Source: a virus. From it: a stretch of 34,427 nucleotides of DNA. Made by a program: the position numbers and the translations under genes. A model generated the notes under the pieces. The model made no database searches. It was not told where the DNA came from and was given only the letters and a program-made list of their open reading frames with translations. Of the stretch, positions 1 to 34,427 are shown piece by piece (positions within the stretch are counted from its first letter, which is position 1; each line of letters begins with the position of its first letter). The stretch covers positions 1 to 34,427 of IMG/VR virus record IMGVR_UViG_3300046543_000293. One strand, 5' to 3'.

Positions 1-62
1 CGTGAGAACGCCGGTCTTTCCCGACTGCCAGCGGTGGGGCGCCGCAGGTGGACACATGAAGC

Positions 63-96
63 AAAAAGGCGCCGCTCGATCGTGTCGGGCAGCGCC
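63..96 (-). terminator. Leftward intrinsic terminator (second of a pair)
   Basis: On the minus strand a GC-rich stem (arms 92-96 and 68-72) is followed by five U (complement of 63-67). It lies just downstream of another leftward terminator. The stem is short and the loop long, so this call is weaker than its neighbour. Confidence 0.45.
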
Positions 97-104
97 TTGC
101 TGAA

Positions 105-136
105 GAAAAAACGGCTCAAGCCTGGTGGGCGAGCCG
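105..136 (-). terminator. Leftward intrinsic terminator
   Basis: On the minus strand CGGCTC (136-131) pairs with GAGCCG (117-112) and is followed by six U (complement of 106-111). It would end leftward transcripts from the immunity side, including the possible short RNA that starts near 193. Confidence 0.65.
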
Positions 137-193
137 AAACTGACCGGGGGAGATCAGCAGAGGAGGAACCGTTTCACGCACTTGTGTCACGGT
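105..193 (-). ncRNA. Possible short leftward RNA with an anti-Shine-Dalgarno stretch
   Basis: No gene is convincing in 1-225. A minus-strand promoter-like pair (TTGACG, 18 bp, TATCAT) ends at 200 and an intrinsic terminator ends near 105, which would give an RNA of about 90 nt. It would contain GGTTCCTCCTCTG (170-158), complementary to Shine-Dalgarno sequences. Nine bases, GAGGAACCG at 163-171, recur exactly over the ribosome-binding site of the gene at 8743. No transcript is demonstrated; the call rests on promoter plus terminator alone. Confidence 0.35.
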
Positions 194-199
194 AGACAA

Positions 200-229
200 A
201 TGATACCAATACCTATGCAGTATCGTCAA
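200..229 (-). promoter_or_regulatory. Leftward promoter with operator-like site
   Basis: The minus strand reads TTGACG (229-224), an 18-bp spacer and TATCAT (205-200). The spacer contains a 17-bp partial palindrome, GATACTGCATAGGTATT (224-208), whose outer bases match the operator family found across the early region. The -35 hexamer overlaps the stop codon of the gene at 226-444. Confidence 0.45.
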
Positions 230-444
230 GCGTTAAATGATTCCGTGACCGTATCCGTTGTGTCGCCGCCAATCATCGACATAAGCGCGGCCAGAGTTGC
301 CTGGCGCTTGTCGGCCGGTATTGCGCCGATTCCCGCGCGCATTACTTCCATGTCCGTCCATTGCGGCGATAAGTCGTCCGCCTGCGCTGCCATCATGGCG
401 TTGTCGTTGTTGGATGCAGTCGACGATTCTTGGACACCGGTCAT
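226..444 (-). CDS. Small leftward phage protein, function unknown (72 aa)
   Basis: An acidic, soluble 72-residue protein with no domain I recognise. The ATG at 444 is chosen because AAGGCAGGG sits just upstream and because a promoter at 500-528 would start transcription downstream of the longer ATG at 609. It lies downstream of the repressor gene on the same strand but has its own promoter with an operator-like site, so it is probably controlled by the immunity system. The position resembles that of small regulatory genes beside cI in lambdoid phages, but nothing in the protein confirms such a role. A second operator-like site (239-255) lies inside its 3' end. Confidence 0.6.
   Translation of the reverse strand: MTGVQESSTASNNDNAMMAAQADDLSPQWTDMEVMRAGIGAIPADKRQATLAALMSMIGGDTTDTVTESFNA
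239..255. promoter_or_regulatory. Operator-like palindrome inside the 3' end of a gene
   Basis: GATTCCGTGACCGTATC matches the recurring 17-bp operator family with one mismatch between its half-sites. It lies 14 bp from the site at 208-224, so the two could act together on the leftward promoter at 200-229. It is also coding sequence, so chance is possible. Confidence 0.35.
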
Positions 445-490
445 TTTTGCCCTGCCTTTCTGTGTATAGGGGGTTCGCTTCCTCTGAAGC

Positions 491-528
491 GATACCGTCA
501 CAATAAGCCCTATCATATGGAAGATCAA
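491..528 (-). promoter_or_regulatory. Leftward promoter with operator for the gene at 226-444
   Basis: The minus strand has TTGATC (528-523), a 17-bp spacer and TATTGT (505-500). The operator-family site GATACCGTCACAATAAG (491-507, plus strand) covers the -10 element and the likely start site, a position suited to repression. The rest of 445-715 holds this leader and a terminator; I see no gene there. Confidence 0.55.
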
Positions 529-653
529 TATTTTTTCGTAGCATCCTGTTTCATTTTGGTAATGCAAACGGTAACAATTGCATTGATGGGACGAATCTGT
601 AACTTTCAAAACAATTATCTTTTGTCGCCTGTCAACCGTTTGTTCGCCCCCCC

Positions 654-688
654 AAAAAACAACGCCCGCTTCTTACTGCAAGCGGGCG
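654..688 (-). terminator. Terminator of the repressor gene
   Basis: A perfect 9-bp stem (CGCCCGCTT 663-671 with AAGCGGGCG 680-688, 8-nt loop) is followed on the minus strand by TTG and then six T. It lies 28 bases past the repressor stop codon and should end the repressor transcript. Confidence 0.75.
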
Positions 689-715
689 CGCGCGGTTTTA
701 ATACTTAGCGGAACC

Positions 716-1144
716 TTACTTATGGTGCTCCGGCTTCTCTAGAAGGCTCTCTATGGGCTTGTTCGTGGCAAGGGCTCCCATGACCCTGAACATCGCCGCG
801 CGGGCCGCCTCGGGCGCTTGCATGTAGATAGCCATGGCGGCATCGGCGAAAGCCTTGGCGTCGTCGTCGGCGTCGATCACTTCCTGCGCGTGATCGGTAT
901 CCATCCACCCTTCCGGCAGTCCCATCGCTTGTTCGATGTTATTGCGCGTGACAGTGCCGATCACCTTTCGGCCGTTCTTCACTTGGGAAAGGTAGATTTT
1001 GTTGATCCCGAGCCGATCAGCGAATCGAGTCAGCATGCCCCGCTCTGGCTCGTTCGGCCAATCCTTCCAGATTTCCTGCTTGAAGCTCTCAAACAGGAAC
1101 AAGAAATTTCTCAGTCGAACGTCCTCGACCTTTTCAACAGTCAT
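716..1144 (-). CDS. C1-type phage repressor (HTH, no peptidase domain)
   Basis: A 142-residue protein with a Cro/C1-type helix-turn-helix near residues 38-70, including LTRFADRLGINKIYLSQVKN. The rest is helical and acidic. There is no LexA/S24 autopeptidase domain, so RecA-triggered self-cleavage is unlikely and induction may work differently. The ATG at 1144 is preferred over 1246 because AGGGAAGGATT precedes it. It is divergent from the Cro-like gene at 1406, with an operator-rich region between them. I infer it is the lysogeny repressor and the likely reader of the 17-bp operators scattered across the early genes. Confidence 0.75.
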   Translation of the reverse strand: MTVEKVEDVRLRNFLFLFESFKQEIWKDWPNEPERGMLTRFADRLGINKIYLSQVKNGRKVIGTVTRNNIEQAMGLPEGWMDTDHAQEVIDADDDAKAFADAAMAIYMQAPEAARAAMFRVMGALATNKPIESLLEKPEHHK

Positions 1145-1405
1145 ATCCAATCCTTCCCTTTGTAGTCCGCAAGTGGTGGTTGCGTGCGCTCGTCTGCGCT
1201 TTCTTATTGCCTCTGGGGTTCTCTGCGCGTCAGGTATCCCATACACGAATAGTGAAGCCTTTTAAAAAGAAACGCAACTGTTACGGCATCTAAACATAGC
1301 AAAATCACGCACTTACCCTAGAGTGCGTCCGAATAGTTCTATGATTCCGTGACGGGATCGGATATAGTATTAGCATCGTAACTCCACCCCGTCAGAGGAA
1401 TCCGT
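1145..1405. promoter_or_regulatory. Immunity control region with three palindromes
   Basis: The intergenic region holds two members of the 17-bp operator family: GATTCCGTGACGGGATC at 1343-1359, and GATGCCGTAACAGTTGC on the minus strand at 1290-1274. Between them is an unrelated inverted repeat, ACGCACT (1307-1313) and AGTGCGT (1322-1328). A TATAGT at 1363-1368 is a plausible rightward -10, but no good -35 is seen and the leftward promoter is not resolved. The repressor leader (1145-1265) shows nothing else. Confidence 0.6.
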
Positions 1406-1672
1406 ATGAACGCCAAAGAATGGCACGCAAAGCACGGCCCGCAAGCAGCTCGCGACTTGTGCGAGAAGCTCGAAATCAGCATTCACTACTGGAAAGGCGT
1501 CATGCACCGCGGCGCGCGCGAAGGCGCCGACAAGGGCATCAGCCATCAGCAGGCGTTGCGCTTCGCCGTTGCGAGCGACGAGCTGACTGGCGATCCGATG
1601 ACCGTGCTTGCCCTGCTCGGCCTGCGTGACGTGCCGGCGCGTCTGATCGGCAAGCTGCGGAGCGACAAATGA
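1406..1672 (+). CDS. Cro-like regulator
   Basis: An 88-residue protein, first gene of the rightward operon and divergent from the repressor. Residues 12-56 fit a compact helix-turn-helix fold, with GPQAARDLCEKLEISIHYWK forming the first helices. Size and position match Cro-type antirepressors. The start follows a CAGAGGAA ribosome-binding site that is also used by the first genes of the units at 6672, 8743 and 12281. Its stop overlaps the next start. The regulatory role is inferred from position and fold. Confidence 0.65.
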   Translation: MNAKEWHAKHGPQAARDLCEKLEISIHYWKGVMHRGAREGADKGISHQQALRFAVASDELTGDPMTVLALLGLRDVPARLIGKLRSDK

Positions 1673-1821
1673 ACGCCGCGCGCCGTCGGGGGAATGCCGC
1701 TGCCGCCTGGCAGATGGCAATGGCAAAGAACATCGGCCAGTTAAAGACCAAGGAAGCGAAGCAGATGCAGGCTCACATGCTCTGTGAATCGCTCAAGCGC
1801 ACCATCAGGGGCAAGGCATGA
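1669..1821 (+). CDS. Small basic phage protein, unknown (50 aa)
   Basis: A 50-residue protein rich in Arg, Lys, Ala and Met. It overlaps the preceding stop (ATGA) and ends in an ATGA overlap with the HNH gene, so it is probably translationally coupled. It is helical and positively charged with no recognised domain. The tight overlaps on both sides are the main evidence that it is real. Confidence 0.55.
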   Translation: MNAARRRGNAAAAWQMAMAKNIGQLKTKEAKQMQAHMLCESLKRTIRGKA

Positions 1822-2204
1822 AAGCACCATACAAGAACGTCATGCGCAACAGCGGCCGGAATTTCTCGTACGCGTTTCGCACCTATTTCTACGAGAAGTG
1901 CCGCGGCGCATGCGAATACTGCGGATCGTCGATCGAATCCAAAAGCGATATGAGCATCGACCATATCGTGCCGCGCACGGCAGGCGGAACCCACGAAGTT
2001 TCGAATCTTCGGGCAGCTTGCAGCTCCTGCAACACGTCCAAGGGAAACCGGGACGTCGAATACCTGCGCGCCGTCTTGCGCCTCCGTGCATCGGTTTTGG
2101 ACGGGATCATCACCCCCAATCAACTGCGAATCCTCGAGGAAGTCGGCGCCAGCCTTCCCGTTCCGGGAACGTTCGTGTTTGCATTCGAGCGGGGGCTGTC
2201 GTGA
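1818..2204 (+). CDS. HNH endonuclease
   Basis: A 128-residue protein with a complete HNH fold. It has two zinc-binding pairs (C32-C35 and C68-C71), the catalytic-type Asp-His at 48-49 (IDHIVP), Asn63 and a CNTSKG end to the motif. Such nucleases are common in phage early regions, where they serve in recombination, packaging or mobility. It sits just before the replication genes, so a role in DNA metabolism is reasonable, though a homing role cannot be excluded. ATGA-type overlaps on both sides place it in the early operon. Confidence 0.8.
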   Translation: MKAPYKNVMRNSGRNFSYAFRTYFYEKCRGACEYCGSSIESKSDMSIDHIVPRTAGGTHEVSNLRAACSSCNTSKGNRDVEYLRAVLRLRASVLDGIITPNQLRILEEVGASLPVPGTFVFAFERGLS

Positions 2205-2989
2205 GCATCATCCGCGCGGCGCGGCCGCAATCCCATTTCTACATGTTGAGCAAGTCGATCAGCGAGGATCGACGCCTGTCGTGGGCCGCGCGCGGCTTGC
2301 TCGTATTCCTGCTCGGCAAACCCGACCATTGGGAAGTGTCCGTCGCCAATCTGGTGAACGAGACAGCCGGCAGCCTGCGCGCGGGCGGTCAGACGAAGCG
2401 GGACGGCGTGAAAGCCATCCTCGCCGAACTGATGGCCGCTGGCTACCTGACGCGCAGCGACAAGCCGAAACACAATGCAGACGGCAGTTTCGCAGGGTAT
2501 GACTACATCGTCTCCGAGACGCCGACTGAGCCTGAGCAAGCCTTATCACCATCACCGGATCAGCCGTCGACGGCTCAACCGGCGCCGGTTCAACCGTCGA
2601 CGCCTCATCCGACACAAGCAAGTACTGACTCTAAGAAAGGATTGAAAACCCAAGCAAGGAAGGAACGCCGCGCTCCGCGCGCCGACCTCTCTTTCGCGGA
2701 ATGGATCGAAAACTGCAAAACCGCAGATGAGCGGGCAATCCCTGAAAACGATCCTGTTTTTGAATACGCCGATAAGGCTGGCCTTCCGCTCGACTACATC
2801 GTGCTGCACTGGAAAGAGTTCAAAGAGCGCTACGCCGCGGACGGCAAGCGCTACAAGGATTGGCGCGCGGTCTATCGCAAGTCGGTTCGTGGCAACTGGT
2901 TCCGACTCTGGTTCTTCAATGCTGACGGCATTTGCACGCTGACGACGCAGGGCCAACAGGCCAACCGCATCCACAAGGAGCAAGCATGA
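2201..2989 (+). CDS. Replication protein, helicase-loader type (DnaT/O-like)
   Basis: 262 residues from a GTG at 2201 overlapping the HNH stop; the same frame is open further upstream, but that part overlaps the HNH gene. Residues 1-110 look like a winged helix. A Pro/Thr/Ser/Gln-rich linker follows (about 112-150). The C-terminal segment, about residues 168-245, has the pattern seen in DnaT-like and phage O-like C-termini, including KRYKDWRAVYRKSVRGNWFR. It directly precedes and overlaps dnaB. I infer that it binds the origin through its N-terminus and delivers the helicase through its C-terminus. Confidence 0.7.
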   Translation: MSIIRAARPQSHFYMLSKSISEDRRLSWAARGLLVFLLGKPDHWEVSVANLVNETAGSLRAGGQTKRDGVKAILAELMAAGYLTRSDKPKHNADGSFAGYDYIVSETPTEPEQALSPSPDQPSTAQPAPVQPSTPHPTQASTDSKKGLKTQARKERRAPRADLSFAEWIENCKTADERAIPENDPVFEYADKAGLPLDYIVLHWKEFKERYAADGKRYKDWRAVYRKSVRGNWFRLWFFNADGICTLTTQGQQANRIHKEQA

Positions 2990-4356
2990 GCGCCAACGAC
3001 ATCGAACGCGCAGTCCCGCAGAGCATCGAATCCGAGCAGTCCGTCATTGGCGCCCTGCTGATCGACAACGATTCTGTCGACCGTATTGGCGACCTGCGCG
3101 CGGAGCACTTCTACCGCGCCGACCATCGCGCGATCTTTACCGAAATCCTCGCGCTGATCTCGGGCAGCGTCGGCGCTGACGTGATGACCGTCTTTGAACG
3201 CCTGCAAGCCAAGGGCCGCGCGGCCGACGTGGGCGGGCTGGCGTATCTGAACGACCTGGCGCACAGCACGCCGAGCGCGTCGAACATCGCCCGCTATGCC
3301 GACATCGTGCGCGACCGTGCGCAGAAGCGCGGCCTGCTCGCCCTGTCGCATGAGATTCAGGATTCAGTCGGCACGACGCCGGACAGCGCTGCGGTGCTGA
3401 TCGATCGCGCGTCCTCGAAGCTGGAACGGCTCGGCGAGGCGGTTGTGAAGTCTGAGCCGGTGCGCGCGTCCGACTCGCTGCAGGAATATCTCGACTACCT
3501 TGAGAACCAGATCGACGGCAAGATCAAGCCCGTTCCGACCGGCCTGACAGACTTGGATCACAAGCTCGGAGGCGGCTTCTATGGCGGCGACCTGGTTGTC
3601 GTCGCTGCGCGCCCGTCGATGGGTAAGACGGCATTCTCCCTGACGATCGCCGCCAACGTCGCAGCGACCGATCCGGTGCTGTTCCTGTCGATGGAAATGA
3701 AGAACGTCCAACTGCAGCAGCGCCTTGTGTCGGCAATGGGCGGTATCCCGATGGGCGACCTGCGCGACCCGGCAAAACTCGACAACGAACAATGGTCGCG
3801 CATCACGCACGCCGGCCAGCGCATCAACGAATTGCACCTGTTCCTCGACGATCAGCCGAACCTGACGCTTCTGGAAGTGCGCAACAAGGCGCGCGCGATC
3901 AAGCGTAAGCACGGTCTGTCGATGCTCGTTGTCGACTATCTCGGGCTCATGGCGACCGGGCAGGAAGAACGCCGCGACCTGCAGATTGGCGCGCTGACGA
4001 AGGGGCTGAAGAATTTGGCGAAGGAGCTCGACATTCCTGTCGTCCTGCTCTCGCAGCTCTCGCGCAAATGCGAGGAACGGCCGAACAAGCGCCCGCTTTC
4101 GTCCGACCTGAAGGATTCCGGCGACATCGAAGCCGACGCAGACACGATCCTGTTCCTGTACCGCGACGAGGTCTACAACCCCGATTCGATGGATCGCGGC
4201 GTCTGCGAAGTGATCTGCACGAAGCAGCGCCAGGGCGAAACCGGCATCACCGGCCTTGCATTCATCGGCGAACAGACGCGCTTTGCAGACTTGGCGCACG
4301 GTCGACAGTTCGGCCGCCAGTCGGAACAAAAGACGAAAAATAGGGGCTTCGACTGA
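2986..4356 (+). CDS. dnaB: Replicative DNA helicase DnaB
   Basis: 456 residues, full length for the family. The N-terminal DnaB domain spans about 8-110. The RecA-like motor domain holds Walker A ARPSMGKT (208-215), Walker B LVVDYLG (314-320) and the conserved VVLLSQLSR (352-360). It unwinds DNA 5' to 3' at the replication fork as a hexameric ring. The ATG at 2986 overlaps the loader stop, and the start matches the typical DnaB N-terminus (PQSIESEQSVIGALL). It is the last gene of its operon. Owning a helicase suggests replication largely independent of host loading. Confidence 0.95.
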   Translation: MSANDIERAVPQSIESEQSVIGALLIDNDSVDRIGDLRAEHFYRADHRAIFTEILALISGSVGADVMTVFERLQAKGRAADVGGLAYLNDLAHSTPSASNIARYADIVRDRAQKRGLLALSHEIQDSVGTTPDSAAVLIDRASSKLERLGEAVVKSEPVRASDSLQEYLDYLENQIDGKIKPVPTGLTDLDHKLGGGFYGGDLVVVAARPSMGKTAFSLTIAANVAATDPVLFLSMEMKNVQLQQRLVSAMGGIPMGDLRDPAKLDNEQWSRITHAGQRINELHLFLDDQPNLTLLEVRNKARAIKRKHGLSMLVVDYLGLMATGQEERRDLQIGALTKGLKNLAKELDIPVVLLSQLSRKCEERPNKRPLSSDLKDSGDIEADADTILFLYRDEVYNPDSMDRGVCEVICTKQRQGETGITGLAFIGEQTRFADLAHGRQFGRQSEQKTKNRGFD

Positions 4357-4387
4357 TCGAAAATTAGTGCTTTTCTTCATGTATTAC

Positions 4388-4467
4388 GATACTATGACAG
4401 CATCGGATGCCGGAACGGGAAGCGATTTTTTACGTTTGCGAGCAGTGACCGATACCTCATAACAAAG
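4388..4467. promoter_or_regulatory. Operator cluster before the methyltransferase operon
   Basis: The 139-bp gap between dnaB and the next gene contains three 17-bp matches to the operator family: GATACTATGACAGCATC (4388-4404), GATGCCGGAACGGGAAG (4406-4422) and a weaker GATACCTCATAACAAAG (4451-4467). A TTGCGA (4436-4441) with CATAAC (4458-4463), 16 bp apart, is a possible promoter overlapping the last site. The promoter assignment is uncertain. Confidence 0.5.
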
Positions 4468-4495
4468 TTGCGAAAATGCCACCGGGGAACGCTAA

Positions 4496-4780
4496 ATGGA
4501 TGCATTGAAGGAATCTTTTAATTCCGCTGAAGGGTTATCGCGGGGTTTCACCATCGACAAAAATGTGCCAATGCCGCAAGTGAAGCGCGGCCGGCGCCCG
4601 CGGTATCCGTTCGCTGACATGCTGATCGGTGACTCGTTCTTCGTTCCTGGCGACACCCGCGCGACTCAAGGCGCACGCGCTGCAGCACATTCGCACACGC
4701 GCCGCACTGGCAAAGCATTCGACGCGCGCACCGTTGAAGGCGGATTGCGCATCTGGTGCGTCGAGAAGGCGGCAGCATGA
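4496..4780 (+). CDS. Conserved phage hypothetical protein (94 aa)
   Basis: A 94-residue soluble protein. Its middle (YPFADMLIGDSFFVPG) and end (RTGKAFDARTVEGGLRIWCV) resemble small proteins often found among phage replication genes, but the function is not known to me. A GGGGA ribosome-binding site precedes the ATG. It is the first gene of a new operon behind the operator cluster at 4388-4467, and its stop overlaps the next start. Confidence 0.65.
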   Translation: MDALKESFNSAEGLSRGFTIDKNVPMPQVKRGRRPRYPFADMLIGDSFFVPGDTRATQGARAAAHSHTRRTGKAFDARTVEGGLRIWCVEKAAA

Positions 4781-5067
4781 ACATGTCCCTCATCCTCGAT
4801 TTCCTCGAAACGCAACCTGAAGGCGCGACGCCTCACGAGATCGCCGATCACGTCGACGGCAACGCGCGCAGCGTGCGCGACTCCCTCGGCCGTCTGGAAA
4901 GCAAGGGGCTCGTCAAGAACCTCGGCGCCACGCGCATGGGCCTGCACTCGCGCTGGATCAGCACGCGCGAGAAGGCGCAGAGCGTCTATCACGGTGACGA
5001 GACGCTTGCAGCGATGCAGGCAGCCTGCCGCGCGCGGCTTATGGGCGAACTGGCGGAGGCAGCATGA
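4777..5067 (+). CDS. Winged-helix DNA-binding protein (96 aa)
   Basis: 96 residues starting at an ATG overlapping the previous stop. Residues 4-50 form a clear winged helix, with the recognition part HEIADHVDGNARSVRDSLGR and a following beta-wing. It is likely a small transcriptional regulator or DNA-binding accessory protein of the early operon; its target is unknown. The stop overlaps the methyltransferase start. Winged-helix proteins of this sort also occur at 11025 and 11824. Confidence 0.65.
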   Translation: MNMSLILDFLETQPEGATPHEIADHVDGNARSVRDSLGRLESKGLVKNLGATRMGLHSRWISTREKAQSVYHGDETLAAMQAACRARLMGELAEAA

Positions 5068-5816
5068 GCGATTGGCTCTCTAAATGCCATCTTGGCGACT
5101 GCCGTGCATTGATGGCAAAAATGCCCGAAGGAATCGCCGACGCATGCGTTACCGACCCGCCCTATGGCGACACAAGCCTCGAGTGGGATAGCCGGTGCAC
5201 AGGATGGATTGACGGCGTTGCGCGCGTCCTGAAGCCCGCCTCGAGCATTTGGGTATTCGGCAGTATGCGATTTATCGCAACGTTATTCGATGACATGGAA
5301 GCGGCCGGCTTCAAATACGCGCAAGACATCGTTTGGCAGAAACAAAACGGCACCGGATTTCATGCTGACCGTTTCCGGCGCGTTCACGAGCACGCGGTTC
5401 AGTTCTATCGCGGCGCATGGGGTGATGTGTTCAAAGACCCGCAATACACCAACGACGCGACCGCCAAGACCGTGCGCCGCAAGACGCGCCCGACGCACAC
5501 CGGCAACATTGACGCCGGCCATTACGTCAGCGAGGACGGCGGACCGCGCCTGCAGCGTAGCGTGATCGACGTCTCAAACGAGCACGGCAAGGCCGTTCAT
5601 CCGACGCAGAAGCCGCTTGGAATCATTGCCCCGCTGATTAGCTATTCCGTGCCGGTCGGAGGCATCGTGCTCGACCCATTCATGGGGAGCGGCTCGACAG
5701 GTATTGCAGCGGAAACACTCGGCCGCCGGTTCATCGGCTGCGAACTGAATCCAGAGTATCAAACGCTACTGAGCGACCGCCAGCGGCAAGGCGATCTTAT
5801 GTTGGAGGTTGCATGA
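5064..5816 (+). CDS. DNA adenine-N6 or cytosine-N4 methyltransferase (beta class)
   Basis: 250 residues. The catalytic DPPY is at 31-34 and the AdoMet-binding motif LDPFMGSGST at 203-212. With DPPY first and the target-recognition region between, the order is that of beta-class enzymes. HPTQKP (179-184) and GCELNPEY (225-232) are typical. It methylates an exocyclic amino group of adenine or cytosine at a sequence I cannot predict. No restriction partner is present, so it is an orphan enzyme. It may shield phage DNA from host restriction or tune phage gene expression. Confidence 0.9.
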   Translation: MSDWLSKCHLGDCRALMAKMPEGIADACVTDPPYGDTSLEWDSRCTGWIDGVARVLKPASSIWVFGSMRFIATLFDDMEAAGFKYAQDIVWQKQNGTGFHADRFRRVHEHAVQFYRGAWGDVFKDPQYTNDATAKTVRRKTRPTHTGNIDAGHYVSEDGGPRLQRSVIDVSNEHGKAVHPTQKPLGIIAPLISYSVPVGGIVLDPFMGSGSTGIAAETLGRRFIGCELNPEYQTLLSDRQRQGDLMLEVA

Positions 5817-5911
5817 GCCCCGCCCTCGCCTATTGGATGTTCTTCAAAGTCATGGCGCGCGCCTGGTCGATCCCGGCGCCGAAGCCCGAGCCGAAGCGGG
5901 ATGACAGGTGA
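5813..5911 (+). CDS. Very small phage protein, unknown (32 aa)
   Basis: A 32-residue reading frame with an aromatic N-terminus (YWMFFKVMARAW) and a charged Pro/Lys/Glu tail. It starts in an ATGA overlap with the methyltransferase stop, behind GGAGG (5806-5810), and its own stop overlaps the next GTG. Good coupling signals but tiny size; function unknown. Confidence 0.45.
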   Translation: MSPALAYWMFFKVMARAWSIPAPKPEPKRDDR

Positions 5912-6150
5912 CGTCGCCGAAGCCGTTACGACAATACGAATACGGCGATCCGCTGTTAATTTTGCTTGCGAGGGAGGCTAAGTCATGTCGCGGATGTGTG
6001 TGGCAAGCGGGGAAGATTACGCTCGGCAAGCAGGTATTACTTTGCGCAAAGCTTCATGTGATGACGAAGCGATGCAAAGACTACCAATGTTCCGAAGCAT
6101 GGAAAGCATCTTATCGTTCGCGTTCAACTGGCGGGCAACAGACGGAGTGA
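5908..6150 (+). CDS. Small cysteine-containing phage protein, zinc-binding type
   Basis: 80 residues from a GTG at 5908 overlapping the previous stop. Five cysteines are spaced like a small metal-binding knuckle: C27 and C30 (SCRGC), C46, C56 and C61. The order YGDPLLILLAREAKSCRGC then CAKL then RCKDY resembles small hypothetical proteins of Burkholderia phages as I recall them. Function unknown. Its end shares DNA with the N-terminal extension of the next gene. Confidence 0.6.
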   Translation: MTSPKPLRQYEYGDPLLILLAREAKSCRGCVWQAGKITLGKQVLLCAKLHVMTKRCKDYQCSEAWKASYRSRSTGGQQTE

Positions 6151-6584
6151 AGGCGAGCGAGATCAAAGAGTTTTGCGGCAAGGAAGGCGGGATGATTTTG
6201 TCGGCGTCTGAAAAGAAGGCGCAGGCGGGCCGCGTGCTCGATGTCATCGCTACGCACCTGTCGCGCGATCAGCAGGCCGTCCTAGATGCTTCATATGGCG
6301 GCGAACAGGGCGAACGATGCGCGGCAATCGATCGGCTTACGTGCTTATTCGAGAGCGCGAACAGGAATCGCACACTGGTGCGCATGACGTTGATGCGCGA
6401 GTTCGTCTATGGAGAACGGTACTGTCCGAGCCAGGTGCAAGTCGCGCGCGAGTGCGGCGTCAACCAGGCGACCGTTTCGCGCGTGGCAGCCAAGATCGCG
6501 CCGGCCGTCGCAGAGCTGCGCGAAAGCGCCATCGCAAAGCTGGAACCGGCGTTTCAGCGTCGGGGTTGGATACCGCACAAATAA
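6099..6584 (+). CDS. Phage HTH protein, possible late or early regulator
   Basis: 161 residues from the ATG at 6099 (MESILSFAFNW). The frame is open back to 5985, but that extension lies across the cysteine-rich gene and reads less like protein. The C-terminus has a clear helix-turn-helix (QVQVARECGVNQATVSRVAA, about residues 115-134), like sigma-factor region 4 or antiterminator-type DNA-binding domains. It is the last gene of its operon and may be a transcription regulator. Whether it controls late genes is not shown. The ribosome-binding site is weak, so the start is uncertain. Confidence 0.6.
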   Translation: MESILSFAFNWRATDGVKASEIKEFCGKEGGMILSASEKKAQAGRVLDVIATHLSRDQQAVLDASYGGEQGERCAAIDRLTCLFESANRNRTLVRMTLMREFVYGERYCPSQVQVARECGVNQATVSRVAAKIAPAVAELRESAIAKLEPAFQRRGWIPHK

Positions 6585-6627
6585 ATTTGCGAAATTGCTT
6601 GCGCGGCGGATACCGTAGCGGTATTCT
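6569..6627 (+). promoter_or_regulatory. Promoter with two operators before the ERF-SSB operon
   Basis: TTGCGC (6599-6604), a 17-bp spacer and TATTCT (6622-6627) form a promoter. The operator GATACCGTAGCGGTATT (6609-6625), the best palindrome of the family, fills the spacer and -10. A second site, GATACCGCACAAATAAA (6569-6585), lies 40 bp upstream over the previous stop codon. The promoter-operator geometry equals that at 12211-12239. Confidence 0.65.
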
Positions 6628-6671
6628 TTAGTCACAGCAGCAAACAACGAAACGAACCAGAGGAAACGACC

Positions 6672-6947
6672 ATGAACACCGCTACGCAAGGCTTATCAGC
6701 ACTTCGCACCTTCCACGGATCGCAGCAATCGCCTGCAACGGGCGAAGCTTTGTCCGCATGCGATACCGTCACGGCACGTAGTTGCGATACCCCGACATTC
6801 CCGAAGAACACGGACGTGAAAGACCTTCGCCTGACGATCGGCGACCGGATCGACATCGCGCTTCTCTATTTCCCCGGCCGCACCGCCCTCGCCTTCGCCT
6901 CGCTGGCCGCCATCGTCGTGATTGTGGCGAATCTCGTCACGTCATGA
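6672..6947 (+). CDS. Small membrane protein, unknown (91 aa)
   Basis: 91 residues. The first 50 are polar and Ser/Thr-rich. Residues about 62-89 form one hydrophobic segment (LAFASLAAIVVIVANLV), suggesting an inner-membrane protein with its N-terminus in the cytoplasm or periplasm. It is the first gene of the unit, behind a CAGAGGAAAC ribosome-binding site. An operator-like sequence, GATACCGTCACGGCACG (6762-6778), lies inside the gene. No family recognised. Confidence 0.55.
   Translation: MNTATQGLSALRTFHGSQQSPATGEALSACDTVTARSCDTPTFPKNTDVKDLRLTIGDRIDIALLYFPGRTALAFASLAAIVVIVANLVTS
6762..6778. promoter_or_regulatory. Intragenic operator-like site
   Basis: GATACCGTCACGGCACG matches the first 12 positions of the operator consensus and lies about 90 bp into the first gene of the unit. 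It could be an auxiliary repressor site acting as a roadblock or by looping with 6609-6625. Since it is coding DNA, chance is possible. Confidence 0.35.
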
Positions 6948-7075
6948 GCGCCGGCGCCGAATGGCAGCAGCAAATCGAATCCGAAGAACACGAGCAATAC
7001 GAACTGGAGCGCAGCAATGAGCCAAACCAATCAAGCCCCGCAAGTCTATTCGGCGATCTGCCGTGTGATTTTTGA
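6944..7075 (+). CDS. Small acidic protein overlapping erf (43 aa)
   Basis: A 43-residue frame, very rich in Glu and Gln (QQQIESEEHEQYELERSNE), starting in an ATGA overlap with the membrane-protein stop. Its last 59 bases overlap the start of the ERF gene in another frame. It may be a true coupled peptide or only a frame that leads ribosomes to the ERF start. Function unknown. Confidence 0.4.
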   Translation: MSAGAEWQQQIESEEHEQYELERSNEPNQSSPASLFGDLPCDF

Positions 7076-7676
7076 CCTGTCGCACGAAGGCATCGCGAAG
7101 AACAACCGCAACCAGGCGCAGGGATACAACTTCCGCGGAATCGATGACGTCTACAACGTCCTGTCACCCCTGCTGGCCCGTCATGAACTGTGCGTTCTGC
7201 CGCGCGTCATCAGCCGCGAAGTGACCGAAAAGACCAACGCAAAGGGCACGACGCTGTTTTATACGGTCGTTCACGTCGAGTTCGATTTCGTGAGCGCGAT
7301 CGACGGCAGCAAGCACACGGTGTCGACGGTCGGCGAAGCGATGGACTCGGGCGACAAGAGCAGCAACAAGGCAATGTCGGCCGCATACAAATACGCCGCG
7401 TTCCAAGCGTTCGCGATCCCGACTGAAGGCGACAACGACGCCGACGCGTCATCGCACGAAGTGGCGCGCAAGCCGGCAGCGCAGCCCGCAGCGCCCGCAA
7501 TCCCTGAGAGCGAGATCGTCGACTGCATCACCGCGCTAAACGACGCCGACGACATGGAAACCCTCAAGGGAATCTTCGCAGGCGCATGGAAGCGCGCAAC
7601 GGACGAGCAGCGCGTTCGCCTTCAGACCAAATACGACGAGCGCAAGAAAGCACTCGCCGAACCCGCCCACGCATAA
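7017..7676 (+). CDS. erf: ERF-family single-strand annealing recombinase
   Basis: 219 residues. Residues about 8-140 match the ERF superfamily, as in P22 Erf, with YNFRGIDDVYN, HVEFDF and SSNKAMSAAYKYA. After an Ala/Pro-rich linker, the C-terminus (about 165-210) is a small helical domain. ERF proteins anneal complementary single strands, which circularises or concatenates phage DNA and mediates recombination. It directly precedes ssb, its usual partner. No exonuclease partner gene is obvious next to it. The start follows GGAGCGCAGCA. Confidence 0.85.
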   Translation: MSQTNQAPQVYSAICRVIFDLSHEGIAKNNRNQAQGYNFRGIDDVYNVLSPLLARHELCVLPRVISREVTEKTNAKGTTLFYTVVHVEFDFVSAIDGSKHTVSTVGEAMDSGDKSSNKAMSAAYKYAAFQAFAIPTEGDNDADASSHEVARKPAAQPAAPAIPESEIVDCITALNDADDMETLKGIFAGAWKRATDEQRVRLQTKYDERKKALAEPAHA

Positions 7677-7685
7677 GGAAACGTC

Positions 7686-8132
7686 ATGGCATCAGTGAAC
7701 AAGGTAATTCTCGTCGGCAATCTCGGCGCCGATCCGGAAACGCGGTATCTGCCGAGCGGCGACGCAGTCTCAAACATTCGCCTGGCGACGACCGACCGTT
7801 ACAAGGACAAGTCGAGCGGCGAAATGGTCGAGTCGACCGAATGGCACCGCGTGTCGTTCTTCGGGAAGCTGGCCGGCATCGTCGCTGAATACCTGAAGAA
7901 AGGCTCGTCGGTCTACATCGAAGGCCGCATCAAAACGCGCAAGTGGACCGACAAGGACGGCGCAGAGAAGTATTCGACCGAGATCATTGCCGACCAGATG
8001 CAGATGCTTGGCGGTCGTGGCGGCGACGCAGGCAGCGCACCGCAGCAGCGCCAGCAGCAAGCGAAACCGCAACAGCAGCGCGCAAAGGCACCGGCCGGCG
8101 ACTTCATCGACGATGACCTGCCGCCCTTCTGA
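7686..8132 (+). CDS. ssb: Single-stranded DNA-binding protein
   Basis: 148 residues. The OB-fold domain spans about 1-108 and begins with the classic [14 protein letters not shown]. After a Gln-rich linker the protein ends in DDDLPPF, the acidic tip by which SSB recruits replication and repair proteins. It coats single strands during replication and works with the ERF annealing protein just upstream. An AAGGAAACGTC leader carries the ribosome-binding site. Confidence 0.95.
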
Positions 8133-8145
8133 TCGAACAACAACC

Positions 8146-8170
8146 GCGCCGCTGGCCTAGCTGGCGGCGC
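8146..8170. other. Hairpin after ssb
   Basis: A perfect 7-bp GC-rich stem (GCGCCGC 8146-8152, GCGGCGC 8164-8170) lies in the 51-bp gap between ssb and the next gene. No U-run follows on the plus strand, so it may be an RNA-stabilising or processing hairpin, not a terminator. Confidence 0.4.
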
Positions 8171-8183
8171 ACAGGGGAATCTC

Positions 8184-8429
8184 ATGGAGAAGGTTAGTGA
8201 GTGGCATCCGAAGCACGTTACGCCGGCCCACATCGGCGCGTATGAGGTCCGCAAGAAGCCGAACGGCTCGAAGCAAGTAGGACGCTGGTTCAGCTACTGG
8301 AACGGGGAATTTTGGGGATTCACGGCACAGACGCCCGATGGCGCAGAGTCGTGCAAGCACAAGGTCAGCAAGGAAGCGCAGCGAGACGGTGGTTTCGAAT
8401 GGCGCGGCCTCACAGGAGAAACGAAATGA
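8184..8429 (+). CDS. Phage hypothetical protein with aromatic-rich core (81 aa)
   Basis: An 81-residue soluble protein whose centre (GRWFSYWNGEFWGF) is strongly aromatic, a pattern I associate with small conserved proteins of betaproteobacterial phages. No known function. The start has the leader AGGGGAATCTC. Its stop overlaps the following start, so it is co-translated with the next gene. Confidence 0.6.
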   Translation: MEKVSEWHPKHVTPAHIGAYEVRKKPNGSKQVGRWFSYWNGEFWGFTAQTPDGAESCKHKVSKEAQRDGGFEWRGLTGETK

Positions 8430-8668
8430 GCAAGTTATTCGCAGACATCGACAGCGCCGCAGCTCGCGCCCAAGCCTTTGAGCACGTCCCCGTTACCCAA
8501 GTACCGCTCGACATCATCCGCGAGCAAATCCGCAGCGCCGAGATCGACATAGCCGAGGCGACTTTTAAGCGCGACTCGCTGCGCCTGATCCTCGATCTGC
8601 GCGAACACGACGAGCTGCGCCGCACTCGCGACGTCATGGCAAAAATTTATTCTAATCCGATACCCTGA
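8426..8668 (+). CDS. Small helical phage protein, unknown (80 aa)
   Basis: 80 residues, mostly helical and charged; residues 30-70 could form a coiled coil (REQIRSAEIDIAEATFKRDS). The ATG at 8426 overlaps the previous stop and lies behind AGGAGAAACG. Last gene of the ERF-SSB unit. Its final codons touch the operator at 8659-8675. No family recognised. Confidence 0.6.
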   Translation: MSKLFADIDSAAARAQAFEHVPVTQVPLDIIREQIRSAEIDIAEATFKRDSLRLILDLREHDELRRTRDVMAKIYSNPIP

Positions 8669-8716
8669 TAGCATCGTTTCGATGTATTATTGACGAACCG
8701 ATACCGCTGCGGAACA
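8659..8716 (+). promoter_or_regulatory. Paired operators before the Gp157-NinB operon
   Basis: Two operator-family sites lie 41 bp apart: GATACCCTGATAGCATC (8659-8675) and GATACCGCTGCGGAACA (8700-8716). The first nearly repeats the site at 4388. TATTAT (8685-8690) and TTGACG (8690-8695) lie between them, but no ideal -35/-10 pair can be assigned. A CAGAGGAACCG ribosome-binding site leads into the gene at 8743. Confidence 0.55.
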
Positions 8717-8742
8717 GCAGCGGATAACCAGAGGAACCGAAT

Positions 8743-8973
8743 ATGAGCGAACAGAACAACGGCGGCCCGGCATTCCCGATGGCCGCAAATGAATATGCAG
8801 GACATGGACCGTGCTGGGGCATGACGCTGCGCGACTACTTCGCGGCGAAGGCGATGCAAGGCTGGTTTGCGAGCTGGAACGGCCCGAACCCTAACGAAGA
8901 AGGCTTCGCAACCACCGCAAAGCTTGCCTACGACATGGCAGACGCAATGATTCGCGCGGGAGATGCAGCATGA
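8743..8973 (+). CDS. Conserved phage protein with GMTLRDYFA motif (76 aa)
   Basis: 76 residues starting with a GGPAFP segment and containing GMTLRDYFAAKAMQG, a combination I recognise from many phage hypothetical proteins of unknown function. First gene of a new operator-controlled unit. Nine bases of its ribosome-binding region (GAGGAACCG, 8731-8739) are complementary to the possible leftward RNA at 105-193. Its stop overlaps the next start. Confidence 0.7.
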   Translation: MSEQNNGGPAFPMAANEYAGHGPCWGMTLRDYFAAKAMQGWFASWNGPNPNEEGFATTAKLAYDMADAMIRAGDAA

Positions 8974-9464
8974 ATTTGTTCGAGATAGCCAGCGAGTACC
9001 GCGCCGATGCGCAGAAGCTGCAAGACCTGGAATTGGACGACGCCACGTTCGCCGACACGCTCGAATCGATCGGCGGCGATCTGGAGGCAAAGGCGATGAA
9101 CACGGCTTTCGTCGCGCGCAATCTGGAAGCGACCGCCGAGCAGATCAAAGAGCACGCCAAGGCGATGACCGAGCGCGCTAAGGCGATGGAAAACCGCGCA
9201 GCACGCATCCGCAAGTACCTGCTCGACGGCCTGCAGCTGGCGGGCCGCGACAAGATCGACACGCCGTTCTTCAAGATCAAGATCGCGCTCAATCCGCCCG
9301 CTGTGGCGATCGACGACGAAGCGCTGATTCCGGCGAGCTACAAGACGGAGCCGGTTGCGCCCGCCCCTGCTCCAGATCGCAAATTGATCGCGGCCGCATT
9401 GAAAGATGGCTTTGAAGTGCCCGGCTGCCGCCTCGTGCGCGGCATTCGTCTCGACATCAAGTAA
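8970..9464 (+). CDS. Gp157-family phage protein
   Basis: 164 residues. A long helical N-terminal half (about 1-85), rich in Ala, Glu and Lys, is followed by a compact beta-rich part containing TPFFKIKI and the paired ALIPASYK segment. This arrangement matches the siphovirus Gp157 family, linked to phage resistance in Streptococcus, though its activity is unclear. It commonly sits in recombination modules, as here. It overlaps the preceding gene by an ATGA. Confidence 0.7.
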   Translation: MNLFEIASEYRADAQKLQDLELDDATFADTLESIGGDLEAKAMNTAFVARNLEATAEQIKEHAKAMTERAKAMENRAARIRKYLLDGLQLAGRDKIDTPFFKIKIALNPPAVAIDDEALIPASYKTEPVAPAPAPDRKLIAAALKDGFEVPGCRLVRGIRLDIK

Positions 9465-9477
9465 CCAGAGAACCGCC

Positions 9478-9609
9478 ATGTCAACGTCAATCACTATCTT
9501 ATCGGGCGGCTATATGGAAATCGCCTGCATTGATCCTTGGCTCGCTCCCCTGCTGCGCCATTACGTGATTCGCAGGACGGTCGACTACTCGCGCGTCTGC
9601 TGGTGCTGA
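9478..9609 (+). CDS. Small protein, unknown (43 aa)
   Basis: A 43-residue protein (MSTSITILSGGYMEIACIDP at its start), mildly hydrophobic, with two C-terminal Cys in CWC. An AGAGAACCGCC leader precedes the ATG 13 bp after the previous stop. The next gene begins two bases after its stop. The tight spacing supports it; function unknown. Confidence 0.5.
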   Translation: MSTSITILSGGYMEIACIDPWLAPLLRHYVIRRTVDYSRVCWC

Positions 9610-9610
9610 C

Positions 9611-9787
9611 ATGACGGCCGCCGAGTGCTTGGCGTCGTTCATGCAGGCGGTACGTGATGGCCGCCGCGGCGAATACGGGGCCGCTAAGGCGATCGTCGAG
9701 CGAGTAAGAGGCAAAGCCGGCGACGAGATCGCCGAGCGCGCGAAAGCGGAATTGTGGGCCTTTATAAAATCAGACCGTAAAGCATGA
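9611..9787 (+). CDS. Small helical protein, unknown (58 aa)
   Basis: A 58-residue, Ala/Arg/Glu-rich helical protein. It starts two bases after the preceding stop and overlaps the nuclease start by an ATGA, so it fits the operon well. No recognised domain. Confidence 0.5.
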   Translation: MTAAECLASFMQAVRDGRRGEYGAAKAIVERVRGKAGDEIAERAKAELWAFIKSDRKA

Positions 9788-10071
9788 AATACGCAGCCAA
9801 AGCAGACCGCAATCAACCTGAAGTCGTCGCAGCTTTACGCAAGATCGGCGCCAAAGTCGTCCCGACTCATACGGTCGGACAAGGGTTCCCCGATCTCGTC
9901 GTCGAGTATGCCGGCCGAACCTTCCTGCTCGAAATCAAAGACGGCGAGAAGCCGCCGAGCGCACGCAAGCTGACGCCGGCGCAAGAAACATTTCACGCTG
10001 CATGGACCGGCGAGATTCACGTCGTCGATTCGATCGAGCAAGCGCTGGCCGTCACGATGGGGCGAGCATGA
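9784..10071 (+). CDS. VRR-NUC domain nuclease
   Basis: 95 residues, the usual length of stand-alone VRR-NUC proteins. The PD-(D/E)xK core is complete: Pro36-Asp37 in GFPDLVV, then Glu50 and Lys52 in LLEIKDG, followed by the family's LTPAQ. These enzymes act on branched DNA such as Holliday junctions in recombination and replication. It lies between small operon genes and ninB, as expected for a phage recombination block. ATGA overlaps occur on both ends. Confidence 0.85.
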   Translation: MKYAAKADRNQPEVVAALRKIGAKVVPTHTVGQGFPDLVVEYAGRTFLLEIKDGEKPPSARKLTPAQETFHAAWTGEIHVVDSIEQALAVTMGRA

Positions 10072-10469
10072 GCGACAAGACAACGATCTTCCTCAATCGC
10101 GCCAATCGCCGCATGGCAGCCGACGCCGTACACAGCCGGCCAGACGGCCATGTCCTCGTGCTCCAAGAGCCGACGCGCACCGTGCGGCAGAACGCGCTTC
10201 TTCATGGCCTTTTCGGGGAGATAGCTAAACAAGCCGAATTCAACGGGAAGCGGCTCACTCCCACCCAATGGAAGACCCTTCTTATTTCCGCTCATTCAAT
10301 CGCAACCGGGCGTGGCGTTGAAATGGTTGAGGGGCTTGAAGGGGAGCCGGTAAATCTAAGGGAATCATCGGCTCAGATGGGGATTAAACGGCTAAACAGC
10401 CTTATCGAATACATAAATAGTTGGTGCGTAGAAAACGACATCCGAATCATGGAGCAAGGGTATGAATGA
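10068..10469 (+). CDS. ninB: NinB recombination protein (Orf family)
   Basis: 133 residues matching lambda NinB/Orf, with QNALLHGLFGEIAKQ (41-55), the WKTLLISAH segment, and LRESSAQMG followed by SLIEYINSWC near the end. Orf-type proteins bind single-stranded DNA and SSB and can replace RecFOR in phage recombination. From about 10200 the DNA becomes less GC-rich and uses other codons (ctt, att, aga-like choices), while the protein stays normal. That suggests the 3' part was replaced together with the homing endonuclease downstream, whose start it overlaps by eight bases. Confidence 0.9.
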   Translation: MSDKTTIFLNRANRRMAADAVHSRPDGHVLVLQEPTRTVRQNALLHGLFGEIAKQAEFNGKRLTPTQWKTLLISAHSIATGRGVEMVEGLEGEPVNLRESSAQMGIKRLNSLIEYINSWCVENDIRIMEQGYE

Positions 10470-11028
10470 GACCTGGAAGAAAACAGAGATCAATCCAGAT
10501 TATGAGGTTAGTGATGCTGGGCGCGTCAGGTCTACTACTCGACCCGTCCGATGCCACACGGATTCAATACGCGTCATGAATGGGCGGGTATTGAAGGCAA
10601 CCTTAAAGAAAGAAACCGGCTACTTGCAGGTTAGAGTCGGCGGCGAAAATATAAAGACCGTCCACACCCTTGTTGCCAAAGCGTTTTGCGATGGCTACAG
10701 CAATGGGCTTGTTGTTAACCACAAAAATGGAATAAAGACGGATAACAGAGCGGAAAACCTAGAGTGGGTTACGACAGCCGAGAACCTATCGCATGCGTAT
10801 CGAGAATTGGGAATTCCGGGGTCATGCCTAGGGCGATTCGGGGAGGCCCACCCTACCAGCAAAAGCGTTATCGCGATCTGCACGAAAACTGGCAAAACGC
10901 GCCGGTACGGAAGCGCAATGGATGCCGTTCGCGAAGGGTTCGATAGCAGCAGCATTAGTCGGTGCTGCTCCGGCGAGAGAAGTTCTCATAAGGGATTCGC
11001 ATGGAAATTCGAGGAGCTTGCAGCATGA
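10462..11028 (+). CDS. HNH homing endonuclease (NUMOD4 / HNH / NUMOD1)
   Basis: 188 residues. A NUMOD4-like start (about 4-30: WKKTEINPDYEVSDAGRVRS) leads into the HNH core with His68, His87 and Asn99 (VVNHKNGIKTDNRAENLEWV). A DNA-binding NUMOD1-like tail follows (about 138-184). It is a free-standing homing enzyme that would cut relatives lacking the insert. Base composition is lower in GC than most neighbours, a sign of transfer. It begins inside the end of ninB, behind GGAGCAAGGGT. Confidence 0.9.
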   Translation: MNETWKKTEINPDYEVSDAGRVRSTTRPVRCHTDSIRVMNGRVLKATLKKETGYLQVRVGGENIKTVHTLVAKAFCDGYSNGLVVNHKNGIKTDNRAENLEWVTTAENLSHAYRELGIPGSCLGRFGEAHPTSKSVIAICTKTGKTRRYGSAMDAVREGFDSSSISRCCSGERSSHKGFAWKFEELAA

Positions 11029-11420
11029 GCAACACAGGATGCAGTCTCAACCCCGAATCGAAGCGCTACGACAACTGGCGCGTGATGCTTGATCTGCTGC
11101 AAAAGGGCATGACGGGCATCGACCTTGCCGACGTGATGGGGCTTCACCAAGACACCGTGCGCAGGGCAATGCGCGCGATGCACGCCGATGGCCTGATCCA
11201 CATTGCCGGATGGCAACACAAGGTCAACGAAACCGGCCGCGTGATGGCGATCTGGAAGGCAGGCGAAGGCAAGGACAAGCCGAAGCCGTCTAAGAGGGCA
11301 TGCGCCAAGATGCGACACGCTCGCCACTACGAGAAGAACAAGGCCGTCGAAAAGGCGCGGCGTTGGGCGAAGTCGATGGCGGGCAATCCGTTTGCGCAGT
11401 TAATCCGGGCGACCGCATGA
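11025..11420 (+). CDS. Winged-helix phage protein (131 aa)
   Basis: 131 residues. Residues about 15-65 are a helix-turn-helix (GIDLADVMGLHQDTVRRAMR), then a wing (GLIHIAGWQ). The C-terminal third is strongly basic (KKNKAVEKARRWAK-like), suited to nucleic-acid binding. The ATG overlaps the homing endonuclease stop. Its high GC returns to the phage norm, so the endonuclease insert ends near here. Probably a DNA-binding accessory protein. Confidence 0.65.
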   Translation: MSNTGCSLNPESKRYDNWRVMLDLLQKGMTGIDLADVMGLHQDTVRRAMRAMHADGLIHIAGWQHKVNETGRVMAIWKAGEGKDKPKPSKRACAKMRHARHYEKNKAVEKARRWAKSMAGNPFAQLIRATA

Positions 11421-11827
11421 AGCGCTCCGCGCCGATGAAGCGCACCGGGTTCGCGCGCAAAGAGCCCAAGCCGTTTGCGCTGGCCGATCGCAAGACGACA
11501 CTGCGCCGGCGCGCGAAGAAGCCGACTGTTGCTGAAGGCTCGAAGTACCTCGCTGCTTGCAAAGACGAACGCTGCTTCCTGAGCGTCGTATGCGGTGGAG
11601 AAGCCTCGCCCGACATTGTTGTGCCCTGCCATAGCAATCAGAGCAAGCACGGCAAGGGCGGCGCCAAGAAGGCCGATCACATCTACACAGTGCCCGGCTG
11701 CTACTGGTGCCACGCTTGGCTCGATCAGGGTCCGGCGCCGCGCGACGAGAAGTTCGCAGCATGGGATCGCGGGTATGAGACATGGGCGCCGGAGCGCGCT
11801 CGCAAGATGAACAAGGACGCAGCATGA
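11417..11827 (+). CDS. YbcO-like nuclease (DUF1364 family)
   Basis: 136 residues. The N-terminal 40 residues are highly basic. The core has Cys and His residues arranged as in the DUF1364/YbcO family: C48-C53, C59, then PCHSNQSKHGKGGAKKADH and CYWCHAWLD. E. coli YbcO, of prophage DLP12, has a nuclease-type zinc fold. Such genes sit in the nin region of lambdoid phages, in keeping with the nearby ninB. Probably a DNA-junction or end-processing nuclease. Confidence 0.75.
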   Translation: MKRSAPMKRTGFARKEPKPFALADRKTTLRRRAKKPTVAEGSKYLAACKDERCFLSVVCGGEASPDIVVPCHSNQSKHGKGGAKKADHIYTVPGCYWCHAWLDQGPAPRDEKFAAWDRGYETWAPERARKMNKDAA

Positions 11828-12195
11828 AAAACACAATGAAGCTCGGCGTATCAGCGCCCAAGACCGTACCGCAGCAAATCCTGATCGACGCCATGCAGCC
11901 GGACGCGATCTACAGCCAAGACGAAATCCTCGACCTGCTGCCCGACTATCCGCGCGCCTGCATCCGCGACACGCTGCACATGCTGGTCGATCGCGGCGTC
12001 GTATGGCGGGAAGGACGCCGCAGCGGCAAGAACACGCTCGTCCGCTTCAGCCTGCTCGAAGGTGAGGCGTTACGGGAAACGATCGACCGCAAGACGACGC
12101 GCGGCGAGACGCCCGCATGGATGGCGGCTGATCTCGTCGGCTACCAGGCGAACAACGATCGATTCCGCGAGCTGTGCCTATCGTCACGCAAATAA
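11824..12195 (+). CDS. Winged-helix protein, last gene of the unit (123 aa)
   Basis: 123 residues with a winged helix at about 28-80 (SQDEILDLLPDYPRACIRDT, then a beta-wing), close in style to the protein at 4777. The C-terminus is charged and ends in SSRK. It starts in an ATGA overlap with the nuclease gene. The next unit's promoter begins 15 bp after its stop. Function unknown beyond likely DNA binding. Confidence 0.6.
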   Translation: MKNTMKLGVSAPKTVPQQILIDAMQPDAIYSQDEILDLLPDYPRACIRDTLHMLVDRGVVWREGRRSGKNTLVRFSLLEGEALRETIDRKTTRGETPAWMAADLVGYQANNDRFRELCLSSRK

Positions 12196-12210
12196 TCAGC
12201 AAATTTCCAC

Positions 12211-12239
12211 TTGCATAAGCGATGCCACTACGGTATCTT
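12211..12239 (+). promoter_or_regulatory. Promoter with operator before the 12281 unit
   Basis: TTGCAT (12211-12216), a 17-bp spacer and TATCTT (12234-12239). The operator-family site GATACCGTAGTGGCATC (minus strand, 12237-12221) fills spacer and -10, starting 10 bp after the start of the -35 exactly as at 6609. Repressor bound here should block RNA polymerase. Confidence 0.65.
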
Positions 12240-12280
12240 AGAGCCCATAGATACATCACTTCTAAAACAGAGGAAATCGT

Positions 12281-12418
12281 ATGTACTGGCTCATCGGCGG
12301 GGGATTTGCGGCGCTTGCCGCGTGCTTATTAGTTCGCGGTGCGGACGAGGCGCGGCGAACGCAGGAATGGATCGAGGAAGCACGGCGCAACGTGAAGTGG
12401 CCGGCGAAATCCGAATAA
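12281..12418 (+). CDS. Small single-span membrane protein (45 aa)
   Basis: 45 residues. Residues 2-18 form a hydrophobic span (YWLIGGGFAALAACLLV), followed by a charged, helical cytoplasmic tail. First gene of the operator-controlled unit, behind an ACAGAGGAAATCGT leader. Phage morons and exclusion proteins often look like this, but no specific role can be assigned. Confidence 0.55.
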   Translation: MYWLIGGGFAALAACLLVRGADEARRTQEWIEEARRNVKWPAKSE

Positions 12419-12456
12419 CGCTGGCGCATCGCGCCGGACACGATAGAGAGAAGAAC

Positions 12457-12645
12457 ATGAGCGAGAGCGTTTGCGACTGCTGGCGATGCGAGCGCGATAG
12501 GCAGGATGCCATGGCCGCCTTTCTGCGTATCCGAATGATTCTCTGCCCGACCTGCGGAAATAAGCGCTGCCCCAAAGCGAACGACCATCGAAACGAATGC
12601 ACTGGCAGCAATGGACCGGGGCAGCCAGGGAGCGCATACGAATGA
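12457..12645 (+). CDS. Small zinc-ribbon-like phage protein (62 aa)
   Basis: 62 residues with seven Cys (6, 8, 11, 30, 33, 38 and 48). The second half, CPTCGNKRCPKANDHRNECT followed by a GQPGS tail, is a segment I recognise from many phage genomes as an uncharacterised small zinc-binding protein. A GAGAGAAGAAC leader precedes the ATG. Its end overlaps the next start. Confidence 0.7.
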   Translation: MSESVCDCWRCERDRQDAMAAFLRIRMILCPTCGNKRCPKANDHRNECTGSNGPGQPGSAYE

Positions 12646-12824
12646 CCCACCCCACAAAGACAGCAGCTCTCACGCACCTAGGAGCGCTATGCAACGCCAA
12701 TAAGCCGACTACGGTGTTGCTGCATCAAGCGGTCGCGTCTAGCGCGGCGCTGTTTTCCACCCTAGCCGGAGAACCGGTAGAAATCAGGATCGGCTCTGTG
12801 CTGATCGCAAGGAGCGATAAATGA
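12642..12824 (+). CDS. Small phage protein, unknown (60 aa)
   Basis: 60 residues, Ala/Leu-rich, without a clear membrane span (LLHQAVASSAALFSTLAGEP). It starts in an ATGA overlap with the zinc-ribbon gene and ends in an ATGA overlap with the next. Position and coupling are the support; no family recognised. Confidence 0.5.
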   Translation: MTHPTKTAALTHLGALCNANKPTTVLLHQAVASSAALFSTLAGEPVEIRIGSVLIARSDK

Positions 12825-13288
12825 ACGACAACCATATTGCGGACGAGCGCAAGCCGGTGGCGTACGAAGTGCACTGGCCAAACGGAGAGCATGAATTAAT
12901 TTACGCCTCTGCATTGCGGATGATTAGCGATCTCGGAGATTTCACGCTTACTGAACTCTACGCCGCCCCTATTGCCCCGCGCGCGGACGCCGCGCTCGAA
13001 GGAAGCGAGCAATACCGGGTGCAAATGGCGGGGATTTCGTCGGCTGCGCTTGGCTACTGGAAAGAGGGGGACAGTATCGCGCCGGAATTCGACACTCCCG
13101 CTCTTCGCGACGTTGCAAAGCTGTACGCGAAATATGAGGCGTTGCGTGCGGACGCCGAAAAGGATGCGGCGCTGACGAATGAGCAACTAGACGCGGCCGT
13201 TTCCGCGTGGTTTGAGTGGGCCGAACTGCACGAATTCCGCGCCCGTATGCGAGCCGCAATCCTAGCCGCTAAGGAGAAGAAATCGTGA
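12821..13288 (+). CDS. Phage hypothetical protein with shared module (155 aa)
   Basis: 155 residues. The N-terminal part contains VAYEVHWPNGEHELIYAS and LTELYAAPIAP, seen in variants in many phage early proteins. The C-terminus ends in RMRAAILAAKEKKS. The next protein carries the similar segments KLFAAPIPA and FARAILAAKEPK, so the two appear to share duplicated pieces. Function unknown. Confidence 0.6.
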   Translation: MNDNHIADERKPVAYEVHWPNGEHELIYASALRMISDLGDFTLTELYAAPIAPRADAALEGSEQYRVQMAGISSAALGYWKEGDSIAPEFDTPALRDVAKLYAKYEALRADAEKDAALTNEQLDAAVSAWFEWAELHEFRARMRAAILAAKEKKS

Positions 13289-13620
13289 GCATCGATACAG
13301 ATTTCGACGGAGAAAAATGTTTCCCGCGTATTGAAGCAGCACGCCGCACTGTGAGCGGGCAGGAGGCGCCGACCGCCGAACAAGTCGAAAGGGCGTTCCT
13401 CAGTCAGTCCACTTGGACGACCATTGGATACGCGGTCAACCTGGAAGACTTCCAGTATTTGATTGCGAAATTGTTCGCCGCCCCCATTCCCGCAACGGAA
13501 ATGAGCGACGATCAAATTCGGCGCATTTGGCTGATCGAGACGGGCACAACAGAGCAGGATTCGCCGCTTGCGATTCTTGATTTCGCGCGCGCCATTCTCG
13601 CAGCAAAGGAGCCGAAGTAA
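13285..13620 (+). CDS. Phage hypothetical protein, paralogous segments to its neighbour (111 aa)
   Basis: 111 residues from a GTG overlapping the previous stop. Residues about 55-75 (DFQYLIAKLFAAPIPATE) and the end (AILDFARAILAAKEPK) resemble the neighbour at 12821. The region MSDDQIRRIW is typical of small phage modules that start D-D/E-Q-I. Function unknown. The stop codon shares its last base with the next start. Confidence 0.6.
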   Translation: MSIDTDFDGEKCFPRIEAARRTVSGQEAPTAEQVERAFLSQSTWTTIGYAVNLEDFQYLIAKLFAAPIPATEMSDDQIRRIWLIETGTTEQDSPLAILDFARAILAAKEPK

Positions 13621-14132
13621 TGGCCGGGAACAAGAAGCCGAACCGCAAGCCGCGCAAGGTGATCGAGCCGAAGAATCACGTCATGTATTTGTATGACGCC
13701 GATGCGCCGATGAAGGGCGAAGAACGGCTGGAAGTGCTGACGTCGGTTCACATGGCCGCCCTCGCCCTTTCCCGCGGCGAAGGAACCAAGAACGAATGGG
13801 ACGTAATTGTTATCGCGATGAACGTGGCGATCGTCCTGTGCGAGACGGCGGGCAATCGTGAGATCGGCCTGCGCGCGCTCTACGACACGCAGAACGCCAT
13901 GATCGACCTGTGCGAGCGCTTCCAAGCGCGCGGCAAGTTCATTCTGACCGGCGACGAACTCACAGCGATGAATGGCGGGATTCACGTATTCGAAGCGCTG
14001 GTTGCCACCGTGAGCCGTCGCCAGTACACGCGGGCATGCGCCGAATACACGAAGCGCCTCGACGCGGGAAAGGCGGTGCAGATCAGGGCCGGCAGGCAGA
14101 CAGAACGGTTCGCGCTGCGGAAGGCGGCCTAG
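13620..14132 (+). CDS. Phage hypothetical protein, helical (170 aa)
   Basis: 170 residues. A basic N-terminus (NKKPNRKPRKVIEPKNH) precedes a long helical region with ERLEVLTSVHMAALALSRGE and a regular pattern to the end. I recall similar proteins in Burkholderia and Ralstonia phages, all uncharacterised. Last gene before the partition operon. No catalytic motif seen. Confidence 0.6.
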   Translation: MAGNKKPNRKPRKVIEPKNHVMYLYDADAPMKGEERLEVLTSVHMAALALSRGEGTKNEWDVIVIAMNVAIVLCETAGNREIGLRALYDTQNAMIDLCERFQARGKFILTGDELTAMNGGIHVFEALVATVSRRQYTRACAEYTKRLDAGKAVQIRAGRQTERFALRKAA

Positions 14133-14145
14133 GCGCGCGTCACAG

Positions 14146-14247
14146 CGTATGGGCGTCCGTATGTACGCCCATACGTATATATAAGTATCTGTTGACCTTG
14201 CTGTTTGTGCAGTCTTGTTTTAGTCTATGCGCACAAATACAAACAAG
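14146..14247 (+). promoter_or_regulatory. Control region / candidate centromere before parA
   Basis: The gap holds a perfect 10-bp inverted repeat, CGTATGGGCG (14146-14155) and CGCCCATACG (14166-14175), and a second, CTTGTTT (14214-14220) with AAACAAG (14241-14247). A possible promoter, TTGCTG (14198-14203), 17 bp, TAGTCT (14221-14226), overlaps the second repeat, so its binder could autoregulate the operon. Between lies AT-rich DNA. Type Ib partition sites often lie just here. Confidence 0.5.
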
Positions 14248-14256
14248 GGAGTCGAC

Positions 14257-14907
14257 ATGCTCATAGCCGTCGCCACAGAGAAGGGTGGAGTTGGAAAGAC
14301 CACTATCGCCACAAACCTAGCCGCGTTGCGCGCAACCCATAGGAGAACGGTAAAGCTAATCGACACCGACCGGCAGGAGAGCGCCTATACATGGGGCATG
14401 CTGCGCGTCGAGAGCGAGATTGCGCCTGTTATCCGCCTGTCAAAACTGACGGGAAACATCTTTAGCGAACTAACCGCCGAGCGCGAATCCATCGACACGG
14501 TAATCGTCGACGCAGGCGGCAGGGACAGCCCAGAACTCAGAAGTGCCATTGCGGCGTGCGACGTGCTCGTGATGCCGATTAAGCCAGGGCAATTCGATAC
14601 ATGGTCGCTCGGAAAGATGGCGCAGCTCGTGCAGGCGGCGAGAAGCACAGGCAGAACCTTTCGCGCCGTTGCCGTACTCAATGGGATTTCAGCCAATCCG
14701 CAAAGCAAAGAGGCGTCGGAAATGCGCGCCGTCCTGCGTGAAATGTCTGACTATTTCTCAACGTTTGACGGCGCCATTGTCGACCGGGTTGCGTTCCGCA
14801 ATGCCGCAAGGGAAGGGCGGGGCGTCACCGAATTGGATCGGGGCATGTTCGACCAGAAGGCCGCCGACGAACTCTCACAGCTTTACGCGGAGGTGTTCCG
14901 TGACTGA
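14257..14907 (+). CDS. parA: ParA-family partition ATPase (type Ib-like)
   Basis: 216 residues from ATG 14257, behind AAGGGAG. The deviant Walker A is complete (KGGVGKTT, 9-16), with Asp36 and Asp38 in LIDTDRQ and Walker B VIVDAGG (82-88). There is no N-terminal DNA-binding domain, as in type Ib ParA. Such ATPases position low-copy plasmids by ATP-driven nucleoid binding. Codon use (aga, cta, ata, agg) is less GC-biased than in flanking genes, suggesting separate ancestry. The gene overlaps its RHH partner. Its presence points to plasmid-style maintenance of the prophage. Confidence 0.85.
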   Translation: MLIAVATEKGGVGKTTIATNLAALRATHRRTVKLIDTDRQESAYTWGMLRVESEIAPVIRLSKLTGNIFSELTAERESIDTVIVDAGGRDSPELRSAIAACDVLVMPIKPGQFDTWSLGKMAQLVQAARSTGRTFRAVAVLNGISANPQSKEASEMRAVLREMSDYFSTFDGAIVDRVAFRNAAREGRGVTELDRGMFDQKAADELSQLYAEVFRD

Positions 14908-15190
14908 ACGCGCACCACTCAGGCCGCCCGTTGTGAACTTCATCGAATCCGCGCCTGGCGGAGTGCCGCCAAAGGCTGACGAGTCAGCCGGCGAGCCGCC
15001 AGGCACCGCTGCGCGCCCCGCATTCCGAGAGCGCGAGGCAACCCGAAACATGAGTTTGAATGTTCCAAAGAGCCTGTACGAAGACCTGAGAGCCTATATG
15101 AAGCTGACCGACACGCCGATGACTGAAGTTTTGGTTGAGGGCGCGAAAAAGGAGTTGGCTCGTCTGAAGAAGCAATATGGGATTGAATGA
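14900..15190 (+). CDS. Ribbon-helix-helix partition partner (ParB-like)
   Basis: 96 residues from a GTG at 14900 overlapping the parA stop by 8 bases. The first 45 residues are Pro/Gly/Ala-rich and probably flexible; small type Ib partners use such a tail to stimulate ParA. Residues about 50-90 form a ribbon-helix-helix (RNMSLNVPKSLYEDLRAYMK, then TEVLVEGAKKEL). I infer that it binds repeats near the operon and serves as the centromere-binding and autorepressor protein. The stop overlaps the next start. Confidence 0.7.
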   Translation: MTERAPLRPPVVNFIESAPGGVPPKADESAGEPPGTAARPAFREREATRNMSLNVPKSLYEDLRAYMKLTDTPMTEVLVEGAKKELARLKKQYGIE

Positions 15191-15738
15191 TGGCCGATCA
15201 GCCGGAATTGTGGGAGGAATTGAAGGTCGAGAATCACTGGTTCCACGTCGTGCGCGCCATGATCCAGCGCGACAAGATCGCCGAAATGGGTGTGAATGCG
15301 TGGGCGGTGTACTGCGTTCTCAAAAGCTACGCCGCGCTCGATACCGGGAAATCCTATCCGGGGCGCGACGCGATTGCACAGCATGTTGGCGTTTCACTGG
15401 ATACCGTCGACCGGGCTCTCTCAAAACTCGACGAAATGGGGATCGTTGCGCGCAAGCGACTCGGGCGCAGCAATTCGTATGAACTGACGGAGCAAATACC
15501 GATGACGGCTGCCAATGGCGAGATAGCGATGCACGGCGAAGCGAAGTACGTGCCGATGCAGTTTCAACAGGTTCTAGACCAGCTGAAGGCGTTCGCGGCG
15601 AGCGGGAGTATGCAGGGAGGTCTAGAGGTCAAGATCGTCTTAAACGCCAATTTCCTGACCGGCTCGCATGCGACCGTGAACAACTACAATGCGCCGGCCG
15701 TCGTCGGGGTCGAAGTTATCCCCAAGAAGCCGGACTGA
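15187..15738 (+). CDS. HTH protein resembling plasmid replication initiators
   Basis: 183 residues. Residues about 10-100 are a winged helix-turn-helix of the HTH_36 type (YPGRDAIAQHVGVSLDTVDR, then a wing with RKRLGRSNSYEL). This fold occurs in plasmid and phage replication proteins and some regulators. The C-terminal part is Gln- and Asn-rich without a known domain. It follows the partition genes and directly precedes repeats, DnaA boxes and AT-rich DNA, so I infer that it binds this origin-like site. A purely regulatory role is the alternative. Confidence 0.55.
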   Translation: MMADQPELWEELKVENHWFHVVRAMIQRDKIAEMGVNAWAVYCVLKSYAALDTGKSYPGRDAIAQHVGVSLDTVDRALSKLDEMGIVARKRLGRSNSYELTEQIPMTAANGEIAMHGEAKYVPMQFQQVLDQLKAFAASGSMQGGLEVKIVLNANFLTGSHATVNNYNAPAVVGVEVIPKKPD

Positions 15739-15944
15739 GTTATCCCATCTAAAGACTTTAGGATATATAGAATCTATATAGTGCCGCACCCCAGCGGCGT
15801 ATTCGCCTCGATAAGCCGCACGCCAGCGGCGCATCGGAAAACGAAAGGCCGCACGCCAGCGGCTAATGGAATCTTGTCCACAGCCAGTTATCCACAGAAA
15901 CGGTGCGTAACCCTGTGCGCAATTTCCGAGTGATAAAGTCTATT
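15739..15944. other. Candidate plasmid-type replication origin
   Basis: The 206-bp gap contains an AT-rich stretch (15739-15782) with a small palindrome (ATATAGAATCTATAT, 15765-15779), three direct repeats, and two DnaA-box-like sites: TTGTCCACA (15874-15882, one mismatch) and TTATCCACA (15888-15896, exact consensus). Iterons, DnaA boxes and an AT-rich unwinding region next to a Rep-like gene are the standard parts of an iteron plasmid origin. Function is inferred. Confidence 0.55.
15783..15863 (+). repeat. Three iteron-like direct repeats, 32-33 bp apart
   Basis: GCCGCACCCCAGCGGC at 15783-15798, and GCCGCACGCCAGCGGC at 15815-15830 and 15848-15863. Start-to-start distances of 32 and 33 bp are about three helical turns, so the copies face one side of the DNA. 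Each has inner symmetry (GCCGC and GCGGC), so hairpin or dimer binding is possible. They may bind the Rep-like or the RHH protein. Confidence 0.75.
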
Positions 15945-16121
15945 ATGTCAAATCCTGCAAAGATCTTCGTTCGATTGGCGGGCGTTATATCAGTCCTAGC
16001 CATAATCGCGCTGCTGGCGGGGAGCGAGCTCGGGCGAGGAACTTGGCCGATTAGCATTGCTGGCCTGCTCTTGTGGGCGTCGAGCGAATGGGATTGGCGA
16101 AAGAGAGAAAAGAAGAAATGA
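15945..16121 (+). CDS. Small two-span membrane protein coupled to an acyltransferase
   Basis: 58 residues, starting MSNPAKIF. Two hydrophobic spans (about 8-26 and 34-46) are followed by a very basic end (WRKREKKK). The stop overlaps the acyltransferase start (ATGA), so the two are made together. It may help place or partner the acyltransferase in the inner membrane, in the way small membrane proteins accompany phage seroconversion enzymes. No family recognised. Confidence 0.55.
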   Translation: MSNPAKIFVRLAGVISVLAIIALLAGSELGRGTWPISIAGLLLWASSEWDWRKREKKK

Positions 16122-17215
16122 ACAATCGAAATTTCGGGCTCGACGTCGTTCGAATGCTCGCCATCCTGCCGGTTCTCGCTGTCCATTACACAGCGTTCGC
16201 AATCAAGGATGCGCCGCAGCTCGTCTATGTGGCGGGTGATCTCGGCGTCGAAATCTTCTTTGCCCTGAGCGGCTTCCTGATCGGCGGCATCATCCTGCGC
16301 GACTTCGAGCGCGGTTTCTCCTGGCGCGTGGCGCTGAACTTCTACGTGCGCCGCTGGATGCGCACCCTGCCGCTCTACTATGTGTTTTTTGTAGCGTCGG
16401 CATTCGTGACGATCTACGGGCTGACGCTCGACAAGGTATGGTCTGCGGAATGCCTCGCTTACCTGCTATTCCTGCAAAACCTCGCATGGCCAATGCTCGC
16501 GCAGTGGTATCACGAAAGCTGGTCGCTGGCCGTCGAGGAATGGTTCTATCTGATCTTTCCCGCGTTCTTCGCCGTGCTCGTCGGCCTGCGCGCCCGCACG
16601 CGCATTCTCGTGATTGCGTTGACGCTGATCGTCGTGCCGCTCGTGCTGCGCATCTGGACGTTTGATGCGAGCCTGTCATTCGATGACCATGTGCGCCGCA
16701 TCGTCGTGCTGCGACTCGACGCAATCGCTTTTGGCATCCTCGCAATATGGGCGGTGACGACATTCCCGAGCGGGGTGCGTTACTGGAAAAACGTCATTGG
16801 CCTGGCGGGCGCGGCCGGCGTCGTGCTGACGATCGCAATTCTGATGGGTCGCGTCGACGTCGGCGTTTTCTTCCTCCGCACATTCTCCTTCACGCTGGCA
16901 TCCGCATCATTTGCCGCGGTCGTCGTGTGGGCGTACTTCCATTCATGGGAGCACCTTGAGGCGGGAGGCGAATCCGACATAATCCGCTGGTTCAGCACGC
17001 GGTCCTATGCGCTCTATCTGTGTCACGGGAGCGTGGTGCGCACGATGCTGCATCACGGCTGGTTCGCAAAGGCGCCGCTCGTCTCGTTCCTGATCTTCTC
17101 GTCGGCGACGCTTCTAATCGCGGAGGCGGCGCACCGCCTGGTCGAGCGACCGGCAATGAGTCGCCGGCCGCGCGAACTGCATACGACGGTCAGCGGACGC
17201 GTCGCGCTTGAATAA
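16118..17215 (+). CDS. Acyltransferase 3 family protein (OafA-like), likely lysogenic conversion
   Basis: 365 residues, an inner-membrane protein with about ten hydrophobic spans. Family marks are His23 in span 1 (LAVHYTAF), SGFLIGG (51-57), the Arg motif FYVRRWMRTLPLYY (75-88) and SWSLAVEEWFYLIFP. Members move acyl, usually acetyl, groups onto exported carbohydrates such as O-antigen. In temperate phages such genes change the lipopolysaccharide of the lysogen and so block related phages. Here it lies on the plus strand against the late genes and its end overlaps the next gene by 26 bp. The target sugar is unknown. Confidence 0.85.
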   Translation: MNNRNFGLDVVRMLAILPVLAVHYTAFAIKDAPQLVYVAGDLGVEIFFALSGFLIGGIILRDFERGFSWRVALNFYVRRWMRTLPLYYVFFVASAFVTIYGLTLDKVWSAECLAYLLFLQNLAWPMLAQWYHESWSLAVEEWFYLIFPAFFAVLVGLRARTRILVIALTLIVVPLVLRIWTFDASLSFDDHVRRIVVLRLDAIAFGILAIWAVTTFPSGVRYWKNVIGLAGAAGVVLTIAILMGRVDVGVFFLRTFSFTLASASFAAVVVWAYFHSWEHLEAGGESDIIRWFSTRSYALYLCHGSVVRTMLHHGWFAKAPLVSFLIFSSATLLIAEAAHRLVERPAMSRRPRELHTTVSGRVALE

Positions 17216-18053
17216 AGCCGGTCGCGTTGAGCGTGCTGGTGCTGAAAATCGCGAGCCCCACCATATAGACAGTCGTCGTGCTCGACACGCTGACACGGCG
17301 AACCGGCGCCGGGACGCCGATCACTGCGCCATTTGTCGGCCACGATGCGGTTTGCTGGTTGTACGTGCCGATTGCAGGCAGTGTCGCAGATGTCAAACTC
17401 GTGCCGGCGACGACCGCCGTTACAGCCGTCGTGTTCGCCGCGGTGTACCCCACAAACCCCGTCACATCCCAGTCGCCGGCCGTCAGACTGATACTCGTGA
17501 GGTTGGCGTTCGTGTTCGACGTCATGTTGACCGCAGAGAACGATGCGGTCACATACTCGCCAACGCTGCCTGCCGCGGCATTGCCGCCTGAAATGGTGCC
17601 TATGATATTTGGCGCAGTGAGAGTCGGGGTGAGCGCAAATACACTGGCGCCCGATCCGGTTTCATCAGAGAGCACGCTGGCGAGTTGTGCCGAAGTGGTC
17701 GCCGCGAACTGCGCAAGCGTTCCCGTTGTCGACGCAGAATTAGCGTAACAAGTGAACCCCGACCCGCTCGTGTACTGAAGCGCGCTAGACGACGTGCTGC
17801 ATGAAGGCATCGAGAACGCAGTCGGCGCGCTGCTGGAGCCGGTTGCGTTAGCGAGCACCGTATTTGACGCGATCGACGACAGACCGGAGATCGGCACGGA
17901 CGCCCATGCCGGAGCCGTGCTTGATCCGGTCGAAACGATCGTCTGTCCCGACGTCGAGCCGGCCGGGTTCAGAAGCTGGATCGGGTTGAGCGTCGCGGCG
18001 TGAGAGAGTGCAGCAAAGACAGCCAGCGCAAGGCCGGCAAACAGTCGCTTCAT
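17190..18053 (-). CDS. Secreted protein with phage-fibre-like C-terminus
   Basis: 287 residues from ATG 18053, behind ACAAGGCAAAACC. Residues 1-20 are a signal peptide (KRL then GLALAVFAALSHA, cleavage after SHA). The mature part is rich in Ser, Thr, Ala and Gly. Its second half has segments I know from phage tail fibres, namely LTAPNIIGTISGGNAAAG and SISLTAGDWDVTG, and it ends in a beta-type IQARRVR. Fibre-type proteins normally lack signal peptides, so export to the periplasm or surface is unusual. It is the last gene downstream of lysis. Role unknown. Confidence 0.65.
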   Translation of the reverse strand: MKRLFAGLALAVFAALSHAATLNPIQLLNPAGSTSGQTIVSTGSSTAPAWASVPISGLSSIASNTVLANATGSSSAPTAFSMPSCSTSSSALQYTSGSGFTCYANSASTTGTLAQFAATTSAQLASVLSDETGSGASVFALTPTLTAPNIIGTISGGNAAAGSVGEYVTASFSAVNMTSNTNANLTSISLTAGDWDVTGFVGYTAANTTAVTAVVAGTSLTSATLPAIGTYNQQTASWPTNGAVIGVPAPVRRVSVSSTTTVYMVGLAIFSTSTLNATGFIQARRVR

Positions 18054-18081
18054 GGTTTTGCCTTGTGGGGTGATATGAGGT

Positions 18082-18624
18082 TTAGCCGCGGTTGTCGCTC
18101 GATACGCGCGGGTCAGACTGCATCTTTCCGCGGAAGAACGACGCCACGCCGAGCACCGCGCCAATCGTCAGCGTTAGATCGGTCGACAGTGAAACGGGCT
18201 GAACGTGAAACAGGGGAAGGACGAAAAGCGAAATGATGTAGAAGCCAAACGTGAAGCCGATGAACGGCCGCCATGTGTATGACGGCCAGTGATCCGCCTT
18301 GGCCTCGGCCTGCATCGTCGTGTTGACGTCGCTGATAGCCTCAGAGCCCGCCTTAATGCTCGCCTGCTCGGTTGCCGCAGTGATCTGCGCCATCTGGACC
18401 TTGAAGTCGTTGTCGGCCTTCTGAAGCGCCACAATAGTGTCAGGCGGTAGTCCAGATTGAATCGCCTGCGCTACCTGGTCGGAAGTGCCGTCAGGATGGC
18501 CGATAACAGCCGAACTCACCGCGCGCAATGCCGCGCCTGCCACCATGCCGGCCGGGCCGCCGACGACAGACAGCGCCGTTGCCAGTGTCGGCGCGACGCC
18601 ACCGAGAATTGATTTCCAATCCAT
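18082..18624 (-). CDS. Holin, 3-span type (GTA-holin family)
   Basis: 180 residues. It has an N-terminal Gly/Ala-rich hydrophobic stretch (about 10-40), a long charged middle, and two strong spans (about 118-140 and 148-165) around WRPFIGFTFGFYIISLFVLPLF. This order matches the three-span holin family first named from gene transfer agents. It follows the endolysin by one base and would release or regulate it at lysis. The single-span protein at 19065 may act with it. Confidence 0.75.
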   Translation of the reverse strand: MDWKSILGGVAPTLATALSVVGGPAGMVAGAALRAVSSAVIGHPDGTSDQVAQAIQSGLPPDTIVALQKADNDFKVQMAQITAATEQASIKAGSEAISDVNTTMQAEAKADHWPSYTWRPFIGFTFGFYIISLFVLPLFHVQPVSLSTDLTLTIGAVLGVASFFRGKMQSDPRVSSDNRG

Positions 18625-18625
18625 G

Positions 18626-19072
18626 TCAGACCCCTTTGCGCATCATGTCGGCGAGACGTTGTGCCCTGCCCTTTACTTGACTGGCCCATGCGCTCGCCAA
18701 CATGCCGTCGGCGGCGTCGCCGTACTTGCCCTGACGCATGGCAACGAGCGTGTTGCGAAAGCCGAGCAGCTTTGTGATTCCGAGGTTGAACGCCATGTTT
18801 GCGATCACACGCTGGCGCACGTCGTTCAAATCCGTCCACCAGGGAAGGTTGCGGTCGAGATCGTGAAATACGTCCTCAAGGTCGTCGTCAAGTAGCGAAT
18901 TGACTTGGACGTCATTGAGGGGATACTTCCATCCGGCCGGCAGCGGCTTCGCTTGCAGGTTGTGGCCGACGCCCGTTGTGTCGATGCCCTTCGTATCCTT
19001 GTAGACGACATACCGAACGCCTTCATCGCGGCGCAGCTCGGCGATCAGGGTTTGGCGGTTCTGGTTATTCAT
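18626..19072 (-). CDS. Endolysin, T4-lysozyme type (GH24)
   Basis: 148 residues. The catalytic triad spacing is that of T4 lysozyme: Glu17, Asp26 and Thr32 (E-x8-D-x5-T) in RDEGVRYVVYKDTKGIDTTG, then GVGHN. The enzyme cuts the N-acetylmuramic acid to N-acetylglucosamine bond of peptidoglycan. There is no signal peptide or anchor, so release needs a holin. It overlaps the small membrane protein upstream and abuts the 3-span holin downstream. Confidence 0.9.
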   Translation of the reverse strand: MNNQNRQTLIAELRRDEGVRYVVYKDTKGIDTTGVGHNLQAKPLPAGWKYPLNDVQVNSLLDDDLEDVFHDLDRNLPWWTDLNDVRQRVIANMAFNLGITKLLGFRNTLVAMRQGKYGDAADGMLASAWASQVKGRAQRLADMMRKGV

Positions 19073-19253
19073 GAGCGGGCTTTCCCTTCTTCAGCCGCTT
19101 GACGGCCGAATACAGTTGGACGGCGGTGTAAGCGATCGACAGGATGAGCAGCATTCGCGGAAAATTGACGTCGCCCCAAGCGAGCGCGGTTACGATCCAT
19201 GACGGCGTTGTTTTTACGACTGAGCCGATTACGGCTGATGCTTCATTCGGCAT
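19065..19253 (-). CDS. Small membrane protein of the lysis cassette (holin or antiholin)
   Basis: 62 residues with one main hydrophobic span (about 30-50, FPRMLLILSIAYTAVQLYSAV) and a basic end (KRLKKGKPAHE). A GGGGAAA ribosome-binding site precedes the ATG. It is the first gene of the lysis cassette and overlaps the endolysin. Size, basic tail and place fit a class of small holins or holin regulators. No Rz-like spanin pair was found nearby. Confidence 0.65.
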   Translation of the reverse strand: MPNEASAVIGSVVKTTPSWIVTALAWGDVNFPRMLLILSIAYTAVQLYSAVKRLKKGKPAHE

Positions 19254-19270
19254 CTATTTCCCCGAAATGG

Positions 19271-19296
19271 AATAAGCCGCCCGGAGGCGGCTTATT
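19271..19296 (-). terminator. Strong hairpin after the tailspike gene
   Basis: A perfect 11-bp stem, AATAAGCCGCC (19271-19281) and GGCGGCTTATT (19286-19296), with a 4-nt loop. The stem ends in A/T on both sides, so it may end transcription in either direction. It separates the tailspike from the lysis genes. Confidence 0.7.
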
Positions 19297-19314
19297 AATT
19301 GGCTGAAGGAATGA

Positions 19315-21468
19315 TTACGGAGCGTAGAACTTGTTCAAGAACCACCCGTTGTAGTTGATGAACTTGTAGAGGCTTCCGCCCGTCGTCGCCTGACTGGATG
19401 AGCCAGAGATGTTGATCCCGGCGCCGCTCGTGAACGTCGTATTGCTGTTCGCCATCTGCGCGGTGATCTCTTTGCCGTTGTAACCACCAACAAAGTTAGT
19501 CACGTTGGTTGCTGCAGAATTGGCAATGGAGAACATATCCAAGCCCATGATGTTAGGCGCCGTTCCTGCGATAACTGGAACTGCGTTCGGATGCTTGTTG
19601 CCCTTATACGCCCAGCCAACGTAATTCAAACTTGGGCCGGTCGCGCTAAATGCGGAGCCGTTCACGCCCGCCAACTGCGAGAAGTCGTTGTCGTTGAACT
19701 CGTTGTTGCTGTAGGTCAGGTTGTCCTTGAACGAAATGTTCAAGCCATAGACCGTATGCGCCGGCGAATTGAAGTCAATTACCCGGTTACCGTTGATCTT
19801 GATGTTCGAGTAAATCGCCGTAGGCAACGCAGAAGTAAGCGTACCGTCAACCCAAATGCCGTCGGCAGAACCAGTGCCGGCGAGGTTGCAACTGTCAATG
19901 ATGTTGTTCACGACGGTTGCGTTCACCAGGTTTCCGCCCATATCCGTGCCGAGCTTGATGCCCTGCTGCGATGCGAAGCGGATATAGTTGTTGCTGACGA
20001 CGTGGTTCGAGCTGACATCGATGCCAAATAAGCCGGCATAGACAACGACGTTCGAATCGAATACAAGCCCCTCGTTTGCACGCGTGCCGTCTTGACCCAA
20101 GCCGATACCGTCCTGCACCGCGTTGCGGTTGTCGTAGCAGATATTTTCGGTGACGGTGATGTATTGGTCGCCAGCGCCCACTACGATCATGAAGCCATTT
20201 TCAGCCGCCCCGCCGACAATCGATGTCGGCGGCGTACCTCGATAGACGAAGTTTCCTTCAATCGTCACGTACTGACTGACGGTGAAGTTCGACACATTCG
20301 AGTTGTAGCCAGTCAATATGCCGTGCGACCCACAACTGATGATCTTGTTGCCGAAAATCCTGCCATTGGTTGAGCAATATGCAGAAATGCCGGACCAGCC
20401 AATATTTTTCAGCGAATTACGGCTGAATGAGAAACTATCGGTCGCACCAGTCGCCGGGCTAGCGATGATGCCGTTGTAGATGAAGTCGTGGATATAGCAA
20501 TCCTCGACATAAATCCCCGACGTCGCAACCGTGCTCGCAATCGCGCCGAACGCCTGCGACGCGTTGTTTGCGATATTGCCATCCATCCCAAGCGAACTGA
20601 CGCCGCAATTGTCAGCGTTCAGGATGATGACAGCATTCGGGTTATAGCCGAAGAATCCTGATGCATTGGCCGGGACCTTGAGCGTTGCCGAGTATCGCGA
20701 ATCACCGAGCAGGCGCACATTCGGCGACGAGAACACGAGCGGCGAGGAAATCAGATACTTGCCGGCCGGAACAAAGACGGTCGCCCCGCCCTTCGCATTG
20801 GCGTAGGCGATCGCAAGCTTGAAGGCGTTTGTGTCGTCCGTCGTCCCGTTGCCGACAGCGCCAAAGTCCTTGACGTCAATGATGTCGTTGATTCGGTTGT
20901 ACAGCTTCGAGCTAATGGCAATCGACGTATCGACGATCGAGCCCGCAGCCGGAACACCAAGGGTAAGCGTCGAGCCGATCTTAACGTTCACTTCCTGCAC
21001 ACCAACCGGGATCGCGGAATTGAACGTGAGCGTCGTTCCGCTGATGGTGTATTGATCGTCCGCCTGGAATCCCGCGTCGAAAAAGACCCACAGATTGGAC
21101 GGGGTGCCCGGCGCCGCTGGCAACGTGAGCGTCGTCGTAACACCCGGCGTGAAGTCAACCGAGGCGGTGAATTTCGCGTCGGTGACGTTGCCTGTCAGGC
21201 CCGCGTTTGCATCGCACGTAATCTGATCCCAGATCGTGACGCCGGCCGCATCCTTGACGATCTGGCGATACGTGCCGCTGCCCCAAATAATCGCTTGGCC
21301 GCGGCTATCCAATGAGACAGGGTTCGTATTGACGATGGACCCGACGGAATCCTGATAGGTTTCCCGCGGGTTGTTCGTGCCAGGTGCGTAGAAATAGACC
21401 GAGCCATTGGCAAGCGGCGCCCCGTTCTGGTCGATGAACTGCTGTTTCCCGTTTTGGAGAAGCTGCAT
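19315..21468 (-). CDS. Tailspike with beta-helix depolymerase domain
   Basis: 717 residues. Residues 1-90 form a head-binding-like adaptor (FIDQNGAPLANGSVYFYAPG). Residues 98-164 form a beta module also found in the tail protein at 27085. From about 197 (VKDFGAVGNGTTDDTNAFKL) a right-handed parallel beta-helix of the pectate-lyase type runs to about 640, with repeated Asn and Gly turns. Such spikes bind and usually cut surface polysaccharide. Its position after the ejection genes matches P22 gene 9. The exact sugar specificity cannot be told. Confidence 0.85.
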   Translation of the reverse strand: MQLLQNGKQQFIDQNGAPLANGSVYFYAPGTNNPRETYQDSVGSIVNTNPVSLDSRGQAIIWGSGTYRQIVKDAAGVTIWDQITCDANAGLTGNVTDAKFTASVDFTPGVTTTLTLPAAPGTPSNLWVFFDAGFQADDQYTISGTTLTFNSAIPVGVQEVNVKIGSTLTLGVPAAGSIVDTSIAISSKLYNRINDIIDVKDFGAVGNGTTDDTNAFKLAIAYANAKGGATVFVPAGKYLISSPLVFSSPNVRLLGDSRYSATLKVPANASGFFGYNPNAVIILNADNCGVSSLGMDGNIANNASQAFGAIASTVATSGIYVEDCYIHDFIYNGIIASPATGATDSFSFSRNSLKNIGWSGISAYCSTNGRIFGNKIISCGSHGILTGYNSNVSNFTVSQYVTIEGNFVYRGTPPTSIVGGAAENGFMIVVGAGDQYITVTENICYDNRNAVQDGIGLGQDGTRANEGLVFDSNVVVYAGLFGIDVSSNHVVSNNYIRFASQQGIKLGTDMGGNLVNATVVNNIIDSCNLAGTGSADGIWVDGTLTSALPTAIYSNIKINGNRVIDFNSPAHTVYGLNISFKDNLTYSNNEFNDNDFSQLAGVNGSAFSATGPSLNYVGWAYKGNKHPNAVPVIAGTAPNIMGLDMFSIANSAATNVTNFVGGYNGKEITAQMANSNTTFTSGAGINISGSSSQATTGGSLYKFINYNGWFLNKFYAP

Positions 21469-21482
21469 GTGGCCTCAAAAAC

Positions 21483-21505
21483 AAAAAGGCCGCACAATGG
21501 CGACC
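21483..21505 (-). terminator. Leftward terminator before the tailspike
   Basis: On the minus strand GGTCGC (21505-21500) pairs with GCGGCC (21493-21488), with one G-U pair, and is followed by five T, then GTTTTTG. It lies only 15 bases before the tailspike ATG and just after another terminator, so spike expression may depend on partial read-through or antitermination. Confidence 0.6.
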
Positions 21506-21512
21506 TAGAATG

Positions 21513-21536
21513 AAAAATGCCCGCACTGCGGCGGGC
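21513..21536 (-). terminator. Leftward terminator downstream of the ejection genes
   Basis: On the minus strand GCCCGC (21536-21531) and GCGGGC (21524-21519) form a 6-bp stem with a 6-nt loop, followed by ATTTTT. It should reduce read-through from the ejection operon into the tailspike. Confidence 0.65.
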
Positions 21537-21549
21537 TCAAGGGGAAGCG

Positions 21550-21729
21550 ATGAACGCGATTAAATGGCTGCTTCAGGTGCTGGCGCTTGTCCTCGTGATC
21601 GTCACGCAGGCATGGATTCCGTTGATGGTCTATGCCGCCGTGACGGACGAGGAAGAAAGCGGCTGGGTTTGGGATTGGCTTTACGCCATCCTTGCGCCTA
21701 TTGACCGAGTTTCGAGTTCGCGCGCATGA
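21550..21729 (+). CDS. Small membrane protein encoded against the structural operon
   Basis: 59 residues on the plus strand, between two minus-strand virion genes. A strong AAGGGGAAGCG leader precedes the ATG. One long hydrophobic span (about 5-29, WLLQVLALVLVIVTQAWIPL) is followed by an acidic loop and an aromatic segment (WVWDWLYAILAP). It overlaps the 3' end of the ejection gene by 32 bp. In P22 this interval, between genes 16 and 9, holds the immI region and the exclusion gene sieA, so I suggest a superinfection-exclusion or lysogeny role. No sequence match is claimed and no promoter was found. Confidence 0.55.
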   Translation: MNAIKWLLQVLALVLVIVTQAWIPLMVYAAVTDEEESGWVWDWLYAILAPIDRVSSSRA

Positions 21730-23980
21730 TCTCGCGCAGCTTGTTCGCCTCGCCTTCAAGACGCGATGCAGCGGACCGGCCGGCGAGCTTGTTACCCACC
21801 CACGAGCCAGCGCCCGCACCAGCGCCCGCTGCGGCGCCGCCGCTGATGGCGCCACCGATCGCCCCGCCGAGCGCTGACGTTGCCTTGGCAACGTGGTTCT
21901 CTATGAAGCCCGGCTTACTTAGGCGCTGCTTCTGAAGCGCGGCGCCTTCGTATGAGTGAACGCCCGGCATGATCTGCCCGCCATAGTTCAGCGTGTGAAA
22001 GCGTTGCACTTCGTCAGGTGGGAAGGTTTCGATGATCTTCTGGCCGACAACCGAGTTCAGCGTCTTGTTGACGCTGTTCTGATTCCAGACGCCCGTTTTC
22101 CCTGCGCCCTGTTCGTGAACTTCCCGAGCGAGAGAGCCAGCGATTTCATTGCGCGCCGCGCCCGCCAACTGCTGCAGCTCTTGCGGGACAGGCGGCATGC
22201 CGTCAGGCGCACCGCGCACGATGCCGCGCGAAAGATCGTCGAGTGTGTTGTAGACATGGCGCCATTGATCGAGCGGCATGTTGTTCAGCTTCGACGTGAG
22301 CTTTTCGAGCGACGTGCCATCCTTGATTCCGTTCGCATCGGCGCCGCCGAAAATCTTCGAGATCGCCGGCACGTCCATAACGGTCTTTTCGGCCCGGTGA
22401 ATCGCGTCGCCGAGCTTGTAAGCATCGGAGCCCGCCGCGCCGGCGACGTCCTGATCGATCGCCCGATTGATGGCGGCGATCGTGCGCGAGTTGTCCGGCG
22501 ACCAGCCGGCGTTGTTCGACTTGCGCACGGCATCCCATGCGGCGACGCTGCCCGGTGACGTTACTTCGCCTGTGATCGGGTCTTTGAACCCGGTCGAGCG
22601 CGCAAGGTCGATCAGCTTTTGAGCACCAGACACGACGCCCGTATGGCCGTTGCGCTCGGCTTCCGCCAAGAACTGCGGGTCTTTCAGCAGTGCGTCAACA
22701 TGGCTCGACTGGATCGGGTTGTCGCCCGACTGCGCCCGCGCCGCGTCGTAAATCTGATTCTTTGCCTGCTTGAAGTAATCAGACAGGCCGCCTTCGCCGT
22801 GAAACGCGTCGTTGATGACCTGGCCGCGCTGCTCGTTGTTGATGAGGTTCGGGTTCGCGCCCGTTGCCTCGACACGCTGCTGTGCGTAGTTCGACAGCGC
22901 CGTCTGCTCGTGCGCAATCTGCTCACGCAGCGCGATCTGCGCCGGCGTGTTGTCCGAGCTTTTCGCGTGCGTGTATTCGCTGCGAAGCGCGTCCTCGTTG
23001 CCGGTCACGACGCCCGGCCGAACCTGACCATGATCTTCGCCGAGGATTTCGTTCGCAATCTGCGCTCGCTTGATCTGATCGGCTTCTGGCACGTCGGCTG
23101 CGATCTTCGACGTCTTGACCTGCGGGAATGCGCTGCTGCCGCCGCGCGCCGCTTCCTCGCCCGTCATGCCGGCATACGGGTTCATGTTCGCTTCGGCCGC
23201 GCCTACGCCGCGCAGCGTCGCGCCTTGTGCGGATGCGTTCGGAGCCGCAGCAGCCGGCGCAGACTGAGCTGCCGCCGACGGTGCCGCCTGCGCCCCGCCG
23301 ATGCTCGGCTCGATGCGTTCGGCCGCCGCGACAGGCTTTGCAACCGCCGCGCGCAGTGCGTTCGGTGCGCCCTTGAGCGCGCTGATCGCAGCCGGCGCGA
23401 CAAGGTTTGCCGTCACGGTCGGAACCTGATCGTTGATGGTTGCCATCAGCGGGTTCGTCGCGCCTTTCACGAACGTGTCGTCATAGGCTTTGCCGACAGC
23501 CGACAGCGCAGGGCCGACAGGCGAACCCATGACGGCGTTCTTGATGCCCGTTGCGGACGCGCCAAGGCCCGCCAGAGCCTGCTGGCCGCCCTGCGTCTGC
23601 GGGTGATAGGTCAGCGCGTCTGCAACCTTGTTGCCGGTCGCCTGCGCGTCTTTGTAGTTGCTGCCGAGAGCAGCCGCACCAAGGCGAGTTGCGCCGCCCA
23701 CCAGGCTACCGAGTGCGCCCGTCGCCATCGTGGCGATCGGCTCGACAGCGCCGCCGATGATGTCGAGCGGCGTTGTGTCGTGCGCGGGCGCTGCCGGTTG
23801 CTTCTGTGCCGGCGCGGCCGGCTTTGCTGCTGCGGCCGTCGTCGGCGTTGCGTCGAACTGATCCGCCAACGATGACGGCGCAGCAGACGCGGCAGGCTTG
23901 GCCGCAGCCGGCGCGGCCGGTGCGGCGCCGCCCTTCTTCGGCGCGGCGCCTATCGAGTCGAAATCGTCGGCAAGGCTCAT
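21698..23980 (-). CDS. DNA ejection protein, largest (gp16-like position)
   Basis: 760 residues. The N-terminus repeats a short motif (SLADDFDSIGAAP and SLADQFDATPT), then an Ala/Pro-rich linker, then long helical regions and a Gly/Ala-rich segment near the end (GGAIGGAISGGAAAGAGAGA) that may enter membranes. Size, Ala/Gln-rich make-up and order match the largest internal virion protein of P22-like phages, ejected to form a conduit for DNA. No peptidoglycan-cutting motif is evident. It overlaps the gene upstream by an ATGA. Confidence 0.7.
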   Translation of the reverse strand: MSLADDFDSIGAAPKKGGAAPAAPAAAKPAASAAPSSLADQFDATPTTAAAAKPAAPAQKQPAAPAHDTTPLDIIGGAVEPIATMATGALGSLVGGATRLGAAALGSNYKDAQATGNKVADALTYHPQTQGGQQALAGLGASATGIKNAVMGSPVGPALSAVGKAYDDTFVKGATNPLMATINDQVPTVTANLVAPAAISALKGAPNALRAAVAKPVAAAERIEPSIGGAQAAPSAAAQSAPAAAAPNASAQGATLRGVGAAEANMNPYAGMTGEEAARGGSSAFPQVKTSKIAADVPEADQIKRAQIANEILGEDHGQVRPGVVTGNEDALRSEYTHAKSSDNTPAQIALREQIAHEQTALSNYAQQRVEATGANPNLINNEQRGQVINDAFHGEGGLSDYFKQAKNQIYDAARAQSGDNPIQSSHVDALLKDPQFLAEAERNGHTGVVSGAQKLIDLARSTGFKDPITGEVTSPGSVAAWDAVRKSNNAGWSPDNSRTIAAINRAIDQDVAGAAGSDAYKLGDAIHRAEKTVMDVPAISKIFGGADANGIKDGTSLEKLTSKLNNMPLDQWRHVYNTLDDLSRGIVRGAPDGMPPVPQELQQLAGAARNEIAGSLAREVHEQGAGKTGVWNQNSVNKTLNSVVGQKIIETFPPDEVQRFHTLNYGGQIMPGVHSYEGAALQKQRLSKPGFIENHVAKATSALGGAIGGAISGGAAAGAGAGAGSWVGNKLAGRSAASRLEGEANKLREIMRANSKLGQ

Positions 23981-25500
23981 TGAATAGCACCCATCCCTTC
24001 AAGTGTGCGGATTTTGTTGCCGAATGCCTTCTGATCCGCGGGGCTCATGCTGGCTTTGAAATGCGCGCGCTGATCCGGCGTCATTCCTTGGAACTGCCAC
24101 ACGCGCGGATCGGCGGCCTGATTGAACTTCGAGAGCGTCGCCTGATAGCCGGCGACGTCGTTGTTCAGCTTGAACGGCTGCAGCAATTGCTGCTGCGCGA
24201 GCGCCATCTTTTGCGCGCCGATGACCTGATCTGCGGCGTCCTTGATCGCTTCGGCCGTCATCGTGCCGTGCGGGTTTGCCGCCGTTGCCAGTGCGCCGGC
24301 CGCATCCGTGCCGCCTGCGCCCTGCCGCGACGTCAGCGAGAGGCGCGCCATGTTCTTCTGCAGCAAATCGGTCGCCGTCGAAATGTCGGTCTGGCCGCCC
24401 TGCCCGAAGATCGAGAGGATGCCGTTAACAGCCGCCAGCTTGTCGCCTTGCTTGCCAGTCAGCGCCTTGTCGGCATACGCCTTGATGTTCTGCGCGATGC
24501 CGATATTCGTCTGCGCGTTCTGCGCATCGGCGCCGACCGACGTCCAATGCTTGTTCACAACATCGACATTGCCATCGTTCGAACCCGCAACGCCCATCGC
24601 CGGGCCGGTCGGCACGAAGCCACGCGGAGCGCCCGGGGCGGGGCCGCTAGGCATCGGCGCAGCCTGCCCGTTGCCGGTCGGCATGTTTGCCGGCATCGCA
24701 ACGGACGGCAGCGGAGGCGGGCTGCCCGCCCCGCCAAAGCCAGGAAGCGAGCCGCGCGGCGCGATGCCGTTCGTGCCTGTTTTCGGGTCGTAGACCGAGA
24801 CAGGCGACGTTGCCGTTCCCGGATCGAGCGTCTTGGTGATGTTCGTCCCGATGATGCTGGGATTCGAAATCGGGTTCGTGTCCCTGTACTGGATCGAGCC
24901 GCCGTTGTCGATTTGCGTCGGCTTTGGCGTGATCGAGCCGAGCTGCGCGCCGACGTCTTGGAACGACGCCAGCTTTTGCTGAAACCACGGCTTGAACTGT
25001 GAAGGATCGTCCGGCATCTGCGCAATCGTAGCCTTCACCATCTGCGGGCTGACGTGCCCTTGATTGATGGCGTCGCCAGCGATCTGCAGAAACTTGCCCT
25101 GCGCATCCGGCTTGCTCGGGTCGACCGTCGCGAATTGCTGCGTCAGGAACTTCAGGCTGTCCGCGTAGTTATTGCGCTGGTCGTTGTTCAGTGCGACGTC
25201 GCCGCGCTGAAGCGTCTGCTGCGCCTGTTGCTGCGCGGTGATCTGCTGGTTGATCTCGGGCAGGTTGTATGCGCCTGCGCCGCCAGCCATGATCGAACGG
25301 AACTTGTTGTAATCGGTGTTTCCGTTGGCATCCGTCGACGCCTTGAACGCCTGCGACGCGGCGTTGTTTGCGTCTAGCTTCTGCTGCGCGGCAAGCCCGT
25401 TCGCGTTGTAGGCGCGATACTGCGCGACCTGAAGCGCGGTTTGCAGAGGGTTGAATTCAGGCGCCTTGGCCTGCAATGCGATGGAGGTATCGAGCGGCAT
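23977..25500 (-). CDS. DNA ejection protein (gp20-like position)
   Basis: 507 residues, helical, Gln- and Ala-rich (for example QQITAQQQAQQTLQRGD) with a Pro/Gly-rich middle (about 255-300). It is the second of three ejection-type genes, matching P22 gp20 in order and style. Such proteins are packed in the capsid and injected ahead of the DNA. It starts one base after the gene upstream and overlaps the gene downstream. Sequence is too diverged to name a domain. Confidence 0.65.
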   Translation of the reverse strand: MPLDTSIALQAKAPEFNPLQTALQVAQYRAYNANGLAAQQKLDANNAASQAFKASTDANGNTDYNKFRSIMAGGAGAYNLPEINQQITAQQQAQQTLQRGDVALNNDQRNNYADSLKFLTQQFATVDPSKPDAQGKFLQIAGDAINQGHVSPQMVKATIAQMPDDPSQFKPWFQQKLASFQDVGAQLGSITPKPTQIDNGGSIQYRDTNPISNPSIIGTNITKTLDPGTATSPVSVYDPKTGTNGIAPRGSLPGFGGAGSPPPLPSVAMPANMPTGNGQAAPMPSGPAPGAPRGFVPTGPAMGVAGSNDGNVDVVNKHWTSVGADAQNAQTNIGIAQNIKAYADKALTGKQGDKLAAVNGILSIFGQGGQTDISTATDLLQKNMARLSLTSRQGAGGTDAAGALATAANPHGTMTAEAIKDAADQVIGAQKMALAQQQLLQPFKLNNDVAGYQATLSKFNQAADPRVWQFQGMTPDQRAHFKASMSPADQKAFGNKIRTLEGMGAIQ

Positions 25501-25501
25501 C

Positions 25502-26296
25502 TTATACAGTGAACCCGTAAGAGTTGGAGCCGACGTTGAAGCCGGCAGGGTTGCTCGTGCTCGCGGCCCCGTAGTTCGCGCCCGAATTGTTCTGCATCAG
25601 GCCGTAGGTCATCGCCGTATTGCCGACGCTGCCGAGCGCGCCGCTCAGTGCGTTCGCGCTGCCGACCGTGCCCGATGCCGCCGCGTTGGCGCCGCTCGTG
25701 AGCGTATTGCCGATGCTGTTAGCCGTTGCCGCGCCGAGTGAGCCGTTCGTGGCAGCCGCGTTCTGGCCGTTGCTGACGATGCCTTGCAGGCGGTTGACGT
25801 TGTTCGATGCGCTGCTGTAGTTCGTGTTGAACGTCTGAAGCGCGCGATTGAACACGTCGTTATAGGTAGAGTCCGCAAGCCCTGTTGCGTAGTTCGACGC
25901 GCCCTTGAGTGCCGCACCTGACGTGCCGAGCCCGCGCGCGGCCGCGCCGTTCTGGACCGACTTCAACCCCTGCTGCAGCGTGAACTGATAGCCTGGCGTC
26001 TGCGCCGCCTGATCCGCCGTCGGCGCGCTGAACTGCTGCGTCAGCATGGGATTGGAGAGAGCGTTCCGCAGCGACGGAATGTATTCCGTCCCCAAGTCCA
26101 TATAGGGCTTGAGGTTCGCCTGCGTCTGCTCCCACTGCGCCTCTTGCATCGCCGCCGTGTTGCCGGCCGCCGCCGCCTGTTGTGCCGCTGCGCTTTTCGA
26201 TGCATTGCTAGAAATAAGCGCCCCACCGACAGCGCCCGCCGCAGCAAGGCCGCCGCCGACGACTGCCGCAGTCGCCGCAGTAATACCAAAAGACAT
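25502..26296 (-). CDS. DNA ejection protein (gp7-like)
   Basis: 264 residues. A hydrophobic, Gly/Ala-rich N-terminus (AATAAVVGGGLAAAGAVGGA) is typical of P22 gp7-type DNA-transfer proteins. It is followed by helical Ala/Gln/Asn repeats (for example ATNGSLGAATANSIGNTLTS). It is first of the three ejection genes, as gene 7 is in P22. The Gly-rich start may help it insert into the cell envelope during DNA entry. Confidence 0.7.
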   Translation of the reverse strand: MSFGITAATAAVVGGGLAAAGAVGGALISSNASKSAAAQQAAAAGNTAAMQEAQWEQTQANLKPYMDLGTEYIPSLRNALSNPMLTQQFSAPTADQAAQTPGYQFTLQQGLKSVQNGAAARGLGTSGAALKGASNYATGLADSTYNDVFNRALQTFNTNYSSASNNVNRLQGIVSNGQNAAATNGSLGAATANSIGNTLTSGANAAASGTVGSANALSGALGSVGNTAMTYGLMQNNSGANYGAASTSNPAGFNVGSNSYGFTV

Positions 26297-26299
26297 GGC

Positions 26300-26746
26300 T
26301 TATCCCTTTAGACGGTTTGCAATGGCCTGCTTGTTTTCGTCGCCGCCGAGCAATTGCTGATTGGTGGATTCGGTCAACTCGACGACGAGCTTGTCGAGGT
26401 CCGTTTCGTTCGTTGCATGGACGGTCGTCCAATACGTGTCCTCGTGCGCATAGCCGGCCCGCTTGGCGCCAGGCTTTGACGACAGGATCGCGTGCTGGTC
26501 GGTGATGCGCCGCATGCCGTCGTCCGTCGTTACGTCGATGTCACCAGAGACGATGCACAAGTGCTCGGTACGATGCACGGCGCCGGTGAGCACGGTTCCC
26601 TTCGGAATGAGCATCTTTCGCGCGTAGAGGCCGGGCGCGAAGTGATGCCACACCGGGCAGTCGACCTGCGGCAGCTTCTGCAATTCTTCTTCGAGCCGAT
26701 ACACCCTCTCATGCGACACGCTCGCCGAGACAGTTACCTCGCTCAT
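26300..26746 (-). CDS. Cupin-fold protein in the tail module
   Basis: 148 residues. Residues about 30-110 read as a single cupin barrel: HHFAPGLYARKMLIPKGTVL, GAVHRTEHLCIVSGDI, then a second motif with ILSSKPGAKRAGYAHEDT. Three His residues could bind metal. Cupin proteins occur in some phage structural blocks with unknown roles. It lies where P22 has gene 14, but no link by sequence is claimed. It shares an ATGA overlap with the gene upstream. Confidence 0.65.
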   Translation of the reverse strand: MSEVTVSASVSHERVYRLEEELQKLPQVDCPVWHHFAPGLYARKMLIPKGTVLTGAVHRTEHLCIVSGDIDVTTDDGMRRITDQHAILSSKPGAKRAGYAHEDTYWTTVHATNETDLDKLVVELTESTNQQLLGGDENKQAIANRLKG

Positions 26747-27081
26747 GCCGCGTCCTTCACATATTCGATGCCGCTGATGCTGATCGAGCAGCCGTTACCG
26801 TCCGCGAAAATCTGCGTGCCCGATTCGAGTTTGTGATTCACGAGTTCGGGAAACTGCGCGGTCGCGCCGGCGAGGATGGTCTTGGCCGCAATGCGCGTCG
26901 TACCGTCGGCCGCGCGACCGCTCGGAACCTTGTAGACGTTGAGCGTCAGAACGCCGCCAGTTGGGTTGTTGGCGCTCGCGGCCTGTATGGATGCAGACGT
27001 AGCCGTCGGCGCCGTGTAGAGCGTCGTAGCCGTGCCAGTCAGGGTCGCGCCCTTGACCATTTCTTTGTAAGTCGTCGTCAT
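26743..27081 (-). CDS. Small beta-rich virion-module protein, unknown (112 aa)
   Basis: 112 residues, Thr/Ala/Ser-rich with alternating hydrophobics (TLTGTATTLYTAPTATSASI, GVLTLNVYKVPSGRA), suggesting a small beta barrel. It sits between tail and ejection genes, so a minor virion protein is likely. Its start is three bases after the gene upstream and it overlaps the cupin gene. Confidence 0.55.
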   Translation of the reverse strand: MTTTYKEMVKGATLTGTATTLYTAPTATSASIQAASANNPTGGVLTLNVYKVPSGRAADGTTRIAAKTILAGATAQFPELVNHKLESGTQIFADGNGCSISISGIEYVKDAA

Positions 27082-27084
27082 TCG

Positions 27085-27699
27085 TTACCCTCGGGCATAA
27101 ACCGTCGAAGTGCCAACCGGGATCGGCGATGTGAATGTGATGGTCGTTCCGGCGATGCTGTACTGATCGCTTCCCTGGAACGTGCCGTCAAAGTGAACGA
27201 GCACGGCCGCTGTCGACGGGTAGGACTTGCTCAACGTGAGAGACGTCGTGGTGCCCGGCGTGAACCCGACGCCAGCGACGAACTTGTTCTCAACGACCGC
27301 CACGATTCCGTCGAGCTTCGACTTGTCGGTGCTCGACATGAAGCCGTTGGCCGTGCTCGTCGCAACCGCGTGAAGGTCCGGCGCGTCCTGGATTCCGTGC
27401 GTCGGGACGAACGATTCCGGCTCGCTTTCTCTGATCGACATGGCGAAGGCCGAAAGCGCCGCCTCGACGTCAGCAATGCGCCGCGCCAGTTCCGGCCCGT
27501 AGTTCACAGGGACCAGCGACTCAAGCTGCTGCACGACTTCCGCGATCTGGCCGCCTACGTCAGACGGCGTTGAGCCGCCCGTCCCGCCTGTTCGGGTGAA
27601 CAGCGTGAGCAGTAGCTGAAACCAAACCGTCGAGAGCCGACCTGTTTTCGGGTCGACCAGAGGGGCCCCGACGTCGGGAAAGTTCGTCGGCGCGCTCAT
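27085..27699 (-). CDS. Tail-associated protein with tailspike-like C-terminal module
   Basis: 204 residues. The start (FPDVGAPLVDPKTGRLSTVW FQLL, residues 7-30) is a segment common in small phage tail proteins, followed by a helical region (about 50-95) that may be a coiled coil. Residues 138-204 closely resemble residues 98-164 of the tailspike: FTPGTTTSLTL, then DQYSIAGTTITFTSPIPVG. The shared module probably helps both proteins join the same part of the tail. It overlaps gp10-like gene by four bases. Tail-needle function (P22 gp26) is possible by position but not shown. Confidence 0.6.
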   Translation of the reverse strand: MSAPTNFPDVGAPLVDPKTGRLSTVWFQLLLTLFTRTGGTGGSTPSDVGGQIAEVVQQLESLVPVNYGPELARRIADVEAALSAFAMSIRESEPESFVPTHGIQDAPDLHAVATSTANGFMSSTDKSKLDGIVAVVENKFVAGVGFTPGTTTSLTLSKSYPSTAAVLVHFDGTFQGSDQYSIAGTTITFTSPIPVGTSTVYARG

Positions 27700-29120
27700 G
27701 TTCTGGCTCTCGTGACGTCAATCCACGCGCCGTTAAGCGCGGTCTTGACTGGCACGGACCACGAGAGTTCGAATACCCGGTCGCGCGCGTAGCCGAGGCG
27801 CTGGAACTGGATCGACGTCAGGTATTCGCCAGCCTTGCCGAGCGATGCGACAACCCAATTGCCCCAACTCGCGCCGCGGTCGTCGGACCAGCGCAGGCGC
27901 ACTTCGGGCGGTGCGGAGTCATCCGGCAAACCGTTGCCGACTTCCATGTCTGCCACGAACTGACGGAACAGAACGCGGTTGCCGTCCGATCCGCTGATAT
28001 GCGGAAAGGAGCGGACACGTTCAATCGTGGCGCCGTTGTCGGTGTAGTTGTTCGGATCGAGCGCATAGACGGCGCCCGTCTCGAAGTCGCCGACAAGGTT
28101 GCGGCCGGCGTTAAACGAGTGGCAGTTCATGCGATGCCGGCCGAGCGTGCCGTCTGCTTCCAGAAATGCGCGCTGGTGCCATTGGCCGGTTGCCGTGTCG
28201 AAGCACCACGTTTTGTTGGCCGTCGGGAAGGTCAGCACGTAGAAGCCATGCCCGCCCTGCAGATACGAGAAGCCGAACGCGTCGTCGATCCGGCTGTAGG
28301 TCTGGAACTCCTGCTCCATCGCATGCGTCGAGATACGCTCTGCGGCATAGTTCCGCCCGGCAAACACGACGCCCTGCCCTTGCAAATCCTGCCCGAGCCA
28401 GAACAGCGCAAGATCGATCTTGGCGATTGACGCCTTGGCTGCGCATCCGTGCTCGATGTAGACGCCAGGCATGCGGCCGAACGTAAAGTCGGACGCGCCG
28501 GTGTTGTACCAGACCTCAGTCGTTTGCTCGCCAAACAGCCATATTTCGCGATGCATGACCGCCGCGGCAACGAGGTTGTCCGGATACGTGGACTTGCTCG
28601 CGATGTCGAGCGAATCGAACGTGATGTCGTTGAACTTCGAGATATAGAAGTGCTGCGTGCCCGGCTGATTGAACACAAAATAGCCGTCGACGTAATCGAC
28701 GCGATCGGAGCCGTAGAATGCCGGATCGCTGCACGCGGCGAGCAGGTTTTTCGCAATGTCGATCGTGAAGCCGGTCGCCGTGCCGTCAACCAGAAACGCG
28801 TATGTGCCGTTATCGATGATCGATACCGGCCCTGTCTGCGTCGACAGGATGCCGATCTGCGTATAGACGTTCGATTTGTCGACCGCGTAGACGTTTTCGC
28901 CCACCACGTCATAGCGCTGGCCGTTCGTCGCGGTGTAGATCGCGCGGCATTCACCGCTTACGGGCGGCGTCGACACGAGAGTCAGGCCGGGCGTCGGATA
29001 GTGCGTCGTCGGCGCCGCGGCATCTTGCGGGTTATTCTCGGGATACAGATTTACGCAGCGCTGAGCGTCGGCGATGATGCTGCGAGCCGCATAAGCGCCG
29101 CCATTCAGAGGGATTCGCAT
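27696..29120 (-). CDS. Packaged-DNA stabilisation / head completion protein (P22 gp10-like)
   Basis: 474 residues, the length of P22 gp10. The start, RIPLNGGAYAARSIIADAQR followed by CVNLYPE, is characteristic, and beta-propeller-like repeats run through the protein. Gp10 forms a hexameric hub that closes the portal vertex after packaging and binds the tailspikes and needle. It follows the gp4-like gene, separated only by a homing endonuclease. It shares one base with the stop of that endonuclease. Confidence 0.85.
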   Translation of the reverse strand: MRIPLNGGAYAARSIIADAQRCVNLYPENNPQDAAAPTTHYPTPGLTLVSTPPVSGECRAIYTATNGQRYDVVGENVYAVDKSNVYTQIGILSTQTGPVSIIDNGTYAFLVDGTATGFTIDIAKNLLAACSDPAFYGSDRVDYVDGYFVFNQPGTQHFYISKFNDITFDSLDIASKSTYPDNLVAAAVMHREIWLFGEQTTEVWYNTGASDFTFGRMPGVYIEHGCAAKASIAKIDLALFWLGQDLQGQGVVFAGRNYAAERISTHAMEQEFQTYSRIDDAFGFSYLQGGHGFYVLTFPTANKTWCFDTATGQWHQRAFLEADGTLGRHRMNCHSFNAGRNLVGDFETGAVYALDPNNYTDNGATIERVRSFPHISGSDGNRVLFRQFVADMEVGNGLPDDSAPPEVRLRWSDDRGASWGNWVVASLGKAGEYLTSIQFQRLGYARDRVFELSWSVPVKTALNGAWIDVTRART

Positions 29121-29740
29121 CAGTAGGGTCTTTTAAGAATTGGATCGAGCAATCGCTCTATCGGGACGCCTCGCCATACGCGATGACGCATCGTTTTAAG
29201 CGGAACGCCCGAGATTTCAGCGGCTTCCCTGATCGTCATCTCGCCTTTCAAGGTCATGATCGTTGGATGGCTCCTGTTGATCCCTTGCTCAGTAGGCGTC
29301 GCCCATCGGCAGTTCGAGGGCTCGTAATCTCCGTCGTTGTCAATACGGTCAATGGACAGGCCGCTCTTATATGTTGCAGCCATGTCCGCATGGAAGTTCG
29401 CGAACGCTTGCCACCGGTCGCAGACTTTGATCCCTCGCCCGCCATACCGATGGAACATCTCGTGATTAGGATTCGCGCAACGCGCCTTCATCCCACTCCA
29501 CACGACGCTCAGTCGCGACTTGGCCATTCCGTGCGTACGCGCCTTTGATGCTGAAACTTCCTTTCTGCGGCAGCCGCACGACGTTGAGACGCCCTTTCTA
29601 AGGCTTGGGCCTGCGACCAGCCGCTTTTCTCCGCACTCGCACTCGCAGTTCCAGCCGTAGTGCTTCCCGAGCTTTTCGCCGATTCCGACAACGGTCCATC
29701 GCCCGAACTTCATGCCGGTCAAATCAATCAGGTTCTTCAC
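29120..29740 (-). CDS. HNH-type homing endonuclease, minus strand
   Basis: 206 residues from a GTG at 29740. An N-terminal zinc-finger-like part (CECECGEKRLVAGPSLRKG, then SCGCRRK) precedes the nuclease part with YGGRGIKVCDRW, SIDRIDNDGDYEPSNCRW and ATPTEQGINR, a family of free-standing phage HNH endonucleases. The C-terminal part has a helix-turn-helix-like segment (IREAAEISGVPLKTMRHRV) for DNA binding. It lies between the gp4-like and gp10-like genes. Its Shine-Dalgarno lies in the loop of a hairpin at 29740-29766. Confidence 0.85.
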   Translation of the reverse strand: MKNLIDLTGMKFGRWTVVGIGEKLGKHYGWNCECECGEKRLVAGPSLRKGVSTSCGCRRKEVSASKARTHGMAKSRLSVVWSGMKARCANPNHEMFHRYGGRGIKVCDRWQAFANFHADMAATYKSGLSIDRIDNDGDYEPSNCRWATPTEQGINRSHPTIMTLKGEMTIREAAEISGVPLKTMRHRVWRGVPIERLLDPILKRPY

Positions 29741-29766
29741 TTAGGCCTCCTTTTGAGATGCCTAAG
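29740..29766 (-). promoter_or_regulatory. Hairpin holding the start site of the homing endonuclease
   Basis: In the mRNA CUUAGGC (29766-29760) pairs with GCCUAAG (29746-29740). The 13-nt loop carries AAAGGAG, which with the next G is a near-perfect Shine-Dalgarno, and the first base of the GTG start closes the stem. Translation from transcripts containing the whole hairpin should be reduced. Confidence 0.6.
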
Positions 29767-29791
29767 TATAACATCTATGCTGTTGCGCGTA

Positions 29792-30505
29792 CTAGTATGG
29801 CCTATCGCTATAAATATTGAACCGTTGCTTCGAGCCAAGCCCGCGCGGCATCGTCATAGCCTGAATCTGCGTGTTCATGCGCTTGACGATCCGCTTGGCG
29901 TTCACAGCAAGCCCGATCAGCGTGCGTTGCGGGTCGATCTGATACGACGGCGCCAGAAACAGCGCTAAGTTGTAGCGGATCGCTGCCATGTACTCGGGCG
30001 GCAGGTTGATGACCGTTGCCGGCGCCGCAAACTGTGGCAGCGCTTCCATCGTCACGATGTGCAATTCGAACGTGTTGTTCGGCACCGGGTAATAGATCAG
30101 GTTGCCGAGCGGGAACGCCGGGTCGTAGTACGCATACGACGGGAACGATTGCAGCGCCTTGAGCGCGATGCGTGCGTAGTCCTCGCGCGCGTCGATGATC
30201 GTCACCGGGTAATCGATCGGCGTTGCGCTGCCGGCGTTCAGCCGCGCATAGGCCGCGCTGATCTTGATCGGCCGCTGAATGTTGAAGTTGCCACCGACGC
30301 CGACGGTGTAGGACTGCGCGCCGGTCGACGGGATGGCGGTATCCACCAGGTGATAGACGCTCAGGCGTTCGCCCTGCCACTGACCGAGCATCATGTTCAG
30401 CGTGGCGAGCGCGTCGGCGGTGTCATCGGCAGAAATCGCCTGCCCGACGCCGAGCGCACCGATGTCTTTCAACGCGAGCGTGATTAGGTCAACGGCGGTC
30501 GTCAT
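29792..30505 (-). CDS. Head-tail connector (P22 gp4-like)
   Basis: 237 residues. The N-terminal helices (AVDLITLALKDIGALGVGQA, then TADALATLNMMLGQW) are the pattern of the P22 gp4 adaptor family. The middle is beta-rich and the C-terminus is helical again. Twelve copies sit under the portal and lengthen the tail channel before gp10 adds. Order between coat and gp10-like genes matches P22. Its start shares one base with the stop of the gene upstream. Confidence 0.8.
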   Translation of the reverse strand: MTTAVDLITLALKDIGALGVGQAISADDTADALATLNMMLGQWQGERLSVYHLVDTAIPSTGAQSYTVGVGGNFNIQRPIKISAAYARLNAGSATPIDYPVTIIDAREDYARIALKALQSFPSYAYYDPAFPLGNLIYYPVPNNTFELHIVTMEALPQFAAPATVINLPPEYMAAIRYNLALFLAPSYQIDPQRTLIGLAVNAKRIVKRMNTQIQAMTMPRGLGSKQRFNIYSDRPY

Positions 30506-30849
30506 CAGGCAGCCTCAAGTGCGGACCGAATCTTCTCGTCGGACCAACGTTTATCGATCTTCACGCCCTTTTCAGCGGCGACCTGGATCAAGATTTCGCG
30601 CTCGTCTGCCGTGTCGGCGCCAAGCAGCGCGGCTTCTTCTTCAGCCGATTGCACAAGCTGGTCGCCGATCCACTTTGGATAAGCGACAAATTCGGGTGAT
30701 TCTTCGCGCGGCACAGGCGGCACGTATTCGGGCGCGGTCCATCCGTCGCCAAGCGCGGCCTGTTCGTCGGCGCTGTTGACGATCTTCTGCGCGCCATCGG
30801 GGCCAGTGACCCACTTCGGAAACTCAGTGAAACTGTAGGCAGAGGCCAT
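30505..30849 (-). CDS. Virion-module protein with a repeated PKW motif (114 aa)
   Basis: 114 residues from ATG 30849, behind CAAGGCGAAAAT. Two similar blocks occur: FPKWVTGPDGAQKIVNSADE followed by QAALGDGW, and YPKWIGDQLVQSAEEEAALL. The C-terminus (about 85-114) looks like a small helical domain (KGVKIDKRWSDEKIRSALEAA in part), as in HeH-type DNA-binding folds. I recognise PKW-plus-E/Q-AALG repeats from small proteins next to phage coat genes; function unknown. Confidence 0.6.
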   Translation of the reverse strand: MASAYSFTEFPKWVTGPDGAQKIVNSADEQAALGDGWTAPEYVPPVPREESPEFVAYPKWIGDQLVQSAEEEAALLGADTADEREILIQVAAEKGVKIDKRWSDEKIRSALEAA

Positions 30850-30895
30850 ATTTTCGCCTTGAGATAGCAACATTTCTTATCCGGATTGGTGTAAT

Positions 30896-30928
30896 ATGCT
30901 TTGTACGGCATCCTAACGAGGCAAGCAT
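30896..30928 (+). promoter_or_regulatory. Hairpin at the start of the plus-strand homing endonuclease
   Basis: ATGCTT (30896-30901) pairs with AAGCAT (30923-30928). The right arm contains the first two bases of the ATG start, and the 21-nt loop holds the CGAGG ribosome-binding site. The arrangement repeats that of the other endonuclease at 29740. A weaker stem of six pairs. Confidence 0.45.
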
Positions 30929-31625
30929 GGACCTTTCTGATTTCGGCCTTGTGCCGCACAAAGCAAAATCCCTATCAGTCGGCGACCGGTATGGCCGACT
31001 TGTGGTCAAGGCGATCGGAAAGCCGCCTGGCACATATCAGTACAAAGCGGTGTGTCTTTGCGATTGCGGGAAATACGTTGCGCCGACCGTTGATTCCATG
31101 CGACGCGGGAAATCGATTAGCTGCGGCTGCGCTCAGCGCGACGCGGTAACGAAGCACGGTCGCTCGCAACATCCGCTGTACCAAACCCTGCGGAACATGA
31201 AAAACCGCTGCTACAACCCAAAAGACAAGCGGTATCCCGAGTACGGTGGGCGAGGTATAACTGTTTGCGACCAATGGCACGACTTGGAGGGGTTCATCGC
31301 GGACATGGGCTCATCACATTTCGTGGGCGCCACAATCGAACGCGAGAACGTCAACGGCAACTATGAGCCATCAAACTGCGCGTGGGTCACAGCAAAAGCG
31401 CAGGCATCAAACAAGCGCTCAAACATCATGCTTTCGCACAATGGCAAGACACAGTGTTTGCAGCACTGGGCCGATGAAGTCGGCATCACCTATGGGACCT
31501 TGTGGGAGCGAATCAAGGTACAAAAGTGGAGCGCTGAGAGAGCGCTGACAACTGCGCCCCTCAGCGCCGACGAGCGATGCGAGCTAGCCCGCGCTCAATG
31601 CGCCGAGAACCGGGCTAGACGCTAG
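30927..31625 (+). CDS. HNH-type homing endonuclease, plus strand, opposing the virion operon
   Basis: 232 residues, related to the enzyme at 29120: zinc-finger-like start (CLCDCGKYVAPTVDSMRRGK, SCGCAQRD), YGGRGITVCDQW, then NVNGNYEPSNCAW. In the core the usual Asp-Arg-Ile-Asp is replaced by Glu-Arg-Glu-Asn (TIEREN), so activity may be altered. The C-terminus has an HTH-like segment (LQHWADEVGITYGTLWERIK). It sits between the coat gene and the gene at 30505 on the other strand; its stop lies one base from the coat stop codon. Confidence 0.85.
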   Translation: MDLSDFGLVPHKAKSLSVGDRYGRLVVKAIGKPPGTYQYKAVCLCDCGKYVAPTVDSMRRGKSISCGCAQRDAVTKHGRSQHPLYQTLRNMKNRCYNPKDKRYPEYGGRGITVCDQWHDLEGFIADMGSSHFVGATIERENVNGNYEPSNCAWVTAKAQASNKRSNIMLSHNGKTQCLQHWADEVGITYGTLWERIKVQKWSAERALTTAPLSADERCELARAQCAENRARR

Positions 31626-31626
31626 C

Positions 31627-32835
31627 TCATCGAACGATTTTTACCGCAAGTTCCGGGTAAATCGCGGCGTAGCCATACAGCACGTCGATACGGCAAGGAA
31701 CGGTGTCCGTGCCGATCGCGTACTGGCGGCTGATACGCATCGAAATGCCCTTGTGCATGCGACGCGCGCCCCATGCGCCGTACTGCGCGACATCTTCCAA
31801 GTCGGCGGTCACGAGCGTGAACGCGTCTTTGTGATAGCCGAGGTTCGCGCTGTATTGCGTCGATGCAACGACGTCCCACGTCACCACAGCCGCGTTCGCC
31901 GGGCCTGCCGAAACGGTCTGGTACTGCTGGTTCGATGCCGCGGTGTTGATCGCCGGGAAGATCGACAGCGTTGCGTTGCCCGAGCCGTCTGCCGTTGCGT
32001 CAGCAGTGACGACAAACTGGCGCAGCACGCCGGTCGTCTGACGGTTCTGCGGGTTCACGCCGAACACGCCGGCGATAGTGAACACGTCGCCCTTCTTGAC
32101 CGTGGCAGCAGCGCCCAGGCCCGTCACGAGCAGCGACGAACCGGTTTGGCCTGCGCCGGAAACGGTGCCGTTGGTGCGCGTGCCAGTCGTGAACACGTTG
32201 ACGTTCTGGTCCATGCCGATGTCGAAGCCGAGGCCGGACGGCGAGAAGATGCCCGACTCGTATTGCGCGCCGACCTTGTTCGACGGGTTGAACAGGCCAG
32301 CAGCAGCCTTGACCATCGAGCCGTTCGTCGCCGGGTCCCACACGACGGTGCGCTGACCATCGCGCGGTGCCGCTTCGTTGTCGAGCTTGACGCCCGCATT
32401 CAGCAGAACCGAGATATCGTTCGGCGTGGTGCCGACCGTGCCGATGCTGTTTGCAACGTTGCCCGCGAGCGCGAGGCCGTCGAAGTCGATCTTGTTGGCG
32501 ATCGTCGCCATTGCCGGCTTGATGTAGCGGTCGGCGAACTCGTCGACAACCAGCGTCAGTTCTTGCGAGCTGAACGTGAAGTCAACGTGAAACTGGGTCG
32601 TCAGCGTGATCGGAACCGAAGTTTCGTTCACGTTTTCGAGGTTCAGTGCCGGGCCGGTCGTACCGACAAAGCGGTTCGGCTTACGTGCGTTGACGGTCGA
32701 GCCGATCTTCGCGCCGCTGACAGCGAATTCCTTGCTGTATTCGCGGTTGATGCGCGAGGAGAACGTCAGGTTGTTCTCAAGAATCATCAGCGATTCGTCG
32801 AGAATCTTGGTCGGGGTGAGAAGCGTATTTGCCAT
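31627..32835 (-). CDS. Major capsid protein, P22 coat family
   Basis: 402 residues. The start (MANTLLTPTKILDESLMILE), NREYSKEFAVSGAKIGSTV and the long middle insertion with KKGDVFTIAGVFGVNP and QFVVTADATADGSGN are typical of the P22-like coat (HK97 fold with I-domain). It builds the T=7 shell with the scaffold protein encoded just upstream. Three bases separate it from the scaffold gene. Gene length is slightly below P22 coat (430 aa). Confidence 0.9.
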   Translation of the reverse strand: MANTLLTPTKILDESLMILENNLTFSSRINREYSKEFAVSGAKIGSTVNARKPNRFVGTTGPALNLENVNETSVPITLTTQFHVDFTFSSQELTLVVDEFADRYIKPAMATIANKIDFDGLALAGNVANSIGTVGTTPNDISVLLNAGVKLDNEAAPRDGQRTVVWDPATNGSMVKAAAGLFNPSNKVGAQYESGIFSPSGLGFDIGMDQNVNVFTTGTRTNGTVSGAGQTGSSLLVTGLGAAATVKKGDVFTIAGVFGVNPQNRQTTGVLRQFVVTADATADGSGNATLSIFPAINTAASNQQYQTVSAGPANAAVVTWDVVASTQYSANLGYHKDAFTLVTADLEDVAQYGAWGARRMHKGISMRISRQYAIGTDTVPCRIDVLYGYAAIYPELAVKIVR

Positions 32836-32838
32836 TTA

Positions 32839-33561
32839 TCAGCCTTTGTTTCGTTTCTTCCAGGCGATGTACTCGGCCGTCGACCCGAACTCAGCGGGCT
32901 CGACTGGCGCGGACTTCCCGCCAACCGGGGTAATCGGTGCGGGCGCCTTGGAAACTTGTTTCGGGGGAGTGGCTTGACCGACCTTCGCCTCAAGGCGGGC
33001 CAGTTCAAGCGCCATGCGCAACGGGGGGAGAGACAACAGACGTTCAGCGGCTTCGGGGTCTTGGCCGAGTGCGTGAAGCACCTTGTGGCCGTGATCCATC
33101 GCAGTGACGGCTTCCAGGAAGTCAGGCGATGCGCCGCCTAGCATCTGGAACGTGCGAAGCGACGAATCCCATTCGCGGCCGTACTCAGTCGCGCCAGACT
33201 CGAAAACCTTGTTGCAGTCGGCGTCGAACTTTTCTTGCTGAATGAGCTTCTTCGCCTCGGCGCGGATCTGGTCAGGCGTCATCGGCTGGCCGTTGTTCTG
33301 CTCGGCTGGCGGTTGACCCTGGCTGTATCGCGCTTCTGCGTCTGCTGCGCGTCGAAGTGCCTCGTGTTTCTCGCGCGTAAGCTGGTCGATACGCCGTTGG
33401 ACCCAGTCACTTTTGGGCTTTTCCTGCTGCGGCTGCTCGACTGCTGCTGCGGTTTGCTCGGCGCCCGGTTCCGTGCTTACTTCTGCGGGCTGTTGCGCCT
33501 GTTCCTGCTCCGTAGGCGTGACGTTTTCTTGTTGCGGTGCTGCGTTTTCTTCGATTTGCAT
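32839..33561 (-). CDS. Scaffolding protein
   Basis: 240 residues from ATG 33561; a TTG four codons earlier is possible. The N-terminal third is disordered, Glu/Gln-rich (TPTEQEQAQQPAEVSTEPG). A helical middle follows (WVQRRIDQLTREKHEALRRA). The end is small and basic (EYIAWKKRNKG), the part that binds coat in P22. It sits directly upstream of the coat gene, as in P22. It shapes the procapsid and leaves before DNA packaging. Confidence 0.8.
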   Translation of the reverse strand: MQIEENAAPQQENVTPTEQEQAQQPAEVSTEPGAEQTAAAVEQPQQEKPKSDWVQRRIDQLTREKHEALRRAADAEARYSQGQPPAEQNNGQPMTPDQIRAEAKKLIQQEKFDADCNKVFESGATEYGREWDSSLRTFQMLGGASPDFLEAVTAMDHGHKVLHALGQDPEAAERLLSLPPLRMALELARLEAKVGQATPPKQVSKAPAPITPVGGKSAPVEPAEFGSTAEYIAWKKRNKG

Positions 33562-33624
33562 GGACGAGTCCAAGGATTTAGCCCGGTGATGCCGCGCCGG
33601 TACGGTGGTTAATGCGAATTCGGT

Positions 33625-33933
33625 TTAGCGCTGGCCGCCGATGATGTATTGCTCTGCCGTCGGCACAATCGGGCTGCCGGTCGTGTTCACGAACTGGATC
33701 GCCAGCGTGTTTGCCGCGGACACGCGCACGTTGCCGATCGACAGGCCGGTCTGGTGCGACGCCTTGTTGATGTCGATCGAGTCGCCGAGCTGCAAGCCGG
33801 GGACGGCGAACGTCTGCTCAGCGCTGGTGTTGGCGCCGACCGATGCGGGCGTGAGGGTTTGGCGGATGACGAACAGCGTGCTTACGGGCGTCGCGTTCGA
33901 CGCGTCCTGCAAAATTCCGATGTAGCCGGGCAT
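33625..33933 (-). CDS. Small head-associated protein, unknown (102 aa)
   Basis: 102 residues, beta-rich (LFVIRQTLTPASVGANTSAE, LGDSIDINKASHQTGLSIGN, TLAIQFVNTTGSPIVPT). Placed between portal and scaffold genes. Size and beta content suggest a capsid decoration or minor head protein, but P22 has none here and I know no firm match. A hairpin terminator at the end of the portal gene precedes it. Confidence 0.55.
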   Translation of the reverse strand: MPGYIGILQDASNATPVSTLFVIRQTLTPASVGANTSAEQTFAVPGLQLGDSIDINKASHQTGLSIGNVRVSAANTLAIQFVNTTGSPIVPTAEQYIIGGQR

Positions 33934-33942
33934 TCTTGTTCC

Positions 33943-34427
33943 TTATTGAGCGGGCAAAGAAAAACCCGCACTAGGCGGGCTCGGTTGTTGTTGCATCTGC
34001 TGCGATGGGTCAGGCGGTGGTTCGCCTTGCGGCGCACCTTCCGGCGAGCCGGTCTGCATCATCTGCATGACGACTTGCGTTGCGACGTGCGCCACGACTT
34101 GAGGATCGAGCGGCTGGCCGAGCGCTTGCAGGCGCTTGGTTTCGCTGTCGTAGGCTTTGATGCTGATTTCCTGCGCATCACTGCCCTGCTTCGCGTTCTG
34201 CAGTTCCTGCGTCAAGTGCTCGATCATCTGGCCCATCTGCTGCATCTTCTGCTGCATGTCCTGCTCTTGCGGGCTCGGACCTTCGCCCAAGATCGCCGGA
34301 GAGATCGTGCGATGCAGACGTTCAGCCACTTCATCAGCCATCGGGAAGTCAGCAGCCTTGAACAGCAGGTCGCCGGCAACCTTCATCAGTTCCTGATCCT
34401 GGCTCATGATCTGCGTGAGCGCGTTGA
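33943..34427 (-). CDS. Portal protein, C-terminal part (cut by the window edge)
   Basis: The frame is open to the right edge, so this is the 3' end of a longer gene; about 160 codons are visible. The visible part is helical: KVAGDLLFKAADFPMADEVA, then a long Gln/Met-rich coiled coil (MQQKMQQMGQMIEHLTQELQ) and a Pro/Gln-rich tail. In P22-like portals the C-terminus is a helical barrel reaching into the capsid. Position before scaffold and coat supports the call. The rest and the terminase genes should lie to the right. Confidence 0.75.
   Translation of the reverse strand, partial: NALTQIMSQDQELMKVAGDLLFKAADFPMADEVAERLHRTISPAILGEGPSPQEQDMQQKMQQMGQMIEHLTQELQNAKQGSDAQEISIKAYDSETKRLQALGQPLDPQVVAHVATQVVMQMMQTGSPEGAPQGEPPPDPSQQMQQQPSPPSAGFSLPAQ
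33960..33980 (-). terminator. Hairpin at the end of the portal gene
   Basis: On the minus strand CCCGC (33979-33975) and GCGGG (33969-33965) form a 5-bp stem with a 5-nt loop, followed by five T. It lies within the last codons of the portal gene and may partly end transcription, lowering expression of the genes downstream. Confidence 0.5.

Follow-up and report, generated by a model that had tools for sequence, protein, structure and literature searches.

How does a P22-type phage, in which neither of two integrase families is matched, persist in its host? The question is raised by the window (the whole stretch of DNA that was analysed, 34,427 nucleotides of a virus record), a partial genome, 34 kb long, of a short-tailed phage of P22 type that is known from environmental DNA and has parA, a small ribbon-helix-helix (RHH)-like gene and a winged-helix gene. 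To judge from sequence comparison, positions 14146-15953 very probably maintain the prophage as a circular plasmid of low copy number, in which partition cassettes are exchangeable and resolution by host XerCD is probable. That a P22-type phage would be kept as a low-copy plasmid was the original prediction; it gains support from circular relatives without an integrase match, from a helix-turn-helix (HTH)-plus-repeats unit on a plasmid record that has no annotated phage structural genes and from a swap to Rep_3 in the initiator slot of a relative.

Matches in the window to P22-type head, connector, ejection and tail proteins (PHROG) place the phage in the P22-type group by its portal, scaffold, coat and tail-accessory genes, the full portal being that of a relative, G003, and not of the window. 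The virus record has no end repeats, and so part of the phage genome is missing from it: only the C-terminus of the portal is present, and terminase phrog_2 is unmatched in the window. Both TerL and portal were found in G003, whose portal (PF16510, 2.2e-176) is at its end 82% identical to the window remnant. The virions of G006 and G013 are more divergent from that of the window. The phage genes that enter the argument are:

31627..32835, minus strand: P22-type major head protein (phrog_283, 3.6e-79)
33943..34425, minus strand: P22-type portal, C-terminal end, cut by the window end (phrog_156, 5.7e-5)
1784..2989, plus strand: O-like gene, candidate for separate (lytic) phage replication (phrog_4707, 2.9e-7; phrog_270, 4.7e-7); its top PHROG, phrog_11718 (1.2e-11), is of unknown function
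716..1246, minus strand: repressor-like regulator (phrog_5736, 4.7e-8; phrog_12107, 1.5e-7)

Might an integrase have been overlooked? The earlier statement that the 34 kb hold no integrase or tyrosine/serine recombinase was borne out, PF00589 and PF00239 being unmatched in the window as in all 17 records searched; controls for the integrase-family profile searches were found in 14/14 and 10/14. Two circular relatives, of 39.6 and 41.3 kb, gave no tyrosine- or serine-integrase match, and the part of the genome missing from the window therefore probably hides none. When the ends of six records were compared, G003, G010 and G016 had identical 127-b ends, as in circular assemblies, though circularity alone is no proof of a plasmid since a headful phage genome also gives a circular map. 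A tyrosine recombinase is present in two of seven distant records (G018 and G019).

What might act in place of a phage recombinase? Behind the putative origin is a site resembling dif, a XerC/XerD-type site at 15926-15953 that was absent from the original prediction, and next to it is cargo:

15926..15953, plus strand: dif-like site behind the origin (XerC-type arm, 6-bp centre, XerD-type arm), TTATGTCAAAT
15945..16121, plus strand: 58-aa cargo ORF, by ORF reading, its ATG inside the XerD-type arm
16118..17215, plus strand: cargo acyltransferase, probably for prophage surface modification (PF01757, 4.3e-24)

The 6-bp spacing in the dif-like site lies within the range for a dif-type site (two 11-bp arms, 6-8 bp apart). 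Sequences of E. coli and F. alni dif were taken for comparison from PMC3025954; against E. coli dif the XerD-type arm agrees at 10/11 positions but the XerC-type arm at only 4/11. The two-part pattern was drawn up with the site already in view; the window contains it once, and 0/100 shuffles do. Taken by itself, the XerD-type arm is not rare, turning up in 23/100 shuffles when one mismatch is tolerated. The site is present in the 14 relatives that reach that far, a 15th (L010) ending earlier; it is kept in G016 and G021 (96% over 27 b) across a replicon swap, preceding the dyads in G021, and at the threshold used there is one in each of the circular genomes G003, G010, G016 and G021. In L085 it is 3.5 kb from Rep, and none was found in the stretches L037, L038, L081, L084 and L097. 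The cargo stretch, 15954-17215, went unmatched in a search of 15 relatives, of which 14 extend past the site. The dif-like site is probably recombined by the host enzymes XerC and XerD.

Such a site could instead serve integration, the phage entering the chromosomal dif via host XerC/XerD in the manner of IMEX phages, with the par-rep block there for a transient circular stage only. That each of the four circular genomes has a single site, that no integrase is matched and that a variable cargo gene adjoins the site would suit this, and variable cargo genes adjoin many attP sites. The sections of PMC5357621 that deal with IMEX phages establish their existence, and describe VGJphi-type attP as tolerant of mismatches. 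However, the 6-bp centre differs among close relatives (AGTCTA, ACTCTA, ATACTA, ACATCA), unlike a site bound to match one host dif, the contigs of 14 of the 15 relatives (all but L010, which ends before it) carry on past the site, with phage DNA resembling the window to either side of it, and an IMEX lifestyle requires no full Rep-origin unit. We regard integration by this route as improbable.

If a plasmid state is envisaged, from where would it replicate? Directly upstream of the dif-like site are:

15187..15738, plus strand: winged-helix protein of 183 aa, proposed as initiator of plasmid replication (HTH_36, 6.7e-8)
15739..15782, plus strand: conserved AT-rich element with GAGTTATCCC motif, candidate unwinding element (alignment)
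15783..15798, plus strand: dyad iteron 1, GCCGC-N6-GCGGC (dyad scan)
15815..15830, plus strand: dyad iteron 2 (dyad scan)
15848..15863, plus strand: dyad iteron 3 (dyad scan)
15874..15882, plus strand: DnaA box with one mismatch, TTGTCCACA (motif match)
15888..15896, plus strand: perfect DnaA box, TTATCCACA (motif match)

An overlapping HTH gene, iteron-like repeats and DnaA boxes had been foreseen and all are there, the gene overlapping the small gene by 4 nt, the dyads (three of 16 bp, spaced 32/33 bp) beginning at 15783, 15815 and 15848 and the boxes at 15874 and 15888; three same-arm dyads were reached in 0/2000 dinucleotide shuffles. Rep and origin match the window in 15/15 close relatives, L010, L015, L016 and L017 covering them partly, and the protein is 92-98% identical across ten aligned relatives. 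In both window and close relatives a Rep gene, repeats, AT-rich element and DnaA boxes make up what would be an iteron-type theta replicon, whose plasmid initiator, on context and homologues, is most likely the winged-helix protein.

The exact triple of dyads is not universal, an exact-dyad scan finding it outside the close family in L037 and L081 (the same record as L082) only, with no triple in Acinetobacter L038. L081 has the same HTH-dyad architecture with a third dyad sequence and 33/33 spacing; arrays related to the window dyads in L085, L086 and L097 were missed by the exact scan and need looser matching. Among seven distant HTH records, L083 and L084, which share proteins and downstream DNA and are the same as L079 and L080, lack nearby repeats, and in L096 two DnaA boxes are present but the repeat triple is not. 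Megablast of the stretches searched yielded no close phage or plasmid DNA relative, and two pattern scans of 84,980 species genomes matched 64 and 47 stretches (wHTH alignments), none a close relative.

Could the winged-helix protein instead be a regulator, or a second centromere-binding protein, sitting on the dyads while replication starts elsewhere, for instance at the O-like gene? Its top PHROG, phrog_28562 (6.7e-16), is of unknown function and replication-initiation PHROGs follow weakly, from 8.1e-8. A fold search, uninformative with so low-confidence a model, gave nothing at E <= 0.001 and mostly generic winged-helix regulators, the partition protein TubR among them (E 2.9e-3). Against this, the dyads are adjoined by DnaA boxes and the AT-rich element, and on Polaromonas plasmid pA29BJ2 the HTH protein is the sole initiator candidate annotated, in an incomplete gene table. 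There is also the swap. Rep_3 (PF01051) is unmatched in the window and matched in one of 14 records, G016 (5.8e-33), where it fills the winged-helix slot, accompanied by four GGAACA repeats and one DnaA box, and where HTH_36 is unmatched; in G021 the slot holds an HTH protein with dyad-like repeats, and these two circular P22-portal phages are alignable at 84% over 45,421 of 59,838 b. We consider a regulator distinctly unlikely. The initiator to which the Rep_3/winged-helix swap points carries no name in Pfam, PHROGs or NCBIfam.

Upstream of the presumptive replicon is the partition part:

13620..14132, plus strand: conserved gene without assigned function, bordering the exchangeable partition cassette on its left (phrog_20828, 1e-19)
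14146..14175, no strand: inverted repeat, 11-bp arms and 8-bp loop, candidate partition operator/centromere (shuffles)
14257..14907, plus strand: parA, 216 aa, ParA ATPase of type Ib size (alternative ATG at 14227)
14900..15190, plus strand: small partner gene, 96 aa, RHH-like (GTG start, 8-nt overlap with parA)

ParA does have the complete deviant Walker A that had been described (EKGGVGKTT), and matches PHROG ParA (4e-37), AAA_31 (2e-12) and CbiA (5e-12) in Pfam, plasmid ParF 4dzz (E 4.9e-7) and the NCBIfam ParA partition ATPase (1.7e-42, yet at 145 bits below the cut-off of 180). Type Ib is fitted by its 216 aa (type range ~200-220), KGGVGKTT near the N-terminus and no N-terminal HTH. For the partner, described as an overlapping RHH gene, the overlap stands, and size and position directly downstream of parA fit type Ib; the RHH identity is a candidate assignment for the C-terminal part, from inspection and from two helices (57-69 and 74-93) behind a disordered N-terminal tail in a model of low confidence (mean pLDDT 58.7), with no match in Pfam, PHROG or NCBIfam and chance matches only in the PDB (E 0.84). 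Divergent counterparts are present in the other cassette types. The arm length of the inverted repeat was reached in 0/500 shuffles of the window and, before parA elsewhere, in 0/500 (L012), 3/500 (L014), 10/500 (L011), 35/500 (L005) and 59/500 (L006); a universal centromere repeat there was rejected, the repeat being undistinctive in L003, L010, G016 and G021 (117-419/500). Nor did ParA codon use mark the block as acquired: its fit to pooled codon use is poor, but among 25 genes NinB and one HNH gene fit worse, and the sign is not distinctive.

Close relatives have three dissimilar types of partition cassette; that of the window is matched in two of nine loci showing both cassette and left border, the border gene itself being 76-90% identical in DNA in the nine relatives, out of 15, that reach it. 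Constant Rep and origin beside diversified partition cassettes might be expected of an incompatibility weapon, wielded against resident plasmids or superinfecting relatives by an otherwise strictly lytic phage, but a complete origin is conserved, and the repressor-like gene and acyltransferase cargo suggest lysogeny; we hold this very unlikely. A functionless block, acquired by chance or decaying, is scarcely credible: somewhat atypical codon use is all that was found for it, and against it Rep DNA is 88-97% identical across relatives versus 76-90% for two other regions measured (the cargo being unmatched), with reading frames intact in all three cassette types.

What the sequences show is which genes there are, their order, conservation and swaps, and that the two integrase families go unmatched; the biochemical roles, the plasmid state and the low copy number are deduced. 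As a plasmid prophage, the element would owe its segregation to ParA together with its small RHH-like partner, the two acting at the upstream inverted repeat. The winged-helix protein would bind the three dyads, recruit DnaA to the neighbouring boxes and open the AT-rich element, this plasmid replication being distinct from O-like lytic phage replication. Multimers would probably be resolved by host XerC/XerD at the dif-like site that follows the origin; with maintenance by par, Rep/origin and Xer site the phage would have no need of an integrase. Among relatives the partition part would be swapped as a cassette with Rep and origin retained, and cargo genes, such as the acyltransferase, replaced immediately after the Xer-type site. 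A bolder proposal, offered tentatively and in our judgement rather more apt to fail than to hold, is that the winged-helix protein and three dyads of 33-bp period represent an unnamed initiator family common to bacterial plasmids and several unlike circular phages, and that the dif-like site is a XerCD junction trading cargo, and sometimes whole replicons, like plasmid pdif modules. If so, partition, replication and cargo cassettes would be exchangeable around one host-operated site.

Given relatives that lack integrase matches, it becomes directly testable whether a P22-type phage lives as a plasmid. Where Rep stays the same beside partition cassettes of three dissimilar types, nature has separated partition from replication incompatibility. 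A host-operated Xer site replacing a phage recombinase would simply explain both monomeric prophages and the gain of surface-modifying genes.

How does this compare with known systems? Polaromonas pA29BJ2 has the gene order of the window (parA 48% identical, small ORF, HTH 33%) and three dyads at 33/32 bp with three DnaA boxes; it differs as a 104-kb plasmid with metabolic genes, phage structural genes unannotated, another dyad sequence and its own tyrosine recombinases. Acinetobacter pRBH2-3, a 75-kb circular plasmid, shares the order parA, small ORF, HTH, but the HTH is 29% identical over 68% of the query, the exact dyad triple is absent and a recombinase family gene is annotated; the HTH match in a phage record of 74.6 kb, vB_IME_Ab2712, equals that of pRBH2-3 in coverage and identity. 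In PLSDB 17 records match a P22-type portal. Two of these, from A. seifertii (37 kb) and E. coli (40 kb), were set aside as phage-plasmids: they have integrases and no annotated parA, and so may be excised prophages. The top portal match among phages, PAE2, was likewise discarded, being on an integrase-bearing phage with parA unannotated.

Cluster A mycobacteriophages, in the portions of PMC7157519 concerned with partition, have a parABS cassette, with diverse ParB and in some cases RepA, replacing the integration cassette, and a partition cassette instead of an integration cassette is their likeness to the window; those portions describe actinobacterial hosts, ParA of one family and RepA origins without identified repeats, in which they differ. 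Sodalis phiSG1, which we take to be pSG3, is alike in annotated P22-type head genes, ParA and a Rep gene and unlike in annotated integrases and a ParA only 29% identical, and it is absent from the two phage records that match the window HTH protein. The parA-bearing phages KS14, FLC5 and FLC10 have ParA 32-36% identical to that of the window; in KS14 the annotated replication gene is apart from parA on the opposite strand. The original prediction knew of no well-described P22-like phage-plasmid in Burkholderia: there is a published Burkholderia plasmid prophage, KS14, isolated as a plasmid, but the relevant part of its description (PMC3091744) assigns it a serine recombinase and a virion that is P2-like. 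The window phage combines virion and packaging genes with replication and partition genes, ParA clear and the initiator proposed from context and homologues. Phage-plasmids are already known in KS14 and phiSG1, and it is the combination in the window that looks new.

The proposal that this P22-type phage persists as a plasmid concerns a real finding, and comparison with related sequences supports the plasmid-prophage interpretation of the window well. The window is a 34,427-base virus record that lacks end repeats; genes for P22-type proteins of head, connector, ejection apparatus and tail fill its right half, and those for recombination and replication lie in its left half. The proposed maintenance block has the following features:

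14257-15738: parA, a small gene and the winged-helix gene, with consecutive overlaps of 8 and 4 nt
between the winged-helix gene and the dyads: a conserved AT-rich element
15783, 15815 and 15848 (starts): three 16-bp dyads, downstream of the winged-helix gene
15874 and 15888: DnaA boxes, downstream of the dyads
15926-15953: dif-like site, CCGAGTGATAA-AGTCTA-TTATGTCAAAT, compared with printed dif sequences

The original prediction rightly recognized the three genes, the repeats and the DnaA boxes; the dif-like site at the end of the block was overlooked. Three dyads with the same arms arose in none of 2000 dinucleotide shuffles. In decreasing order of certainty, the cassette would partition the element, the winged-helix protein would drive its replication as a plasmid and host XerCD would resolve multimers at the dif-like site.

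The earlier claim that no integrase is present can be extended: families PF00589 and PF00239 are absent from the window and 16 other records, the circular relatives G003 and G010 included (no match in 17 of 17, with search controls matched in 14/14 and 10/14 records). Among six records whose ends were compared, G003, G010 and G016 have identical 127-base ends, as expected of circular assemblies, giving sizes of about 39.6, 41.3 and 59.1 kb. G003 covers the entire map, its end and start genes adjoining each other in the window, and it possesses the terminase and portal that the window is missing. Since the integrase families are absent from the circular relatives, with G003 spanning the whole map, an integrase is unlikely in the genome part that the window does not cover. 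A circular map is equally consistent with headful packaging and is therefore no proof of a plasmid. In two distant records, G018 (112 kb) and G019 (15 kb), a tyrosine recombinase match (68525-69010 and 12649-13134, respectively), possibly a resolvase or an integrase, lies near a parA-RHH-wHTH block.

With the winged-helix protein as query, 15 IMG/VR loci were retrieved as close relatives, and all 15 match the window's DNA in the winged-helix gene (88-97%) and the origin (87-98%); in L010, L015, L016 and L017 the match covers just part of the length. Partition cassette and left border gene are visible in nine loci; two of these (L003 and L004) have the window's own cassette type, and the cassettes of the other seven are without a DNA-level match to it. 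One other type is common to L006, L010, L012, L013 and L014 (the L012 ParA being 36% identical to the window's), and another to L005 and L011 (L005 ParA, 19%); L009, which lacks the left border, also has the latter, as does L008 going by its small gene. L007, L015, L016 and L017 begin too late for any cassette to show. Every complete cassette has the same order, ParA and then the small gene. G010 (41,393 bases; loci L042/L043) has initiator gene and origin in common with the window, but its P22-type virion genes are far more diverged and differently ordered, with some 32% identity in the coat protein across 193 of 402 residues. HNH endonuclease genes of the window (29120-29740) and G003 (3964-4332) are mutually related (38% over 123 residues), and their different genome places suggest homing.

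Generic HTH_36 is the sole curated library label above its cut-off for the candidate initiator. The winged-helix protein is probably a plasmid replication initiator, because it has a plasmid homologue, the same layout recurs in distant loci and a Rep_3 protein sits in its G016 slot. The homologue is on Polaromonas plasmid pA29BJ2, where a parA (48% identical), a small ORF and the winged-helix gene (33%) follow in the window's order, with three dyads at 33/32 bp, unlike the window's in sequence, and three DnaA boxes behind; the plasmid's gene table, itself incomplete, annotates neither phage structural genes nor a second initiator. Distant locus L081 has a window-like layout with a third dyad sequence spaced 33/33, in L085 and L086 imperfect dyads recur with a 33-bp period, accompanied by two DnaA-type boxes, and the several dyads of L097 are spaced less regularly. 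Counting against the initiator reading, the searches made revealed no repeats in L083 and L084, and L096 has two DnaA boxes and no dyad triple. The block is also in circular G018, G020 and G022, which have a terminase match and no P22 portal match. Small Klebsiella and Enterobacter plasmids (3.3-9.5 kb) encode proteins that weakly match the L081 winged-helix protein, at roughly 31% across 41-48% of its length; on plasmids of that size, a protein of this kind would readily suggest itself as the initiator.

G016 (59,179 bases; loci L056-L058) and G021 (59,838 bases; L109-L111), both circular with P22-type portals, are alignable at 84% over 45,421 of 59,838 bases. Between the alignable flanks G021 has a winged-helix gene and dyad-like repeats. 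G016 has a Rep_3 initiator there (PF01051, 5.8e-33), accompanied at its start by a DnaA box and four GGAACA repeats. The pair amounts to an initiator swap carried out by nature. Rep_3 is matched in one of 14 records, and HTH_36 in seven of eight, the sole exception being G016. Behind the G021 origin, a frame in L086 from about 8860 resembles, by eye, the start of a primase-polymerase.

The printed comparators for the dif-like site are E. coli dif, GGTGCGCATAATGTATATTATGTTAAAT, and the predicted F. alni dif, CACGCCGATAATGCACATTATGTCAAGT (both in PMC3025954). The pattern RATAA-N6-TTATGTYAAA, composed after the site was seen, has a single occurrence in the window and none in 100 shuffles; the XerD-type arm alone, one mismatch allowed, is present in 23/100. 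This type of site is behind the initiator gene in all 14 close relatives extending that far, close to it in G016, G021 (there between gene and dyads) and L096, and 3.5 kb away in L085; none was found in the stretches L037, L038, L081, L084 and L097. Over 27 bases at the site G016 and G021 are 96% identical despite their different initiators and origins. Multimer resolution by host XerC/XerD would be its simplest function. Integration at host dif is conceivable, being what IMEX phages do (PMC5357621), but the site centre is not constant within the close family, and in 14 of 15 contigs the site is flanked left and right by window-like phage DNA.

Beyond the site, presumptively one for resolution, the cargo varies. 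Flanks were compared for the window and 13 relatives, L004 being left out. Of the 30 closely matching pairs listed, 17 share 55-60 of 60 bases ahead of the site and 10-22 of 60 immediately behind it, and the other 13 show no difference in either flank. Seven different sequences lie downstream by our own count. The window's cargo, a 58-aa ORF and an acyltransferase, is unmatched in the 14 relatives reaching it. The XerD-type arm includes an ATG, both in the window (15943-15953) and in relatives; a long cargo frame begins there in L003 (383 aa) and L007 (334 aa), and a short one in others. Between origin and site L006 has additional sequence with a short reading frame (3882-4316), and L007, L008, L009, L011, L015 and L016 have similar sequence there; ahead of it, visual inspection shows a sequence that partly resembles the site, as though the insert had been acquired between a pair of Xer sites.

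Prophages that persist as plasmids are well established. In the part of the open-access literature that was sampled, neither a P22-type phage-plasmid free of integrase, nor the winged-helix initiator family, nor a phage-plasmid with a dif-like site was seen. Sodalis phiSG1 has P22-type head genes, ParA and Rep together. We take it to be the same as pSG3. Published work describes pSG3 as extrachromosomal (PMC3091646) and glacier metagenomic phages with ParA (PMC4490671). The Burkholderia prophage KS14 was isolated in plasmid form (PMC3091744). Cluster A mycobacteriophages can have parABS where others have an integration cassette (PMC7157519).

Follow-up and report, generated by a model that had tools for sequence, protein, structure and literature searches.

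A probable plasmid-state replication origin beside an HTH_36-class gene in a phage genome

Phage-plasmids are common, and most of their origins are unmapped. The window analysed here is a whole IMG/VR virus record of 34,427 bp. It raises the question of whether the repeats, DnaA boxes and AT-rich DNA at 15739-15896 form a replication origin and, if so, in which state of the phage that origin works. From sequence comparison, we believe with good confidence that this segment is the plasmid-state origin of a low-copy phage-plasmid and is driven by an HTH_36-class initiator. This reading is best supported because the cis-elements are invariant, the repeats are linked to the HTH protein (Rep) and not to ParA/RHH, the same architecture occurs on a true plasmid, pA29BJ2, and the tested integrase, recombinase and transposase families and a protelomerase were not found. 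An earlier note on this DNA had proposed a plasmid origin, possibly that of the lysogenic state, and the same evidence supports it.

Anatomy and constraint of the site

The features of the site and its neighbours are as follows.
15187-15738, plus strand: HTH_36 winged-helix protein, proposed replication initiator (Rep); HTH_36 32.7 bits; phrog_28562
15739-15782, strand not given: AT-rich element, candidate DNA unwinding element; weakest 40-mer; 4/44 bases variable in relatives
15783-15798, plus strand: dyad iteron 1, 16 bp, GCCGC-N4-CAGCGGC
15815-15830, plus strand: dyad iteron 2, 16 bp, GCCGC-N4-CAGCGGC
15848-15863, plus strand: dyad iteron 3, 16 bp, GCCGC-N4-CAGCGGC
15874-15882, plus strand: DnaA box TTGTCCACA, invariant among relatives
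15888-15896, plus strand: DnaA box TTATCCACA, consensus, invariant among relatives
15188-15953, plus strand: Rep and origin block, predicted minimal replicon; 91% by blastn against the related record G003, with the flanks swapped
16118-17215, plus strand: Acyltransferase_3 cargo gene; other sequence there in relatives

The dyads follow one another at a pitch of 32 and then 33 bp, which is three helical turns. The array starts 45 bp past the rep stop codon, and repeated sites thus adjoin the HTH_36 gene, as in HTH_36-class Reps. The AT-rich element sits between the HTH_36 stop codon and dyad 1 and contains two small palindromes (15749-15761 and 15764-15780). Positions 15740-15780 are the thermodynamically least stable 40-mer of the entire window. 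The earlier note had listed the three dyads with their pitch, the two DnaA boxes and the AT-rich stretch, and all of its coordinates are correct to the base. Against G004, the same Rep and origin block covers 15195-15900. Past the second DnaA box the sequences of the relatives soon diverge fully because different cargo genes come next; this cargo slot lies directly behind the origin.

Chance alone would yield 0.93 DnaA boxes per window, and the boxes are therefore no proof by themselves. The dyads were scanned for as an array of three 6-N4-6 dyads with like half-sites at a pitch of 31-34 bp. Exactly one site each was found in the window, G003, G004 and the 104-kb plasmid pA29BJ2, and nowhere else in them. 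The same scan of 1.86 Mb of dinucleotide-matched random sequence gave zero sites. The three-dyad array far exceeds chance. A two-dyad pattern matched 16 of approximately 2.9 million viral contigs; 15 of the 16 belong to the phage family of the window, and the remaining match is an unrelated 33-bp tandem duplication. Constraint was compared over seven distinct related sequences. The variable bases were 0/36 in the half-sites and 0/18 in the DnaA boxes, compared with 8/12 in the dyad centres and 13/33 in the spacers (together 21/45). The difference between half-sites plus boxes and centres plus spacers gave a Fisher p of 3e-7; a single run of metagenome accessions supplied most of the relatives, and not every one of them is independent. 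At the DNA level, no named phage or plasmid matched, and no description of the origin of the window was found in the literature.

The HTH protein, the partition cassettes and the repeats

HTH_36 proteins have been published as plasmid Reps (PMC3832669). The domain in the window protein scored 32.7 bits against a Pfam cut-off of 25, so the protein carries the domain of HTH_36-class plasmid Reps; for comparison, the pKL1 Rep scored 34.8 and the pA29BJ2 protein 44.4. Its phrog_28562 match stands for replication initiation proteins, and it also matches the winged-helix profiles GntR, Crp and PaaX. By profile, the protein is as close to transcription regulators as to initiators. The AlphaFold model was poor (pLDDT 51 and 53 with two alignments), and comparison with solved structures gave only weak CodY winged-helix matches. 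Genome contigs were scanned twice for rep without a confirmed relative, so no cellular genome or host was found, and the Burkholderia host of the earlier note is not established.

Upstream of the HTH_36 gene lies a partition cassette.
14146-14175, strand not given: 11-bp perfect inverted repeat CGTATGGGCGT-n8-ACGCCCATACG, candidate centromere/operator, upstream of parA
14257-14907, plus strand: ParA partition ATPase; phrog_164 9e-37; NF041546 below its cut-off
14900-15190, plus strand: small RHH-like protein, presumed ParB partner from position and size

The parA frame has a possible alternative start at 14227. A Pfam search of the small protein gave no match, and its RHH identity is presumed from size, place and analogy; its L022 analogue matches RHH_10/HicB. 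By comparison with type Ib par systems, the repeat at 14146-14175 is a candidate partition centromere or operator.

Two patterns of natural exchange tell which protein the dyads accompany. In the relatives of the window, the HTH protein is 92-98% identical and the dyads are identical in all, while three unrelated partition types occur (ParA 21-38% and RHH 17-24% identical). The swapped ParA/RHH pairs occupy the same slot, with the same upstream gene on one side and the HTH gene on the other. In front of parA, each of the three cassettes has palindromes or short repeats peculiar to it (window 14130-14257; L004, L005, L010 and L011). Contigs L020-L024 present the converse: ParA (83-100%) and RHH (76-97%) are kept, the HTH protein is only 53-62% identical, and the repeats behind its gene switch from TGAACACTT to CGTTACTC..CGTTCGCTA. 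Since the repeats track the HTH protein across both patterns, the dyads go with it and not with ParA/RHH, which argues against a centromere.

The design recurs on the Polaromonas plasmid pA29BJ2 (NZ_MN657148), a non-phage plasmid without recognisable phage structural genes. It has the gene order parA, small gene, HTH_36 gene, as in the window, and its HTH protein is 33% identical to that of the window. Behind the HTH gene are three 16-bp 6-N4-6 dyads (CCCTTA-N4-TAAGGG) at 33 and 32 bp, together with DnaA boxes. However, the half-site letters are unrelated to those of the window, and dyads 2 and 3 have a DnaA box between them. The differing half-sites indicate that the architecture is conserved and that protein and recognition sequence have changed together. 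A Rep_3 search of pA29BJ2 was empty, its annotation names no other Rep, and a Rep domain looked for in ten larger unannotated proteins was not found. Its rep had no match in viral contigs, and no description of its origin was found in the literature.

These comparisons bear on two other readings of the dyads. They could be a partition centromere (parS) that is bound by the RHH protein and serves segregation instead of initiation. The site does end a parA-RHH-HTH operon, and small RHH partition proteins of type Ib par systems bind phased repeats. Nevertheless, we give this reading almost no credence. A type Ib centromere co-varies with its RHH partner, and no such co-variation was seen in the window family or in L020-L024: the dyads are unchanged across three unrelated RHH proteins and change with the HTH protein where RHH is constant. 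Moreover, each cassette has repeats of its own before parA, and centromeres include neither DnaA boxes nor a weak duplex. From these patterns, the RHH protein is not a likely binder of the dyads. It is also highly improbable that the HTH protein regulates transcription, as a repressor or an activator, through the dyads as its operators, with the cargo gene downstream or the par operon as its target, despite the GntR, Crp and PaaX matches and a dyad symmetry that is typical of operators. The dyads follow the HTH stop codon and precede a cargo gene that varies among relatives, they stand with DnaA boxes that do not vary and an AT-rich element that hardly does, and pA29BJ2 retains the layout without another recognised Rep. 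Autoregulation by the HTH protein could coexist with an origin role.

The probable plasmid state and a candidate lytic origin

The record holds virion, packaging and lysis genes (coat, scaffold, portal, head closure and lysis). Those for coat, scaffold, portal and head closure are of a P22-like or podovirus-like type, and the coat is at most 48% identical to named relatives. These genes stand alongside ParA and the Rep/ori block, the combination that marks a phage-plasmid. Phage-plasmids also lack integration machinery, and in eight records, including two closed maps, the tyrosine integrase (PF00589), serine recombinase (PF00239) and rve transposase (PF00665) families were absent. A protelomerase, as in linear plasmid prophages, was looked for and none was found. 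G003 and G004 have exact 127-bp terminal repeats, through which their maps close at 39,564 and 41,266 bp; because circularly permuted virion DNA could also give a closed map, these support but do not prove a plasmid prophage. The earlier note had suggested that GC skew might switch at the site. On the two closed maps there was no informative switch and no origin signature; the detrended extremum, a maximum, lies beside the site in G003 and 7.7 kb off in G004.

Two early genes concern lytic replication.
1784-2989, plus strand: O-like replication initiator, candidate lytic origin inside; internal 15-bp repeats at 2548-2611
2932-4356, plus strand: DnaB-type replicative helicase; TIGR00665, 431 bits

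By its gene content, the O-like gene with internal repeats next to the DnaB gene suggests a separate lytic origin, which fits the expectation of the earlier note that the lytic origin is distinct from the one described here. The 15-bp repeats are CCGTCGACGGCTCA-like, and their place within the O-like gene, with a DnaB gene alongside, is like that in lambda. In G003, the related O-like gene (L042) has internal repeats too, but different ones. A DNA methyltransferase (phrog_67) is encoded in the early region at 5064-5816.

It might be argued that the origin at 15739-15896 serves the lytic cycle, or both states, rather than the plasmid-like lysogen specifically, since the record is that of a phage, with genes for lysis and head, and lysogeny is evidenced directly only by a CI-like repressor ORF and the par genes. 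We regard this as improbable: the O-like and DnaB genes already provide a candidate lytic origin, partition genes are of use only in the plasmid state, and the same module is present on the non-phage plasmid pA29BJ2.

Known replicons and the proposed mechanism

The plasmids pKL1, pAES1, pAES7, pMARC3 and pMOS2 resemble the window in having an HTH_36 initiator with repeated or palindromic sites beside rep (PMC3832669). In the 1.5-kb pKL1, the HTH_36 protein is the sole annotated gene; its oriV is described upstream of rep (PMC3832669), whereas the origin of the window is downstream, and it is without the partition operon to which the rep of the window is linked. The other four have two direct repeats or other layouts, by description (PMC3832669). 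The HTH protein of the window had no significant BLAST match to the pKL1 Rep, and their profile similarity is only winged-helix wide. Thus, the origin of the window differs from those of HTH_36-class Reps in its dyads at three-turn pitch, its downstream position and its link to a partition operon.

The origins of phage P1 and Rep_3 plasmids share Rep-bound repeats, an AT-rich element, DnaA boxes and a partner ParA system with the window. Rep_3 iterons are non-palindromic, about 19-22 bp long and at two-turn pitch. The Rep_3 domain (PF01051) had no match in G000, G003, G004 or pA29BJ2, and G010 matched in the same search. The lack of this domain, and dyads at 32-33 bp pitch instead of direct iterons, ruled out a Rep_3 iteron plasmid. 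The Acinetobacter phage vB_IME_Ab2712 and pRBH2-3 were rejected as counterparts; their gene order is alike, but there is no dyad array behind the HTH gene.

For plasmid prophages that carry ParA, Burkholderia phage KS14 and the cluster A mycobacteriophages are precedents. KS14 has been shown by experiment to be a plasmid prophage (PMC3091744). Its ParA is 36% identical to that of the window, but it differs in its P2-like virion, RepB-like initiator and serine recombinase (PMC3091744), and no HTH_36 gene is annotated behind its ParA. In cluster A mycobacteriophages, repA and parABS replace integration, and parB diversity is tied to incompatibility; these actinobacterial phages differ in an unrelated RepA and in that no repeats were found at RepA origins (PMC7157519).

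We infer the following mechanism from the arrangement of these elements. The HTH_36 protein would bind each of the three dyads, probably as a dimer, and the three-turn spacing would place the dyads on nearly the same face of the DNA. Host DnaA would occupy the two adjacent boxes, and the two proteins together may unwind the AT-rich DNA that separates dyad 1 from the rep stop codon, after which the host or phage DnaB helicase would be loaded. The upstream ParA/RHH pair would segregate the copies through its own site before parA. What is proposed here is the binding and dimerisation of the protein, the opening of the DNA, the control of copy number and, likewise, the plasmid state.

The natural recombination borders delimit the origin unit to about 770 bp, and the origin has a plasmid counterpart in pA29BJ2. 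Such a small replicon would offer a clear case for whether HTH_36 initiators act as dimers on palindromic iterons. Usually, initiator monomers act on direct iterons and dimers on palindromic operators. Dimers of a small winged-helix initiator on three-turn palindromes, as a distinct theta origin class, combined with a fixed rep/ori and swapped unrelated partition cassettes, are a tentative and somewhat doubtful proposal. If true, the distinct class would reverse the usual rule, and the fixed rep and origin with swapped par cassettes would allow the shares of partition and of replication in incompatibility to be told apart in natural isolates. The independent exchange of partition and replication modules is a natural experiment.

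Replication and partition genes are often exchanged between phage-plasmids and plasmids (PMC10879196). The viral contigs L019 and L027-L034 have related ParA genes that adjoin larger initiator-like genes of other kinds; most of these ParA genes are followed by a small gene. The partition cassettes in these contigs pair with differing Rep classes, and the initiator-like gene in the record of L030 is a confirmed Rep_3.
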